DNA from: a bacterium HR40
GTDB taxonomy: Bacteria > Pseudomonadota > Alphaproteobacteria > Geminicoccales > Geminicoccaceae
NCBI GenBank assembly: GCA_002898275.1
Contig: BEIQ01000002.1
Coordinates: 186,001 to 250,000 of the forward strand
Reading direction: 5' to 3'
DNA length: 64,000 bases
Below, in pieces: positions 1 to 64,000 of the stretch (position 1 is the first letter of the stretch; each line of letters begins with the position of its first letter). Under the pieces are notes generated by a model. The model was not told the DNA's origin and did not search any database. It saw only the letters and a program-made list of their open reading frames with translations. A program made the position numbers and the translations under genes.

Positions 1-2
1 AT

Positions 3-371
3 CCTTGGCACTATGCCATCGCTCGCATGGTGGTGGCAGCGCGTGCCAACGGTCTGCGACCGGTCGACGGGCCGTTTGGCGACATCCGCGATCCCGATGG
101 CTACCGCGCGGCGGCGCGGCGGGCGGCGGTGCTGGGCTGCGAAGGCAAATGGGCGATCCATCCCTTCCAGATCGAGCTCGCCAACGAGATCTTCACCCCC
201 TCCGAGGCAGAGGTGGAACGCGCCCGTCGGATCCTGCAGGCCATGGAGCAGGCGGAACGGGAGGGTCGCGGGGCCGTGAGCCTCGATGGCCGGCTCATCG
301 ACATCGCCTCGATCCGCCAGGCGCGCACCCTCGTCGCCAAGGCCGATCGCATCGCCGCGAAGGCGGGCTGA
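3..371 (+). CDS. CoA ester lyase, C-terminal part (malyl-CoA lyase-like)
   Basis: This is the C-terminal end, about 122 residues, of a HpcH/HpaI aldolase or citrate-lyase beta family protein; the 5' end lies outside the window and the frame is open from base 3. The visible part holds the family's late motifs: PWHYAIARMVVAARANGLRPVDGPFGD and then GCEGKWAIHPFQ, which typify L-malyl-CoA/beta-methylmalyl-CoA lyases. These cleave malyl-CoA-type esters to glyoxylate and an acyl-CoA, as in the ethylmalonyl-CoA pathway. Which CoA ester is used cannot be told from this fragment. It converges on the SAM hydroxide adenosyltransferase gene with 20 bases between the stops. Confidence 0.85.
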   Translation, partial: PWHYAIARMVVAARANGLRPVDGPFGDIRDPDGYRAAARRAAVLGCEGKWAIHPFQIELANEIFTPSEAEVERARRILQAMEQAEREGRGAVSLDGRLIDIASIRQARTLVAKADRIAAKAG

Positions 372-391
372 GCCTCGCGCTCGGAGGGCGG

Positions 392-1108
392 TTAGAGGTC
401 GACCGGGGATCCCGGACCGAGAGCCAAGGCCTCGACGGCACTGCCGCAGTTCACCGCGATCTCGACGAGGCCGGCACTGTTTTCGTACCAGAAGGCAGTG
501 CCGGCCGGGAGATCGCCGAAGGTGCGAGCGCGGGCGAGCTCGCGACCGCTCACTCGCAGCCGGGCATCCGGTGGCAGCGCTGCGGCCCGTAGCCCTGTCC
601 AAGCGTTGCCGTAGCGATCGCACCAAACGACCTCGGGGAGATCGTCCGGCCAGAGGGGAAAGCGCGACGGCACAGCGGGCGAGAGAGCGGAGAGATCGCC
701 ACGGGCGAGCCTCGCGGCCACCGGAGCGAACAGATCGCGGCCGTGGAAACTCGCCGACAGCTGCGGCGGCCGCCAATCGATCCGAAACGTCTCCGCCTCG
801 CCTGCCCGACGGAGCACGAGCTCGAAAAGACCGTTGTCCGGACCGACGAACCACACGCCGTCCGCCCTGAGCGCCAGCGCCGCCCGCTCGGTGCCGACCC
901 CCGGGTCGACTACCGCCAGGCAGACATCGCCGGCGAGGAAGCGCTGGGCGAGGGCGGCCAGGATATAGGCCGAGCGCCGGGGATCGAACGCCGGCGCATC
1001 CGACAACAGGCGGACGCGGGGCACTTCCGGTGCGAGACGAGCGAGCACCGCTTCCATCTCGCCGACATAGGGGCCTTCTTCGCCGAAGTCGGTAAAGAGC
1101 AGGATCAT
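392..1108 (-). CDS. SAM hydroxide adenosyltransferase (DUF62 family)
   Basis: This 238-residue protein starts MILLFTDFG and carries the full set of family signatures: TDFGEEGPYVG at the N-terminus, VVDPGVGT, GPDNGLFE, HGRDLFAPVAA and DRYGN. The family hydrolyses S-adenosylmethionine to adenosine and methionine and is related to fluorinase and chlorinase; this member looks like the hydrolase type. Its cellular purpose is poorly understood. The ATG overlaps the ispE stop as ATGA (1105-1108), so it is probably translated by coupling to ispE as the last gene of the TPR lipoprotein-ispE unit. Confidence 0.92.
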   Translation of the reverse strand: MILLFTDFGEEGPYVGEMEAVLARLAPEVPRVRLLSDAPAFDPRRSAYILAALAQRFLAGDVCLAVVDPGVGTERAALALRADGVWFVGPDNGLFELVLRRAGEAETFRIDWRPPQLSASFHGRDLFAPVAARLARGDLSALSPAVPSRFPLWPDDLPEVVWCDRYGNAWTGLRAAALPPDARLRVSGRELARARTFGDLPAGTAFWYENSAGLVEIAVNCGSAVEALALGPGSPVDL

Positions 1109-2001
1109 CGGCTGGCGTCGATCACTCCCGCGGCCACCCACCACTCGGGATGCCCGGCCGCGAGCCGGGCGGCAGCCCGCTGGGCCGCGGCTTCGGACGA
1201 GAACAAGCCGTAGCAACTGGAACCGCTTCCCGACATTCGGGCGACGAGGCAGCCCTCCTCGCCACGCAGCGCCTCGAGCACGTCGCCGACCACGGGGGCC
1301 AGCTCGCGGGCCGGCGCCTCGAGATCGTTGCGGCCGCGGGCGAGCCAGCTGGCAAAGCCGACGAGCGAGGGAGCGGCGGGAAGCGGTGGACGGGAGGCCG
1401 TTCCGAAGCGCCCGGCGAGGGCGCGAAATACCCGCGCCGTCTCGAGGGCGATCGCGGGATTGACCAGCACGAGCGGAAGCGGCGGCAGACCCCGGACCGG
1501 ATCGAGGCGCTCGCCGATACCGCGCATGCGGGCCGTGTTGGCGAACACGCAAACCGGCACGTCGGCGCCAAGCCCGGCGGCGAGATCGAGCAGGACTGGC
1601 AGCTCCGGATCCAGACCAGCCAGTCGCACGAGAGCGCGAAGACAGGCGGCCGCATCCGCCGAACCGCCACCGAGGCCAGCTGCCACGGGGATGTTCTTCA
1701 CCAGCCGCAGTCTGGCTGCCGTCGGCGGGCGGAAGGTACGGGCAAATTCGCGCGCTGCCTGGAGAACGAGGTTGCTCTCACCGCGTGGCACGGCAGCCGC
1801 GAACGGTCCCTCGACCGAGAGGGAGAAATCCGCCGCCGGCTCCAGCCAGAGCTCGTCGGCGACGAGACCGAAGACCACGAGGCTGTCGAGTTCGTGGAAA
1901 CCATCCGCCCGCCGGCCGGTCACGAACAGATCGAGATTGATCTTGGCCGGCGCCCGTTCGCGGATCACGGTCTCAGCCACGGTCGACCGACGATGGACCA
2001 T
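1105..2001 (-). CDS. ispE: 4-diphosphocytidyl-2-C-methyl-D-erythritol kinase
   Basis: IspE phosphorylates CDP-methylerythritol in the non-mevalonate isoprenoid pathway. The GHMP-kinase signatures are clear: APAKINLDL near the N-terminus, the glycine-rich loop PVAAGLGGGSADAAA, and MSGSGSSCYGLF near the C-terminus. Starting at the ATG at 2001 gives 298 residues; a GTG at 1980 would give 291 and an equally good fit to the family (about 285). Either start overlaps the end of the upstream TPR lipoprotein gene. The other steps IspD and IspF lie as a fusion at 7.4 kb. Confidence 0.95.
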   Translation of the reverse strand: MVHRRSTVAETVIRERAPAKINLDLFVTGRRADGFHELDSLVVFGLVADELWLEPAADFSLSVEGPFAAAVPRGESNLVLQAAREFARTFRPPTAARLRLVKNIPVAAGLGGGSADAAACLRALVRLAGLDPELPVLLDLAAGLGADVPVCVFANTARMRGIGERLDPVRGLPPLPLVLVNPAIALETARVFRALAGRFGTASRPPLPAAPSLVGFASWLARGRNDLEAPARELAPVVGDVLEALRGEEGCLVARMSGSGSSCYGLFSSEAAAQRAAARLAAGHPEWWVAAGVIDASR

Positions 2002-3748
2002 CGCCGAGCCCGGCGCGCAGCTTGCCCTCGATCTTCGCCGCGAGTTCGCTGTCCGGCTTGAGCGACAGGGCCCGTTCCCATTGGAAGCGCGCCTCGCGGC
2101 GCCGGCCGACTCGCCAGTAGGCATCCCCGAGGTGATCGTTGATCACGGGATCGCCGGGCTCGAGCTCGACGGCGCGCTCGAGATACTCGACCGCGCGCTC
2201 GTATTCGCCGAGCTGGTAGTAGGCCCAGCCGAGGCTGTCGACGATGAAGCCATCTCGCGGCCGGAGCTCGACCGCCCGGTGCAGCATCTCCTTGGCGCGA
2301 TCGAGGTGCATTCCTTTTTCGACCCAGCTATAACCGAGATAGTTGAGGACGAATGGCTGTTCGGGTTCGAGTTCGAGCGCCTTCAAGAACTGCCGCTCCG
2401 CCTCCGGCCAGCGCCCCGTGCGCTCGAGGCTGATGCCGTGGACATAGAACAACCGCCAGTGGGCCCGCGTCGGCTGCGGCACGCGCGCGAGCGCCGCTGC
2501 ATAGGCCTTCTCGGCTTCGGCGAAGCGCTCCTCGCGCCGATAGAGGTCGCCGAGAGCGAGCAGGGCGTCGATGCGAGCCGGACGTTCGGCCGCCATCCGC
2601 TCCAGCAGGGCCACCGCCTCCTCGCGCTTTCCGGCTTCGACGAGGGCGTCGGCCTGCAACAACCGGGCCTCCCAAGCGGCGGGCGAATCCATCGGCACCT
2701 GCGCCAACGCCTCCACCGCCTCGGACAAATCCTTGCGCTCCAGGGCGAGCCTGGCGACGACCAGCCAGGCATCGGCCTGCTTCGGATCGAGGAAAGTCGC
2801 GAGACGCGCGAACAGCAGCGCCTGGTCCCGCGCTTCCTCCTCGGCGAGCGCCTGAGCGAGACCGGTGAGGGCGTCCGCCATACCGCCTGTGGCGTCCTGG
2901 AACGGCGGCGGGATCGCGGTTTCCGCCAGCAATTGCTGCTCGAGCCAGCGCAGCACCGCATTCTCCGGCACGAAGCCGAGCTGGGCGCGCACGATACCGA
3001 GCGCTCGCTCGCGCTCACCGGCACGATCCAAGATGTGCGCCGTCGCGAACACGAGACGCGTCGGCGCCGCCTCGCTCTGCCGCACGAGGCGTACGACGAT
3101 CCGACGCGCCCCCTCGATATCGCCGGCGAGCGCCCGCATCATCGCCGCGTGATAGTCGTGGAGCCGGCTCACGCCTTCGGAGGCGTCGGCATCGGCGAGA
3201 CGCCGCACGCCCGCCTCCGCCCCCTCGAGGCCGAAGAGGGCCCAAGCATCGAGAAGGGGCACCGCGAGATCGATCGCACCGCGCCCCGCGACGCGCTCGA
3301 GCTCGCTGCGCGCACCGGACCAATCCTCGCGTGCCGCGGCATCGACGGCGAGGAGGAGGTGGGCCTCCGCCAGATCCACACCGAGATCGAAGAGCTCTCG
3401 TGCCGACGCCACCGCCTTCTGCCGTTCCCCAGTCGCCAGCTGGAGACGGAACAGTTGGCGGCGCAACTCGAGATCGCCGGGATCGGCAGCTACCGCTCGC
3501 TCCAACAGGTCGCGGGCGGCACGCAGGTCGCCGGCGCGGAGGGCGTGCATCCCGGCCAGATAGTTGCCAGCGGGCCCAGCCTCTTGGCCGGCCGTGGGCA
3601 GCGACGGAGTGCCACCGGCGGCGCACCCGACGAGCAAGGCGAGGCTGGCGAGAAAGCTCCAAAACGGCCTCGGGCCGCGACCCCGCGGCTGGCCCGAGAG
3701 CGGCTGCGGGAAAGGCTCGCCCTTGACGGATCGCCGGGCTTGGCCCAT
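1973..3748 (-). CDS. TPR-repeat lipoprotein
   Basis: This 591-residue protein starts at the ATG at 3748 (MGQARRSVKG). A hydrophobic stretch around residues 29-41 ends in a lipobox-like LLVGC with Cys42, so it is probably a lipoprotein facing the periplasm. The rest is helical solenoid with many tetratricopeptide repeats, clearest in the last 200 residues (for example AERQFLKALELEP and AVEYLERAVELEPGD). A TPR lipoprotein upstream of ispE is, as I recall, common in alphaproteobacteria. Its role is unknown; scaffolding of envelope complexes is a reasonable guess. A start further upstream is open but would lose the signal. Confidence 0.85.
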   Translation of the reverse strand: MGQARRSVKGEPFPQPLSGQPRGRGPRPFWSFLASLALLVGCAAGGTPSLPTAGQEAGPAGNYLAGMHALRAGDLRAARDLLERAVAADPGDLELRRQLFRLQLATGERQKAVASARELFDLGVDLAEAHLLLAVDAAAREDWSGARSELERVAGRGAIDLAVPLLDAWALFGLEGAEAGVRRLADADASEGVSRLHDYHAAMMRALAGDIEGARRIVVRLVRQSEAAPTRLVFATAHILDRAGERERALGIVRAQLGFVPENAVLRWLEQQLLAETAIPPPFQDATGGMADALTGLAQALAEEEARDQALLFARLATFLDPKQADAWLVVARLALERKDLSEAVEALAQVPMDSPAAWEARLLQADALVEAGKREEAVALLERMAAERPARIDALLALGDLYRREERFAEAEKAYAAALARVPQPTRAHWRLFYVHGISLERTGRWPEAERQFLKALELEPEQPFVLNYLGYSWVEKGMHLDRAKEMLHRAVELRPRDGFIVDSLGWAYYQLGEYERAVEYLERAVELEPGDPVINDHLGDAYWRVGRRREARFQWERALSLKPDSELAAKIEGKLRAGLGDGPSSVDRG

Positions 3749-3821
3749 TGAAGATGAGCCGCGCGGGCGGGCCCCATGCGCAGCGGCATGGCGACCTAGC
3801 CGTCGAAACGGAGAGCACCTG

Positions 3822-4025
3822 ATGCTGAAGACGTCGAAGAGCAAGAACGATCCTTCCGCGCGCGGACCGGCGCAACAGTACAAGACCTACGAGGGGAAGA
3901 AGGTCAAGCCGACACTCTACGTCGGAACCGCAGTCGGCCACGGGCGTTACATAGCCGCACAAGACGAGAGCGGCAAGCTGATCTATGGCGCCGACGGCCG
4001 GCCGATTCCGTACCGGGACATCTGA
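3822..4025 (+). CDS. conserved 67-residue protein of unknown function
   Basis: This small basic protein starts MLKTSKSKND after a good ribosome site (GGAGAG at 3810-3815). The body is strongly patterned, with KTYEGKKVKPTLYVGTAVGHG, then RYIAAQDESGKL and a C-terminal PIPYRDI. I believe similar small proteins occur in other Pseudomonadota, but I know of no function. It is too short to hold an obvious enzyme motif and has no signal or membrane segment. It sits alone on the plus strand between the divergent TPR lipoprotein gene and the uracil-DNA glycosylase gene. Confidence 0.75.
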   Translation: MLKTSKSKNDPSARGPAQQYKTYEGKKVKPTLYVGTAVGHGRYIAAQDESGKLIYGADGRPIPYRDI

Positions 4026-4139
4026 CCCGGTCGCCGCGACCGAAGGGAGAGCGGTCGCACAGACAGGTTCGAACCAACCGAGGAGGTGACGGGCAGGCGG
4101 AGGGCGACCTGGATCGGTCCTTTGTGCCCGCGTGACGTC

Positions 4140-5024
4140 ATGACCAACGCCGGTGGACAGCAGGCGGCATCGCCGAATGCCCACAGACGTGCCGTGATCG
4201 CCGCGTGGCTCGAGTGGCAGCTCGAGAGCGGGGTGGACTGCACACTGGAATGGCCGCGACCGAAGCCCAGGGACCTGGCTGGCGCGGAACCGACCATTCG
4301 CCCGGATACGCCGTCGGCGACCCAGTCCCTCGCTCCGGCGCCTCGCCGCCTTTCGGCCAGATCCTCGACGACCGGCGATGCCCGGGCGATCGCTCGGTCT
4401 TGCTCGACCCTCGAGGAGCTCCGGGCGGCCCTCGAACGCTTCGACGGTTGTGCGCTCGCCGAGACGGCGACCCGTTTGTGCTTCGCCGATGGCGCGCCGG
4501 ATGCTCCGCTCATGATCATCGGCGAGGCGCCCGGTGCGGAAGAGGATCGGCTCGGTAAGCCGTTCGTGGGGCCGAGCGGCCAACTCCTCGACCGCATGCT
4601 CGCGTGGATCGGCCGCGATCGCCGCAATAGCTGGATCACGAACGTCGTCTTCTGGCGTCCACCCGGCAATCGTACCCCCACTGCGGCCGAGATCGCCGTC
4701 TGCCTGCCCTTCGTCGAGCGGCAGATCGAGTTGATCCGACCGCGTCTTCTTCTGTTTCTCGGCGGCATCGCCGCGCGCGCCCTGCTTGGCGTCGACGAGG
4801 GCGTCTCGCGCCTGCGCGGCCGCCTCTTCCAGTGGCAGAGCGAGGCGCTGGCGAGCCCCGTGCCGGCCCTCATCACCTTGCATCCCGCCTACCTGCTGCG
4901 CCAGCCCGCCCAGAAGCGGTTCGCCTGGCGCGATCTGCTGCAGGCGGCGGAGATACTCGGATGGCCGCAAGAGGAGGCGGGGAATCCCCGTCAGAACAGG
5001 CAGGGAAAGGAACGACCATCATGA
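4140..5024 (+). CDS. uracil-DNA glycosylase, family 4/5-like
   Basis: The enzyme removes uracil from DNA to start base-excision repair. Motif 1 is GEAPGAEEDRLGKPFVGPSG and motif 2 is the HPAYLL segment in ITLHPAYLLR, which together mark the family 4/5 superfamily. Candidate iron-sulfur cysteines are fewer than in the thermophilic prototypes: one in FDGC and one in AVCLPF are at family positions, so cluster binding is uncertain. The N-terminal 85 residues are low in conserved motifs. I chose the ATG at 4140 (294 residues); a GTG at 4086 sits inside an AGGAGG sequence and looks less likely. The stop overlaps the next start as ATGA. Confidence 0.88.
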   Translation: MTNAGGQQAASPNAHRRAVIAAWLEWQLESGVDCTLEWPRPKPRDLAGAEPTIRPDTPSATQSLAPAPRRLSARSSTTGDARAIARSCSTLEELRAALERFDGCALAETATRLCFADGAPDAPLMIIGEAPGAEEDRLGKPFVGPSGQLLDRMLAWIGRDRRNSWITNVVFWRPPGNRTPTAAEIAVCLPFVERQIELIRPRLLLFLGGIAARALLGVDEGVSRLRGRLFQWQSEALASPVPALITLHPAYLLRQPAQKRFAWRDLLQAAEILGWPQEEAGNPRQNRQGKERPS

Positions 5025-6871
5025 CGGCGACGGAGGCAGATGCGAAATGTCGGCAGGTACGAATCGCGATCGCCGTGAGCGTCGTCCTGTTCGCGGTCGC
5101 GGCAAGCGGACGGACTTCGCAAGGTGAAGAGATCGGCGAGCCCATGCGACTCGCCCGGCTCGTGCCCGAGCCGCGTCCGGAAGTCAGGGACCGTCTGCTA
5201 CCCCGACCACTCTCCGATGCCGATGCCAGTACCTACCGGCGCATTTTTCAGCTGCAGGAAGAGGGCCGTTTTTCCGAGGCCGACCAGCTGATCGAATGGC
5301 TGAACGATCCGCTTCTCCTCGGTCACGTGTTGGCCCAACGCTATCTCCACTCCGGATACCGCGCCCGCTACAGCGAGTTGCGAGCTTGGCTCGAACGTTA
5401 CGCCGATCATCCGGATGCCGAGCGCATCCATGCCCTCGCGAGCAAACGGCGCCCCAAGGGAGCACCTCCGCCGCGCGAGCCGGTGGCGGGCTTTCTCGGA
5501 GGGAGCGGGCACCCGGCGCGCTCGATCACCGAGGCCTTGACAGAAGGGGCACATCCCCCGCCCGGAAAGGCGGTCCGACCCCTGCTAGAACGGCTCGAGC
5601 AGCTGGTCCGGCGCGGGAGGGCCGACGAGGCGCGCGCGCTCCTCGACGGGCCAGTGGGGAAGCGGCATAGCGCGATCGATCGCGACCATGCGCGACTGGT
5701 CGTGGCGCGTGGCCTGTTCTTCGCCGGTCAGGCGGCAGCGGCCTTCGACCTCGCGCAGGCAGTCGCCACCGCCTCCGGTGAGCAGCTGCCGCTTGCCCAT
5801 TGGATCGCCGGCCTGTCCGCTTGGCAGCTCGGACGGCATGCCGACGCGGCGCGCCATTTCGCCGTGCTGGCACGGCACGAACGGGCGAGTGCGGACGTGC
5901 GTGCCGGAGCCGCCTTCTGGGCAGCGCGCGCCCATATGGTCACGGGCCGGCCACAGCTCGCGGCGCGCTTCTTCCGCCTCGCCGCCGACGTCGGGGACGG
6001 CTTCTACGGCCTGCTCGCCCGCGCCATCCTGGGCGATCCCATCGGGATCGAGTGGCAGCAGGACAACGTCGACGACGACGTCGCATCGTTGATCGTCCGC
6101 TTCCCGGGCTCGCGCCGCGCCCTCGCCCTCGCCCAGGTCGGGGCGCTGGAGCGCGCCGAGGCGGAGATCCGCAAACTCGCCGCGCGCGCCCGCCCGCGCC
6201 TGCTGCAGGCGCTCGCCGCCCTCGCCGAGCGCTTCGAATTGGCCTCGGCGCAGATGCGCGTCGCCCAGCGCCTGAGCGCCCTCGAGGGCTCGCGGCAGGA
6301 TCCCGCCCTCTATCCGGCTCCCGGCTGGGAGCCAGAAGGCGGTTTGCGAGTCGATCGAGCCCTGCTGCTCGCTCTCGTGCGAGCGGAGACCGGCTTCGAT
6401 GCCGATGCCCGCAGCCACCGCGGGGCGCGCGGGCTTTTGCAACTCATGCCGGAGACGGCAGCGAGAATGGCAAGGGAAGCGGGTATCCCCTACCGCGGCC
6501 CGGCCGACCTTGCCGATCCCGCGAAGAACCTGGCGATCGGCCAGGCCTATCTGGAACGGCTGCTCGCCCATCCGCTCGCCGGCCGCAGCCTCATCCACCT
6601 CGCCATCGCCTACAATGCCGGGCTCTCCCGCCTCGAAGAGTGGAACGGACGGTTGTCCGCCTTCGACAACGATCCGCTCATGGTGGTGGAGAGCATTCCC
6701 TTCGAGGAGACGCGCACGTTCGTGCGCAAGCTGCTCACCAACTTCTGGGCCTATCGCATCCGCTTCGGCCAACCGGTAGGCTCCCTCGAAGCGCTGGCCG
6801 CCAACGACTGGCCGCGCTATGAGGCGACAGACACAGCCGGCAGCGAGCACCATGCCCGGGCGAATCGATGA
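5021..6871 (+). CDS. soluble lytic murein transglycosylase
   Basis: This 616-residue periplasmic enzyme cleaves peptidoglycan glycan strands to anhydromuropeptides. An N-terminal signal (hydrophobic residues about 13-28) is followed by a long alpha-helical U-type region and a C-terminal SLT domain. The catalytic Glu lies in [12 protein letters not shown], followed by [13 protein letters not shown] and the AYNAGLSR motif. The ATG at 5021 is preceded by AAGGAA and overlaps the glycosylase stop by four bases, so translation is probably coupled. Its last 20 bases overlap the moaB start. Confidence 0.93.
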
Positions 6872-7400
6872 GAGCATTCCCTTCCGGCCGCTGAGGATCG
6901 CGATCCTCACGGTCTCCGACAGTCGCGACCGCACCACCGACCGCTCTGGCGACGTGCTCGAGGCGTGCGTGCGGGACGCCGGACACGAGCTCGTGGCGCG
7001 GGACCTCGTGCGCGACGAGCTCCACCAGATCACGGCGAAGCTCCGCGCCTGGATCGACGACCCGAAGGTCGAAGTGGTGCTCACCACCGGAGGCACGGGA
7101 GTGACCGGTCGCGACGTCACGCCCGAGGCCCTCGCGGCCGTCGCCGAAAAGCGCATTCCCGGCTTCGGCGAGCTCTTCCGCTGGCTCTCCTACGGCAAGA
7201 TCGGCACCTCCACCATCCAGTCGCGGGCCGATGCCGCCGTCGCTCGTGGGACCTACATCTTCTGCCTGCCTGGCTCTCCCGGTGCCTGTCGCGACGCTTG
7301 GGAGCTCATCCTCCGCGAGCAGCTCGACATCCGTCACCGGCCTTGCAACTTCGCGGAACTCCTGCCGCGACTGCGGGAACACGAGGCGCGGCAGGGCTGA
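6852..7400 (+). CDS. moaB: molybdenum cofactor biosynthesis protein B
   Basis: MoaB-type proteins belong to the MogA/MoaB molybdopterin-binding fold and act late in molybdenum cofactor synthesis, adenylylating molybdopterin. The signature [16 protein letters not shown] is complete, followed by the GFGELFR and LPGSPGAC segments usual in the family. The ATG at 6852 gives 182 residues; the start lies inside the end of the transglycosylase gene (20-base overlap). It is followed after three bases by ispDF. No other molybdenum cofactor gene is in the window. Confidence 0.93.
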
Positions 7401-7403
7401 GCC

Positions 7404-8570
7404 ATGGGTACCGGCCGCGTGGTGCTGGTCGTCGCCGCCGGACGCGGCGAACGCGTGGGCGGGGATGTCCCCAAGCAGTACCGTATGCTCGCCGGCCAGC
7501 CGGTGCTGCGGCGCACCCTCCAAGCGCTCCTGCAACGATTTGCACCTGGGGAAGTGCGGGTGGTGATCGATCCCGCCCATCGCCCCTTGTACGAAAAGAC
7601 CGTCTGCGGACTCGGGCTGCCCGAGCCGCTTGCCGGCGGCCCCAGCCGCCGAGAAAGTGTGCGGGCAGGTCTCGAGGCCCTCGCCGGCGATCCGCCACAG
7701 GACGTTTGGGTGCACGACGCGGTCCGCCCCTTCGTCTCCACCGCCCTGCTCGATCGGCTCGCCGAGGCGCTTGCCACCCGAGCGGCGGTCGTACCGGTGG
7801 TGGCTGTGGCCGATAGCCTCGTGCGCCGGAGTGACGGCGCCGTCGAACGATACGTGCCGCGCGCCGGTCTGGCCCGGGTTCAAACACCCCAGGCGTTCCG
7901 TTTCGATCTCCTGTTGCGGGCCCACCGTACGGTTCCCTGCGGCGACTTTACCGACGACGGCTCGATGGTCTGGGCGTGCGGCGAGGAGGTGGCGACCGTG
8001 GAGGGGGAAGAGGAGAATTTCAAGCTGACGACTCCGTCCGACTTCGCGCGGGCGGAACGGGTCCTCGCGACCCGCCGAACCGTGCGCACGGGTTTCGGCT
8101 TCGATGTCCACGCCTTCGCCGGGGACCGGCCGCTCGTCCTGTGCGGGGTGGGCATTCCCCACCAGCGCGGCCTTGCCGGTCATTCCGACGCCGATGTGGC
8201 CCTGCACGCCCTCACCGACGCCATCCTCGCCACCGTGGCGGCAGGCGATATCGGTGTCCACTTCCCGCCGAGCGACCCGCGCTGGCGCGACGCCGATTCG
8301 GCACAGTTCCTCCGCTACGCCCTGGAGATGCTCGCGCTCGCGGGCGGGCGACTCGAGCACCTGGATCTCACCCTCGTCTGCGAGGAACCCCAAATCGCCC
8401 CCCACCGCGACGCGATGCGCCAGCGTCTGGCCGAGCTCACCGGCCTGCCGCTCGCCCGCGTTTCGCTCAAGGCGACGACCACCGAAGGCCTCGGCTTTAC
8501 CGGCCGTCGCGAGGGCATGGCCGCCTATGCCCTGGTGACGGCCGGCTTTGCCGAGGGGGAGCCGACATGA
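7404..8570 (+). CDS. ispDF: bifunctional IspD/IspF enzyme
   Basis: This 388-residue fusion catalyses two steps of the non-mevalonate pathway. The N-terminal cytidylyltransferase domain (about 1-225) has VVAAGRGERVGGDVPKQY and VHDAVRPFV. The C-terminal cyclodiphosphate synthase domain starts near residue 229 with TGFGFDVHAF and contains GHSDADVALHALTDAIL, HFPPSD and the late KATTTEGLGFTGR; the Asp and His of DVHAF and the HSD are the metal ligands. Such fusions are typical of alphaproteobacteria. The stop overlaps the pncC start as ATGA. Confidence 0.97.
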   Translation: MGTGRVVLVVAAGRGERVGGDVPKQYRMLAGQPVLRRTLQALLQRFAPGEVRVVIDPAHRPLYEKTVCGLGLPEPLAGGPSRRESVRAGLEALAGDPPQDVWVHDAVRPFVSTALLDRLAEALATRAAVVPVVAVADSLVRRSDGAVERYVPRAGLARVQTPQAFRFDLLLRAHRTVPCGDFTDDGSMVWACGEEVATVEGEEENFKLTTPSDFARAERVLATRRTVRTGFGFDVHAFAGDRPLVLCGVGIPHQRGLAGHSDADVALHALTDAILATVAAGDIGVHFPPSDPRWRDADSAQFLRYALEMLALAGGRLEHLDLTLVCEEPQIAPHRDAMRQRLAELTGLPLARVSLKATTTEGLGFTGRREGMAAYALVTAGFAEGEPT

Positions 8571-9067
8571 CTCCGGAGCTGATCCGTGCCGCCGCGGACC
8601 TCTTGGACCTCTGCCGCCGCTTCGGGCTGCGCCTCGCCACCGCCGAGTCCTGCACGGGGGGCTTGGTTGCCGCTACCCTTACCGAGGTCGCCGGCTCTTC
8701 CGATGTCGTGGATCGCGGCTACGTCGTCTACGCCAATCGGGCCAAGGAGGAGATGCTCGGAGTCCGATCCGACAGCCTTGCCCGCCACGGCGCGGTGAGC
8801 GAGGCGGTCGCCCGGGAAATGGCCGAGGGCGCCCTCGCCAGAAGCGGATGCGATCTCGCGGTGGCGATCACCGGGATCGCCGGCCCGGGCGGCGGGACGC
8901 GCGAGAAGCCCGTGGGCCTCGTCCATTTCGCGGTGGCGCGCCGCGGCCATCCCACCCGGCACGAGCGCCACCTTTTTTCCGGCGACCGGCGGGCGATCCG
9001 CTTCGCCAGCGTCGAAGTGGCGCTGCGGTTGCTCCGCGAGGCCGCTTCCTCGACCATGTCCGCCTGA
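8567..9067 (+). CDS. pncC: nicotinamide-nucleotide amidohydrolase (CinA C-terminal family)
   Basis: This 166-residue protein is a stand-alone CinA C-terminal domain. PncC deamidates NMN to nicotinate mononucleotide in the pyridine nucleotide salvage cycle. Signatures present are TAESCTGG near the N-terminus, SYVVYANRAK-like spacing before the GAVSEAVAREMAEGA helix, and AITGIAGPGGGTREKPVGLV. The length matches the single-domain enzyme. Translation is coupled to ispDF by ATGA. It ends three bases before the stop of the convergent ratA gene. Confidence 0.92.
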   Translation: MTPELIRAAADLLDLCRRFGLRLATAESCTGGLVAATLTEVAGSSDVVDRGYVVYANRAKEEMLGVRSDSLARHGAVSEAVAREMAEGALARSGCDLAVAITGIAGPGGGTREKPVGLVHFAVARRGHPTRHERHLFSGDRRAIRFASVEVALRLLREAASSTMSA

Positions 9068-9070
9068 GGC

Positions 9071-9556
9071 TCAGGAGCTGGCCGCGCTTTCGGGGGTCGG
9101 CTGGCGCGGCGTCACCTCGGCGCCCTCGCCGTAGAGGGCACGGGCCCGGTTCTCGAAGGCTCGCACCATGCGTTGCACCGCTTCGTTGAACAGCAGACCG
9201 ATCAGCTGCTGCAGGATCCTGGAGCGAAACTCGAAGTCGACGTAAAAATCGACGATACAACCTCCGTCCGGAGCGGGCTCGAAGCGCCAATGATTGTTGA
9301 GGTAACGAAATGGGCCGTCGATGTACTCGACGTCGATACCCCAGGGCGGATGCAACGTCACTTTGGAGCGGAAACGCTCCCGAAACATCTTGAAAGCCAC
9401 CACGAGATCGGCCCAGAACAGATTGCCCTCGCGGCGCACGATGCGCGCCGCCCGGCACCACGGCAGGAACTCGGGATAGCGTTCGACCTCGGCCACCAGC
9501 CAGAACAGCTGCTCTGGCGACCACGGCAGGTGACGCTTCTCGGCGTGGGTGGGCAT
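9071..9556 (-). CDS. RatA/COQ10-type START-domain protein (ubiquinone-binding)
   Basis: This 161-residue protein starts [10 protein letters not shown] and has the family pattern of a SRPBCC lipid-binding fold: YSPEQLF-like LPWSPEQLFWLVAEVERYPEFLPWC near the N-terminus and DFEFRSRILQQLIGLLFNEA near the C-terminus. Mitochondrial COQ10 relatives bind ubiquinone and support respiration; enterobacterial RatA was also reported to affect ribosome assembly. Next to lipA in the alphaproteobacterial operon the ubiquinone role is favoured. The start overlaps the lipA stop by one base (TGATG). Confidence 0.88.
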   Translation of the reverse strand: MPTHAEKRHLPWSPEQLFWLVAEVERYPEFLPWCRAARIVRREGNLFWADLVVAFKMFRERFRSKVTLHPPWGIDVEYIDGPFRYLNNHWRFEPAPDGGCIVDFYVDFEFRSRILQQLIGLLFNEAVQRMVRAFENRARALYGEGAEVTPRQPTPESAASS

Positions 9557-10485
9557 CAGCCAGCCGCGGCCCGAGGACTGGTATGCTGCGCCGCGCGCGC
9601 CGCGCGCAAACGCCGGAAGTCGTCGGCGGCGTGATAGGAGGAACGGGTCAGCGGCGACGCCGAGACCAAAAGAAAGCCCTTGGCACGCGCCATGCGAGCG
9701 TAACTCTCGAACTCCTCGGGGGTAACGAAACGCACCACCTCGTGATGCCTCGGAGTGGGCTGGAGATATTGACCGATCGTCAAGAAGTCGACGTCGGCGC
9801 AGCGCAAATCGTCCATCACCTGGTGGACTTCCCGAGTTTCCTCGCCGAGACCGACCATGATGCCCGATTTCGTGAAGATCGAGGGATCGAGTTCCTTCAC
9901 TCGCTGCAACAAACGCAAGGAGTGGAAGTAGCGGGCTCCCGGTCGGACCGTTCGATAGAGCCGCGGCACCGTCTCGAGATTGTGGTTGAAGACATCGGGC
10001 TTGGCCGCGACGACGGTCTCGATAGCACCGGGCTTGCGCAGGAAGTCCGGGGTCAGGATCTCGATCGTGGTCGCCGGCGACAGGCGCCGGATTTGCTCGA
10101 TGCAGCGCACGAACTGGGAAGCCCCGCCATCGGGCAGGTCGTCGCGGTCGACCGAGGTGATGACTACGTGGACGAGCCGCATCGAGGCCACTGCCTCGGC
10201 CACGCGCCGCGGCTCGTCGGGGTCCACCGGCTGCGGCCGGCCTGTCCTGACGTTGCAAAAGGCACAGGCGCGGGTGCAGGTGTCACCGAGGATCATGAAG
10301 GTGGCATGGGCCTGTTGCCAGCACTCGCCGATATTCGGGCAGGCCGCCTCCTCGCACACGGTGTGCAGCCGCTTGTCGCGCAGGAGCCTGCGCACGGCAT
10401 GCACTTCCGGCGAGGTCGGCGCCTTCACCCGGATCCAGGCCGGCTTGCGCGGCAGCTTGCGGTCGAGGACAGTGACGGTCGCCAT
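9556..10485 (-). CDS. lipA: lipoyl synthase
   Basis: LipA is a radical SAM enzyme that inserts two sulfurs into octanoyl groups on E2-type lipoyl domains. Both iron-sulfur sites are visible: the auxiliary cluster motif [12 protein letters not shown] and the radical SAM motif CTRACAFC. The 309-residue length and the C-terminal [17 protein letters not shown] and SSYHA segments, with the conserved final Ser region, are normal. It follows lpd after 21 bases in the pyruvate dehydrogenase operon, placing lipoate synthesis with two of its targets (PdhB and AceF lipoyl domains). Confidence 0.97.
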
Positions 10486-10506
10486 GCGCTGCTCCCGGAC
10501 GCGGCC

Positions 10507-11904
10507 TCAGATATGGATCGCCCGCCCCAAGGCGTCGAGCACGGCTTCGTGCATGGCCTCCGAGATCGTCGGATGGGGGAACACCGTATGCACCAGCTCG
10601 AGCTCGGTCGCCTCGAGCCGGCGCGCGACGGCAAAGCCCTGGATCATCTCGGTGACCTCGGGGCCCACCATATGGGCGCCGAGCAGCTCGCCGGTCCGCG
10701 CATCGAACACGGTCTTCACCATCCCCTCGGCATCGCCGAGGGCGATCGCCTTGCCGTTGCCGATCAACGGGAAGCGGCCCACGCGCACGTCGCGACCCCG
10801 CTCCCGTGCCGCCCGCTCCGTGAGACCGACGCTCGCCACCTGCGGACGACAATAGGTGCAGGCGGGGATGGTGGTGACATCGAGCGGCTGGACATCCGCA
10901 AGGCCAGCAATCGCCTCCACGCAAAGGATTCCCTCGTGGCTCGCCTTGTGGGCGAGCCAAGGCGGTCCGGTCAGATCGCCGATGGCGTAGATGCCGGGCT
11001 CGTCGGTGCGGCAGAAGGGATCGGTGACGACATGGGTCTTTTCTACCCGTACCTTGGTATGTTCGAGGCCGATGTCCTCGACATTGCCCACGATACCCAC
11101 GGCGAGGATCACCCGCTCGACGGCGAGTTGGACGCTCTTGTCGCCGGAGACGAGGGTGGCCTCGACGCCATCCTCTCGCGGAACGAGCGCCGCCACCGTG
11201 GTGCCGGTATGGATGCGGATGCCGCGGCGTTCGAAGGCCTTCCTCACGAATGCCGAAATCTCCTCGTCCTCGCTCGGGAGCACGCGATCGAGGAGCTCCA
11301 CCACGGTCACCTCGGCTCCGAGCGAACGGTAGAAGCTGGCAAACTCCATCCCGATGGCGCCACTGCCGACGACCAGCAGCGATTTCGGCAGGTGCGAGGG
11401 CACCATCGCCTCGCGGTACGTCCACACCAGCCGACCGTCGGCTCGCAGCCCCGGCAGCTCGCGCGCCCGGGCACCGGTGGCGAGGACGATGTGGGGCGCC
11501 TCGAGGTCCTCCTCGCCGTTCTCGGTCCGGACGACGAGCCGATGGCTGCCGGCGATCCGGCCGTGCCCCTCGAACAGCGTGACGCGGTTCTTCTTCAGCA
11601 GATGGCCGACGCCGCGGTTGAGCTGGGCCGCCACTCGCCGCGACCGCTCGACCACGGCCGCGAGATCGAAACCGACCTTCTCGACCGTGAGGCCGAAGGC
11701 CTTCGCCTCGCGCAGCTGTTCGTAGACCTCGGCCGAGCGCAGCAGCGCCTTGGTCGGGATGCAGCCCCAGTTGAGGCAGATGCCGCCCAGATGCTCGCGC
11801 TCGACGAGTGCCGTTTTCATCCCGAGCTGGGCGGCGCGAATCGCCGCCACGTACCCCCCAGGGCCACCGCCCAAAACGACGAGGTCGAAGGAATGGCGGG
11901 CCAT
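10507..11904 (-). CDS. lpd: dihydrolipoyl dehydrogenase (E3)
   Basis: E3 reoxidises dihydrolipoyl groups with FAD and NAD. The protein of 465 residues has the FAD-binding VVLGGGPGGYVAAIRAAQLG, the redox disulfide GGICLNWGCIPTK, the NAD-binding VVGSGAIGMEF, the second FAD motif YAIGDLTG and the C-terminal HPTISEA with its catalytic His. The ATG at 11904 (MARHSFDLVV) is the natural start. It lies 29 bases downstream of aceF and is the dedicated E3 of this complex. Confidence 0.97.
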   Translation of the reverse strand: MARHSFDLVVLGGGPGGYVAAIRAAQLGMKTALVEREHLGGICLNWGCIPTKALLRSAEVYEQLREAKAFGLTVEKVGFDLAAVVERSRRVAAQLNRGVGHLLKKNRVTLFEGHGRIAGSHRLVVRTENGEEDLEAPHIVLATGARARELPGLRADGRLVWTYREAMVPSHLPKSLLVVGSGAIGMEFASFYRSLGAEVTVVELLDRVLPSEDEEISAFVRKAFERRGIRIHTGTTVAALVPREDGVEATLVSGDKSVQLAVERVILAVGIVGNVEDIGLEHTKVRVEKTHVVTDPFCRTDEPGIYAIGDLTGPPWLAHKASHEGILCVEAIAGLADVQPLDVTTIPACTYCRPQVASVGLTERAARERGRDVRVGRFPLIGNGKAIALGDAEGMVKTVFDARTGELLGAHMVGPEVTEMIQGFAVARRLEATELELVHTVFPHPTISEAMHEAVLDALGRAIHI

Positions 11905-11933
11905 CGTATGGTCGTATCCCGTGGTCTGGAGCC

Positions 11934-13286
11934 TCAGACGAGAAGGGCGAGGGGGTCCTCGACGAGCTTCTTGAACTCCTGCAGGAACTCGGCGGCGAGC
12001 GCGCCGTCCACCACCCGGTGATCGACCGAAAGCGTGCAGGTCATCAGAGTGGCGATGGCGAGCGCCCCGTTCTTGACCACCGCTCGCGGTTCGCCGGCGC
12101 CGACAGCGAGGATGCAGGCCTGCGGCGGGTTGATGACGGCTGCAAACTCGCGGATCCCGTACATGCCGAGATTGGAAACGGAGAAGCTGCCGCCTTGATA
12201 TTCCTCCGGCTTGAGCTTGCCGGCGCGGGCCCGCTCGGCGAGCTCGCGCATCTCTCGGGAGATGGCCGCGAGACCCTTGCGGTCGGCCTCGCGCACGATC
12301 GGCGTGATGAGGCCCCCCGGGGTGGCGACCGCCACCGCGATGTCGATGCTGCGGTAACGGTAGATGCGCTCGCCGCCGAAGGACGCGTTGACGTCGGGCT
12401 TCTTGCGGATGGCGAGCGCCACTGCGCGGATCACGAAGTCGTTGACCGACAGGCGGTAGTCGGCACCCGGCCGCTCGTTCAAGCGTTTGCGAAGCTCGAG
12501 CAGAGCATCGAGCTCGCAGTCGATGGTGAGGTAGAAATGCGGGATCTGCTGCTTCGCCTCGGTGAGGCGGCGAGCGATCACCCGACGCATGCTGGAAAGC
12601 GGGACTTCCTCGTAGGCCATCCCCGGTATGGGCTGCAGGAGGGTCGCTGACGGACCAGGCACGGATGGCGCCGCTGCTGCGGCAGCGGGTGCCGGGGCAG
12701 CAGGCGTCGGGACCGCGGGGGAAACGGCGGGCGCGACGGCCGGCCGCTCCGCTCCCACCCATGCCTGGCGTTCGGCGAGGGCGCGCTCCACATCCGCCCG
12801 CACGATCCGTCCGTGCGGCCCCGAGCCGCGAAGGGTACGCAGATCCAGTCCCGCTTGCTCGGCCATCCGCCGAGCCAGCGGGGAAGCGAAGATGCGCGCG
12901 CTCTCGGCGCCGCGCGACGCTGGCTGGGAAGAGGGCGCGGCGGCGCCGGCTGCCGAGACTGCCGCGGTGTCCGCAGCGGCCGGTGCGGTGGGGGCGATCG
13001 CCTGCGTCCCCGTGGACGCCGCCCCGAGCGCCGAAGCCTCCTCGCCTTCCGCGAGGAGGATGGCGATCGGCTCTCCCACCTTCACTCCGGCGGTACCCTC
13101 GGGCACGAGGATCTTGCCGAGCACTCCTTCGTCCACCGCCTCGAACTCCATGGTCGTCTTGTCGGTCTCGATCTCGGCAATGACCTCGCCCGACCGCACG
13201 GTCTCTCCCTCTCGTTTGAGCCAGCGCGCGAGCGTGCCTTCCGTCATCGTCGGCGACAGGGCCGGCATGCGGATCTCGATCGGCAT
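11934..13286 (-). CDS. aceF: dihydrolipoamide acetyltransferase, E2 of pyruvate dehydrogenase
   Basis: This 450-residue E2 transfers the acetyl group to CoA. A single lipoyl domain (1-80) carries the lipoyl Lys43 in ETDKTTME; an Ala/Pro linker follows, then the peripheral-subunit binding domain ([18 protein letters not shown], about 133-170), a second Ala/Pro linker, and the catalytic domain ending in the active-site HRVVDG. It lies 16 bases after pdhB. The lipoyl-domain DNA is almost identical to that of pdhB (see repeats at 13101 and 14521), suggesting recent exchange between the two genes. Confidence 0.97.
13101..13192. repeat. near-identical direct repeat, copy in aceF lipoyl domain
   Basis: This 92-base stretch of aceF matches 14521-14612 in pdhB at 87 of 92 positions by eye count, without gaps. 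It covers the lipoyl lysine region of the domain. The identity at DNA level is higher than the flanking parts of the two domains. Confidence 0.85.
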
Positions 13287-13302
13287 CTCCCCCTCCCGGC
13301 GG

Positions 13303-14706
13303 TCAGCGGCGATAGCAGACCGCCTTGACGGCGGCGACCACATCTTCGACCTGCGGCAGGGCCATGCGCTCGAGATTGGCGGCATAGGGCATGGGCACAT
13401 CCTTGCCGGTCACCCGCACCACCGGCGCATCGAGCCAGTCGAAAGCCTCCTCCATGGCGATCGCGGCGAGTTCCGCGCCGATCCCGCACACTGGCCAGCC
13501 TTCCTCGACCGAGACCAGGCGGTTGGTCTTTTGGATGGAGCGCACTACCGTGGCGCGATCCAGCGGTCGCAACGTCCGCAGGTCGATGACCTCGGCCTCT
13601 ATGCCCTCGCGGGCGAGCGTCTCCGCCGCCGCGAGCGCGATCTCCACCATGCGCGAGAAGGCGGTGACCGTCACGTGGCGACCGCGCCGGACGACCTTCG
13701 CTCTGCCGATGGGCAAGACGAAGTCGTCGGTCTTCGGAACGTCGAAGCTATGGCCGTAGAGGATCTCGTTCTCGAGGAAGATCACCGGATTGGGATCACG
13801 GATCGCCGCCTTGAGCAGGCCCTTGGCATCGGCCGCACTCCACGGAGCGATCACCTTGAGACCCGGGCAGTGGGCGTACCAGGAGGAAAAGTCCTGGCTG
13901 TGCTGGGCGGCGACCCGAGCGGCTGCCCCGTTCGGACCGCGGAAGACGATCGGACAAGCGAGCTGCCCGCCCGACATGTAGAGGGTCTTGGCCGCCGAGT
14001 TCACGATGTGATCGATGGCCTGCATGGCGAAGTTCCAGGTCATGAATTCGAGGATCGGCCGTAGCCCGCCGAACGCCGCCCCCACCGCCAGTCCGGTGAA
14101 GCCATACTCGGTGATGGGGGTATCGATCACGCGCTTCTCGCCGAACTCCTCGAGCAGTCCCTGGCTCACCTTGTAGGCGCCCTGGTAGTGACCCACCTCC
14201 TCGCCCATGAGGAAGACGGTCGGGTCGCGCCGCATTTCCTCGGCCATGGCATCGCGCAGGGCCTCGCGCACGGTCATGCGCACCATCTCGGTGCCGGGCG
14301 GGATCTCCGGCTCTTCGTCCTCGGCCTCGGCCCGAGCGTGCGGGGCGACCACCGCCGGAGCCGCGGGCTCAATCGCCGCGGAAGCGGTCGGCGCGGCCGC
14401 CGCCGCGACCGGCGACCCGCCGACAGTCGCAGCCGCCTGCCGCTCCGCTGGGGCGATCTCCTCGCCGTCCTCGAGCAAGAGAGCGATGGGCGTGTTGACC
14501 GCCACATGCTCCGTTCCGGCGGGCACGAGGATCTTGCCGAGCACTCCCTCGTCCACCGCCTCGAGTTCCATGGTCGCCTTGTCGGTCTCGATCTCGGCAA
14601 TGACTTCGCCCGGGCGAATGCGCTCGCCCTCGCGCTTGAGCCAGCGGACGATCGTGCCTTCGGTCATCGTCGGCGAAAGCGCGGGCATCAGGATTGGGGT
14701 CGCCAT
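13303..14706 (-). CDS. pdhB: pyruvate dehydrogenase E1 beta with N-terminal lipoyl domain
   Basis: The 467-residue protein is the E1 beta chain fused to a lipoyl domain, an arrangement known in alphaproteobacteria. The lipoyl domain spans about 1-83 with Lys43 in ETDKATME; an Ala/Pro linker runs to about residue 138; the transketolase-type beta domain follows with [48 protein letters not shown] and RGPNGAA. With PdhA it decarboxylates pyruvate using thiamine diphosphate. The ATG at 14706 has a GAGGAGGA ribosome site next to a GC hairpin (14723-14737). Confidence 0.97.
14521..14612. repeat. near-identical direct repeat, copy in pdhB lipoyl domain
   Basis: This is the partner of 13101-13192: 87 of 92 bases are the same by eye count, with the two copies 1.4 kb apart in the same orientation. 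The five differences are single substitutions, most of them at third codon positions. Confidence 0.85.
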
Positions 14707-14722
14707 CGCTCGCGTCCTCCTC

Positions 14723-14737
14723 GCGCGCGGCGCGCGC
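14723..14737 (-). other. GC hairpin between pdhA and pdhB
   Basis: Inverted repeat of GCGCGC (14723-14728 and 14732-14737) with a three-base loop, in the 40-base spacer between pdhA and pdhB and just upstream of the pdhB ribosome site. There is no T-run, so it is unlikely to be a terminator. It could affect mRNA stability or pdhB translation, or be chance in GC-rich DNA. Confidence 0.4.
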
Positions 14738-14746
14738 CTTCCCTCG

Positions 14747-15781
14747 TCAGGCCTCGACGTAGACATCGGTCCAGAGTTCGTCCGGTTCCGGCTCCGGACT
14801 ATCTTGGGCGAATCGCGCCGCTTCGTTGACGATGTCGCGGATCTCCCGGTCGATGTCCCGGAGCCGCCCCTCGTCGACCAAGTTTTTCTCGAGCAACAGT
14901 CGGCGCAGCTGCTCGATCGGATCGTGGTACTTCCGGTACTGCTCGACTTCTTCCCGAGTTCGGTACTTGGCCGGGTCGGACATGGAGTGACCACGGTAGC
15001 GGTAGGTGAGGGCCTCGAGGATGAACGGCCCATGGTCCCGCACGTGGGCGACCGCCTCCACCGCCCGGTTGTAGACGGCGATGACGTTCATGCCGTCGAC
15101 CTGGTCTCCGGGAATCGCGAAGGCTTCGCCCCGACGGTAGAGTTCCGTGCTGGCGGTCGCCCGGGTGAGCGGCGTGCCCATGGCGTAGCGATTGTTCTCG
15201 ATGACGTAGAGGACGGGCAGCTTCCACAGCGCTGCCATGTTAAAGGCCTCGTAGACTTGCCCCTGGTTGGCCGCCCCCTCGCCGAAAAAGGTCGCGCAGA
15301 TATGACCATCCCCTCGATATTTGTGGGCGAAGGCCAGGCCCGTGCCGAGCGGTACCGGCGCGCCGACGATACCGTGGCCGCCGTAAAAGCCCCGCTCCCG
15401 CGCGAACATATGCATCGAGCCGCCTTTGCCCTTGGAGTAGCCGGTAACCCGGCCGGTGAGCTCGGCCATGACGCGTCGCGGGTCCATCCCGCAGACCAGC
15501 ATGTGGCCGTGATCGCGGTAGCTCGTGATGATGGAATCGCCCTCGGCGAGCGCGTGCACGATGCCGGTCGCCACCGCCTCCTGACCGATGTAGAGGTGGC
15601 AGAAACCGCCGATGAGCCCCATGCCGTAGAGCTGGCCGGCCTTTTCCTCGAAGCGGCGAATGAGCAGCATGTCACGATAGAAGGCGAGCAGTTTGTCGAG
15701 CGGCGGCAGCTTTTCCTCGCTCGTCGCCACAGTGGCGGCGCTGCCCGCCTCCGGCCTGCGGCTCTTCCTTGCAGCTGTCAT
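14747..15781 (-). CDS. pdhA: pyruvate dehydrogenase E1 alpha
   Basis: The 344-residue E1 alpha chain binds thiamine diphosphate through GDG([16 protein letters not shown])VYEAFN and the closing NN of VIENNRYAM. Other family marks are [14 protein letters not shown] near the N-terminus, [28 protein letters not shown], and the phosphorylation-loop-like [19 protein letters not shown]. The start is the ATG at 15781 behind GGGAGGA. It is the first gene of pdhA-pdhB-aceF-lpd-lipA-ratA and is separated by 140 bases from ftsB, so the operon may have its own promoter there. Confidence 0.97.
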
Positions 15782-15921
15782 GGCACCGGTCCTCCCTTCG
15801 GGCTCTGCGTGGCGGCACGGCGGAGCCCATGTGCCTCGACGGGTTCCTAGAGCAAAGACGGCGGCGGAACCAGAACGTCCGACGCGGGGGCTACCCGCAG
15901 CAATTGCATGCGTCGCGACCG

Positions 15922-16284
15922 TCACTCGCTGTCCGCGGCTTCGGGCCTGGCTCCCGGCTCGGCGAGGATCACGAGCTCGTCGGGCCGCACATAGCCAAGC
16001 CGCCGCAGTTCGCTCTCGAGGAGATCGGCATCGACCGCCCCGGGGGAAAGCGCCTCGACCCGCTCCTCGAGCATGGCGCGCTCGCTCTCCAGGCGCGCCA
16101 GCTCCTGCTGTGCCGCCGCGAGTTCCCGCTCGAGGTCGAGCAGCGCGACGAGTCCGCGGCGGCCGTGGACCGCATGCCAGAGGAAGTAGACGAGGAGCAG
16201 GGCGAGCGGCAGGACGAGCCAATGGCCACGCACCAGGCGGCGGAGACGGTGGATCGCGTCGGCGAGGCGATCGGCAACGAGCAT
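15922..16284 (-). CDS. ftsB: FtsB/DivIC-type septum formation initiator
   Basis: The 120-residue protein has a short cytoplasmic N-terminus, one membrane segment (about residues 25-41, LVLPLALLLVYFLWHAV), a coiled coil (LERELAAAQQELARLESERAMLEERVEAL) and the family end LRRLGYVRPDELV. FtsB links FtsL and FtsQ in the cell-division complex. The position between eno and pdhA is standard in alphaproteobacteria. The gene starts six bases after the eno stop. Confidence 0.9.
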   Translation of the reverse strand: MLVADRLADAIHRLRRLVRGHWLVLPLALLLVYFLWHAVHGRRGLVALLDLERELAAAQQELARLESERAMLEERVEALSPGAVDADLLESELRRLGYVRPDELVILAEPGARPEAADSE

Positions 16285-16289
16285 CGTCC

Positions 16290-18473
<2,184 letters not shown>

Positions 18474-18477
<4 letters not shown>

Positions 18478-20102
18478 ACGAGCCTCGACTGTTCGAGCGC
18501 GGCCCCGATGAAGGCGGCGAACAGGGGATGGGGCGCCAGGGGCCGCGACTTGAGCTCGGGATGGAACTGTACGCCGATAAACCAGGGATGCGAAGGCAGT
18601 TCGACGATCTCCGGCAGCCGGCCGTCCGGCGACATACCGGAAAAGCGCAGGCCGACCTGCTCGAGCAGGGCGCGGTAGTTGATGTTGACCTCGTAGCGAT
18701 GGCGGTGACGTTCGTGGATCACCCGGGTGCCGTAGATGCGGTGGGCGAGACTGCCGGGCTCGAGGACGCAGGGATAGGATCCGAGCCGCATGGTCGCCCC
18801 CTTGGCGTCGCCTTCGTTGCGCCGCTCGATATGGTCGTCTTTCTCCCATTCGGTGAGGAGACCGACCACCGGATGGGGGCACGGTCCGAACTCCGTGGAG
18901 CTGGCACCGCGAAGCCCGGCGAGATTGCGCGCGGCCTCGATGCAAGCGAGCTGCATGCCGAAACAAATGCCCAAAAACGGCAACCCTTTCTCGCGCGCGT
19001 AGGTGACGGCAGCGATCTTTCCCTCGACCCCGCGCTCGCCGAAACCACCGGGAACGAGGACCGCATGCGCACCCTGGAGACGGGCATCGGGCGCCTCGCG
19101 GGCAAAGCTCTCGGCGTCGATCCACTCGATGTCGACCGCCACCCGGTGGGCGATGCCGCCGTGGACGAGGGCTTCGTAGAGCGACTTGTAGGCATCGGCG
19201 AGGCCGGTGTACTTGCCGACGATGGCAATCGAGACGCGGCCCTCGGGATGCGCGAGGCAGTCGACGATCGATTGCCAAGGGGAGAGATCGGGTTCGCCCC
19301 CCACCGGCAGGCCGAGTGCCTCGAGGACCACCCGATCGAGCCCGGCCGCGTGATAGCGGATCGGCACCTCGTAGATCGACCGGCAGTCGATGGCCGGGAT
19401 CACCGCTTCCTCGCGTACGCTGCATTGCAGGGCGATCTTGCGCCGCGCCTCCACCGGGATCGGCCGGTCACAGCGGCACAGCAGAACATCGGGCTGGATG
19501 CCGATCGCGCGAAGCTCCCGCACGGAGTGCTGGGTGGGTTTGGTCTTGAGCTCGCCGGCCGAGGGGATCCAGGGCACGAGGGTGACGTGGATGTAGGCGC
19601 ATTGGCCGCGCGGCAACTCGTTGCCGAGCTGGCGGATCGCCTCGAGGAAGGGCAGCCCCTCGATGTCGCCGACCGTACCGCCGATCTCGCAGATGACGAT
19701 GTCGGCATCGCCGACATCGGCGCGGATCGCCTCCTTGATGGCGTTGGTGACGTGCGGGATCACCTGCACCGTCGCCCCCAGATAGTCACCGCGCCGCTCC
19801 CGGGTCACCACGTCGAAGTAGATCTTGCCGGCCGAAGTGCTGTCGGAGCGGCGCGCATCCACTCCGGTAAAACGCTCATAGTGTCCGAGGTCGAGGTCGG
19901 TCTCGGCGCCATCGTCGGTGACGAACACTTCCCCATGTTGATAGGGCGACATGGTACCGGGATCGACGTTGAGATAGGGATCGAGCTTGCGCAACCGCAC
20001 GCGATAGCCGCGAGCTTGCAGCACGGCCCCGAGGGCTGCGGCGGCGAGCCCTTTGCCAAGCGAGCTCACCACACCGCCGGTAATGAAGACGTAGCGCGTC
20101 AT
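18474..20102 (-). CDS. pyrG: CTP synthase
   Basis: PyrG makes CTP from UTP, ATP and glutamine. The 542-residue enzyme has the N-terminal amidoligase domain starting [15 protein letters not shown] with [39 protein letters not shown], and the C-terminal class I glutaminase with the nucleophile Cys in GICFGMQ and the His/Glu end in VQFHPE. It overlaps kdsA by four bases downstream and follows secG. CTP is needed for CMP-Kdo and for the IspD reaction, in keeping with the neighbours. Confidence 0.98.
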
Positions 20103-20156
20103 CGACCAACGGTACCCCGTCCGCTCGTACCCGAACCGCGTCGGGACAGGTCCGTG

Positions 20157-20492
20157 TCAGTCGGCCACCGGCGCCTGTGGCTTCCCCGCCTCGCCACCCT
20201 GGGGTGCGGTGGCGGGCGCCGCCGGCGCGGTGGCCGGGACCCGCTCGAGGATCTCGCGGGCGCGATTGGCGTTGCCGGCGAGGATGGCGAGCAACAGGCT
20301 CGTGCCGATGAAGGCGGTAGCCAGAATCGCGGTCGTGCGGGTGAGCAGATTGGCGGTGCCCCGGGTGGTCATGAGCCCGCCCATACTGCCGCCACCAATC
20401 CCGAGCCCGCCGCCCTCGCTGCGCTGGACGAGGATGACCGCGACGAGGGCGATCGCAATCAACAGGTGGATGACGAGAACGACCGTGACCAT
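20157..20492 (-). CDS. secG: protein translocase subunit SecG
   Basis: SecG is a small partner of SecYE in the inner membrane. This 111-residue form has the first membrane helix (VVLVIHLLIAIALVAVILVQ), the conserved RSEGGGLGIGGG loop with SMGGLMTTRGTANLLTRTTAI, the second helix, and a variable Ala/Pro-rich tail. The ATG at 20492 (MVTVVLV) fits the family; an ATG at 20507 adds five residues. It follows tpiA after 27 bases. Confidence 0.95.
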   Translation of the reverse strand: MVTVVLVIHLLIAIALVAVILVQRSEGGGLGIGGGSMGGLMTTRGTANLLTRTTAILATAFIGTSLLLAILAGNANRAREILERVPATAPAAPATAPQGGEAGKPQAPVAD

Positions 20493-20519
20493 GTCGGAAA
20501 TCCGCAAGATCCCGCGGGC

Positions 20520-21272
20520 TCAGCTGCCGCCGCCGGCGAGGTAGATACGCCAGAACTGCTCCGGATCCAGACTCGCACCCCCGACCAGCACGCCATCCAC
20601 ATCCGGCTGGGCCATGATGTCACCGGCATTCTCCGGTTTGACCGAGCCCCCATAGAGCAGCGGCAGATCGCCGACCGCCGGGCGCCGGGCGCGAAGACGC
20701 TGGCGCAGCCAGGCGTGGGTGTCGCGGATGTCTTCGAGGGTCGGCGTGCGGCCGGTCCCGATCGCCCACACCGGTTCGTAGGCGATCACCAGCCGCCCCG
20801 CGGGGACCTCTTCCGGCAACGAACCGGCGAGCTGACGGTCCAGCACCTCGAAGCGGCGCCCGGCGAGCCACTCCGCCTCGGTCTCGCCAATGCACAGGAC
20901 CACGAGCAAACCGCTCCCCCAGGCTGCCTGCACCTTGCGGCAGATCCATTCGTCGCGCTCGCCGAGACCGTGGCGCCGTTCGGAATGGCCGAGGATGACC
21001 GCGCGGGCCCCGGCGTCGGCGAGCATGGGCGCACTCACGCAGCCGGTGAACGGGCCCTCGGGACGATCATGGCAATCCTGCCCGCCGACGATCATGCGCG
21101 TCCCCGCGACCCGCCGCGCGACCTCGGCGAGTACGGTGAAGGGCGGGAAAATCCCTAAGCTACCGGACGGTCGCACATAGCGCTCGGCGAGACTACCCGC
21201 GAGCGCGAGGGCGTCGCGGCGCAGGCCGTGCATCTTCCAGTTGCCGAAGACGATCGGCCGCGGCAGCGACAT
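20520..21272 (-). CDS. tpiA: triosephosphate isomerase
   Basis: TpiA interconverts dihydroxyacetone phosphate and glyceraldehyde 3-phosphate. The 250-residue protein has the catalytic Lys in FGNWKMHG, the His in ILGHSERR, the Glu in AYEPVWAIGTG and the phosphate loop YGGSVKPENAG. It begins the run tpiA-secG-pyrG-kdsA-eno and lies 30 bases after the epimerase gene. Confidence 0.98.
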   Translation of the reverse strand: MSLPRPIVFGNWKMHGLRRDALALAGSLAERYVRPSGSLGIFPPFTVLAEVARRVAGTRMIVGGQDCHDRPEGPFTGCVSAPMLADAGARAVILGHSERRHGLGERDEWICRKVQAAWGSGLLVVLCIGETEAEWLAGRRFEVLDRQLAGSLPEEVPAGRLVIAYEPVWAIGTGRTPTLEDIRDTHAWLRQRLRARRPAVGDLPLLYGGSVKPENAGDIMAQPDVDGVLVGGASLDPEQFWRIYLAGGGS

Positions 21273-21302
21273 CGCCAGCTTCTCCCCTTTCGCATCGCGC
21301 CG

Positions 21303-22193
21303 CTAGGTATCACGGGTGCCGCTCCTGTCAAATGCGACGGCGACGCGCGGATCGCTCGCCAAGAGCGCCCTCAGTCCCTCGCGATAGGTGGGATAGCGCA
21401 ACCTCACGCCGAGCTCTTGGCGGATCCGTCGGTTGCATACCCTGCGGTTGTCGGCATAGAAACTGCGCGCCATGGGGGAGAGCTCGGCGCTCTCGAACGG
21501 CTGCTCGGGCGGCGGCTCGATTCCCAAGAGCGCGGCGGCATAGCTCACCACGTCCTGTGGCGGCGCTGGTTCGTCGTCGCACACATTGTAGATCCGGCCG
21601 GGATGGGGCCGCCTCATCGAGGCCACGAGCACCTGCACGAGGTCGTCGACATGGATGCGGGAGAACAGCTGGCCGGGTTTGACGATCCGGTGCGCGCGCC
21701 CCTCGAGCAGCGCCACGAGGGAGTTGCGGCCCGGGCCGTAGATGCCGGCCAGACGGAAGACGTGGACGGGTAGGCCGGAGGAAAGCCACGCCTGCTCGGC
21801 ACGCAGACGCGCGACCGCCCGCGGTAGCCGAGGTGTCGGCTCGTCCTCTTCCGCTACCCAGTCGCCGCCGCGATCGCCATAGACGGCGGTGGTGCTGAGA
21901 TAGCCCACCCAGCGCAGGGTGGAAAGCGCCTGCAGATCGCCGAGATGCCGGTCGAAGACGGGATCGCCGAGGGAATCCGGGGGAATGGACAGCAGCAGGT
22001 GGGTCACGCCGGCGAGAGCCCGGGCCGGGTCGGCGAGCGGATGCTCGCGCGCAAAGCGCCAAAGAGCGACCCCATCCTCGGTTCTCTCTTCTGGCTCGCG
22101 CACCGTGCCGCGGATCGCGAAGCCACGGGCCCGAAGCGCACGCGCGAGATGGCCCGCCGTGTAGCCGTACCCGAAGCAAAAGAGGACGCCCAC
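21303..22193 (-). CDS. NAD(P)-dependent epimerase/dehydratase family protein
   Basis: This 296-residue protein is an extended SDR of the YeeZ-like group. The cofactor loop is atypical, FGYGYTAGHLARAL, as in that group; further on are YLSTTAVYGD, the IYGPGRNSLV motif and HVDDLVQVL. The classical catalytic Tyr-x3-Lys is not seen, so catalytic class is unsure. It starts at a GTG (22193), the only start that keeps the N-terminal beta strand. Substrate is unknown. It may be the first gene of the tpiA operon. Confidence 0.8.
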   Translation of the reverse strand: MGVLFCFGYGYTAGHLARALRARGFAIRGTVREPEERTEDGVALWRFAREHPLADPARALAGVTHLLLSIPPDSLGDPVFDRHLGDLQALSTLRWVGYLSTTAVYGDRGGDWVAEEDEPTPRLPRAVARLRAEQAWLSSGLPVHVFRLAGIYGPGRNSLVALLEGRAHRIVKPGQLFSRIHVDDLVQVLVASMRRPHPGRIYNVCDDEPAPPQDVVSYAAALLGIEPPPEQPFESAELSPMARSFYADNRRVCNRRIRQELGVRLRYPTYREGLRALLASDPRVAVAFDRSGTRDT

Positions 22194-22268
22194 TGCAGCC
22201 CCGCCCTCCGGACGACGGCAGAGGAGATGGCAGCCATGCCCATCGCGACAAGCACGCCGGGAGCGCGT

Positions 22269-22526
22269 TCACGGATACTCTCGGCGTACACGACGCCAGC
22301 GGGCGCGCACGAGGCGCCAAGGGACGTAGCCGGCCAGCGCCACCAGGGCGACGCCGAACAGGTAGAAGGACGGGCGCGGCCCCTGGCCCGAGGAGACCGC
22401 CTGCCACCATGCCATGCCGATGCCCGTGGCCGCCGCTCCCGCGCCCGCGGTCGCGGCGATCCACGCCTGCCGGCGATAACGCTGGCGCAACAGCCACAGC
22501 GTGCGCACCCGGCGCGCTCCCGCCAT
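22269..22526 (-). CDS. small membrane protein of unknown function
   Basis: This predicted 85-residue protein (ATG at 22526; a GTG at 22541 adds five residues) has two hydrophobic segments, about residues 23-40 (IAATAGAGAAATGIGMAWW) and 51-68 (SFYLFGVALVALAGYVPW), with Arg-rich ends that fit a membrane hairpin with both ends in the cytoplasm. I do not recognise a family. The clear two-helix pattern is the main support; the ribosome site is weak. It could be the first gene ahead of the epimerase, 75 bases away. Confidence 0.5.
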   Translation of the reverse strand: MAGARRVRTLWLLRQRYRRQAWIAATAGAGAAATGIGMAWWQAVSSGQGPRPSFYLFGVALVALAGYVPWRLVRARWRRVRREYP

Positions 22527-22675
22527 CGCCTCGCGCTTCACGGCCCGACTTGGTCATGGTTACCGCTGGTGACAGTGGGCGGCAAGCGCCCATCACGATC
22601 CGCCTTCCGTCGCCTGCTTCCGGGTATGCGTTGATCGCGTCCGGCATGCATCCGCCGCCACGCCGCGAGGCCCGA

Positions 22676-22703
22676 TTGCCGGTACCGCGGCCCGTGCCAT
22701 ATC
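22676..22703 (+). promoter_or_regulatory. candidate sigma-70 promoter of alkB
   Basis: TTGCCG (22676-22681) and CATATC (22698-22703) are separated by 16 bases. The expected start point falls on the ATG of alkB at 22711, seven bases past the -10 box, and no ribosome site precedes that ATG. If right, the alkB mRNA is leaderless. Confidence 0.4.
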
Positions 22704-22710
22704 GTCGATC

Positions 22711-23361
22711 ATGCCGTCCGCTTCCCGTCGCAGCCTGCGCTTTCCGTCTCCCCCTCTCCCGCCCGAGGGCTTTCGCTACTTTCCCGGCGCCCTGGACGAA
22801 GGGGAGCAGCGGCGATTGCTGGGCGAGGTGCTGGCGCGGGTGGAGCAGGCCGGCTGGTTCCAACCCACCATGCCGCGCAGCGGCCGACCCTTGTCGGTGC
22901 GAATGTGCAACCTCGGCCCGCTCGGCTGGGTGAGCGATCGCGACGGCTATCGCTACCAGCCGCACCATCCCGTCACCGGCGCAGCTTGGCCCGACATGCC
23001 GCCCGCCCTCGTCCGCTTGTGGGAACGTTTCACCGGCTGGCCGGATCCGCCGCAGTGCTGTCTCGTCAACTTCTATCGGCCGGGAGCTCGCATGGGCCTG
23101 CACCGGGACGAGGACGAGGAGGCGCGCGACGCCCCCATTCTCTCCATTTCGCTCGGTGATGCTGCGGTGTTCGTGATCGGCGGGCGCGAACGGCGCGGAC
23201 CGACCTGCCGTCTGCGGCTGAGCAGCGGCGACGTCCTGGTGCTCGCCGGCGAGGCTCGGCATGCGTATCACGGCATCGACCGTATCGTCGCCGGAACGAG
23301 CGATCTCCTGCCAGAGGGTGGACGGATCAATCTGACCCTGCGGCGGGTCACCCACCGGTGA
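22711..23361 (+). CDS. alkB: AlkB-type 2OG-Fe(II) oxygenase, DNA alkylation repair
   Basis: AlkB oxidatively removes methyl groups from damaged bases in DNA and RNA. The 216-residue protein has the iron-binding HRDEDE (His and Asp of HxD), the second His in EARHAYHGI, and the 2-oxoglutarate-binding Arg pair in GRINLTLRR. The N-terminal nucleotide-recognition lid region with LSVRMCNLGPLGWVSDRDGYRY is typical. No Ada or other adaptive-response gene is nearby. The start has no ribosome site and may be leaderless. Confidence 0.93.
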   Translation: MPSASRRSLRFPSPPLPPEGFRYFPGALDEGEQRRLLGEVLARVEQAGWFQPTMPRSGRPLSVRMCNLGPLGWVSDRDGYRYQPHHPVTGAAWPDMPPALVRLWERFTGWPDPPQCCLVNFYRPGARMGLHRDEDEEARDAPILSISLGDAAVFVIGGRERRGPTCRLRLSSGDVLVLAGEARHAYHGIDRIVAGTSDLLPEGGRINLTLRRVTHR

Positions 23362-23377
23362 GCGGCGAGCGTCGCCC

Positions 23378-23410
23378 GGGCGGGCGCCGTCCCGCAGGCG
23401 GCGCCCGCCC
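23378..23410 (+). terminator. strong hairpin after alkB, terminator-like without T-run
   Basis: Perfect 12-base inverted repeat: GGGCGGGCGCCG at 23378-23389 and its complement at 23399-23410, with a nine-base loop, starting 17 bases after the alkB stop. The very GC-rich stem would halt polymerase or protect the 3' end, but no run of T follows, so intrinsic termination is uncertain. Confidence 0.5.
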
Positions 23411-23613
23411 AACGCGGGGACGAGCGGAGGCGCACGCCGCTCGTGGCCTCCGCCGGACCCGATCGCAGGGACGCATCCGCAGGGCACGAGTATGCGGCGA
23501 TCTTGCTGCAGGTGGACGCGGTGTCTGTGAGTCTTGCCACACCTGGCGCGCACCGCTTGCCTGTGGCGCAGAGGCAGCCCATCGTGCCGCCGCCAGCCAC
23601 CCGGAGAGCTGCC

Positions 23614-24603
23614 GTGACCGAGCCTGCGGAGAACGCGCATTTCCTGCCTCGCTCCGGTATGGACGTACCCCGCTTCGCCGGCATTCCCACCTTCATGCGA
23701 CTACCGTATTGCCCGCCCGAACAGGCCGCACCCGTCGAGATCGCCATCGTCGGTGTGCCCTGGGACGGCGGCACGACCAATCGCGCCGGGGCACGCCACG
23801 GACCGCGGCAGCTGCGCGATCTCTCGACCATGATCCGCCTCGTCAATCAGGCGACCGGCATCTCCCCGTTCCGCTTGGCCCGCTGCGCCGATCTCGGCGA
23901 CGCTCCGGTCAATCCTGCCGATCTCCACGATTCCCTCGCCCGCATCGAGGGGTTCTTCGCCAGCCTCGACACCCGGGGCATCGTGCCGCTGGTCGCCGGC
24001 GGGGACCATCTCGTCTCGCTCCCGGTGCTGCGAGCCCTAGCGCGCGGCCGTGCACCCCTCGCCATGATCCATTTCGACGCCCACACCGATTTCTACGACA
24101 GCTACTTCGGCGGCTTCCGTTACACCCACGGCACGCCCTTTCGCCGGGCCGCCGAGGAGGGGCTGATCGACCCGGCGCGAGTGGTGCAGATCGGGATCCG
24201 CGGCACCGCCTACGATGGCGAAGACGTGGCTTGGGCGCGGGCCCATGGGGTGCGCGTGGTGTTCATCGAAGAGCTCGAGGACCGAGGCTTTCGCGCCATC
24301 GTCGAAGAGGCGCGAGCGATCGTCGGCAGCCATCCTTGTTATGTGAGTTTCGACATCGATGCCATCGATCCCGCCCAGGCGCCGGGCACCGGCACGCCCG
24401 AAGTCGGTGGCATTCCGGTGCTCACCGCCCAGCGCATGATCCGCATGCTGGATGGGCTCGACCTCATCGGCGCCGATCTCGTCGAGGTGAGCCCGCCTTT
24501 CGATCCTTCCGGGCAGACCGCTTGGGTCGGGGTCAATTTGATGTTCGAGCTGCTCTGCGTGCTCGCCCGCGCCGTCGTCCGCAGACGCCAAGCCGCGGGC
24601 TGA
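23614..24603 (+). CDS. agmatinase-family ureohydrolase
   Basis: The 329-residue enzyme belongs to the arginase/agmatinase family, which hydrolyses guanidino compounds to urea with a Mn pair. Metal-binding motifs are GGDH, the FDAHTDFYDS segment and SFDIDAIDPAQAPGTGTPEVGG. It resembles agmatinase (SpeB) or guanidinobutyrase types; substrate cannot be fixed from sequence. The GTG at 23614 is preceded by GGAGAG at 23603-23608, which decides the start over more upstream codons. It converges with the HAD gene four bases away. No polyamine genes are adjacent. Confidence 0.9.
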   Translation: MTEPAENAHFLPRSGMDVPRFAGIPTFMRLPYCPPEQAAPVEIAIVGVPWDGGTTNRAGARHGPRQLRDLSTMIRLVNQATGISPFRLARCADLGDAPVNPADLHDSLARIEGFFASLDTRGIVPLVAGGDHLVSLPVLRALARGRAPLAMIHFDAHTDFYDSYFGGFRYTHGTPFRRAAEEGLIDPARVVQIGIRGTAYDGEDVAWARAHGVRVVFIEELEDRGFRAIVEEARAIVGSHPCYVSFDIDAIDPAQAPGTGTPEVGGIPVLTAQRMIRMLDGLDLIGADLVEVSPPFDPSGQTAWVGVNLMFELLCVLARAVVRRRQAAG

Positions 24604-24607
24604 GCTC

Positions 24608-25321
24608 TCAACCCTCGGCCTCGCGCGCTTCGGCCATCGCGAGAAGCGTGGGGAAACGGAAATCGGGAACGACGGCGACCGACACCGTCGGAGTCGCACC
24701 CCCCGGGCATCCCTGCCGGCGGTCGATCCAGCAGGTGGCGAGACCGGCGGCCTTGGCCGGAACATGGTCGTGGAACAGGCTCTGGGCGGTGTGCAGGATG
24801 CGCTCTTTCGCGATCCCCCGCTCCGCCAGCCGTTCCAGCATCCAGCCGAAATTGCGCAAATCGGGCTTGTAGGAACCGATGTCCTCGGCGGTGAACACCC
24901 CGTCGAAGGCGACCCCGAGCCGCTTCGCCGAGCCGGCGAAGCTGCGACGGTCGACGTTGGAGAGGATGAAGAGGCGATAGTGCCGCTTGAGGCGAGCGAG
25001 GGCCGTGGGGCTGTCGGGAAAGGCCGGCCAGTCGCCGACCGAGGCGCCAAAGGCGCGCCGATCCTCCTCGTCGACCGGGACCGCGAGCTCGCGACCGAGG
25101 CGCAGGAGCACTCGGCCCAGCAGTTCGGCGTAAGGCATCCGCGGGGTTTCTCGCTGCTGGGCCGGCTCGTGGCGGGCGAAGAGCTGGAGCAATCCCTCGG
25201 GCTCCGCGCTCCGCCCGTAGCGAGCGAGCCAGCGGGCGAGGGCCTCGAGGATCCCGGTCTCCCAGTCGATCAGGGTGCCGTAGCAGTCCAGGGTGAGCAC
25301 ATCGAAGTCGCGAAGACGCAT
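24608..25321 (-). CDS. haloacid dehalogenase type II family hydrolase
   Basis: The 237-residue protein is a HAD-superfamily member with the nucleophile Asp in TLDCYGTLIDWE, the second motif in FILSNVDRRSF, the Lys in GSYKPDLRNFGWML and the late acidic region near HTAQSLFHDH. The pattern matches the L-2-haloacid dehalogenase-like type II group, many of whose members act on unknown small organic acids or phosphates. No haloacid transporter is nearby, so dehalogenation is not proven. Confidence 0.87.
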   Translation of the reverse strand: MRLRDFDVLTLDCYGTLIDWETGILEALARWLARYGRSAEPEGLLQLFARHEPAQQRETPRMPYAELLGRVLLRLGRELAVPVDEEDRRAFGASVGDWPAFPDSPTALARLKRHYRLFILSNVDRRSFAGSAKRLGVAFDGVFTAEDIGSYKPDLRNFGWMLERLAERGIAKERILHTAQSLFHDHVPAKAAGLATCWIDRRQGCPGGATPTVSVAVVPDFRFPTLLAMAEAREAEG

Positions 25322-25407
25322 GGCCTCTCCCGGATCGGATGACGGCTCGCGTGCCGATCGGTCGCGCCAGGGATGGGGGGACGCCCCGTGCCGCTCGCCG
25401 TCGGTCG

Positions 25408-25436
25408 TTGCAAGCGCGGATCGAGGTGCCTATGTT
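25408..25436 (+). promoter_or_regulatory. candidate promoter of tRNA-Gln
   Basis: TTGCAA (25408-25413) and TATGTT (25431-25436) are spaced by exactly 17 bases and end 13 bases before the mature tRNA 5' end at 25450. Each box matches four of six sigma-70 consensus bases. Confidence 0.6.
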
Positions 25437-25449
25437 GAGCGCTGCCGGA

Positions 25450-25524
25450 TGGGGCGTCGCCAAGCGGTAAGGCACCGGATTTTGGTTCCGGCATGCGCAG
25501 GTTCGAATCCTGCCGCCCCAGCCA
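25450..25524 (+). tRNA. tRNA-Gln (anticodon UUG)
   Basis: A 75-base gene with acceptor stem TGGGGCG/CGCCCCA, discriminator G and encoded CCA. The D-arm region GCCAAGCGGTAAGGC, the anticodon arm CCGGA-TTTTGGT-TCCGG with TTG at anticodon positions, and the T-arm GCAGG-TTCGAAT-CCTGC all fold. It resembles bacterial tRNA-Gln throughout. Its 3' end lies two bases from the stop of the convergent CoA-binding gene. Confidence 0.97.
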
Positions 25525-25526
25525 TC

Positions 25527-26054
25527 TCAAGCCGGACCGCGCGGGGCGAGCGCGCCCTTGCGACTCCTGAGTTGCATGGCCTGGCCGCGCTTCGCGGAAA
25601 CGATGCCGCGATTCACGCCGAGCCAGCCGATTTCGCCAAAGAGGCGGCCATATTCGATTTTCGGGCAACGATCCATCACCACCTCGAGGCCGGCGGCCCG
25701 GGCCCGTGCTGCCGCCTCCTCGTGGATCACCCCGAGCTGCATCCACACCACCTTGATGCCGAGCCGGATCGCCTCCTCGACGATCGGCGGCACCTCCTCG
25801 CTGCGGCGGAAGATCTGCACCATATCCGGGACTTCCGGCAAGGAGGCGAGATCCGGATAGACCGTCTGGCCGAGGATGGTCTCACCGGCGACCCGCGGAT
25901 TGACCGGAAAGATGCGATAGCCCTTGTTCAGCAGATACATCATGGCGAAATAGCTCGGCCGCATCTCGTTGGGCGACGCGCCCACCATCGCGATGGTCCG
26001 CACCCTCAGCAGGATGTCGCGGATCCTGCGGTCCTCGTCGGAAAGTCCGCTCAT
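25527..26054 (-). CDS. CoA-binding domain protein (YccU-like)
   Basis: The 175-residue protein is a single Rossmann-type CoA-binding domain. It has RTIAMVGASPNEMRPSYFAM, the GYRIFPVNP segment and VWMQLGVIHEEAAARARAAGLEVVMDRCPKIEYGRL, all standard for the family. The domain binds CoA or a CoA ester; function is unknown. The ATG overlaps the ftsH stop as ATGA, so it is coupled to the protease gene. It ends two bases from tRNA-Gln, with no room for a terminator between. Confidence 0.92.
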   Translation of the reverse strand: MSGLSDEDRRIRDILLRVRTIAMVGASPNEMRPSYFAMMYLLNKGYRIFPVNPRVAGETILGQTVYPDLASLPEVPDMVQIFRRSEEVPPIVEEAIRLGIKVVWMQLGVIHEEAAARARAAGLEVVMDRCPKIEYGRLFGEIGWLGVNRGIVSAKRGQAMQLRSRKGALAPRGPA

Positions 26055-27937
26055 GCCCGTCCGGCCTCCACCACCGTCGCCTCCTGCACCCCTCGTGCCC
26101 GCACCTGTGCTTCCGGCTCCCGCCTGAGATCGGCGGTCAATCGGGCCAGCTGTTCCTCGTCGAGGGTTTCGGTCTCGAGCAACCGCCGGGCACAACGTTC
26201 GAGCACGTCGCGGTTGCGCGCGAGGATATCGCAAGCGCGCGCGAAACACTGATCGACGATGCGTCGCACCGCGAGATCGATTTCCCGCGCCGTATCCTCG
26301 CTATAGCGTCGCTCCGTGAAGCTCTGGCCCGGCGCCGGTTGAAGGAACGGGCTGCGGTCGGTCTCCCAAGCGACATAGCCGAGCTCTTCGACCATGCCAT
26401 AGCGGGTCACCAGGCTGCGGGCGATGTCGGTCGCCCGCACCAGATCGTCCGCCGCACCTGTCGACAGGTGACCGAAAACCAACCTCTCCGCCGCGCGCCC
26501 CCCGAGCACCACGGTGATGCGGTCGAGCAGCTCCTCGCGCGTCATGAGATAGCGGTCCTCGGTCGGCCGCTGGATGGTGTAGCCGAGCGCCCCCACGCCA
26601 CGCGGCACGATGGACACTTTGTGCACCGTCTCGGTGCCGGGGAGGGCGAGCGCCACCAGTGCGTGCCCCATCTCGTGAAAGGCCACGATCTCGCGCTCGC
26701 GCGGATTGAGCACGCGGTTTTTCTTCTCGAGGCCGGCGACGATGCGCTCGAGAGCGCGCGTGAAATCCTCCATACCCACCGCCTCCGCTCGGCGGCGGGT
26801 GGCCAGCAGCGCCGCTTCGTTGACGAGATTGGCGAGATCGGCGCCGGAAAAGCCGGTGGTCATGGCCGCGATCTTGCCGAGATCGACATCCGGCGACAGG
26901 CGGATCCGCCGCACATGGACCCGCAGGATCGCCTCCCGCCCCCGCCGGTCCGGCCGGTCCACCAGCACCTGGCGGTCGAAGCGACCCGCTCGCAAGAGCG
27001 CCGGATCGAGAATCTCCGGCCGGTTGGTGGCGGCGATGATCACCACCCCTTCGCTGGGATCGAACCCGTCCATCTCGGAGAGCAGCTGGTTCAGCGTCTG
27101 CTCCCGCTCGTCATGGCCACCCACCGCCGGGAAAGGCGACCGCGCCCGGCCCAGGGCGTCGAGCTCGTCGATGAAAATGATGGCGGGAGCATGCCGGCGC
27201 GCTTGCTCGAACAGGTCGCGCACCCGAGCTGCCCCTACCCCGACAAAGAGCTCGACGAACTCCGAGCCGTTGATGGAGAAAAAGGGGACGCCCGCCTCGC
27301 CGGCGACCGCCCGAGCGAGCAAGGTCTTGCCCGTGCCCGGCGGTCCGACGAGCAACACCCCTTTGGGAATGCGCGCGCCAAGCCGACCCCAGCCCTTGGG
27401 ATCCTTGAGGAACTCCACGATCTCCTGGAGCTCCTGCTTGGCCTCGTCCACACCGGCAACGTCCTCGAAGGTGACCCCTGTGTTCTTCTCCATATAGACC
27501 TTGGCGCGGGAGCGGCCGATGGACATCAGTCCGCCCATTCCCTGCCGCTCGACGAAGCGTCGGAAGAAAAATGCCCAAATAGCGAAGAACAATACGATGG
27601 GAACGACCCAGGAAAGGATGTCCCTTATAAAATTGTTCTCGATAGCACCAGTGAACGTCACATCGTACTTTTCGAGCTCGCGCGCGATGACAGGGTCGAC
27701 ACGCGGCGTGACAAAGCGAACTTTGCCGTCGACCGGCTCCCGAAAGTAGCCGGTGATGGTATCTTCGCCAACGATCACCCGTTCGACCTTCCCGCTCTGG
27801 AGATATCGCTCGAAGTCGCTATAGGGAATGACCTCGGTCGTGTGTGCCGTGTGCCACCAATCCTGAATGATCAACAACAGCAGGAAGGCAGCGATGACGT
27901 ACCAGAGGTGGAACTGGGCGCGCTTGTCGTTCAACAT
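26051..27937 (-). CDS. ftsH: ATP-dependent zinc metalloprotease FtsH
   Basis: FtsH is a membrane-anchored AAA protease that degrades misfolded and regulatory membrane or cytosolic proteins. The 628-residue protein has two membrane helices (about 11-25 and 107-124) around a periplasmic domain, Walker A GPPGTGKT at 198-205, Walker [12 protein letters not shown], the SRH region [20 protein letters not shown], and the zinc motif HEMGH near residue 419 (most orthologues have HEAGH). The Met variant suggests it may be a second, specialised paralogue. Start ATG at 27937. Confidence 0.96.
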
Positions 27938-28744
27938 GACTCTCCGCGGAGCGTCGTCCGCTCTCCGGCCGCCGTCCCCGTGGCCCCGCCGCTCGATGTA
28001 GGAACCGCGACCGCAGCTGTCGAGGCCGCGCGCGGCCTGCCCGCTCGCGCCGGCCAGCGCCCTCGAGCCTCGCCGGCATGCGAGCCGCGGAGCCGACCGC
28101 CTCTCTCGAGGCGGCACGTCCCCTCGCCCGAGCGCCACGCCCATGGGGGTCCAGCGAGAGGACGCGGATGGCCCCGCTCCGTGTCCCCGATCACTCACGC
28201 CGGTCGATCGGACCGGCGAGGGCACGCCGTGTCCGTCCTGCGGAAAGCCAGACGCGGCGCAGACCGTCCGCCTCGGCTGCCGTCCATTCGGCGCGCCTCC
28301 GGCACCGATCGCGCCTCGTCGGGTTTGCCGGCATGCCGGGAACCGGACACCTAGGAGAACGGACGCTGGGGCAACGGTGGCTCTCCCCTCGCGCCGTCGG
28401 CGCCCCGCTCGCGCGGCGACGACGGCAGGCGGCGAGGCGCGCCGCGGTGCCACTTGGTTCGAGCCTGGCGCGCGAGACCGGCAACCGTCGGCCGGCGCAT
28501 AGCGGTCGCCAAGGCGGGCAGCGCAGCGACTGCCTGGTCGCGCTCCGGCAGCCGAGACGGAGTCGCCCCGGGCATTGGCGATCGCTCGCAGAGCGCAGCA
28601 TCGCACCTCGCGCCTCGGGCGAAGGCCGAGCGAGCCGAACCGGCACGAGGGACACCCGTCGATCCGCTGCCCGGATCCCTCCGATCGTCCGGCTGGACGC
28701 CTCGCATCGTGGCGCCCCGTCCGCGCCGCTCGCCGCCCGTGCCG
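27938..28744. other. gene-free block between ftsH and cobW
   Basis: These 807 bases hold no gene I can support. Several overlapping frames are open on both strands (for example 28078-28818 plus and 28191-28856 minus), but their translations are Arg/Pro/Ala-rich with no conserved motif and look like chance in GC-rich DNA. Only a possible ftsH promoter is seen at its left end. A decayed or deleted gene is possible. Confidence 0.6.
27995..28023 (-). promoter_or_regulatory. candidate promoter of ftsH
   Basis: On the minus strand TCGACA (28018-28023) and TACATC (27995-28000) have a 17-base spacer, about 60 bases before the ftsH ATG. The -35 box is good, the -10 box weak. Confidence 0.35.
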
Positions 28745-29788
28745 TCAGTCGACGCCCGAGAAGGGGATGCCGAGCCGAGTGCGACAGGGATCGGCCGCGA
28801 GACCGGCGCTGCCGATGACGACGAGACGGGAACGGCGCTCCTCCCCGGCCCGCCATGGCCGGTCGAAATAGACCTCGACCCGGTCGCCCACCGCCTGCAC
28901 CACGAGCCGCATGGGCCGGCCGGCGACAGCGACGAAGCCTTTGACGCGATAGATCGGCAGTTCGCGCGCGAGTGCCCGCAGGGCCTCCACCAACGCCGTC
29001 GGGTCGGCGATCTCGCCGGCCTCGAGCACCAGGCTCGTGAACTCGTCGTGATCGTGCTCGGCTGCGCGATCGGTGTGCGAGGGACGACTTTCCAGATCCT
29101 CTTCCGCGGCTGCCGCCACGCCCAGCAGAATCGCCGGATCGAGGCGCCCGAAGCGTGCCCGCGCCACTCGCACGCCCGGCCGCAGGTGGGGAGCGATCGC
29201 CGCTTCGGCACGTTCCAGCCCGGCTGCGTCCACCCGGTCGGTCTTGTTGAGCACCACGAGATCGGCGCAGGCGATCTGTTCGGCGAAGAGCTCCTCGAGC
29301 GGGCTGTCGTGATCGAGCGCCGGGTCGGCGGCACGGGCCCGCTCGACGGCTGCGGGATCGGGGGCGAAGAGCCCGCGCGCCGTGGCCTCGGCATCGATCA
29401 CCGCGACCACGCCATCGACGGTGGCGCGGGTGCGCACTTCCGGCCAGGCGAAGGCCTTGACGAGCGGCTTCGGCAGGGCGAGGCCGGAGGTCTCGACCAG
29501 GATGTGATCGGGCGGTGTCGCGCGGTCGAGCAGGCGACGCATGGTCGGCAGGAAATCGTCCGCGACCGTGCAGCAGATGCAGCCGTTTGCCAGCTCGACC
29601 AGGTCCTCTTCACGGCAGCCGGCGAGCCCGCAGCCGAGCAGCAGCTCGCGATCGATGCCGACCTCGCCGAACTCGTTGACGACGAGGGCGAGCCGACGAC
29701 CGTCTGGATGTTCGAGCAGGTGCCGCACCAAGGTCGTCTTGCCAGCGCCGAGGAAACCGGTGATCACCGTGACCGGAACGCGTGCCAT
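28745..29788 (-). CDS. cobW: CobW-type metal-binding GTPase
   Basis: The 347-residue protein is a G3E-family GTPase with Walker A in [11 protein letters not shown] (10-20), the metal-binding GCICC at 69-73, the guanine motif NKTD and the C-terminal CobW domain. The His/Asp-rich [12 protein letters not shown] stretch is a further metal-binding candidate. CobW proteins act as metal chaperones; in aerobic cobalamin synthesis CobW is thought to supply cobalt to the CobNST chelatase. Control by the upstream cobalamin riboswitch supports a cobalamin role. Unusually no cobN follows. Confidence 0.93.
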
Positions 29789-29801
29789 GGGGCGGTCTCC
29801 C

Positions 29802-30110
29802 TCAATGCGGGCGGCGGTGGCACCGCACGCGACGCGCGAGGCGCTCGCGCGGCCACAACGCGACCTCGCGCAAGAGGTCGCGCAGCTCGTAGTCTGCGCC
29901 TTTGCGCTGTTGCCCATTCCAGCCGAGAATGCGGCAGGCGGCGAGCGCTGGATCGAGCCCGGCCGGAAGCCGCAGGAGCCAGCACAGCAAGAGCTCGCGG
30001 ACGTTCGCATCCGGTCGGTCGGCCAGGAGCGCCGCCCGCATCAAGCCTCCTGGATCGCAGGCCTCGAGGTCCGGGGTAACGGCGGACGCCAAGGTCGAGG
30101 GGATCGGCAT
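29802..30110 (-). CDS. unknown 102-residue protein in the cobalamin-regulated unit
   Basis: The small protein ([18 protein letters not shown]...) begins at the ATG at 30110; an ATG at 30131 would add seven residues. It is predicted helical with [19 protein letters not shown] near the end and a short basic tail; it has two isolated Cys in the middle and no signal, membrane helix or known motif. It is the first gene after the cobalamin riboswitch and ends 13 bases before cobW, so it is very likely co-regulated and connected to cobalt or cobalamin use. I do not recognise a named family. Confidence 0.75.
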
Positions 30111-30160
30111 CGACGGTTCCTCCGGGGGCACCCCGCCCCGACAGGTGGCGCGACGGATTG

Positions 30161-30322
30161 GCGGCAGGTCTCCTGGCTCGCGGGTCGCCGCCCCGATCCG
30201 CCTTCCCGGGTCGCCCCAGTGGCCCGATGGATCGGGACTCGCCGCCTACAGTTGCGGGGGCAGCGCCGGCTTTGGCCCGAAGCCGCACCGGCTTCCCTCT
30301 TCGTCCCTCGCGGGAACCGCCA
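30161..30322 (-). promoter_or_regulatory. cobalamin riboswitch
   Basis: Read on the minus strand this segment has all hallmark elements: the upstream GGTTCCCGCGAGGGA region, GGGAAGCCGGTG, CCCGCAACTGT (30248-30258), GCCACTG (30217-30223), GGGAAGG, and the B12 box AGCCAGGAGACCTGCC (30163-30178). Adenosyl- or methylcobalamin binding normally represses the genes downstream. It ends 51 bases before the unknown 102-residue protein gene, so it controls that gene and cobW. No separate terminator helix is obvious, which suggests control at translation start. Confidence 0.95.
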
Positions 30323-30382
30323 TCCGCGCCCTGCTTAGCCCAGTCGGCCCATCGTCGCAACGGGGGCGCCCTGCTCGCGCCG

Positions 30383-31987
30383 TCACGCCCACTCTTCCCG
30401 CGCGAGCCCGCGGCGAACGCTCGCCGGCGGGCCGCCGCGGAAGTCGGCGCGCGGCGCGCCGAACAGAAACCCCTGACCGAAACCGACACCCAGCTCCTCC
30501 ATGGCCCGGCATTCCTCCTCGGTCTCGACGTTCTCCGCGACCACCTGGATGCCGAGTTCTCGGCACAGCTGCACGACCGACCTCACGATGGTCCGCTCGC
30601 GGGGCGAAGCCTGCACCGATTTGGTGAAACTGCCGGCGAGTTTGACGAAATCGGCCGGCAAATAACGGATGTATTGGAAAGCTGCTGCACCGCTTCCAAA
30701 ATCGTCCAGACAGATCATGTGCCCGCGCTCTCGCAGATGCAGGAGAACGCTCCGGGCATGAGCCATGTCGACGAGTGCATGGCTTTCGGTGATTTCGAAC
30801 ATGAGACGGATCGCGTCCACATCGGATTTGGAGAGGATTTGCAAAAGCTCTGCGATGAACCGTGCGTCTTCGATCGAACGGGCAGAGAGATTGGCAGCTA
30901 CCCGCACCTCGGCCGGCGCTTGCCTGAGTTCCGCCAGCACCCGGCGGACGATGCGCAGGTCGAGTTGTCCCACCAACCCGGCCTTCTCCGCGAGCTGCAG
31001 CGTGGCTTCGGGACTCTCGCCCGCCTGCGAGAAGCGGATCAGGGCCTCGAAATGGTGCGCCGTTCGCTCGGGGAGGCGGACGATCGGCTGGAAGACGAGA
31101 GTGAAGCGGAGGTCCTCGATCGAGGCACGGAGGCGATCGAGGCGCTCGAGGGTGGCGCGCAGGTGGGCGTCGAGGGCCGCAGCGAGCGAAGGCGATACCG
31201 CCTCCCGGCCGTGGGCGGCGAAGACGCCGAGCAGGTGCGCGATCGCCTGCGAGAGCTCGCGGATGCCGAAGGTCGGCTCGCTGAGCGGGATGGCGACCGC
31301 GTCGAGAGCGAGCGGGCCGGGCTCCACCACCATCGCGAGGAGGTGGCGCACCTCCTCGCGCAGGTCTTCGCCCGCTGCCTGACCCTCGTGCACCACGGCA
31401 TAACGCCCGGGTGTCAGTTCTGCCGCCATCTGTCCGTCGATCGAACCGGCGCGCAGGACGGCCATCAGCTCGGCGACGAGCTGCGCGCCACACCGACTGG
31501 ACAGCCGATCGAATCCTTTGATGTCGATGAGGCTGAGGTGCGGATCCACCACCCCTTCCGCCTCGGCGAGCAGGCGGTCGAGGGCCGCCACCAGCTGGTC
31601 GCGGCGGAGGAGGGGTGGTCGGGAGAGACCTTCGGCCAACCGAGCGGCCCGCATGTCGGAGAGCGTCACCGCGACGATGTCGGAAGTGGGATCCGCGAGG
31701 GCCCGCAGTCGGGCGATCGCGCCGGTCACCGAGGTCACGACCACCGGACCGACCCGTTTGCCTGCCCGCGCTCGGCGCAGGAGATGGCGCACCAGCAGAT
31801 AATCGTCGGGAGCGAAGAGATGGACCACGGATCGGCCCACGAGCTGCTCGGCGGGAGCTCCCACAAAGAGCCGCGCTGCGCCGGCAGCGAAGCGTACGGC
31901 GTCGTCGTCCCCGACCGCGATCAAGAGATCCGCGGCAGCGAAAGCAAAGGTGACGAAGCTCGCCTGGGACCGTGTCCGACAGCGCAT
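30383..31987 (-). CDS. PAS - degenerate GGDEF - EAL domain protein
   Basis: The 534-residue protein likely degrades cyclic di-GMP. Residues about 15-115 look PAS-like; about 130-265 form a GGDEF-type domain whose signature is lost (ELTPGRYAVV in its place); 295-534 are an EAL domain. EAL catalytic residues are kept: EAL at 314-316, the Asn in VAANLSARS, Glu in FEITES, the DD of CLDDFGSG, Lys in ADFVKLAGSF, Glu in VVAENVETEEE, and GFGQGFLFG. So phosphodiesterase activity is likely. The start at 31987 is preferred; 32017 is possible. It faces away from the coiled-coil gene. Confidence 0.9.
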   Translation of the reverse strand: MRCRTRSQASFVTFAFAAADLLIAVGDDDAVRFAAGAARLFVGAPAEQLVGRSVVHLFAPDDYLLVRHLLRRARAGKRVGPVVVTSVTGAIARLRALADPTSDIVAVTLSDMRAARLAEGLSRPPLLRRDQLVAALDRLLAEAEGVVDPHLSLIDIKGFDRLSSRCGAQLVAELMAVLRAGSIDGQMAAELTPGRYAVVHEGQAAGEDLREEVRHLLAMVVEPGPLALDAVAIPLSEPTFGIRELSQAIAHLLGVFAAHGREAVSPSLAAALDAHLRATLERLDRLRASIEDLRFTLVFQPIVRLPERTAHHFEALIRFSQAGESPEATLQLAEKAGLVGQLDLRIVRRVLAELRQAPAEVRVAANLSARSIEDARFIAELLQILSKSDVDAIRLMFEITESHALVDMAHARSVLLHLRERGHMICLDDFGSGAAAFQYIRYLPADFVKLAGSFTKSVQASPRERTIVRSVVQLCRELGIQVVAENVETEEECRAMEELGVGFGQGFLFGAPRADFRGGPPASVRRGLAREEWA

Positions 31988-32211
31988 CGCTCTGGGGCCA
32001 GCCGGGACGCGCGGCAAGATCCATCACCACGGGTGAAGACGCCGTTAACGACGAGTCTCGGGGTACCGTACCGCGGGCCGTTTGGCCTCGGCGCCCCGAC
32101 CCGCCTTTGGGGGCTTGCCGAAAGCCGCCAGCACGGCGACAAGCCGGGCAGCGCAGGGAGCGGGCGGCCTCGACGCCGGTTCGGGCAGAGCGGATAGGGA
32201 AGGACGGCGCC

Positions 32212-33252
32212 ATGTGGCGGTTCGTCGATCGCGACATCTACGAGCGGCAGCCGAGCGGCATCCGCATCATTCCCCTTCCGCGCCGCACGCAAATCCTGAT
32301 GGCCGCCGGGCTTGCCGCCCTGGTCGGGCTGTCGCTGCTGCTGCTGGCGGCCACTGTCGGGCTGTTCGTGCTCTGGCGGCAGCAGACGGCCGCCACCCAA
32401 CAGCTGCAGCGCGAAACTGCACCCGTCGCGGAACGGGTCGCCGCCGCCGTCGCCCGGGCGACGCGGGAACTGGAGGAGGAGCGAGCCCGTTTGCAGCAGA
32501 GGCTCGCCCAGCTGGAAGCGGATCTGCGGCGCACCCGCGAGACCCTGGAGACCCGTCTCCAGGCAGCGGAACTGCACGCCGCCCAGCTCGCGAAGGAGCG
32601 CGACACCCTCGCCTCCGAGCGGGCGGAGCTTGCAGCGCGCCTGGAGCGGTTGAGCCTGCGCGTGGCCGAAATGCCGGCAGGAGAGGGCGCGACGACAGCC
32701 GGCAGGGCAGCGCGGGAGGACGACGGCAGCCCCGAGCGTCTCCGTCATCGGGCGATACTCGAGGGGCTGCGGCGGCACCTCAACGCCGCCCTCCTGGCGG
32801 CAGCTCTGGCGCGCCGGGAGCGAGAGCGGAACCTGGCGAGGAGCCCGTCGGACGCCGGCGCCCCCACAAGCTCCGGGTACCCGCCGCAAGTCGAGGCCGA
32901 GCTCGCAGAGTTGCGCGCCCAGCGCGATCGGATGGCACAGGAGGCAGCCTCGCTGCGGACGAGGCTCGCCGAGCTCGAACGGTCGAACGCGGCGGCTCGC
33001 GATCCGAGCCGCGGCGGCGAGGCTGTGGCCGCCGCGCTCGCCCGCGCGGAGGCCGCCGAGGCGGCTGCGGCGACCCTGGCTGCCGACCTCGAAGCGGCGC
33101 GGCGCAAGATCCGCGAGCTCGAGCAACGGATCCTCTCGCCTGCGGGCGAGCTGCCGACCGCGGAGGACGATGGCGAGCCTTCCCGCACCCTCTCCGCAGG
33201 AGGGCTCTTCGGCACGCTCGCGCCGCAGCCGCCACGGCCCGCTCCGCGATGA
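32212..33252 (+). CDS. membrane-anchored coiled-coil protein of unknown function
   Basis: The 346-residue protein starts MWRFVDRDIY behind AGGGAAGGA. A membrane helix spans about residues 30-56 (MAAGLAALVGLSLLLLAATVGLFVLW), and the rest is mostly heptad-patterned coiled coil rich in Ala, Arg and Glu (for example LEADLRRTRETLETRLQAAEL), with a low-complexity break near 160-185. It probably has the coiled coil in the periplasm or cytoplasm anchored at the inner membrane; a division or envelope scaffold is a guess. The stop overlaps the next gene's ATG as ATGA. Confidence 0.8.
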   Translation: MWRFVDRDIYERQPSGIRIIPLPRRTQILMAAGLAALVGLSLLLLAATVGLFVLWRQQTAATQQLQRETAPVAERVAAAVARATRELEEERARLQQRLAQLEADLRRTRETLETRLQAAELHAAQLAKERDTLASERAELAARLERLSLRVAEMPAGEGATTAGRAAREDDGSPERLRHRAILEGLRRHLNAALLAAALARRERERNLARSPSDAGAPTSSGYPPQVEAELAELRAQRDRMAQEAASLRTRLAELERSNAAARDPSRGGEAVAAALARAEAAEAAAATLAADLEAARRKIRELEQRILSPAGELPTAEDDGEPSRTLSAGGLFGTLAPQPPRPAPR

Positions 33253-34316
33253 GGAAGGAGACGCGCATCGACCATCTCGACACCCCGGCGGTTTTGATCG
33301 ACCTCGAGCGGGTCGGCCACAATCTGTTGCGCTGGCAGCAGCATTGCGATCGCCACGGCCTCGCCAATCGTTCGCACATCAAAACCCACAAACTCGTCCG
33401 TTTCGCGCGGCGCCAGATCGAGCTGGGCGCGGTCGGCATCTGCTGCCAGAAGCTGGGCGAGGCCGAGGTGATGGCGGATGGCGGCATCGACGACATCTTC
33501 GTGCCCTACAACCTCGTCGGCAGGGCGAAGCTCGCGCGAGCGGTGGCGCTCGCCCGCCGGATACGGCTCGCCGTGGGCTGCGACAGTGCGGAGGTAGCGA
33601 AAGGGCTGTCGGCTGCCTTCTCGGCAGCCGGGCTCGAGATCGAGGTCAGGATCGAGTGCGATACGGGAGCCCGACGTTGCGGGGTCGCGGACCCCGAAAG
33701 CGCCCTCGCCCTCGCCCGTCTCGTCGACCGTCTGCCGGGACTCCGCTTCGGCGGCCTGTTCACCTATCCGCCGCCGGGCGCCACGGCCGCGGTCGCGACT
33801 TTCTTCGCCCGCTGCCGCGAGCTCTTTTCGACCGCGGGTCTACCGCTGCCGCTACTGTCGAGCGGCGGCACCCCGGATATGTGGCGGGCACAGGAAGCGG
33901 TGGGGGTGGGCGAGCATCGCGCGGGGACGTACATCTACTACGATTGCATGCAGATCGCGGCGGGAGCGGCCCGCCTCGAGGATTGTGCCCTCACGGTGCT
34001 GACCACGGTGGTGAGCCGGCCCGCGCCGGATCGGTGCATCCTGGATGCCGGTTCGAAGACACTCTCGGCCGATCGCAGTCCCGGACACCACGGCCTCGTC
34101 CTCGAATACCCCAGGGCACGGATCGTCCGGCTGAGCGAGGAGCACGCCCACGTCGATCTTTCGGACTCGCCAGAGCGGCCGCGAATCGGGGAGCGCGTGC
34201 GAGTGGTCCCGGCCCATGTCTGCCTGGTGAGCAATCTCGCCGACCGCGTCTTCGGAACGGTCGGCGACGAGGTGGAATGGGACTCGGCCGTCGATGCCCG
34301 CGGGCGCGTGGTTTGA
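33249..34316 (+). CDS. D-threonine aldolase / D-serine dehydratase-like PLP enzyme
   Basis: The 355-residue protein is a fold-type III PLP enzyme. The Lys in SHIKTHK (Lys45 of the HxKTHK motif) should hold PLP; DTGARRCG and LSSGGTPDM are further family marks. A metal site typical of D-threonine aldolases and DSD1 is suggested by the late EEHAHVDLS and PAHVCLVSNL (His and Cys). The family splits D-threonine to glycine and acetaldehyde or deaminates D-serine. Substrate is not certain. It is translated by coupling from the coiled-coil gene, a pairing I cannot explain. Confidence 0.87.
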   Translation: MRKETRIDHLDTPAVLIDLERVGHNLLRWQQHCDRHGLANRSHIKTHKLVRFARRQIELGAVGICCQKLGEAEVMADGGIDDIFVPYNLVGRAKLARAVALARRIRLAVGCDSAEVAKGLSAAFSAAGLEIEVRIECDTGARRCGVADPESALALARLVDRLPGLRFGGLFTYPPPGATAAVATFFARCRELFSTAGLPLPLLSSGGTPDMWRAQEAVGVGEHRAGTYIYYDCMQIAAGAARLEDCALTVLTTVVSRPAPDRCILDAGSKTLSADRSPGHHGLVLEYPRARIVRLSEEHAHVDLSDSPERPRIGERVRVVPAHVCLVSNLADRVFGTVGDEVEWDSAVDARGRVV

Positions 34317-34320
34317 GTCT

Positions 34321-35163
34321 TCAGTGGGCGAACAACACGGGCACGGTCATGTGCTCGAGCACATACTGGGTGGTGCCACCGAAGATGATTTCGCGCAGCC
34401 GCGAATGGCCGTAGCCACCCATCACCAGCATGTCGGCTCCCTCGTCGGCGGCATGGCTCAGAATGACGTCGGCGACGTCCAGACCCCCGCTTTCGATGTC
34501 CTTCACTTCCACCGCAATGCCGTGGTGGGCGAGGTGCGCTGCCATGTCGGCGCCGGCGATCGGCCCGACGCGACCGCCGAGGCTCTGCGGATCGACGACG
34601 GTGACGAGCACCCGTTTTGCTTTCTCCAGAAACGGAATGGCATCGTTGATGGCACGGGCCGCCTCGCGCGAGCCGTCCCAACAGCAGATCACCGTCTCGG
34701 GCGGCATGGCGCGAGCGCCAATGTAGGGAACGACCAGTGCCGGTCGGCCGGAGTGCATGAACGCGGATTCCACCAGAAGCGCCTGGTCGGCAGTATTTTC
34801 CTCCGGATCCGGCTGGCCGACGACGACGAGATCGGCATGCCGGCCGTGCCGCGCGAACAGCACCGGCAGTCGGTCGATCGGGGCGATCTCGCGCCGCCGC
34901 TCGACCGGTCGAGCGAATCGTCCCGCCCGTTCGTCCACCCGGGAGAGCAGGGCATCCGCTTCCTCTTCCGCTCGCCGGCGCTGCTGTTCCAGGATCTCGG
35001 GCGGGATGTTCACCCCGACCGCGGCCGGAATGTAGGGCTCGGGCACGAGCGCGAGCGCCACGAGATGCGCATCCCACGCATCCGCGAGGGCGAGGGTCGC
35101 ATCGATTCGGGCCGTGCTCCCGCGCCCGCCGTCCACCAGCAGCAGAATGTCCCTGATCGCCAT
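34321..35163 (-). CDS. universal stress protein with two UspA domains
   Basis: The 280-residue protein has two tandem Usp domains. The second is clearer, with VMGGYGHSRLREIIFGGTTQYVLEHMTVPVLFAH, the ATP-binding Gx2Gx9G(S/T) type motif plus the usual end. The first has VVVGQPDP in place of that motif and probably does not bind ATP. Such proteins are linked to stress survival. It converges with the D-threonine aldolase-like gene four bases away. The ATG at 35163 has a GGAGG ribosome site; the 5' leader has a short CGCCTCC/GGAGGCG inverted repeat at 35184-35211. Confidence 0.9.
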   Translation of the reverse strand: MAIRDILLLVDGGRGSTARIDATLALADAWDAHLVALALVPEPYIPAAVGVNIPPEILEQQRRRAEEEADALLSRVDERAGRFARPVERRREIAPIDRLPVLFARHGRHADLVVVGQPDPEENTADQALLVESAFMHSGRPALVVPYIGARAMPPETVICCWDGSREAARAINDAIPFLEKAKRVLVTVVDPQSLGGRVGPIAGADMAAHLAHHGIAVEVKDIESGGLDVADVILSHAADEGADMLVMGGYGHSRLREIIFGGTTQYVLEHMTVPVLFAH

Positions 35164-35244
35164 GGATGCCCCCTCCGGGTCGGCGCCTCCGCCGTCACAC
35201 ATAAGGAGGCGGAAGGGCAGGCGGAAGAGGTGTGGCGTCCCGTC

Positions 35245-35679
35245 TCACACGACTGCTGCGCCTTTCCCACGCCCCGAGCGATTGCCCGCCCCTTGCCGCT
35301 CGGGCAACGCGCGCTCGGCCACGGTACGGGCGAGAGCCGTGAGCGCCGCCCGCACCGTCTCGTCGTCGATCGCCTCGAAGGCGCGCACGAGCTCCACTGT
35401 CCGCCGCGAGCTCGCGGCCCCTGGCGCCGGGTCCGGGGTATCCTCGTCGTCGTCGCCGAAGCCCAGGAAGAACCAGTCGACCGGGACCTCGAGCCGCCTG
35501 GCGATGCGCAGCAGCGTGCCGGCGCTCACGCGATTGGCTCCCGATTCGTACTTCTGCACCTGCTGATAGGAGCAGCCGATCGCCGCTGCCAGCTCCTCCT
35601 GAGTGAGGCCGAGACGGGTGCGGCGACGGCGGATACGTTCACCTATATACTGCTCGAGCGACGACGGACGCCTGGTCAC
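35245..35679 (-). CDS. XRE-family transcriptional regulator
   Basis: The 144-residue protein has an N-terminal helix-turn-helix (about residues 12-68) with RIRRRRTRLGLTQEELAAAIGCSYQQVQKYESGANRVSAGTLLRIARRLEVPVDWFF, a fit to a class common in alphaproteobacteria. The remainder is acidic then basic with no ligand domain. It starts at GTG 35679 and is divergent from bamD with 101 bases between. Targets are unknown; self-control or bamD control is possible. Confidence 0.9.
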   Translation of the reverse strand: MTRRPSSLEQYIGERIRRRRTRLGLTQEELAAAIGCSYQQVQKYESGANRVSAGTLLRIARRLEVPVDWFFLGFGDDDEDTPDPAPGAASSRRTVELVRAFEAIDDETVRAALTALARTVAERALPERQGAGNRSGRGKGAAVV

Positions 35680-35780
35680 AGCGCATACCCCGCACCCGGG
35701 AAGCAGATGCCGGTCGGGCCCTGCCGCGCCGAACCTGCAAGGTGTCCGCCGGCCCCGCCAACCTAGCCGGAAGGTGGAAC

Positions 35781-40731
<4,951 letters not shown>

Positions 40732-40738
40732 GGGGGAA

Positions 40739-42526
40739 TCACAGAGGCCGGCAGGCGGCCTCGAGCCACTCGCGCACGTCCCGCTCGAGATGGGGGGCGA
40801 GGCTCTCGACGACCCGCGCGTGATAGGCATCGAGCCAGGCGCGGGCGTTGGCAGGCAGCTCGTCCTTGAGCACGAGGCGGCGATCGATGGGCACGAGCGT
40901 GAGCGTGTCGAAGCCGAGCATGCGCCGTTCGGCTCCGGGAATCTCTCCCATCTCGCGCACCACCATCAAGTTCTCGATGCGAATCCCGTAGGCGCCAGCG
41001 CGATAGTACCCGGGCTCGTTCGAGACGATCATGCCCGGCTCGAGAGGAACGTTCGCCGACTGGCGGGCGATGCGCTGCGGCCCCTCGTGCACGCAGAGAT
41101 AGGCGCCGACGCCGTGGCCGGTGCCGTGGTCGTAGTCGAGGCCGCTCTTCCAAAGCGGCAGCCGTGCGATGGCATCGAGCTGCCCACCGCTCGTCCCGTC
41201 CGGAAAGAGGCAGGTCGCGAGGTCGATGTGACCGGCGAGCACCCGGGTGAAATGCCGACACATCTCCTCCGTCGGTTCACCGAGGGCGATCGTGCGGGTG
41301 ACGTCGGTGGTGGCATCGAGATAGTGGCCACCCGAATCGACGAGGAGCAGCGAGCCGGGAACCAAGCGCCGCTCGCTTTTCTCCTCCACCCGATAGTGGA
41401 CGATCGCGCCATTCGGCCCGAAGCCGGCGATGGTCTCGAAGCTCGGACCGCGGAAAAGCGGATCGCGCTTCCGCTCCTCGAGGATGCGCCGGGCGACGTC
41501 CCGTTCGCCGACCGAACCGTCGAGAGGAATCTGCGACAGCCAATGGAGAAAGCGCACCATGGCGAGTCCGTCGCGCCGGTGCGCACGCCGCGCTCCTTCG
41601 ATCTCGGTCGGGTTCTTCTTGGCCTTGGCGAGCGGGATCGGATCGACGCCCTCGATCACTTCGGCCCCGGCCGCACGAAGCCGATCGGCAAATCCGACCT
41701 GCACCCGCTCGGGATCGACCAGCACCACCGCGCCTTCCCGCCCCAGCCGATCGAGAGCGGGAAGGAGGTCGTCATAGTCCCGCACCTCGACTGCAGGCTC
41801 GGCAAAGCCCGAATCGCGGAGCTTCCGCGGATCGACGAACCATCGACAGTGCCCGTCGCGGTGCAACAACAGATGGCTCAAAACGAGCGGATTGAAGGGG
41901 ATGTCGCCGCCGCGCACGTTCAAGAGCCAGGCGATGCTGTCGCAAGCGGAGACGAGGAGCCAATCGGCCCCTGCCCGTTCCACCGCCGCACCCATTCGCC
42001 GGCGTTTGTCGAGGCTGCTCTCGCCGGCGAATTCCTCGGGCCACGGCACCACCGTCGCGGCAGGTCGGGGCGGCCGGTCGGTCCACACCGCATCGACCGG
42101 ATCGGGAACGAGCGGCACGGGCCGACCTCGCCGGCCGATCGCTCGCTCGAGCCGCTCGAGCTGCCGGCGGGTGAGCAGGAAAGGATCGTAGCCAAGCCGG
42201 CCGCCCGGCGGCAAATGGGCAGCGACCCATTCGTGCGGCCGGTCGTGGACGAGGTGCAGCGGCTCGAACAAGCTCGGATCCACCTCGTCGCGCACCTGCA
42301 GCGTGTAACGGCCATCGACGAAGATCGCCGCACGCTCGGGCAGCACCACCACGAGCGCTGCCGACCCGGTAAATCCCGTGAGCCAGGCCACCCGCTCCTC
42401 GTGCGGCGGCAAATATTCACTGCCGTGCGGATCGGTCCGCGGCAGCCACAGCCCGTCGCAGCCGCGCCGGGCGAGCTCGGCGCGCAGGGCCGAAAGCCGC
42501 GCCGCGTGAACCGAAGGCGCACTCAC
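40739..42526 (-). CDS. pepP: Xaa-Pro aminopeptidase, M24 family
   Basis: The 595-residue enzyme removes N-terminal residues ahead of proline. It has two creatinase-like N-terminal domains and the C-terminal pita-bread domain with metal ligands: Asp in VDSGGHYLDATTDVTR, His in GTGHGVGAYL, Glu in SNEPGYY and Glu in RIENLMVV. The large three-domain form resembles eukaryotic-type aminopeptidase P1 and related bacterial enzymes. The GTG at 42526 overlaps the upstream luxR-type gene's stop by four bases (GTGA), so the two are coupled. Confidence 0.95.
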   Translation of the reverse strand: MSAPSVHAARLSALRAELARRGCDGLWLPRTDPHGSEYLPPHEERVAWLTGFTGSAALVVVLPERAAIFVDGRYTLQVRDEVDPSLFEPLHLVHDRPHEWVAAHLPPGGRLGYDPFLLTRRQLERLERAIGRRGRPVPLVPDPVDAVWTDRPPRPAATVVPWPEEFAGESSLDKRRRMGAAVERAGADWLLVSACDSIAWLLNVRGGDIPFNPLVLSHLLLHRDGHCRWFVDPRKLRDSGFAEPAVEVRDYDDLLPALDRLGREGAVVLVDPERVQVGFADRLRAAGAEVIEGVDPIPLAKAKKNPTEIEGARRAHRRDGLAMVRFLHWLSQIPLDGSVGERDVARRILEERKRDPLFRGPSFETIAGFGPNGAIVHYRVEEKSERRLVPGSLLLVDSGGHYLDATTDVTRTIALGEPTEEMCRHFTRVLAGHIDLATCLFPDGTSGGQLDAIARLPLWKSGLDYDHGTGHGVGAYLCVHEGPQRIARQSANVPLEPGMIVSNEPGYYRAGAYGIRIENLMVVREMGEIPGAERRMLGFDTLTLVPIDRRLVLKDELPANARAWLDAYHARVVESLAPHLERDVREWLEAACRPL

Positions 42527-43503
42527 GCGGAGCCTCCGCGGCGACGGCGCTCGGCTTCCAACCAGCGGCCCCAACGCTCGTAGGCGAGCCGTACGAGCTC
42601 GAGACGACTGCTCACGCCGAGCCGTTGCATGAGGATGCGCAAGTGCGCCTTCACCGTGGGTGCCGCGATCCCGAGCTGGGCCGCGATCTCGCGCGTACCC
42701 TCGATTCCGGAAGCCAGCATGTAGACGATATCCGCCTGCCGATGGGTGAGCTCGTCGGGAACGGCCGCCACGCCGGCCGTCGCCGGGGGATCCGACCGCT
42801 CCCCTGCGGCTCTTTGCCGTGCCGCGAGCAGGGCGAAGAGGTCGGCATAGCCCGAGAACAGTTCCAATTGCCAGGCATCGGGCGCCGTGTCGGGTTCGAG
42901 CAGGATCTCGAGGGCGAGCGGCTCCCCGCTGGCCTCGACGGGAAACCCCAGGCGCAATTGCACCGCTCCCCCTGCCCCGAGCTCCTCGCCGGCCGCTTCG
43001 ACCACGAAGGACCGCTTCGCGGTCCCTCCGCCCTGCGGCGAGCGGGCCGATCCGTCCTCCCGGGCCGCCAGCCGTACCGCTTGCACCTCGGGCAGGGTGG
43101 CGAGCTGCGCGAGTGCAGCCTCCCGAGCGCGCGCGGGCTCGGCCTCCTCGCTGTGCGCCCACAGGGCGGTGAACGCCTCGAGCTCGCGCAAGCGGGATGC
43201 CGCCGGCCCGTCGAAGGCCATGGGACGGAGCGCCCGGCCCTCGATCTCCGCCGCCTCGCCGCTGCGGCGGCCGAGCCGCAGCAACAGGTAGAGGGGGCGC
43301 GGATCCTCCGGCGCGCATGCGAGGCCGAGCCGTTGCTGTCCGCCGCGCGCCGCCTTTCCGAACGCGGCGATGGCGGCCTGCACGCAGGCGCGCATCCCCT
43401 CCTCCTCGCACAGGGCGAGCAGCGCCGCTCCCCCTTCGACCGGACGGATGCGCCCGCCGGGTTCGATCTCGATGCGGAAATGCGCCTGTTCGGCGGCGGG
43501 CAA
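42523..43503 (-). CDS. LuxR-family regulator with unknown N-terminal domain
   Basis: The 326-residue protein ends in a LuxR-type helix-turn-helix (about residues 250-310): LTHRQADIVYMLASGIEGTREIAAQLGIAAPTVKAHLRILMQRLGVSSR. The first 240 residues do not match an acyl-homoserine lactone or receiver domain that I know; they are Ala/Leu/Glu-rich and contain two possible beta-rich segments. The start is a TTG at 43503 with a weak GAGG site overlapping the infC stop region. It lies seven bases after infC and is coupled to pepP. Confidence 0.85.
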   Translation of the reverse strand: MPAAEQAHFRIEIEPGGRIRPVEGGAALLALCEEEGMRACVQAAIAAFGKAARGGQQRLGLACAPEDPRPLYLLLRLGRRSGEAAEIEGRALRPMAFDGPAASRLRELEAFTALWAHSEEAEPARAREAALAQLATLPEVQAVRLAAREDGSARSPQGGGTAKRSFVVEAAGEELGAGGAVQLRLGFPVEASGEPLALEILLEPDTAPDAWQLELFSGYADLFALLAARQRAAGERSDPPATAGVAAVPDELTHRQADIVYMLASGIEGTREIAAQLGIAAPTVKAHLRILMQRLGVSSRLELVRLAYERWGRWLEAERRRRGGSA

Positions 43504-43510
43504 CGAACCT

Positions 43511-44032
43511 CTACCTCACAGGTGCCATCACCATCACCATCTGTCGGCCCTCGAGCTTCGGCGTCTGTTCGATCTTGGCGAGATCGCCGACGTCGTCCTT
43601 CACTCGCTCGAACAGCCGCATGGCGATATCCTGGTGGGCCACCTCGCGCCCGCGGAAGCGCAAAGTGACCTTGACCTTGTCGCCTTCGGCCAGAAAGTCG
43701 CGCACTTTCTTCATCTTGATGCGATAGTCGTTCTCGTCGATGTTCGGCCGCATCTTGATTTCTTTGACTTCGATCACTCTTTGCTTCTTGCGCGCGGCAC
43801 TGGCCTTCTTCTGCTGCTCGTACTTGAACTTCCCATAGTCCATGATCTTGCAGACCGGCGGGGTGGCAGTCGGTGCTACCTCTACCAGATCCAGCCCCGC
43901 CTGGGCGGCCCGCTCGAGGGCCACGGCCAGGGGCACGATGCCGACCATCGTGCCGTTCTCGTCGATCAGACGCACCTGGCGCGCGTCGATCTGTTCGTTG
44001 ATGCGGTACTCCTCGCGTGTCTGTGCTGCCAT
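43511..44032 (-). CDS. infC: translation initiation factor IF-3
   Basis: IF-3 binds the 30S subunit, checks start-codon pairing and keeps subunits apart. The 173-residue protein has the N-terminal domain ([46 protein letters not shown]) and the C-terminal domain ([48 protein letters not shown]). The ATG at 44032 is chosen; a GTG at 44080 lies in the leader hairpin. The GGAGG site is 13 bases from this ATG, longer than usual. No rpmI-rplT follows; a luxR-type gene does. Confidence 0.96.
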
Positions 44033-44064
44033 TAAGGGCGGCCAACCTCCATAGTTCGGTTCAG

Positions 44065-44098
44065 GGGTGCGCACCACCACATGGCTGCCCGCGCACCC
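44065..44098 (-). promoter_or_regulatory. infC leader stem-loop
   Basis: Perfect eight-base inverted repeat GGGTGCGC (44065-44072 and complement 44091-44098) with an 18-base loop. Read with the candidate promoter just upstream, it would form at the very 5' end of the infC mRNA, 33 bases ahead of the ATG. This could protect the mRNA or control IF-3 production. Confidence 0.45.
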
Positions 44099-44104
44099 GC
44101 ACGC

Positions 44105-44133
44105 AGCCTAATGTGGGTGGCGCTCGGCTTCAA
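44105..44133 (-). promoter_or_regulatory. candidate promoter of infC
   Basis: On the minus strand TTGAAG (44128-44133) and TAGGCT (44105-44110) lie 17 bases apart; the expected transcription start is near 44098. The match to sigma-70 is moderate. Confidence 0.4.
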
Positions 44134-44183
44134 GCCGATCTCCACCTCGGGCGACGGACAATCCGTCACGTCCACAAGCGCCG

Positions 44184-45149
44184 TCAGCGGATCTGCCCGT
44201 CGAGCTCGTCTTCGATATGGGCACGAATGATGGAATCGAAATCCGGGTCGGCGGCGAACCCCAACTCGAGAGCCCGGCGCACGCGGAAATGCGGGGGCCA
44301 GCTATCGACGATGCGCTGGATCCTCGGATCGGGCGAAAAGCGCACCCGTGCCCGCACCTGCGGACCGGCGACGCGCTCGAGCGCTTCCAGCATGTCTCGC
44401 ACGCGCACCGTGATTCCCGGCAGGGTGAGCGCGCGAAACCATCCCCAGGCCGCGTCGGGAAGTCCTGCGGCGTGGATGAAGGCATCGATCACTCGCCGCG
44501 GCGACAGCACGTACATGGCGGTTTCTGGCGATACCGGACATATCGCCTCCTCGCCCGCGAGGGGTTCGCGGATGATCGAGCTGGCGAAGGTCGAAGCCGC
44601 GAGATTGGGCCTGCCCGCCCGCACCACGATGGTAGGCAGGCGCAGGCTTCCCCCCTCGATGAAGCCCTTGCGGGCATAGTCGTTGACCAATAGCTCTCCG
44701 GCCGCCTTCTGGGTGCCATAGGAGGTCTGCGGTGTGAGATGGGTAGTATCGGTGATCGGCTCCCTCGGATCGCCACCGAAGACCGCGACGGAGCTCGCGA
44801 ACAGCAGCTTGGGGCGCCGGCCCGTACGCCGCAGAGCCTCGAGCAGACGCCGCGTGCCGTCGAGATTGACTCGATAGCCGAGGTCGAAATCGGCCTCCGC
44901 ACCCGCACTCACCACCGCGGCGAGATGGAAGACGAGATCGCAGTCGGCCACCAGAGCATCGAGCGGTCGGTCGCTAGCGAGATCGACGGTGACGATCGCA
45001 AGCCGCGGATCGGCCGGCAGTTGCGCCGGCGCCACGTCGGCCACCACCAGCCGTTCGATCGCCGCCCCACCGAGCGCGCCATCGGCGAGCAGCCGTGCTG
45101 CCAGCTTGCGCCCGAGAAAGCCGGCGCCTCCGGTGACGAGAACCCGCAC
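44184..45149 (-). CDS. denD: NAD-dependent epimerase, D-erythronate dehydrogenase-like
   Basis: The 321-residue extended SDR has the NAD loop VTGGAGFLGRKLA, VFHLAAVVSAGAEADFDLGYRVNLDGT, SSVAVFGGDPREPITD and the catalytic SYGTQKAAGE (Tyr-x3-Lys). This pattern fits D-erythronate dehydrogenase (DenD), which oxidises D-erythronate at C2 in a four-carbon sugar acid pathway. The partner kinase, isomerase and decarboxylase genes are not in the window, so the role is inferred. The start is GTG at 45149 with a GGAGGATTGCC site. Confidence 0.82.
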   Translation of the reverse strand: MRVLVTGGAGFLGRKLAARLLADGALGGAAIERLVVADVAPAQLPADPRLAIVTVDLASDRPLDALVADCDLVFHLAAVVSAGAEADFDLGYRVNLDGTRRLLEALRRTGRRPKLLFASSVAVFGGDPREPITDTTHLTPQTSYGTQKAAGELLVNDYARKGFIEGGSLRLPTIVVRAGRPNLAASTFASSIIREPLAGEEAICPVSPETAMYVLSPRRVIDAFIHAAGLPDAAWGWFRALTLPGITVRVRDMLEALERVAGPQVRARVRFSPDPRIQRIVDSWPPHFRVRRALELGFAADPDFDSIIRAHIEDELDGQIR

Positions 45150-45287
45150 GGCAATCCTCCCCGTTTCGATCCTGCGGGCTCGGCGTCGGCCCGCGCCGGC
45201 GCAGTTAGCATTGCCCGCCGACCAGCGGAAGGGGCGAGCGAGGACGACCACCTTCCCACGTCCGTGCCGGCGTCCTAAGTCTGCGCC

Positions 45288-46772
45288 ATGCCCGACCCCG
45301 TGCCATTTGCCGCCAACATTCGCGAATACACCGTCTCGGAACTCGCCGTCGCGCTCAAGCGGACGGTCGAGGACGCCTACGGCTGGGTGCGGGTGCGCGG
45401 CGAGATCTCGGGTCTCAAGCGCGCATCCTCGGGCCACCTCTACTTCGCCTTGAAGGACGAGAAGGCGGTGCTCGATGCGGTCTGTTGGCGCAACAGCCTG
45501 CCGCAGCCTCAACCCGTCCTCGAAGACGGACTCGAGGTGGTCTGCACCGGCCGACTGACCACCTACCCGCAGCGCTCGCGTTACCAGCTCGTGGTGGAGC
45601 GAATCGAGCCTGCCGGCGCCGGCGCCCTCATGGCGCTTCTCGAGGAGCGCCGGCGACGGCTTGCCGCCGAAGGCCTGTTCGCCGCCGAGCGCAAGCGCCC
45701 GCTACCGTTTCTGCCCGAGGTCGTCGGCGTCGTGACCTCGCCTACCGGGGCGGTGATCCGCGACATCCTCCACCGCATCGCCGATCGCTTCCCGCGCCGG
45801 GTCGTGCTCTGGCCCGTGCTGGTGCAGGGCGAAGGAGCCGCCGAGCAGATCGCCGCCGCCATCCGCGGCTTTTCCCGCCTTCCGCCAGGCGGGCCCATCC
45901 CGCGGCCGGACGTGTTGATCGTCGCCCGCGGCGGCGGCTCGCTCGAAGATCTCTGGGCGTTCAACGAGGAAATCGTCGTCCGCGCCGCCGCCGAATGCAC
46001 GATCCCGCTGATCTCGGCCGTCGGCCACGAGACCGACACCACGCTCATCGACTACGCCGCCGACCGCCGCGCGCCCACGCCCACGGCCGCCGCCGAGATG
46101 GCCGTGCCGGTGCGCCGCGAACTCGCCGAGCGGGTCGCCCGACTGGCCGAGCGGCTCGATCACGCGATCCGGCGGCACTTGCGCGAGCTCTCCCGCCATC
46201 TCCAGGGTCTCGCGCGGGGATTGCCCGATCCCGCGAGCGAGATCCGCCTGCGCGAACAGCGGCTCGACGATCTCTCCGAACGCCTGGCCCTGCGCAGCCC
46301 CGCGCGACTCGTCGGCGAGCGCCGAGAACGGCTGGCACGGCTCGCGCTTCGCCTCGGTGAGCTGATGCGCGACCGGCTCGGACGCGAGGATCTGCGTCTC
46401 CATGCGGTGGGAGCACGATTGCGGCCGGCGCCCCTCGTCCACCTCCTCGCGGCCCACGCGCGGGCGCTCGGGCGCGAACAGCAGAGGCTCGCGACCGCCG
46501 CGGCGCGACTGGTGGGCACGCGGCGCCTGGCGCTGGATGCGCTCTCGCGCCAGCTCGAGAGCCTGAGCCACAAGAGCGTTCTGGAGCGCGGCTATGCGGT
46601 GGTGCGGCGAGCCAGCGACGGGCAGCTGGTGCCCCGGCTGGCAGCCCTCGACGGCGAGACGCGGCTCGAAATCGAATGGTACGACGGCCGTCTCTCGGTC
46701 CTGCGCGGCGATCCGCCGCACGCTGCGCGCCGGCGCCCGTCGTCACCCTCGTCCCAGACGAGCCTGTTCTGA
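45288..46772 (+). CDS. xseA: exodeoxyribonuclease VII large subunit
   Basis: XseA with the small subunit XseB degrades single-stranded DNA. The 494-residue protein has the N-terminal OB fold (EYTVSELAVALKRTVEDAYGWVRVRGEISG) and the nuclease region with VGVVTSPTGAVIRDI, VLIVARGGGSLEDLWAFNEE and SAVGHETDTTLIDYAADRRAPTPTAAAE, then a coiled coil. The ATG has no ribosome site; TAAGTC six bases before it could be a -10 box, giving a leaderless mRNA. XseB is not in the window. Confidence 0.96.
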   Translation: MPDPVPFAANIREYTVSELAVALKRTVEDAYGWVRVRGEISGLKRASSGHLYFALKDEKAVLDAVCWRNSLPQPQPVLEDGLEVVCTGRLTTYPQRSRYQLVVERIEPAGAGALMALLEERRRRLAAEGLFAAERKRPLPFLPEVVGVVTSPTGAVIRDILHRIADRFPRRVVLWPVLVQGEGAAEQIAAAIRGFSRLPPGGPIPRPDVLIVARGGGSLEDLWAFNEEIVVRAAAECTIPLISAVGHETDTTLIDYAADRRAPTPTAAAEMAVPVRRELAERVARLAERLDHAIRRHLRELSRHLQGLARGLPDPASEIRLREQRLDDLSERLALRSPARLVGERRERLARLALRLGELMRDRLGREDLRLHAVGARLRPAPLVHLLAAHARALGREQQRLATAAARLVGTRRLALDALSRQLESLSHKSVLERGYAVVRRASDGQLVPRLAALDGETRLEIEWYDGRLSVLRGDPPHAARRRPSSPSSQTSLF

Positions 46773-46794
46773 ACGGCTGCAACGGGAGCGCGCG

Positions 46795-47655
46795 ATGGAG
46801 GAACGGCCCATCGACCGCCTGCTCGCCATCATGGCGCGGCTGCGCGACCCGCAACGCGGCTGCCCGTGGGATCGCGAGCAGACCTTCGCCACCATCGCCC
46901 CCTATACGATCGAAGAGGCCTTCGAAGTGGCCGACGCGATCGAGCGGCAGGACGCGACCGCCCTCGTCGAAGAGCTCGGCGACCTGCTGTTGCAGGTGGT
47001 CTACCACGCGCAGATGGCGAAGGAGCAAGGCCTCTTCGATTTCGACGAGGTGGCACGGCGGATCGCCGACAAAATGGTGCGCCGCCATCCCCACGTCTTC
47101 GCCGAGGAGCCGGTAGCGGACGCCGCCGAACAGCGTCGCCGCTGGGAAGAGATGAAAGCCGCCGAGCGGGCGAGCCGCGATCAGTCCGGAGACGCGAGCG
47201 CACTCGCCGGGGTGCCTCGGTCGCTGCCGGCGCTCGTGCGGGCGGTGAAGCTGCAACAGCGGGCCGCCGCTGTCGGCTTCGACTGGCCCGATGCCGACGA
47301 TATCCTCGCCAAGCTCGAGGAAGAGATCCGGGAGCTGCGCGAGGCCCTTTGCGAGGGCCGGAGCGCCGCGGTGCGCGAAGAGATGGGCGACCTGCTGTTC
47401 ACCGTCGCCAATCTGGCGCGTCGGCTAGCCATCGATCCCGAGGCGGCGCTCCGGGCTGCGAACCAGAAGTTCGAGCGCCGCTTCCGGGCCCTCGAACAGG
47501 ACGCCAGGACTGCCGGTCTGCGGCTCGACGCGCTCGACCTCTCGGCCCTCGAGCGACTGTGGACGGCAGTCAAGGAGAGAGAGGCCGCCGGCGCCGCCGA
47601 GGCGCCCAGCCGGGCGGGTGGCGGCGCCGCCGGTCCCGCTCAGGTGCAGCGGTAG
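46795..47655 (+). CDS. mazG: nucleoside triphosphate pyrophosphohydrolase
   Basis: MazG hydrolyses nucleoside triphosphates to monophosphates and clears faulty nucleotides. The 286-residue protein has two MazG domains: RDPQRGCPWDREQTF with EEAFEVADAI and EELGDLLLQVVYHAQMA, and the second with EEIRELREAL and EEMGDLLFTVANLAR. The Gly/Ala-rich tail is not conserved. The start lies 22 bases after xseA. Its last 16 bases overlap the end of the convergent dctP gene. Confidence 0.95.
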   Translation: MEERPIDRLLAIMARLRDPQRGCPWDREQTFATIAPYTIEEAFEVADAIERQDATALVEELGDLLLQVVYHAQMAKEQGLFDFDEVARRIADKMVRRHPHVFAEEPVADAAEQRRRWEEMKAAERASRDQSGDASALAGVPRSLPALVRAVKLQQRAAAVGFDWPDADDILAKLEEEIRELREALCEGRSAAVREEMGDLLFTVANLARRLAIDPEAALRAANQKFERRFRALEQDARTAGLRLDALDLSALERLWTAVKEREAAGAAEAPSRAGGGAAGPAQVQR

Positions 47656-48716
47656 GGCGAGCCCGCCTTGCGCATGGTGTCGATGTACTCCTTGAGGATC
47701 TTCACCACGCGGGCGTTGCGTTCGCTCGTCTGGGCGATCTCGTCCCAGAACTTGAAGGCTTCTTCCTCGACGGTCTTCCATTCCTCGTCGGGGATGGTGG
47801 TGAGCTGGAGCTTGCCGCCACGCACGCGATAGTGGGCCTCGCCCCACCAATACCAGTGCAGGCGATAGTAGTGTGACGTATCGATGCACATCCGAAACAG
47901 CTGCTTCAAATGTTCCGGCAGCTCGTCCCAGCGTTCCTTGTTGACAAAATACGATCCTGCCCAAGCGCCTGAAATCGGATTGGTGAGGAAGTATTTGGTA
48001 ACGTCTGCCCAGCCTACGGTATAGACTTCGGTGATACCCGACCAACATACGCCGTCGAGCTCTCCCGTCTGGATCGCTACCTGTACGTCGGAATAGGGCA
48101 GCGAGACGGGGACGACGCCGAAGCGCTGCATGAACTGACCACCGGTCGGGAACATGTAGACCCGAAGGCCCTTGAGGTCGGCGAGCGAGCGGATCGGCCG
48201 GGTGGTGGCGAAGTTGCAGGGGTCCCACGAGCCGGTCGACAGCCACACCACGCCCGGCACCTCGCTATAGGCTTCCTCCCAGATCTTGTTGAGGCCGTAC
48301 CAATGCCAGAGTGCCGGCACATCCAGGCTGTAGCGCGCGGCGAGGGGGAAGTAGGCGCCGAACACTTTGATATCGACTGGCGCGCCGATCGAGTCGTCGT
48401 CGGACTGGGCGGCGTCGATGGTGCCGTTCTGCACCGCTCGGAAGAGTTCCGGATGCGGCACGAGCTGGTCGGCGTAATAGAGTTCGATCTCCATCTCGCC
48501 GTTGGCTGCCCGATTGAAAGCGTCGATCGAGTTCTTGATCACGTGTTCGCCGAGCGCCGGACCGGCATAGGTCTGCATCCGCCAGCGGATCGTCCGCTGC
48601 GCCTTGACGTAGGGCGCTGGGAAACTGCTGGCCGCCGTGGCTCCGAGCACGGTGGCGCCGGCGGTCTTCAAAAAGGATCGTTTCTCCAGATCGACGGTCG
48701 GTTTTCCTGTCGTCAC
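47640..48716 (-). CDS. dctP: TRAP transporter substrate-binding protein
   Basis: The 358-residue periplasmic protein has a twin-arginine-like leader (EKRSFLKTAGATVLGATAASS) with KR in place of RR, and the DctP fold with LKGLRVYMFPTGG, where the Arg normally binds the substrate's carboxylate, followed by VAIQTGELDGVCW and W-rich HYYRLHWYWWGE. It resembles the group that binds keto- or sugar acids. The GTG at 48716 follows a GGAGGAGCC ribosome site. It is the last gene of dctQ-dctM-dctP. Confidence 0.93.
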   Translation of the reverse strand: MTTGKPTVDLEKRSFLKTAGATVLGATAASSFPAPYVKAQRTIRWRMQTYAGPALGEHVIKNSIDAFNRAANGEMEIELYYADQLVPHPELFRAVQNGTIDAAQSDDDSIGAPVDIKVFGAYFPLAARYSLDVPALWHWYGLNKIWEEAYSEVPGVVWLSTGSWDPCNFATTRPIRSLADLKGLRVYMFPTGGQFMQRFGVVPVSLPYSDVQVAIQTGELDGVCWSGITEVYTVGWADVTKYFLTNPISGAWAGSYFVNKERWDELPEHLKQLFRMCIDTSHYYRLHWYWWGEAHYRVRGGKLQLTTIPDEEWKTVEEEAFKFWDEIAQTSERNARVVKILKEYIDTMRKAGSPYRCT

Positions 48717-48852
48717 GATGGCTCCTCCTCGGTCTCTGGTCCTCTGGTCGACAAGTCGGCGGCCCGTCGGCGCGCCCAGCGCCCCGGACCGCTCGGCGAT
48801 GGTTTGGGCGTTGCCTTCACCTCCCCCGGACCCGGCCGGCCGCAGTTTCTCC

Positions 48853-50172
48853 TCAACGGCTGTAGACCTGCTGGGGTAGCCACAGGGCAATCTGCGGGAA
48901 CGCGGTGACCGCCAACATGCCCGCGATCATGATCAGCACGAAGGGCCAAACGGAGCGGTAGATATCGGAAAGCGAGATCTCGGGCGGCGCCATCGCCCGC
49001 ATGAGGAACAGATTGTAGCCGAATGGAGGCGTCATATAGGCGATCTGACACGTAATCGTGTAGATCACACCGTACCAGATCGGATCGTATCCGAGCTTGA
49101 TGACGAGGGGAATGTACAGAGGAGCAACGATCACGAGCATGGCTGTATCGTCGAGAAACATGCCCAGTATCAGATATGAAAGCTGCATCATGAGAATGAC
49201 TTGCCATGGCTCGAGACCCCAGCTCAAGAAGATTTTCTCGATCGCGCGGATCGCTCCCAGCCCGTCGAATACCGAGCTGAAGCACAACGCCGCCGTGATC
49301 ACCCACATGAACATGCAGGTGATGGATAGGGTGCTTTGCAATGTGCGGTGGAAGATCTCGAAAGTGAACTTGCGTTTGACGATGGCGTCCACCGTCGTGG
49401 CCAAGGCCCCGAGCGCCGCGCTCTCGACGAGGCTGGTCACACCGGTGAAAAACGAGCCCATCATCACGAAGAAAATGGCGAGCGGACTGATGCCGGCGCG
49501 CAGCAGTGCGATCTTCTCCCGCAGCGGCAGATTCCGCTCTTCCGGCGGCAGGGCCGGACCCAGTGCCGGGTTCCGCCAGCAGCGGAAGGCGATGTAGACG
49601 ATGAACATCGCTGCCAGCATCAGACCGGGCAGGACTCCCGCCAGCCAGAGATTGCCCACCGGCTGGCGAGCGATCATGCCGTAGAGCACCATGACCACGC
49701 TCGGCGGGATGAGAATGCCGAGAGAGGAGCCCGCCTGCACCACCCCGGTGATCATCACCTTGTCGTAGCCGCGCGCGAGCATCTGCGGAATGGCGATAGT
49801 GGCGCCGATCGCCATTCCGGCCACCGACAGGCCGTTGATGGCCGAGATCAACACCATGAGCAGGATGGTGCCGATGGCGAGACCGCCGCGCACCGGTCCC
49901 GACCAGACGTGGAACATGCGGTAGAGATCGCCCGCGATCCCGGCATTGGCGAACATATAGCCCATGTACACGAAGAGCGGCAGGGTCACGAGCGCATACC
50001 AGTTGACCAGCGTGAAGGCGGCATTGAACGGCATCTCGAAGCCGCCGCGGCCCCACAACAAGAGCGCGAACAGGCTGCCGACAAAGCCGATGACCCCGAA
50101 CACCCGCTGGCCAGTGGCCAACAGGAGAAGCATCGACAAAAACATCAGGAGTGCGATGGCCTCGTAGCTCAT
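48853..50172 (-). CDS. dctM: TRAP transporter large permease
   Basis: The 439-residue membrane protein moves substrate from the binding protein, driven by sodium or proton gradient. It has about 12 hydrophobic segments and family marks such as LPLFVYMGYMFANAGIA, LMVLISAINGLSVAGMAIGATIAIPQML, GSSLGILIPPSVVMVLYGMI and DDTAMLVIVAPLYIPLV. Its ATG overlaps the dctQ stop as ATGA. It lies 136 bases upstream of dctP. Confidence 0.96.
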   Translation of the reverse strand: MSYEAIALLMFLSMLLLLATGQRVFGVIGFVGSLFALLLWGRGGFEMPFNAAFTLVNWYALVTLPLFVYMGYMFANAGIAGDLYRMFHVWSGPVRGGLAIGTILLMVLISAINGLSVAGMAIGATIAIPQMLARGYDKVMITGVVQAGSSLGILIPPSVVMVLYGMIARQPVGNLWLAGVLPGLMLAAMFIVYIAFRCWRNPALGPALPPEERNLPLREKIALLRAGISPLAIFFVMMGSFFTGVTSLVESAALGALATTVDAIVKRKFTFEIFHRTLQSTLSITCMFMWVITAALCFSSVFDGLGAIRAIEKIFLSWGLEPWQVILMMQLSYLILGMFLDDTAMLVIVAPLYIPLVIKLGYDPIWYGVIYTITCQIAYMTPPFGYNLFLMRAMAPPEISLSDIYRSVWPFVLIMIAGMLAVTAFPQIALWLPQQVYSR

Positions 50173-50681
50173 TCGAGGCTCTCTCCGCGCGCCCGAGCGA
50201 GGTCCTTGAAGAACGTCGCCACGAGCTGCAGCAATAGCAGGAAGATCCCGACCAGCATGATCGCCTTGATCGGCCACAGGTAGGGACCCCAGGCCGAATA
50301 GTTCTTCTGTCCGTATTGGAGCGCGTAGATCGTGCTCGACAGACCGCCGCGAAAGAGGAGAATGCCGTAGACGATGACCATGAGGATCGTCACCGCATCG
50401 CAAAGAGCGCGGGTACGCGGCGACCAGGCGGCGTAGAAGAGGTCCATGCGGACGTGGGAATCGAGCTGGATCGAGTGGGCGGCACCGAGCATGTAGTAGG
50501 CGACCATGGTGAACTCGGCCATCTCCACGACCCAGATGAAGCTGGTGCCGGTCGTCAATCGGGTCGCTGCCGACCACAGCAGCATGCCCATGAGGAACAG
50601 GAACAGATACATGGCGAACAGGCCGACCGCGTGGCTGATGCGGTCCACCAGTCGGACATAGGCACGGATCGGTGCCGGCAA
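50169..50681 (-). CDS. dctQ: TRAP transporter small permease
   Basis: The 170-residue protein has four hydrophobic segments, as usual for DctQ, with the family signature EMAEFTMVAYYMLGAAHSIQLDSHVRMDL in the middle. The start is not obvious: I chose the TTG at 50681 because AAGGAGG lies eight bases upstream; no ATG occurs near, and a GTG further upstream would add a basic tail. The unit dctQ-dctM-dctP is divergent from the aldo/keto reductase gene across 327 bases. Confidence 0.88.
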   Translation of the reverse strand: MPAPIRAYVRLVDRISHAVGLFAMYLFLFLMGMLLWSAATRLTTGTSFIWVVEMAEFTMVAYYMLGAAHSIQLDSHVRMDLFYAAWSPRTRALCDAVTILMVIVYGILLFRGGLSSTIYALQYGQKNYSAWGPYLWPIKAIMLVGIFLLLLQLVATFFKDLARARGESLE

Positions 50682-51008
50682 TTCACGGGCCTCCTTCTTC
50701 TCCCGCCAGCGGCGCGCCGCCGGCGCCACGCTTCGCGCCCACCGCCGTGCGAGGGCGACACGACCGCCCGCACCGGTCCGCGGATCCACCGGGATCGGGC
50801 AACAGCTTCCCTCCCTCCTACCGGCTGCCCGTCGAGCGAGCCTCGGGCGACACGCCCGAACCGCCGCGAGAATTCCGAACCTGCACGACCTGTCAAGCAC
50901 GGGGACGGCGAAGGCGACCGCGAGCTGCGGCAGCTGCGCCTTCCCGGCATCCCCTTGCGCTCGGCCGTCCGGTGCGGCACAGCTCGCTGCATCCCTGGGA
51001 GGTCTGCA
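50682..51008. promoter_or_regulatory. intergenic region between TRAP genes and sugar enzymes
   Basis: No gene is visible in these 327 bases. Facing dctQ there is TTGACA (complement at 50891-50896) with a weak -10 at 50869-50874, a 16-base spacer. A 13-base inverted repeat AGCTG-CGG-CAGCT at 50923-50935 could be an operator. A ribosome site GGGAGG at 50997-51002 precedes the aldo/keto reductase start. The pair of divergent units suggests common control. Confidence 0.5.
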
Positions 51009-52031
51009 GTGAACATGACCCCTCGTTCGATCCCGCGCCGCAACCTCGGATCGCTGGCGCTCACCGAGCTCGGATTGGGCGGCGCGACCATCGGCGGCAT
51101 CTTCGAGGAAGTCTCCGATGATCAGGCGCGCGCCACCGTGAGCGCGGCGGTGGACGCGGGCATTCGCTTTTTCGACACCGCTCCCCTCTACGGCCATGGC
51201 CGCTCGGAACACTGCATGGGCGATGTGCTGCGCTGGCTGAGGCGCGAGGAGTTCGTGCTCTCGAGCAAGGCGGGTCGCCTGCTGCGCCCGCGCAGCCGGA
51301 CGGGGATCTCCACCGATCCCTGGAAGCAGCCCTTTCCGTTCGAGATCGTGTGGGATTACAGCTACGATGGCGTGATGCGGTCGTTCGAAGACAGCTTGCA
51401 GCGACTGGGCATGGACCGCATCGACATCCTCCTGCTCCACGACATCGGCGCCTATACCCATGGGCCGGAGGCGCATCCCGCCCGGATGCGGACGGCCATG
51501 ACGGGCGGCCTGAGGGCCCTCGAGGAGCTCAAGCGGGGCGGGCAGATCGCCGCCATCGGTCTCGGGGTCAACGAATGGCAGGTCTGTCGCGAGGCGCTCG
51601 AGTGGGGCGACTTCGACGTCTTCCTGCTCGCCGGCCGCTATACGCTGCTCGAGCAGGAGCCAGTGGAGACACTCTTTCCCGATTGTCGCCGGCGCGGGGT
51701 GCGCATCGTCGTCGGCGGTCCGTTCAACTCCGGTCTGCTCGTCGGCCGCGACTTCTGGAATTATGCGCCGGCACCGCCCGAGGTCATCGCCCGAGCCCGC
51801 GCCATCGCCGCGGTCTGCCACGACCACGGCGTGCCGCTGCCGGCGGCCGCACTGCACTTTCCCCTGCTCGAACCGTTGGTCGTGTCGGTGATCCCAGGGC
51901 CCCGCAGTCCTGCCGAACTCGCCCAGATCCTCGCCTGGTACGACACGCCCGTCCCCTCCGCGCTGTGGCGCGATCTCAGAGCTGCCGGGCTGCTCCATCC
52001 CGCAGCGGCCATCGGCGAGCTCGCGCCTTGA
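51009..52031 (+). CDS. aldo/keto reductase, sugar dehydrogenase type
   Basis: The 340-residue protein is an aldo/keto reductase related to L-fucose/D-threo-aldose 1-dehydrogenases, which oxidise a sugar to its lactone. The catalytic tetrad is visible: Asp and Tyr in FFDTAPLYGHGRSE, Lys in LSSKAGRLLRP and His in LLLHDIG. The C-terminal VIPGPRSPAEL is usual for the family. Start is GTG at 51009 behind GGGAGG; an ATG at 51015 is an alternative. The next gene codes for a lactonase, supporting the pathway role. Confidence 0.9.
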   Translation: MNMTPRSIPRRNLGSLALTELGLGGATIGGIFEEVSDDQARATVSAAVDAGIRFFDTAPLYGHGRSEHCMGDVLRWLRREEFVLSSKAGRLLRPRSRTGISTDPWKQPFPFEIVWDYSYDGVMRSFEDSLQRLGMDRIDILLLHDIGAYTHGPEAHPARMRTAMTGGLRALEELKRGGQIAAIGLGVNEWQVCREALEWGDFDVFLLAGRYTLLEQEPVETLFPDCRRRGVRIVVGGPFNSGLLVGRDFWNYAPAPPEVIARARAIAAVCHDHGVPLPAAALHFPLLEPLVVSVIPGPRSPAELAQILAWYDTPVPSALWRDLRAAGLLHPAAAIGELAP

Positions 52032-52044
52032 GGGAGGACAGCCC

Positions 52045-52923
52045 ATGGCCCGGATCGACGCGCACCAGCATTTCTGGGAAGTGGCACGCGGCGACTATGG
52101 TTGGCTCGTCCCGCAGCTCGGCCGCATCTACCGCGATTACGGGCCTGCGGATCTGCTGCCGAAGCTCCAGGCCTGCGGGATTTCCGGCACGGTGCTGGTG
52201 CAGGCCGCCCCCACTCTGGCCGAGAGCGCCTATCTCCTCGCCATCGCTGAACGCACGCCGTTCGTGCGCGGTGTCGTCGGCTGGGTCGATTTCGAGGCGG
52301 AGGACGCCATCGCCCAGATCGACCAGCTCGCTCGCCACGCCAAGCTGTGCGGCATCCGGCCGATGATCCAGGACATCCCGGATCCCGACTGGATGTTGGA
52401 TCCGCGCTTCGCTCCGGTGTTCCGCCACCTCGCAGCGCGCGGCTTGGTCTTCGATGCGCTGGTGTTCCCGCACCATCTGCCGCGTCTCTTGCGGCTGCTC
52501 GAACGGCATCCCGATCTGCGCTGTGTGGTGGATCATTGCGCCAAGCCGCGCATTGCCGAAGGCGCCTTCCAGCCGTGGGCCGACGCCATCGCCCGCATCG
52601 CCCGGGAGACGGCTGCCTTCTGCAAGATCTCCGGGCTCGTGACCGAGGCTGGACCCGGTTGGACGGTGGCGAAGCTGCGCCCCTATGTCGAACATGTGCT
52701 CGCCGTGTTCGGACCCGAGCGCTGTCTCTGGGGCTCCGACTGGCCGGTGCTCGAGAACGTCGGCAGCTACGAGGCTTGGCACGCGGCCACCCTCGAGCTC
52801 CTGGCGCCGCTCGCCGAGCCTGCGCGGGCTGCCATCTTGGGCGGCAACGCCGTGCGCCTCTACGGGTTGTCGCTCGCCACCGAGGTGCAAGCACCCGCTG
52901 CCGATAGCGGCTCGTCCGGATAG
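52045..52923 (+). CDS. fuconolactonase-like amidohydrolase
   Basis: The 292-residue protein belongs to the amidohydrolase-2 family that includes L-fuconolactonase and opens sugar lactones. Metal and active-site marks are the HxH of RIDAHQHFWE, VVDHCAKP, KISGLVTEA and the late GSDWPVLENV with its Asp. It starts 14 bases after the dehydrogenase gene and should hydrolyse the lactone made by it. The sugar could be L-fucose, D-arabinose or a relative. Its last 64 bases overlap the end of the convergent truA gene. Confidence 0.9.
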   Translation: MARIDAHQHFWEVARGDYGWLVPQLGRIYRDYGPADLLPKLQACGISGTVLVQAAPTLAESAYLLAIAERTPFVRGVVGWVDFEAEDAIAQIDQLARHAKLCGIRPMIQDIPDPDWMLDPRFAPVFRHLAARGLVFDALVFPHHLPRLLRLLERHPDLRCVVDHCAKPRIAEGAFQPWADAIARIARETAAFCKISGLVTEAGPGWTVAKLRPYVEHVLAVFGPERCLWGSDWPVLENVGSYEAWHAATLELLAPLAEPARAAILGGNAVRLYGLSLATEVQAPAADSGSSG

Positions 52924-53654
52924 CGCACCGCCTCGAGATAGAGACCGCAGGCCGGGGCCGTCGGCCCCGCCGCCCGCCGATCGCGCGCCTCCAGCACCTC
53001 GCGCACCCAGGCGATCGGTCGCCTGCCGTCGCCGACCAGGACCAAGGTCCCGACCATGTTGCGCACCTGATGGTGGAGAAAGGAGCGTGCCGCGGCTCGG
53101 ATCTCGACGACACAGCCGCGACGTTGAACGACGAGGCGGGAGAGGGTCTTGACCGGCGAGGCTGCCTGGCATTCGGCGTCGCGGAAACTCGAGAAGTCGT
53201 GCCGACCTTCGAGCAGTCTCGCTGCCTCTTGCATGTGCACGACATCGAGGGGCCGCACGACGTGCCACACCCGGCCCCGCTCGAGCACGGGCGGCGCCCG
53301 TCGGTTGAGGATGCGGTAGACATAGCGGCGCTCGATCGCCGACAAGCGGGCATGGAAGCTCCGGTCGACGACGCGCACCTCGAGGACGGCGATGGGATGG
53401 GGGCGGACGAGCGCGTTGATCGCTGCCTGAACCCGCTCGGGCGGATGGAAGCGGGCGAGATCGAAATGTGCGACCTGTCCCGTGGCGTGCACCCCGGCGT
53501 CGGTGCGGCCGGCCCCCTCGACGACCGCCGCCTCGCCCGAGAAGATCCGGATCGCCTCCTCGAGAGTGGCCTGGACGGAACGGCCGTTGGCCTGGCGTTG
53601 CCAGCCGACGAAGCCACTGCCGTCGTATTCGAGGAGAAGACGGTAGCGGGGCAT
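52860..53654 (-). CDS. truA: tRNA pseudouridine(38-40) synthase
   Basis: TruA modifies uridines 38-40 in tRNA anticodon arms. The catalytic Asp is in GAGRTDAGVHATGQ; FHARLSAIERRYVYRILNRRAPPVLERGRVWHV and VRNMVGTLVLVGDGRR are family marks. The conserved protein ends near PACGLYLEAVRYPDE, so the last 20 residues or so are an unusual tail that runs antisense into the lactonase gene. Confidence 0.95.
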   Translation of the reverse strand: MPRYRLLLEYDGSGFVGWQRQANGRSVQATLEEAIRIFSGEAAVVEGAGRTDAGVHATGQVAHFDLARFHPPERVQAAINALVRPHPIAVLEVRVVDRSFHARLSAIERRYVYRILNRRAPPVLERGRVWHVVRPLDVVHMQEAARLLEGRHDFSSFRDAECQAASPVKTLSRLVVQRRGCVVEIRAAARSFLHHQVRNMVGTLVLVGDGRRPIAWVREVLEARDRRAAGPTAPACGLYLEAVRYPDEPLSAAGACTSVASDNP

Positions 53655-53657
53655 GGC

Positions 53658-54593
53658 TCAGCCGAGCCGGCTTCCCACGGGAATCGAAAAGCCGCGCTGC
53701 AGCTCCTCGGCCGACATCGCCCGCCGCCCCTCGCGCTGGACGGTGCGGCAGGCGAGCGCATCCCTGCCGCAAGCGATGACAAGGGGCAAGGCGACGACCG
53801 TCCCCGGCTCCGCCGGGTACGGTGCCCGCACCACTTCGGCCTCGTGCACGCGGATGCGCTCGCCGCTCCAGCAGAACCAACAGCCGGGCCACGGGTCGAA
53901 GGCGCGGATCCGTCGCTCGAGCACGGCTGCTGGCTCGGCGAAGTTGAACCGTCCCTCCTCCTTCCGAATGCGGGGCGCATAGGTGGCACCCGAGGCGGGC
54001 TGCGGCCATGGGCGCAGGCGTCCCGCGACATAGCCCTCGACCACTTCGACGACATGCGCTGCGGCGACGGCGGCGAGCTCCTCGAGCAATTCCGGGGCCC
54101 GGATCCTGGGGCGAATGGGGTGCTCGAACACGGCGAGCAGCGGGCCCGTATCGATCCCTTCGTCCATGACGAAGAAGGAGACACCCGTGACCTCGTCGCC
54201 GGCCTCGATCGCCCGCTGGATCGGCGCCGCCCCGCGCCAGCGCGGCAGCTTGGAGCCGTGAATGTTGATGCAGCCCAGCCGGGGCGCTCGCAACACCGCG
54301 GCGGGCAGGATGAGCCCGTAGGCGGCAACCACCGCCAGATCGGCGCCGAGCGCCGCGAAGGCCTCGCTGGCTCCTTCCTCGCGCAGGCTTTCCGGAGTGC
54401 GGATCTCGGCGATCTGCAAACGCAGCGCCGCCTCGTGCACCGCCGTCCGGCGTTCGCCGAGGCCACGTCCGGCCGGGCGCGGGGGCTGGGTATAGACGGC
54501 GAGCGGCACGTGCCCGGCGTTCACGAGCCGTTCGAGAGCCGGCACCGCGAACGGGCCCGTGCCCATGAAGACCAAAGCCGGTCCTCGCGCCAT
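53658..54593 (-). CDS. fmt: methionyl-tRNA formyltransferase
   Basis: Fmt formylates initiator Met-tRNA. The 311-residue protein has VFMGTGPFAVPALE, YGLILPAAVL, the catalytic NIHGSKLPRWRGAAPIQRAI (Asn, His and the later Asp in DEGIDTGPLL) and a C-terminal OB fold. Lys in SKLPRWRG replaces the usual Leu. It starts just after the def stop and precedes truA by three bases, giving the common def-fmt-truA order. Confidence 0.97.
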   Translation of the reverse strand: MARGPALVFMGTGPFAVPALERLVNAGHVPLAVYTQPPRPAGRGLGERRTAVHEAALRLQIAEIRTPESLREEGASEAFAALGADLAVVAAYGLILPAAVLRAPRLGCINIHGSKLPRWRGAAPIQRAIEAGDEVTGVSFFVMDEGIDTGPLLAVFEHPIRPRIRAPELLEELAAVAAAHVVEVVEGYVAGRLRPWPQPASGATYAPRIRKEEGRFNFAEPAAVLERRIRAFDPWPGCWFCWSGERIRVHEAEVVRAPYPAEPGTVVALPLVIACGRDALACRTVQREGRRAMSAEELQRGFSIPVGSRLG

Positions 54594-54594
54594 G

Positions 54595-55107
54595 TCAGGC
54601 GCTCGCCCGAAGCCGCCGGGCCTTGGTCAGTCGCCGCAGGACCATGCTGCGTTTGAGGGGCGACAGGCGATCGATGAACAGAATGCCGTCGAGATGGTCG
54701 ATCTCGTGCTGGAGGCAGCGGGCGAGCAAACCCTCCGCCTCGAGAGACCGTTCCACTCCGCATTCGTCGAGGTAGACGACTTCGACCGCTTCCGGACGCT
54801 TCACTTCCGCGTATTGGTCGGGGAGGCTGAGGCAACCCTCCTCGGCCGCCACCAGGATCTCCGATCGCCAGGTGATGCGCGGATTGACGAGGCGGAGCGG
54901 CGCATTCTTCTGTTCGCTCACGTCGACCACCACGATCCGCTTGGACACCCCTACCTGCGGTGCCGCCAGTCCGATGCCCGGCGCCCGGTACATGGTTTCC
55001 AGCATATCGTCGAGCAGCCGCCGCACCGTATCGTCGATCCTGTCAACCGGTTCGGCGGGCCGTTTCAGGATCGGGTCGGGATATTCACGGATACGCAGGA
55101 CAGCCAT
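54595..55107 (-). CDS. def: peptide deformylase
   Basis: Def removes the N-formyl group from new proteins. The 170-residue enzyme has the three motifs GIGLAAPQVG, EGCLSLP (metal Cys) and QHEIDHLDG (two metal His and catalytic Glu). It is one base from fmt, whose product adds the formyl group. Confidence 0.98.
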   Translation of the reverse strand: MAVLRIREYPDPILKRPAEPVDRIDDTVRRLLDDMLETMYRAPGIGLAAPQVGVSKRIVVVDVSEQKNAPLRLVNPRITWRSEILVAAEEGCLSLPDQYAEVKRPEAVEVVYLDECGVERSLEAEGLLARCLQHEIDHLDGILFIDRLSPLKRSMVLRRLTKARRLRASA

Positions 55108-55129
55108 GGGAGGACCCGCTCCACCCCTG

Positions 55130-55726
55130 TCAGACGATGGGCTGGCGGGCGCGCAGCGCCGCCTCCAGCGTGCCCTCGTCGAGGTATTCGAGTTCGCCGC
55201 CCACCGGAACGCCCTGGGCGAGCCGGGTGATCCGGCAACCGAGCGGTTTCAGCCGCTCTGCGAGATAGTGTGCGGTCGTCTGGCCTTCCACGGTCGCGCC
55301 GAGACCGAGGATCACTTCCTCGACACCGCCCTCCGCCACCCGGGCGAGGAGGGCGCCAACGCCGAGCTCGTCCGGGCCCACCCGGTCGAGGGCCGAGAGG
55401 GTGCCGCCGAGGACGAAATAGACGCCACGGAACGACCCGGCACGCTCCATCGCCCAGAGATCCTCGACGTCCTCGACGACGAAGAGGATCTTCGGGTCGC
55501 GCTCGGCATCGGAGCAGACCCCGCAGGGATCGCGCACGTCGAGATTGCGGCATCGGCTGCAGCGCCGCACATGCTCGGCACAGGCCGCGAGCGTCTCGAC
55601 GAGCGGCTGCAGCAGCACTTCCGGCCGCTTCAGCATGGCGAGGGCCGCCCGCCGGGCCGAGCGCGGGCCGAGACCCGGAAGGCGCGCGAGCAGGCGAATG
55701 AGCCGTTCGATCTCGACCGCGGCCAC
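55130..55726 (-). CDS. recR: recombination mediator RecR
   Basis: RecR works with RecF and RecO in gap repair. The 198-residue protein has the helix-hairpin-helix region (LARLPGLGPRSARRAALAML), the Cys4 zinc finger (CSRCRNLDVRDPCGVCSDAERD), a Toprim domain with VVEDVEDLWAMERAG and the end VPVGGELEYLDEGTLEAAL. Start is GTG at 55726. It follows ybaB by seven bases. Confidence 0.97.
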   Translation of the reverse strand: MAAVEIERLIRLLARLPGLGPRSARRAALAMLKRPEVLLQPLVETLAACAEHVRRCSRCRNLDVRDPCGVCSDAERDPKILFVVEDVEDLWAMERAGSFRGVYFVLGGTLSALDRVGPDELGVGALLARVAEGGVEEVILGLGATVEGQTTAHYLAERLKPLGCRITRLAQGVPVGGELEYLDEGTLEAALRARQPIV

Positions 55727-55733
55727 GGCTCGC

Positions 55734-56057
55734 TCAAAACGGCAATTTCATGCCCGGAGGCAACGGCAGGCCGCCCGCGAGCCGGCTCATCTCCTCTTGG
55801 ATCTTCGCCTCGAGGCGGCTGCGGGCATCGGCGTGAGCCGCCACGACGAGGTCTTCGAGGATCTCGACCTCCTCGGGCACGAGCAGCGAGCGGTCGATCT
55901 TCACTCCTCTCAATCCGCCTTTGCCGTCGAGGGTGACCCGCACCATGCCGCCACCGGCCGTGCCCTCGACCCGCAGATCGGCGAGCTTCTCCTGCAGCTC
56001 CGCCATGCGCTGCTGCAGCTTCTGCGCTTCCTTGAGCATGTTGGCGAGGTTCTTCAT
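55734..56057 (-). CDS. ybaB: YbaB/EbfC nucleoid-associated protein
   Basis: The 107-residue DNA-binding protein matches its family at MKNLANMLKEAQKLQQRMAELQEKLADLRVEGTAGGGMVRVTLDGKGGL and at the end with the Pro/Gly-rich PPGMKLPF. It forms dimers on DNA; exact role is unclear. The start overlaps the dnaX stop by four bases (ATGA). Confidence 0.96.
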   Translation of the reverse strand: MKNLANMLKEAQKLQQRMAELQEKLADLRVEGTAGGGMVRVTLDGKGGLRGVKIDRSLLVPEEVEILEDLVVAAHADARSRLEAKIQEEMSRLAGGLPLPPGMKLPF

Positions 56058-57745
56058 CCTTCACCCGTTCGTTTGTCCTGGCTTTCCCCGAGGGGCTCGA
56101 CCTCGACGATGCGCGCCCCCGGGAATGTCGCCAAGGCTTGCCGGACGATCGGATCGGCGCGAACCGCCTCGAGCCGCGCCTGTCTTTCCGCCTGCTCTTC
56201 CTCGGCGAGGGTCGGTCGGCTGCGATCGTGACCCACGACCACGACCCAGCGCCCGCCCACTGCCCGTTCGAGAACGGCCGACAGCCGATTCGGCAAGTCC
56301 TGCACCGGGCCGGGGGAAAGCGCGAACTCCATGCGTCCGGGCTCGAAGCGGATCGGATGGACCCGCTGGCGGACGGCGGCGGCGAGGAACGGCTCCCCCA
56401 CCTCCTGGAGCAGTCGAACGAGCTCGCGCAGATCGCGCGGTGGAGACCGCTTGGGGCCCGCCTCGGCTTCGCCCGAGCCCTTCTCGGGCGCCCGCCTGCC
56501 ACCCTCCGGCGGCGACCCTTGCAGCCCGTCGAAGAGATCGCGCCCGACCGGCGTCGTCGCTTGGCGCGACGGTCTCGTTTCGCCGCGCAACATCTGGACG
56601 AGCTCGGCCGGTGGCGGGAGGTCGCTCACGCAGGCGAGACGCACGAGCAGCATCTCGCCGGCCGCCCGCGGATCGGGGGCCAAGCCGATGTCGCCGAGCC
56701 CCCGCAGCAGCATCTGCCACAGTCGTTGCAGGCGCGGATGCGACAGCTCGCCCGCGATCCGACGGGCTCGCTCGAGGCCAGCGGCATCGAGCCCGAAACT
56801 CTCGAGCGTCGACGCATCGCCGAGGAGCATCCGGGTGAGCCCGTATACGAGGTCCAAGAGATCGCGCGCGAGCGCTGCCGGATCGGCACCGCGGGCCCAG
56901 AGCTCGCCAAAGAGTGCCACCGCGGGTCCGGGTTCGCCGCGCAGGATATGCTCGAACAGCTCGAACAGCCGGCTGCGGTCGGCAAGCCCGAGCATGGCTT
57001 CGACATCGGTCACCTCGACATGACCCGCACCCGCGGTCGCCGCCTGGTCGAGCAGGGACAGGGCATCGCGCACCGATCCCTGTCCGGCACGAGCGATCAG
57101 GGCGAGGGCTCGCTCGTCCGCGCGGATGTGCTCCTGCTCGCAGATGCGGCGCAGATGTCTCGCCAGAACCTCGGTCTCGACGCGCCGCAGATCGAAGCGC
57201 TGGCAGCGCGAAACCACGGTGACGGGTACCTTGCGGACTTCCGTCGTGGCGAAGATGAACTTGACGTGCGGCGGCGGCTCCTCGACGGTCTTGAGCAGCG
57301 AGTTCCAGGCCTTTTCCGACAGCATATGGACTTCGTCGAAAATGTAGACCTTGAACCGCGAGGCGGCCGGCGCGTACTGGACCCCTTCGATGATCTCCTG
57401 GATGTCGTCCTTGCCGGTGTGGGAAGCGGCGTCGGTCTCGATGACGTCGAACGAACGTTCCTCGGCAATCGCCCGGCAGCTCGGGCACAGTCCGCAAGGC
57501 TCGACGGTCGGGCCACCGTGGCCGTCCGGGCCGGTGCAATTGAGACCGCGGGCGATGATGCGGGCGACGGTGGTCTTGCCCACGCCGCGGATCCCCGAAA
57601 GCAGAAAGGCATGGGCGATCCGCCCGCTGGCGAAGGCCTGGGTGAGGGTGCGCACCAGCGCGTCCTGCCCGATCAGCTCCGACAAGCGCTGCGGGCGGAA
57701 GGCGCGCGCCAACACGCGATAGGAGGAAGAGGAAGAGGGTGTCAC
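56054..57745 (-). CDS. dnaX: DNA polymerase III gamma/tau subunit
   Basis: DnaX is the motor of the clamp loader. The 563-residue protein has the AAA domain with SGIRGVGKTTVARIIARGLNC (Walker A), a Cys4 zinc site (CTGPDGHGGPTVEPCGLCPSC), VYIFDEVHML (Walker B), and FIFATTEVRKVPVTVVSRCQRFDLRRV. The C-terminal tau region is less conserved. The start is the GTG at 57745 after a GGAGG-like run. I see no slippery A-rich site, so a short gamma form by frameshift is unlikely. Confidence 0.96.
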   Translation of the reverse strand: MTPSSSSSYRVLARAFRPQRLSELIGQDALVRTLTQAFASGRIAHAFLLSGIRGVGKTTVARIIARGLNCTGPDGHGGPTVEPCGLCPSCRAIAEERSFDVIETDAASHTGKDDIQEIIEGVQYAPAASRFKVYIFDEVHMLSEKAWNSLLKTVEEPPPHVKFIFATTEVRKVPVTVVSRCQRFDLRRVETEVLARHLRRICEQEHIRADERALALIARAGQGSVRDALSLLDQAATAGAGHVEVTDVEAMLGLADRSRLFELFEHILRGEPGPAVALFGELWARGADPAALARDLLDLVYGLTRMLLGDASTLESFGLDAAGLERARRIAGELSHPRLQRLWQMLLRGLGDIGLAPDPRAAGEMLLVRLACVSDLPPPAELVQMLRGETRPSRQATTPVGRDLFDGLQGSPPEGGRRAPEKGSGEAEAGPKRSPPRDLRELVRLLQEVGEPFLAAAVRQRVHPIRFEPGRMEFALSPGPVQDLPNRLSAVLERAVGGRWVVVVGHDRSRPTLAEEEQAERQARLEAVRADPIVRQALATFPGARIVEVEPLGESQDKRTGEG

Positions 57746-57771
57746 GGCACCTGGCGGGTACGGTGTGCGGC

Positions 57772-57867
57772 GGAAGGCTGGTGTGCGACCCGGCACCGAC
57801 CTCGTTACGGCTGCTTCCTTCCGGACCTGACCGGGTTGGCGAGCGTGCCGTCCGCGACCAGCCTTCC
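57772..57867 (-). ncRNA. ffs: signal recognition particle 4.5S RNA
   Basis: Read on the minus strand this 96-base gene starts GGAAGGCTGGT, whose complement ACCAGCCTTCC ends it, and in the middle has the universal SRP core GGTCAGGTCCGGAAGGAAGCAGCC. The RNA pairs with Ffh for membrane protein targeting. It lies 26 bases before the dnaX start, an order often seen in alphaproteobacteria. Confidence 0.96.
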
Positions 57868-57874
57868 ATGGCGC

Positions 57875-57903
57875 AATATCGACCCGGCCGGAGGCTTGCG
57901 CAA
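57875..57903 (-). promoter_or_regulatory. candidate promoter of 4.5S RNA
   Basis: On the minus strand TTGCGC (57898-57903) and GATATT (57875-57880) have a 17-base spacer, and the -10 box ends seven bases before the first base of the folded RNA. dnaX may share it. Confidence 0.6.
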
Positions 57904-57956
57904 GGGGCGCCCCCGTGCGAACGGCGACGGACCGGGAAGGACTTGGGATCGCCGCC

Positions 57957-58850
57957 ATGCGCGCAGGACCCGAACTCCCGCTCGTCTACGATACTCTCGC
58001 CCTCGATCGCGCGGCCGAACGGCGCAACGACGAGCGATGGCTCGAGCAAAGCCGCCGCAGCCCGGCGAGCCGCGTGCTGCGCCTCGCCGGCTTGGCGGTG
58101 CCGCTGCGGCGAGAGAGCGCGGAGCCGCGGCTGCGCTACGACTCCGCCGCCGCCCTCGCCGATTTGCCGCCCGAACGCTGGATCTTCCTCGGCATGTACG
58201 AGGATGCCCCGCTGTTCGTGCGACTCGACCCTGGCGGGGCCTCCGCCCCGCCGGGCTTCGCCGAATTGCGCGAAGTGGGGGCGCTCTTGCCGCCGGCGGA
58301 AGCGGGAATCGCCGCCTGTGCCCGGGCTCTCGCCCATTGGCACTCGCGCCACCGCTTTTGTGGCGCCTGCGGCACCCCGACACGCGTCATGCAGGCCGGG
58401 CACCTGCGCCTGTGCCCGACCTGCGGCCTCGAGGTTTTCCCGCGCACCGATCCCGCGGTGATCGTCCTCGTCGAGTACGAAGATCGCGCACTGCTCGCCC
58501 GCTCGCCGCGTTTTCCGCCAGGCATGTACTCGACCCTCGCGGGCTTCGTGGAACCGGGCGAGAGCCTGGAGAGCGCGCTGCGGCGCGAGGTGTTCGAGGA
58601 GACGGGGATCGAGCTCGCCGAGGTGCGCTATCGCGCCTCGCAGCCCTGGCCGTTCCCGCAGTCCCTCATGCTCGGCTTCCGCGCGCGGGCGAGGGCGCCG
58701 GAGCTGCGCATCGATCGCGCCGAACTCGAGGACGCGCTGTGGCTCAGCCGCGCCGAGCTGCGCGAGGAGAAACGCCGCCCGGTGGTGCTGCCCCGGCCCG
58801 ACAGTATCGCCCGTTTTTTGCTCGAGGAATGGCTCGCCGAAGGCGATTAG
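57957..58850 (+). CDS. nudC: NADH pyrophosphatase NudC
   Basis: NudC hydrolyses NADH and removes NAD caps from RNA. The 297-residue protein has a central Cys4 zinc site (FCGACGTPTR and LCPTCGLEVFPR), the Nudix box GFVEPGESLESALRREVFEETG and the family mark SQPWPFPQS. The ATG at 57957 is favoured. It ends in a four-base overlap with the convergent mmcB gene. Confidence 0.95.
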   Translation: MRAGPELPLVYDTLALDRAAERRNDERWLEQSRRSPASRVLRLAGLAVPLRRESAEPRLRYDSAAALADLPPERWIFLGMYEDAPLFVRLDPGGASAPPGFAELREVGALLPPAEAGIAACARALAHWHSRHRFCGACGTPTRVMQAGHLRLCPTCGLEVFPRTDPAVIVLVEYEDRALLARSPRFPPGMYSTLAGFVEPGESLESALRREVFEETGIELAEVRYRASQPWPFPQSLMLGFRARARAPELRIDRAELEDALWLSRAELREEKRRPVVLPRPDSIARFLLEEWLAEGD

Positions 58851-59278
58851 CCGTCGTCCCTGGGATCCGCCCCATCGTTACCCTGCAACCGCCGCGCCGC
58901 CACCCTGGCGAAACGCAACAACAGCGCTCGCCTCCGCGCCGGAGCCAACGGCCGCTCTCGCGCCTCCCGCAGCCACGCCGCCTCGAAGCGGTCGGCGATC
59001 ACCACCCCCTCCTGTGGCGGCAGACAATCCACGGGAAAGCCGATGGGGACGGCAAAGGCGAAGCGGTCGGCCCAGGGCAGATACTCGCCCCACTTGTGGT
59101 CGGAACGGAAGTCTTGCAGCGTGGTCTTGATCTCGACGGCGACGAACCGGCCGCTGCGGTCGAGGGCCAGGAGATCGAGGCGCCGACCACAGGGAAGCGG
59201 GAACTCGGCGAGCGAGACGAGGCCATGGGCAGCGAGCAGCCGCTCGACCCCGCGGCGGATGTCCTCGGCGCGCAGCAT
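58847..59278 (-). CDS. mmcB: MmcB-family DNA repair protein
   Basis: The 143-residue protein has a nuclease-like fold with ALDRSGRFVAVEIKTTLQDFRSDHKWGEYLPWADRFAFAVP, where the Glu-x-Lys (EIK) is typical. MmcB in Caulobacter contributes to mitomycin C resistance. The start at 59278 (MLRAEDIRR) is well placed. A CtrA-like and partly LexA-like site lies 21 bases upstream at 59299-59313. Confidence 0.88.
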   Translation of the reverse strand: MLRAEDIRRGVERLLAAHGLVSLAEFPLPCGRRLDLLALDRSGRFVAVEIKTTLQDFRSDHKWGEYLPWADRFAFAVPIGFPVDCLPPQEGVVIADRFEAAWLREARERPLAPARRRALLLRFARVAARRLQGNDGADPRDDG

Positions 59279-59298
59279 ACTCCCCCGATGACGCGGCC

Positions 59299-59313
59299 TT
59301 AACCGTCCGTCAA
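59299..59313. promoter_or_regulatory. CtrA-like box between mmcB and the DUF2336 gene
   Basis: TTAA-CCGTCCG-TCAA fits the alphaproteobacterial CtrA site TTAA-N7-TTAA with one mismatch, and contains TTAACCG as in strong half sites. Read on the other strand, GTTG-N7-GTTA fits the alphaproteobacterial LexA box GTTC-N7-GTTC at six of eight positions. The two readings use the same bases. It lies in the 90-115 bases between two divergent genes. Confidence 0.5.
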
Positions 59314-59392
59314 CTCCCGTGCGCCACAATGGGCGACGCCGGATGGCGGAAGCGCGGCGATTGCGCGGATGGCTCTCGGGATTGGAGGGCAG

Positions 59393-60520
59393 GTGAGCAG
59401 ACGGAAGGCAGCCCTCATCGAAGCAGGGCAGGCAGCGCGGGAGCAACGGCTGGGGCTGGCCGATGTCGAGCGGCTGGCGCGCGACCGCAGCCCAGCCGTC
59501 CGTTCCGACATTGCGCGCAAGTTCGGCGCCCAGTTCGACGAATTCGCGACCGGCGAGAGCGGCGAGCTCGCGCGCGCGGTCTTGCTCCTGCTGGTCCGCG
59601 ACGTGGCGCGGGAAGTGCGCAAGGCCCTCGCCGAACAGTTGGCGACGAGCGAGAACGTGCCGGCCGACGTCGCCTCCCGCCTCGCCCGAGACGAGATCGA
59701 GATCGCTCGGCCGATCCTGGAAAATAGCCCGGTGCTGTCGGACGAGGAGCTGATCGACATCGTCCGCACCCATTCCCTCCAATACGCCCTCGCCATCGCC
59801 GGTCGCGAACGGCTCGGCGAAGCCCTCTGCGACGCGCTCGTCGATACCGGCCATGCCCCGGTGGTGGCCCGGGTCGTGGAAAATCGACGGGCCGAATTGT
59901 CCAAACGCACCCTCAAGCGAATTCTCGAGGATTTTCGCGACTGCCGAGACGTGACCGAGCGTCTCGTGCGCCGACCCGAGCTGCCCTATGAGCTCGTCGA
60001 TCAGCTGGTCTCGCTCGTCGGCGAGCGTCTCGCTTGGGACCTCGTGCGGACCCGGCGCATGACCCGCGAGGAAGCGCATCGCATCATCCAGGCGATTCGC
60101 GATCGCGTGAGCATCAGCACGGTCGCGCACGAGCATGGCGAGCGCCGGCTCGAGAGACACCTCCGCGAACGGCTGGCGGCCAACGAGCTCGGGCCGGACG
60201 AAGTGCTCGGCTTCTTGCGCGAGGGCGATATCGCGAGTCTCGAGATGGCCCTCTCGGTCATGAGCGGCATCGAGCTGCGCAAGGTGCGCAAACTCCTCTA
60301 CAGCACCGACCGGCGTCGGCTGGCGGCCCTGTGCATCGCCGCCGGTATCCCCACCCCCCATTATGCCGCCCTCAGGATGGCGTTGGAGTTGGCCGAGAGC
60401 TGCCACGCCCAAGGCGGCGAACGCACCTATTCGAGCGAAGCGCTCGATTTCGTGCGCGCCCAGTACGAGCGCCTGCGTTTGGATCCCGAAAAGGTGAAAG
60501 AGCTGCTCGACATCAACTGA
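59393..60520 (+). CDS. DUF2336 domain protein
   Basis: The 375-residue protein is a helical repeat protein of the alphaproteobacterial DUF2336 family, with HEAT-like units such as DVERLARDRSPAVRSDIARKF, LLLLVRDVAREVRKALAEQLA and a C-terminal region with TYSSEALDFVRAQYERLRL. Function is unknown; family members are often near cell-cycle or signalling genes. GTG at 59393 follows GGAGGG; an ATG at 59369 is an alternative. It converges with hemH with an eight-base overlap. Confidence 0.83.
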   Translation: MSRRKAALIEAGQAAREQRLGLADVERLARDRSPAVRSDIARKFGAQFDEFATGESGELARAVLLLLVRDVAREVRKALAEQLATSENVPADVASRLARDEIEIARPILENSPVLSDEELIDIVRTHSLQYALAIAGRERLGEALCDALVDTGHAPVVARVVENRRAELSKRTLKRILEDFRDCRDVTERLVRRPELPYELVDQLVSLVGERLAWDLVRTRRMTREEAHRIIQAIRDRVSISTVAHEHGERRLERHLRERLAANELGPDEVLGFLREGDIASLEMALSVMSGIELRKVRKLLYSTDRRRLAALCIAAGIPTPHYAALRMALELAESCHAQGGERTYSSEALDFVRAQYERLRLDPEKVKELLDIN

Positions 60521-61652
60521 GCCGGCCCGAGGGCGCGAGCGGACGACGGCATGAAGGAGCGGCGGGCTCGACAGCGCTCGAGCGCTGCCCGAGCCAACCC
60601 GCGAGCTCTTCCCGTGCGAGGGTCTCGAGCAGGTCGATGTGCCCGTCGCTGTCGTTGAGGCAGGGGATATAGGCGAATCGCTCGCCCCCGGCTTCGAGGA
60701 AGCTCTCGCGCCCGACCTCGGCGATCTCCTCGAGGGTCTCGACACAGTCGGCCACGAACGCCGGCGAGACGACGGCGATCCGCTTGACGCCACGCCGGGG
60801 CAGCTCGCGCAGCGTCGTATCGAGATAGGGCTGAAGCCACTCCTCGGAGCCAAAGCGGCTCTGGAAGACGACGAGGACGCGTTCCTCCGGAAGACCGAGC
60901 CGCTCGCGCACGAGCCGCGTGGTCTTCATGCAATGGCAGTGATACGGGTCACCGTCGCGCAGAAGGCGCACCGGCATGCCGTGGTAACTGAAGAGGATCT
61001 TTTGCGGCTCGAAGTCGAGCTGGGCGAGATGGTGGCGGATGCTTTCGGCGAGCACCTCGATGTAGCGGGGATGGTCGTAGTAGGGCGGCAAGGTGCGCAC
61101 CGCCGGCTGCCACCTCATGCGCACCTGCTGCAGGGCGGCGAACGCCCGGTCGTAGGCCGAGGCCGTGGTGGGCGAGGCGTATTGCGGATAGAGGGCCATG
61201 AGCAGGAGCCGCCGGCAGCCGTCGCGCAAAAGGCGCTCGATCACCGACGGGATCGACGGACGGCCGTAGCGCATCGCCCAGTCGACGAGAATGTCCGGAT
61301 GGCGATGCTGGAACCTCTGGGCGAGCTTCTCTGCCTGCCTGCGGGTGATGATGCGCAGCGGACTGTCGTTGCGCTCCTCGTCCCAGATGCGCCGGTAGGC
61401 GGCGCCCGAGGTGAAGGGGCGTTTGGAGAGGATGACGAGCTGCAGGAGCGGCTGCCAGAACCAGGGCGAATAGTCGATCACTCGGCGATCGGAGAGGAAC
61501 TCGCTCAGGTAGCGCCGCATCGACCAATAGTCGGGAGCATCGGGTGTGCCGAGATTGATGAGCAGCACACCGATGCGGGAAGGCGGAAGCGGCGGGTGGT
61601 CGACCCCAGCGGCGGAAGCCGGTCGGGCGGGAGCAGATGGGCTCTCGGACAC
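60513..61652 (-). CDS. hemH: ferrochelatase
   Basis: HemH inserts iron into protoporphyrin IX, the last step of heme synthesis. The 379-residue protein has GVLLINLGTPDAPDYWSMRRYLSEFLSDRRVID, the catalytic His in SYHGMPVRL, GDPYHCHCMKTTRLVRERL, FQSRFGSEEWLQPYLD and FVADCVETLEEI. The start is GTG at 61652. It is 51 bases after the Atm1-type exporter gene. Confidence 0.97.
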   Translation of the reverse strand: MSESPSAPARPASAAGVDHPPLPPSRIGVLLINLGTPDAPDYWSMRRYLSEFLSDRRVIDYSPWFWQPLLQLVILSKRPFTSGAAYRRIWDEERNDSPLRIITRRQAEKLAQRFQHRHPDILVDWAMRYGRPSIPSVIERLLRDGCRRLLLMALYPQYASPTTASAYDRAFAALQQVRMRWQPAVRTLPPYYDHPRYIEVLAESIRHHLAQLDFEPQKILFSYHGMPVRLLRDGDPYHCHCMKTTRLVRERLGLPEERVLVVFQSRFGSEEWLQPYLDTTLRELPRRGVKRIAVVSPAFVADCVETLEEIAEVGRESFLEAGGERFAYIPCLNDSDGHIDLLETLAREELAGWLGQRSSAVEPAAPSCRRPLAPSGRLS

Positions 61653-61703
61653 GCTCTCACCCTTTCGCTGCGGACCTCGTCGCAGGTGCCGGGGGCCGCC
61701 GGT

Positions 61704-63491
61704 TCACGCCTCGCTGACCGCCTCCGCCGCCTGCTGACGGGCCCACATGTCGGCATAGAGACCGCCGCGGCGCAAGAGCTCCGCATGGCGGCCCCGCTCG
61801 ACGATCCGGCCCTGGTCGAGAACCAGGATCTCATCGGCATCCACGATCGTCGACAGGCGGTGGGCGATGACCAGGGTCGTCCGGCCGCGGGCGACCCGCT
61901 CGAGGGCTTCCTGTAGGGCCCGTTCGGTGCGGCTGTCCAGAGACGAGGTCGCTTCGTCCAGCACCAGGATCGGTGGATCCTTGAGCACCACCCGAGCGAT
62001 CGCCACCCGCTGCTTTTCGCCCCCCGACAGTTTGAGGCCGCGCTCGCCCACCACCGTCTCATAGCCATCCGGCAGACTCAGGATGAAGTCGTGGATCTGG
62101 GCGACCCGTGCGGCATGCTCGATCTCGGCGCGGCTCGCACCCGGCCGCCCGTAAGCGATGTTGGCGGCGATCGTATCGTTGAAGAGCACGGTGTCCTGAG
62201 GCACGAGCCCGATCGCTCGCCTCAGGCTCTCCTGGGTGACCGTGCGCACGTCCTGCCCGTCGATGCGCACGGCCCCCTCGTCGACGTCGTAGAAGCGAAA
62301 GAGCAGCCGCACGAGGGTGGATTTGCCAGCCCCCGAGGGTCCGACCACGGCCAGCTTGCGGCCAGGCGGGATGACGAAGTCGACTCCTTCGAGGATGGGC
62401 CGGCGCGGGTCGTAGGCAAAGGAGACGTGCTCGAAGCGGACCTCGCCACCGCGCAGCACGAGGGGTCTGGCGTCGGCCGCATCGCGGATCTCGGGGACCA
62501 GGCGCAGGAGGCGGTCGATGTGCTCGAGATCGGTGAGCGACTGGCGCAGCTGGCGGTACATCACACCGAGGAAGTTGAGGGGCTGGTAGAGCTGCAGGAG
62601 AAACGCGTTGACCAGCACCACATCGCCGACGGTCATGCGCCCCGCCACCACGCCCTCGGCCGCCATGGTCATGACGACTGTCACCCCGATGGCGATGATC
62701 CCTGCCTGGCCGGCGTTGAGCAACGCGAGGCTGGTGGCCGATTTGACCGCGGCATCCTCGTATGCTGCTAGGGAGCGGTCGAGCCGCTTCGCTTCGTAAT
62801 CTTCGGCGGCAAAGGCCTTCACCGCTTCGTAGTTGACGAGACCCTCGACCGCCGCCGCGCTGAACTCGTTGTCGCGGCGGTTCATCTCGCGCCGGAATTT
62901 GGTGCGCCATTCGGTGGTGAGAACGGTAAAGAGCGCATAAGCAGCGATGGTGAGAAAGACGACCAGGGCAAAAGGCGGCGGATAGTTCCCGAGCAAAAGA
63001 CCGATCACCAACAGGAACTCGAGGATCGTCGGACCGAGGCTGAAGAGCGCCGTTTGCAACAGGAAGCTGACCGAATGCACGCCACGCTCGATCGCTCGCG
63101 CGTGCTCGCCGGTGCGTTTTTGCAGGTGAAAACGCAAGGAAAGCGCAAACAGGTGGGCATAGACGCGCAGGGCCATGAGTCGTCCGGCACGTTCGCCCAC
63201 GCGCGCGAACACCGCATCGCGCAGTTCCTGGAAGACGCTCGCCCCGAAGCGGGCGGCGCCGTAAGCGATCAGCAGGGCGAGCGGCAGACCGGCGCTCGCG
63301 CCGATGCCGAGCGCGTCGACGACCCCTTTGAGGGCGAACGGGACCGAGACATTGACGAGCTTCGCCAGCAAGAGAAAAACCACGGCCACGACCACCCGCA
63401 GCCGGAAGCCCGGGGTATCCGCCGGCCACAGATAGGGTAGGAGTAGCCGGGCGAGCCGGCGCAGATCACCGGCGCCCCGATCCGCACGCAT
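61704..63491 (-). CDS. Atm1-type ABC exporter
   Basis: The 595-residue half-transporter has about six membrane helices (residues about 30-310) and an ATPase domain with Walker A GPSGAGKST (about 381), the signature LSGGEKQR (about 487), Walker B ILVLDEATSSLD and the switch His in IAHRLST. The N-terminal region with RFHLQKRTGEHARAIERG matches Atm1/HMT transporters, which export glutathione- or sulfur-linked compounds for iron-sulfur cluster assembly or metal tolerance. Its place before hemH suggests iron metabolism. Confidence 0.92.
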   Translation of the reverse strand: MRADRGAGDLRRLARLLLPYLWPADTPGFRLRVVVAVVFLLLAKLVNVSVPFALKGVVDALGIGASAGLPLALLIAYGAARFGASVFQELRDAVFARVGERAGRLMALRVYAHLFALSLRFHLQKRTGEHARAIERGVHSVSFLLQTALFSLGPTILEFLLVIGLLLGNYPPPFALVVFLTIAAYALFTVLTTEWRTKFRREMNRRDNEFSAAAVEGLVNYEAVKAFAAEDYEAKRLDRSLAAYEDAAVKSATSLALLNAGQAGIIAIGVTVVMTMAAEGVVAGRMTVGDVVLVNAFLLQLYQPLNFLGVMYRQLRQSLTDLEHIDRLLRLVPEIRDAADARPLVLRGGEVRFEHVSFAYDPRRPILEGVDFVIPPGRKLAVVGPSGAGKSTLVRLLFRFYDVDEGAVRIDGQDVRTVTQESLRRAIGLVPQDTVLFNDTIAANIAYGRPGASRAEIEHAARVAQIHDFILSLPDGYETVVGERGLKLSGGEKQRVAIARVVLKDPPILVLDEATSSLDSRTERALQEALERVARGRTTLVIAHRLSTIVDADEILVLDQGRIVERGRHAELLRRGGLYADMWARQQAAEAVSEA

Positions 63492-63523
63492 GCGATCCTC
63501 CGCGTTTTATGGTCGCTGCCGAT

Positions 63524-64000
63524 CTAGGGCGGGCTCGGGCCGGCTTCATCTGCGGCGGCACGCCCCGGCCCGGCGACCGCACGCCGCGACCCCGCGGTCG
63601 CCGGGCCTACGCCACCCGACCAGCGTTTGGCGAGCGCGTGGAGTTTGCCCAGGATGCCGTCCGGCATGAAGATGATGAACAGCACGAGCAGGAGGCCGTA
63701 GATCGTCCCATCGAGGCCATGCACGTCATGGCCGACGAAAATGCGCAGGCTCTCGCTGAGCAGCAGGGTCACCACGGCGCCGACGGTCGGGCCGAGCTGG
63801 CTGAACATGCCTCCGGCGATCACCGCGAACACCATCTGCAGGGAAATCGCGATACCGGAGACGGTCTCGGGGTTGATATAGAGCTGATATTGGGCGTAGA
63901 GGGCGCCGGCAAAGGCGGTGGCGACCGCCGAGATCAGGGTGACGGTCAGCTTGCTGCGCGTGACATCGACCCCGATGGCCGCTGCCGCATCCTCGTCCTG
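63524..64000 (-). CDS. branched-chain amino acid ABC permease, C-terminal part (LivM-like)
   Basis: The frame is open to the window edge, so only the C-terminal 158 residues are seen. It has the LivM-type EDAAAAIGVDVTRSKLTVTLISAVATAFAGALYAQY segment, then MVFAVIAGGMFSQLGPTVGAV and YGLLLVLFIIFMPDGILGKL. The family forms the membrane part of branched-chain amino acid or related uptake systems. The tail after residue 120 is long and Ala/Gly/Pro-rich. The remaining transporter genes must lie outside the window. Confidence 0.9.
   Translation of the reverse strand, partial: QDEDAAAAIGVDVTRSKLTVTLISAVATAFAGALYAQYQLYINPETVSGIAISLQMVFAVIAGGMFSQLGPTVGAVVTLLLSESLRIFVGHDVHGLDGTIYGLLLVLFIIFMPDGILGKLHALAKRWSGGVGPATAGSRRAVAGPGRAAADEAGPSPP

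Follow-up and report, generated by a model that had tools for sequence, protein, structure and literature searches.

We found that a 102-amino-acid protein encoded between a cobalamin riboswitch and cobW in the window (the whole 64,000-nucleotide stretch of DNA analyzed here) is a member of a conserved and unnamed family of alphaproteobacterial proteins, and that the genes of this family are almost always located behind cobalamin riboswitches, mostly as the first gene and apparently as the only target. In the window, the riboswitch, the small protein and CobW constitute one unit, in which two genes are predicted to be driven by the switch. Across the family, the small gene is tied to B12 synthesis by its occurrence and untied from cobW by its position. 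The small protein is one of the few cobalamin-riboswitch targets in several B12-making alphaproteobacterial lineages, which suggests that for the cell it belongs to the core response to B12 shortage. It therefore offers a defined and easily tested entry point for finding a component still missing from B12 supply or from the switch towards B12-independent metabolism, and bears on how CobW hands cobalt to the chelatase.

Organization of the locus

The unit is encoded on the minus strand. Its riboswitch aptamer (RF00174, positions 30157-30323) was detected by cmscan at 106.9 bits (E = 8.8e-26, positions 14-178 of the 189-position model), far above the gathering score of 31.5 bits. The small gene (29802-30110) starts with an ATG 46 nt beyond the riboswitch, and a GGAGG ribosome-binding site (30119-30123) lies 8 nt before this codon. 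The stop codon of the small gene is separated by 13 nt from the ATG of cobW (28745-29788, 347 amino acids plus the stop codon; 28748-29788 without it). Directly 3' of the small-gene stop codon is a GGGAG sequence (29797-29801), which, judged by its sequence and position, is likely the ribosome-binding site of cobW, and it is possible that the two genes are translationally coupled via this site.

The cobW product, the GTPase that acts as cobalt chaperone in the aerobic B12 pathway, matched the equivalog model TIGR02475 with 502.2 bits against a cut-off of 332.1, as well as PF02492 and PF07683. The P-loop, the CxCC motif and the His-rich stretch are all present, and this is the sole true cobW in the genome. 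The folding of the leader RNA gave a z-score of -0.29, which is uninformative for the expression platform. The block between cobW and the next open reading frame (27930-28745) has an unusually high G+C content of 75.8%, compared with 68.8% for the window, and a search for repeats in these 0.8 kb showed nothing notable.

The host genome (2.89 Mb in 8 contigs, estimated to be 100% complete) also carries a full-length cobN (C1:774290, 1603 bits) on another contig, with cobU directly upstream, and the scan of the host genome gave no RF00174 match near this cobU-cobN pair. Three cobalamin riboswitches were found in total, and the other two precede the genes for a HupE-like transporter and a PCuAC-domain protein. 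The latter, a copper chaperone-like gene, is located directly behind its riboswitch (L016:5936-6633; C2:41935 in the host genome). The sequence-only reading had proposed a cobalamin riboswitch and a CobW without CobN. The first two assignments were borne out by the Rfam covariance model and by TIGR02475, respectively; the absence of cobN is correct for the locus and incorrect for the genome.

A conserved family of small proteins behind cobalamin riboswitches

The small protein matched no Pfam or NCBIfam model even at E-values up to 1, the cobalt-transporter models in both collections included, and 35 of its relatives produced only scattered single-member matches to these collections (E of 0.046 or more), none of which was credible. 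The family profile found no match among PDB sequences at E-values up to 10, a search of a plasmid collection gave no match, and we found no description of the small gene in open-access papers.

With the single sequence as the query, homologues were identified in 12 of 60 relatives, the host genome included, with a riboswitch right upstream at nine loci; this tally contains two weak matches (L014 and L015) that were excluded from the family members. The profile search added three further members in the window's own family. The order-level search covered 31 genomes, all of one family, of which 13 are carriers. In a class-wide sample of 385 genomes, members appeared in three more families (f155, f38 and f106), and the search was extended within f38 and f106. 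In this way, the profile searches yielded 36 members from four alphaproteobacterial families, which we examined.

A cobalamin riboswitch was located upstream of the family gene in 35 of these 36 members (12 of 13 in the window's family, 2 of 2 in f155, 9 of 9 in f38 and 12 of 12 in f106). The sole member without a detectable riboswitch occurs in a genome that has cobW (G008). Outside the order, the small gene lies directly behind the riboswitch in 22 of 23 members and behind a riboswitch-driven GbcAB-like pair in the remaining one. Given that each carrier genome contains two to eight cobalamin riboswitches, the linkage is far beyond chance. Some carriers have no more than two or three, one of which serves the small gene; G780, G781, G771 and G789 have two each.

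We also calculated dN/dS for twelve close pairs of homologues from the relatives and obtained values of 0.08-0.50, a range that indicates purifying selection and hence an open reading frame that is translated and kept. Judged by these sequence comparisons, the small open reading frame is a real gene. Two arrangements recur around genes of the family. At L082, L157 and L159, a manganese (yybP-ykoY) riboswitch is found approximately 50-100 nt behind a stand-alone small gene, and in six genomes of one genus (L081, L083-L085, L142 and L145) the small-gene riboswitch is divergent from a serC leader RNA (RF00517).

Proteins of approximately 90-120 amino acids from other families are matched by the profile as well. 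Those of the large family f23 (L120-L139), which by its gene context is probably Rhodobacteraceae, are encoded directly behind a glnE-like gene, and no cobalamin riboswitch was found in any of the 20 loci scanned. The riboswitch-free relatives of approximately 90 amino acids (Group B) share D-P, the invariant Trp and an Arg-rich tail with the riboswitch-linked family by profile, but differ from it in their RRGGR-like tail and in having no cobalamin riboswitch at the 20 loci scanned. In a tree of riboswitch-linked and riboswitch-free relatives, the two labels clustered; with most of the deep branches open, the tree is compatible with a single origin of the riboswitch link as well as with several. 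Because riboswitch-free relatives occur in other families, the biochemical role of the small protein need not be B12-specific.

Position and occurrence relative to cobW

In the window's order, the small gene precedes and adjoins cobW in 11 of 13 members. The pair is kept in six genera, and cobN is not alongside wherever the downstream flank is long enough to see. In G018 and G024, the small gene follows a riboswitch and cobW lies elsewhere; in G018 cobW is part of an intact cobU-cobW-cobN cluster, away from the solitary small gene. Not one of the 23 members outside the order adjoins cobW, and in the neighbourhoods read in f155, f38 and f106 the next genes are unrelated or opposite in direction. 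In addition, riboswitch-like cores often occur upstream in a set of 80 named cobW neighbourhoods, and the small gene is found in one of these, from the window's family, a figure that measures adjacency to cobW only.

By occurrence, cobW is encoded by 23 of the 24 carriers tested, a count uncorrected for relatedness, and it is therefore probable that the carriers synthesize B12 through the aerobic pathway. Within the family of the window, cobW is present in each of the 13 carriers, and the eight genomes without a true cobW all lack the small gene (again uncorrected for relatedness). The sequence-only reading had suggested asking whether the small protein travels with CobW and cobalamin riboswitches, and it does so with riboswitches (35 of 36) and with genomes that encode cobW (23 of the 24 tested). 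Among the outcomes that would speak against it, it had also named a known Cob protein and a protein with neither homologues nor a cobalamin link; neither was found, as no curated model matches and 35 of the 36 members are riboswitch-linked.

Other targets of cobalamin riboswitches in the carriers

The targets of supply and uptake that we read behind cobalamin riboswitches in the carriers are CobU-CobW-CobN, CobG, CbtA/CbtB, BtuB, a BtuF-like protein, CbiM and HupE. B12-independent substitutes, namely MetE, NrdA and a GbcA-like oxygenase, are also encoded behind such riboswitches. The identities of HupE, CobU, MetE and NrdA were confirmed by models, and those of CobW, CobN, CobG, CbtA/CbtB, BtuB, the BtuF-like protein and CbiM were assigned by eye. 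The GbcA-like protein scored 512 bits, where the curated cut-off is 670. A cobalamin riboswitch precedes a GbcAB-like pair, resembling glycine-betaine monooxygenase, at L205 (G406), L210 (G285) and L296 (G786), and this pair may provide a route around cobalamin-dependent betaine demethylation that needs no B12.

Features of the small protein

The protein had been described from the sequence as helical and of no placed family, and both parts of this description held. An AF2 model built from 35 sequences is helical throughout (mean pLDDT 82.8, pTM 0.71). The models made on 13 and on 35 sequences were compared with solved structures by Foldseek and VIA-align, and the best matches (E of 2.5 by Foldseek; Z of 4.2 to a designed helical repeat by VIA-align) were not convincing. 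Invariant or nearly invariant positions in the alignment are a Trp, an LP turn, the motif D-P-A-x-A-A and Leu positions in the third region. The body is acidic (mean charge -2.7) and the last 20 residues form a basic tail (mean +3.9), with 29 of 35 sequences at +2 or more; two close-family members (L026 and L056) are missing this tail. We also looked for conserved Cys and His residues, and no well-filled column of the alignment contains more than 20% of either. The helical model, the lack of a convincing structural match and the lack of such columns make neither a metal chaperone with Cys/His ligands nor a known enzyme fold likely, and these features would fit an adaptor or a regulator.

A possible role in the response to B12 limitation

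Its size and charge, the regulon in which it is found and the absence of any signature of a catalytic or metal site lead us to propose, tentatively, that the small protein acts in the B12-limitation response as a non-enzymatic adaptor or regulator, induced through the riboswitch at B12 starvation; we would place this proposal just short of an even chance. It has previously been reported that low adenosylcobalamin leaves a cobalamin riboswitch open, so that the gene is translated (PMC2258182). By this logic, plentiful adenosylcobalamin is predicted to shut off the unit, and scarcity would allow both proteins to be made. The small protein may then bind a protein (or RNA) via its helical core, with the Trp and D-P-A-x-A-A, and its basic tail, and it would help the cell to save B12 or to replenish it. 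In the window's order, where the small gene is joined to cobW, B12 supply and the small-protein response would rise together, and in other lineages the small protein would be made from its own transcript. CobW loads cobalt for CobNST (PMC10206600), and the supply step raised together with the small protein would be the one in which CobW-CobNST load cobalt into the corrin ring.

The small protein could instead tune a B12-dependent enzyme or its B12-independent substitute, that is, act in isozyme switching when B12 is scarce. In carriers, MetE, NrdA and the GbcA-like oxygenase are encoded behind the same kind of switch, and in the f106 genome G786 a family-like gene (L166:1414-1680) comes third in a GbcAB-like unit behind a riboswitch. 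However, the protein encoded there is a weak match (E = 1.8e-4), and in most genomes the small gene is not beside such enzymes. We consider this role unlikely.

The sequence-only reading had suggested a new partner of CobW in cobalt delivery. As a dedicated partner of CobW or of the CobNST chelatase, the small protein could, for example, promote cobalt hand-over or GTP hydrolysis. This idea draws on the 11 of 13 members of the order in which the small gene and cobW are neighbours and on the nearly constant presence of cobW in carriers. In addition, cobalt transfer in vitro was not observed in a study of CobW and CobNST, whose authors proposed that a GTPase-activating protein is missing (PMC10206600). 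However, the same study reported that engineered E. coli with CobW makes the corrin (PMC10206600), and many cobW genomes are without the family (the one in 80 above, which concerns adjacency only). The complete lack of adjacency outside the order and the separate cobW of G018 and G024 also stand against it, and such stand-alone small genes argue against an obligate CobW role. We also compared the His-rich stretch of CobW between carriers and non-carriers, considering a degenerate stretch as a sign of compensation; there was no difference, and this candidate was rejected. The lack of adjacency outside the order and the lack of a conserved Cys/His column weaken the proposed partnership; it is unproven and not general, and we regard it as rather unlikely. 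The small protein is not an obligate CobW partner, given 11 of 13 adjoining members inside the order and 0 of 23 outside. A narrower version, in which it would be a clade-specific CobW activator made at B12 shortage, such as the missing GTPase-activating factor proposed for the transfer from CobW to CobNST, appears very unlikely.

A leader peptide or a spurious open reading frame with no function as a protein might be suspected, since the frame is short, matches no family in the databases and immediately follows an RNA switch, but this is contradicted by the selection test, with conservation at the protein level over four families and in-frame indels, as well as by the gene's own ribosome-binding site and by homologues without any riboswitch, and we give it hardly any credence. 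The suggestion that a larger cob operon has lost cobN and is degenerating, with the unit as its remnant, started from the separation of cobW and cobN, which are adjacent in most genomes (PMC2770081), and it is scarcely tenable, being contradicted by the intact cobU-cobN on another contig, the intact cobW and the small gene-cobW pair conserved in several genera, without cobN where the flank is readable.

Comparison with known systems

Among proteobacterial cobW genes, 54 of 65 orthologues have been reported in B12-regulated clusters, mostly adjacent to cobN (PMC2770081). The locus shares its riboswitch class, CobW subgroup and control logic with the known riboswitch-controlled CobW units. It differs from them in that its first gene encodes a 102-amino-acid protein instead of cobU, cbtAB or cobN-linked genes, and in that cobN lies on another contig, where no riboswitch was found nearby. 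The genes for the cobalt transporter CbtA/CbtB are likewise small and first behind a cobalamin riboswitch, and are sometimes located before cobW; however, unlike CbtA/CbtB, the small protein matches no cobalt-transporter model. The isozymes encoded by metE and nrdA, which occur in the same genomes, are likewise riboswitch-controlled and made when B12 is scarce, whereas the small protein is far smaller than isozymes of the MetE/NrdA type and resembles none of them.
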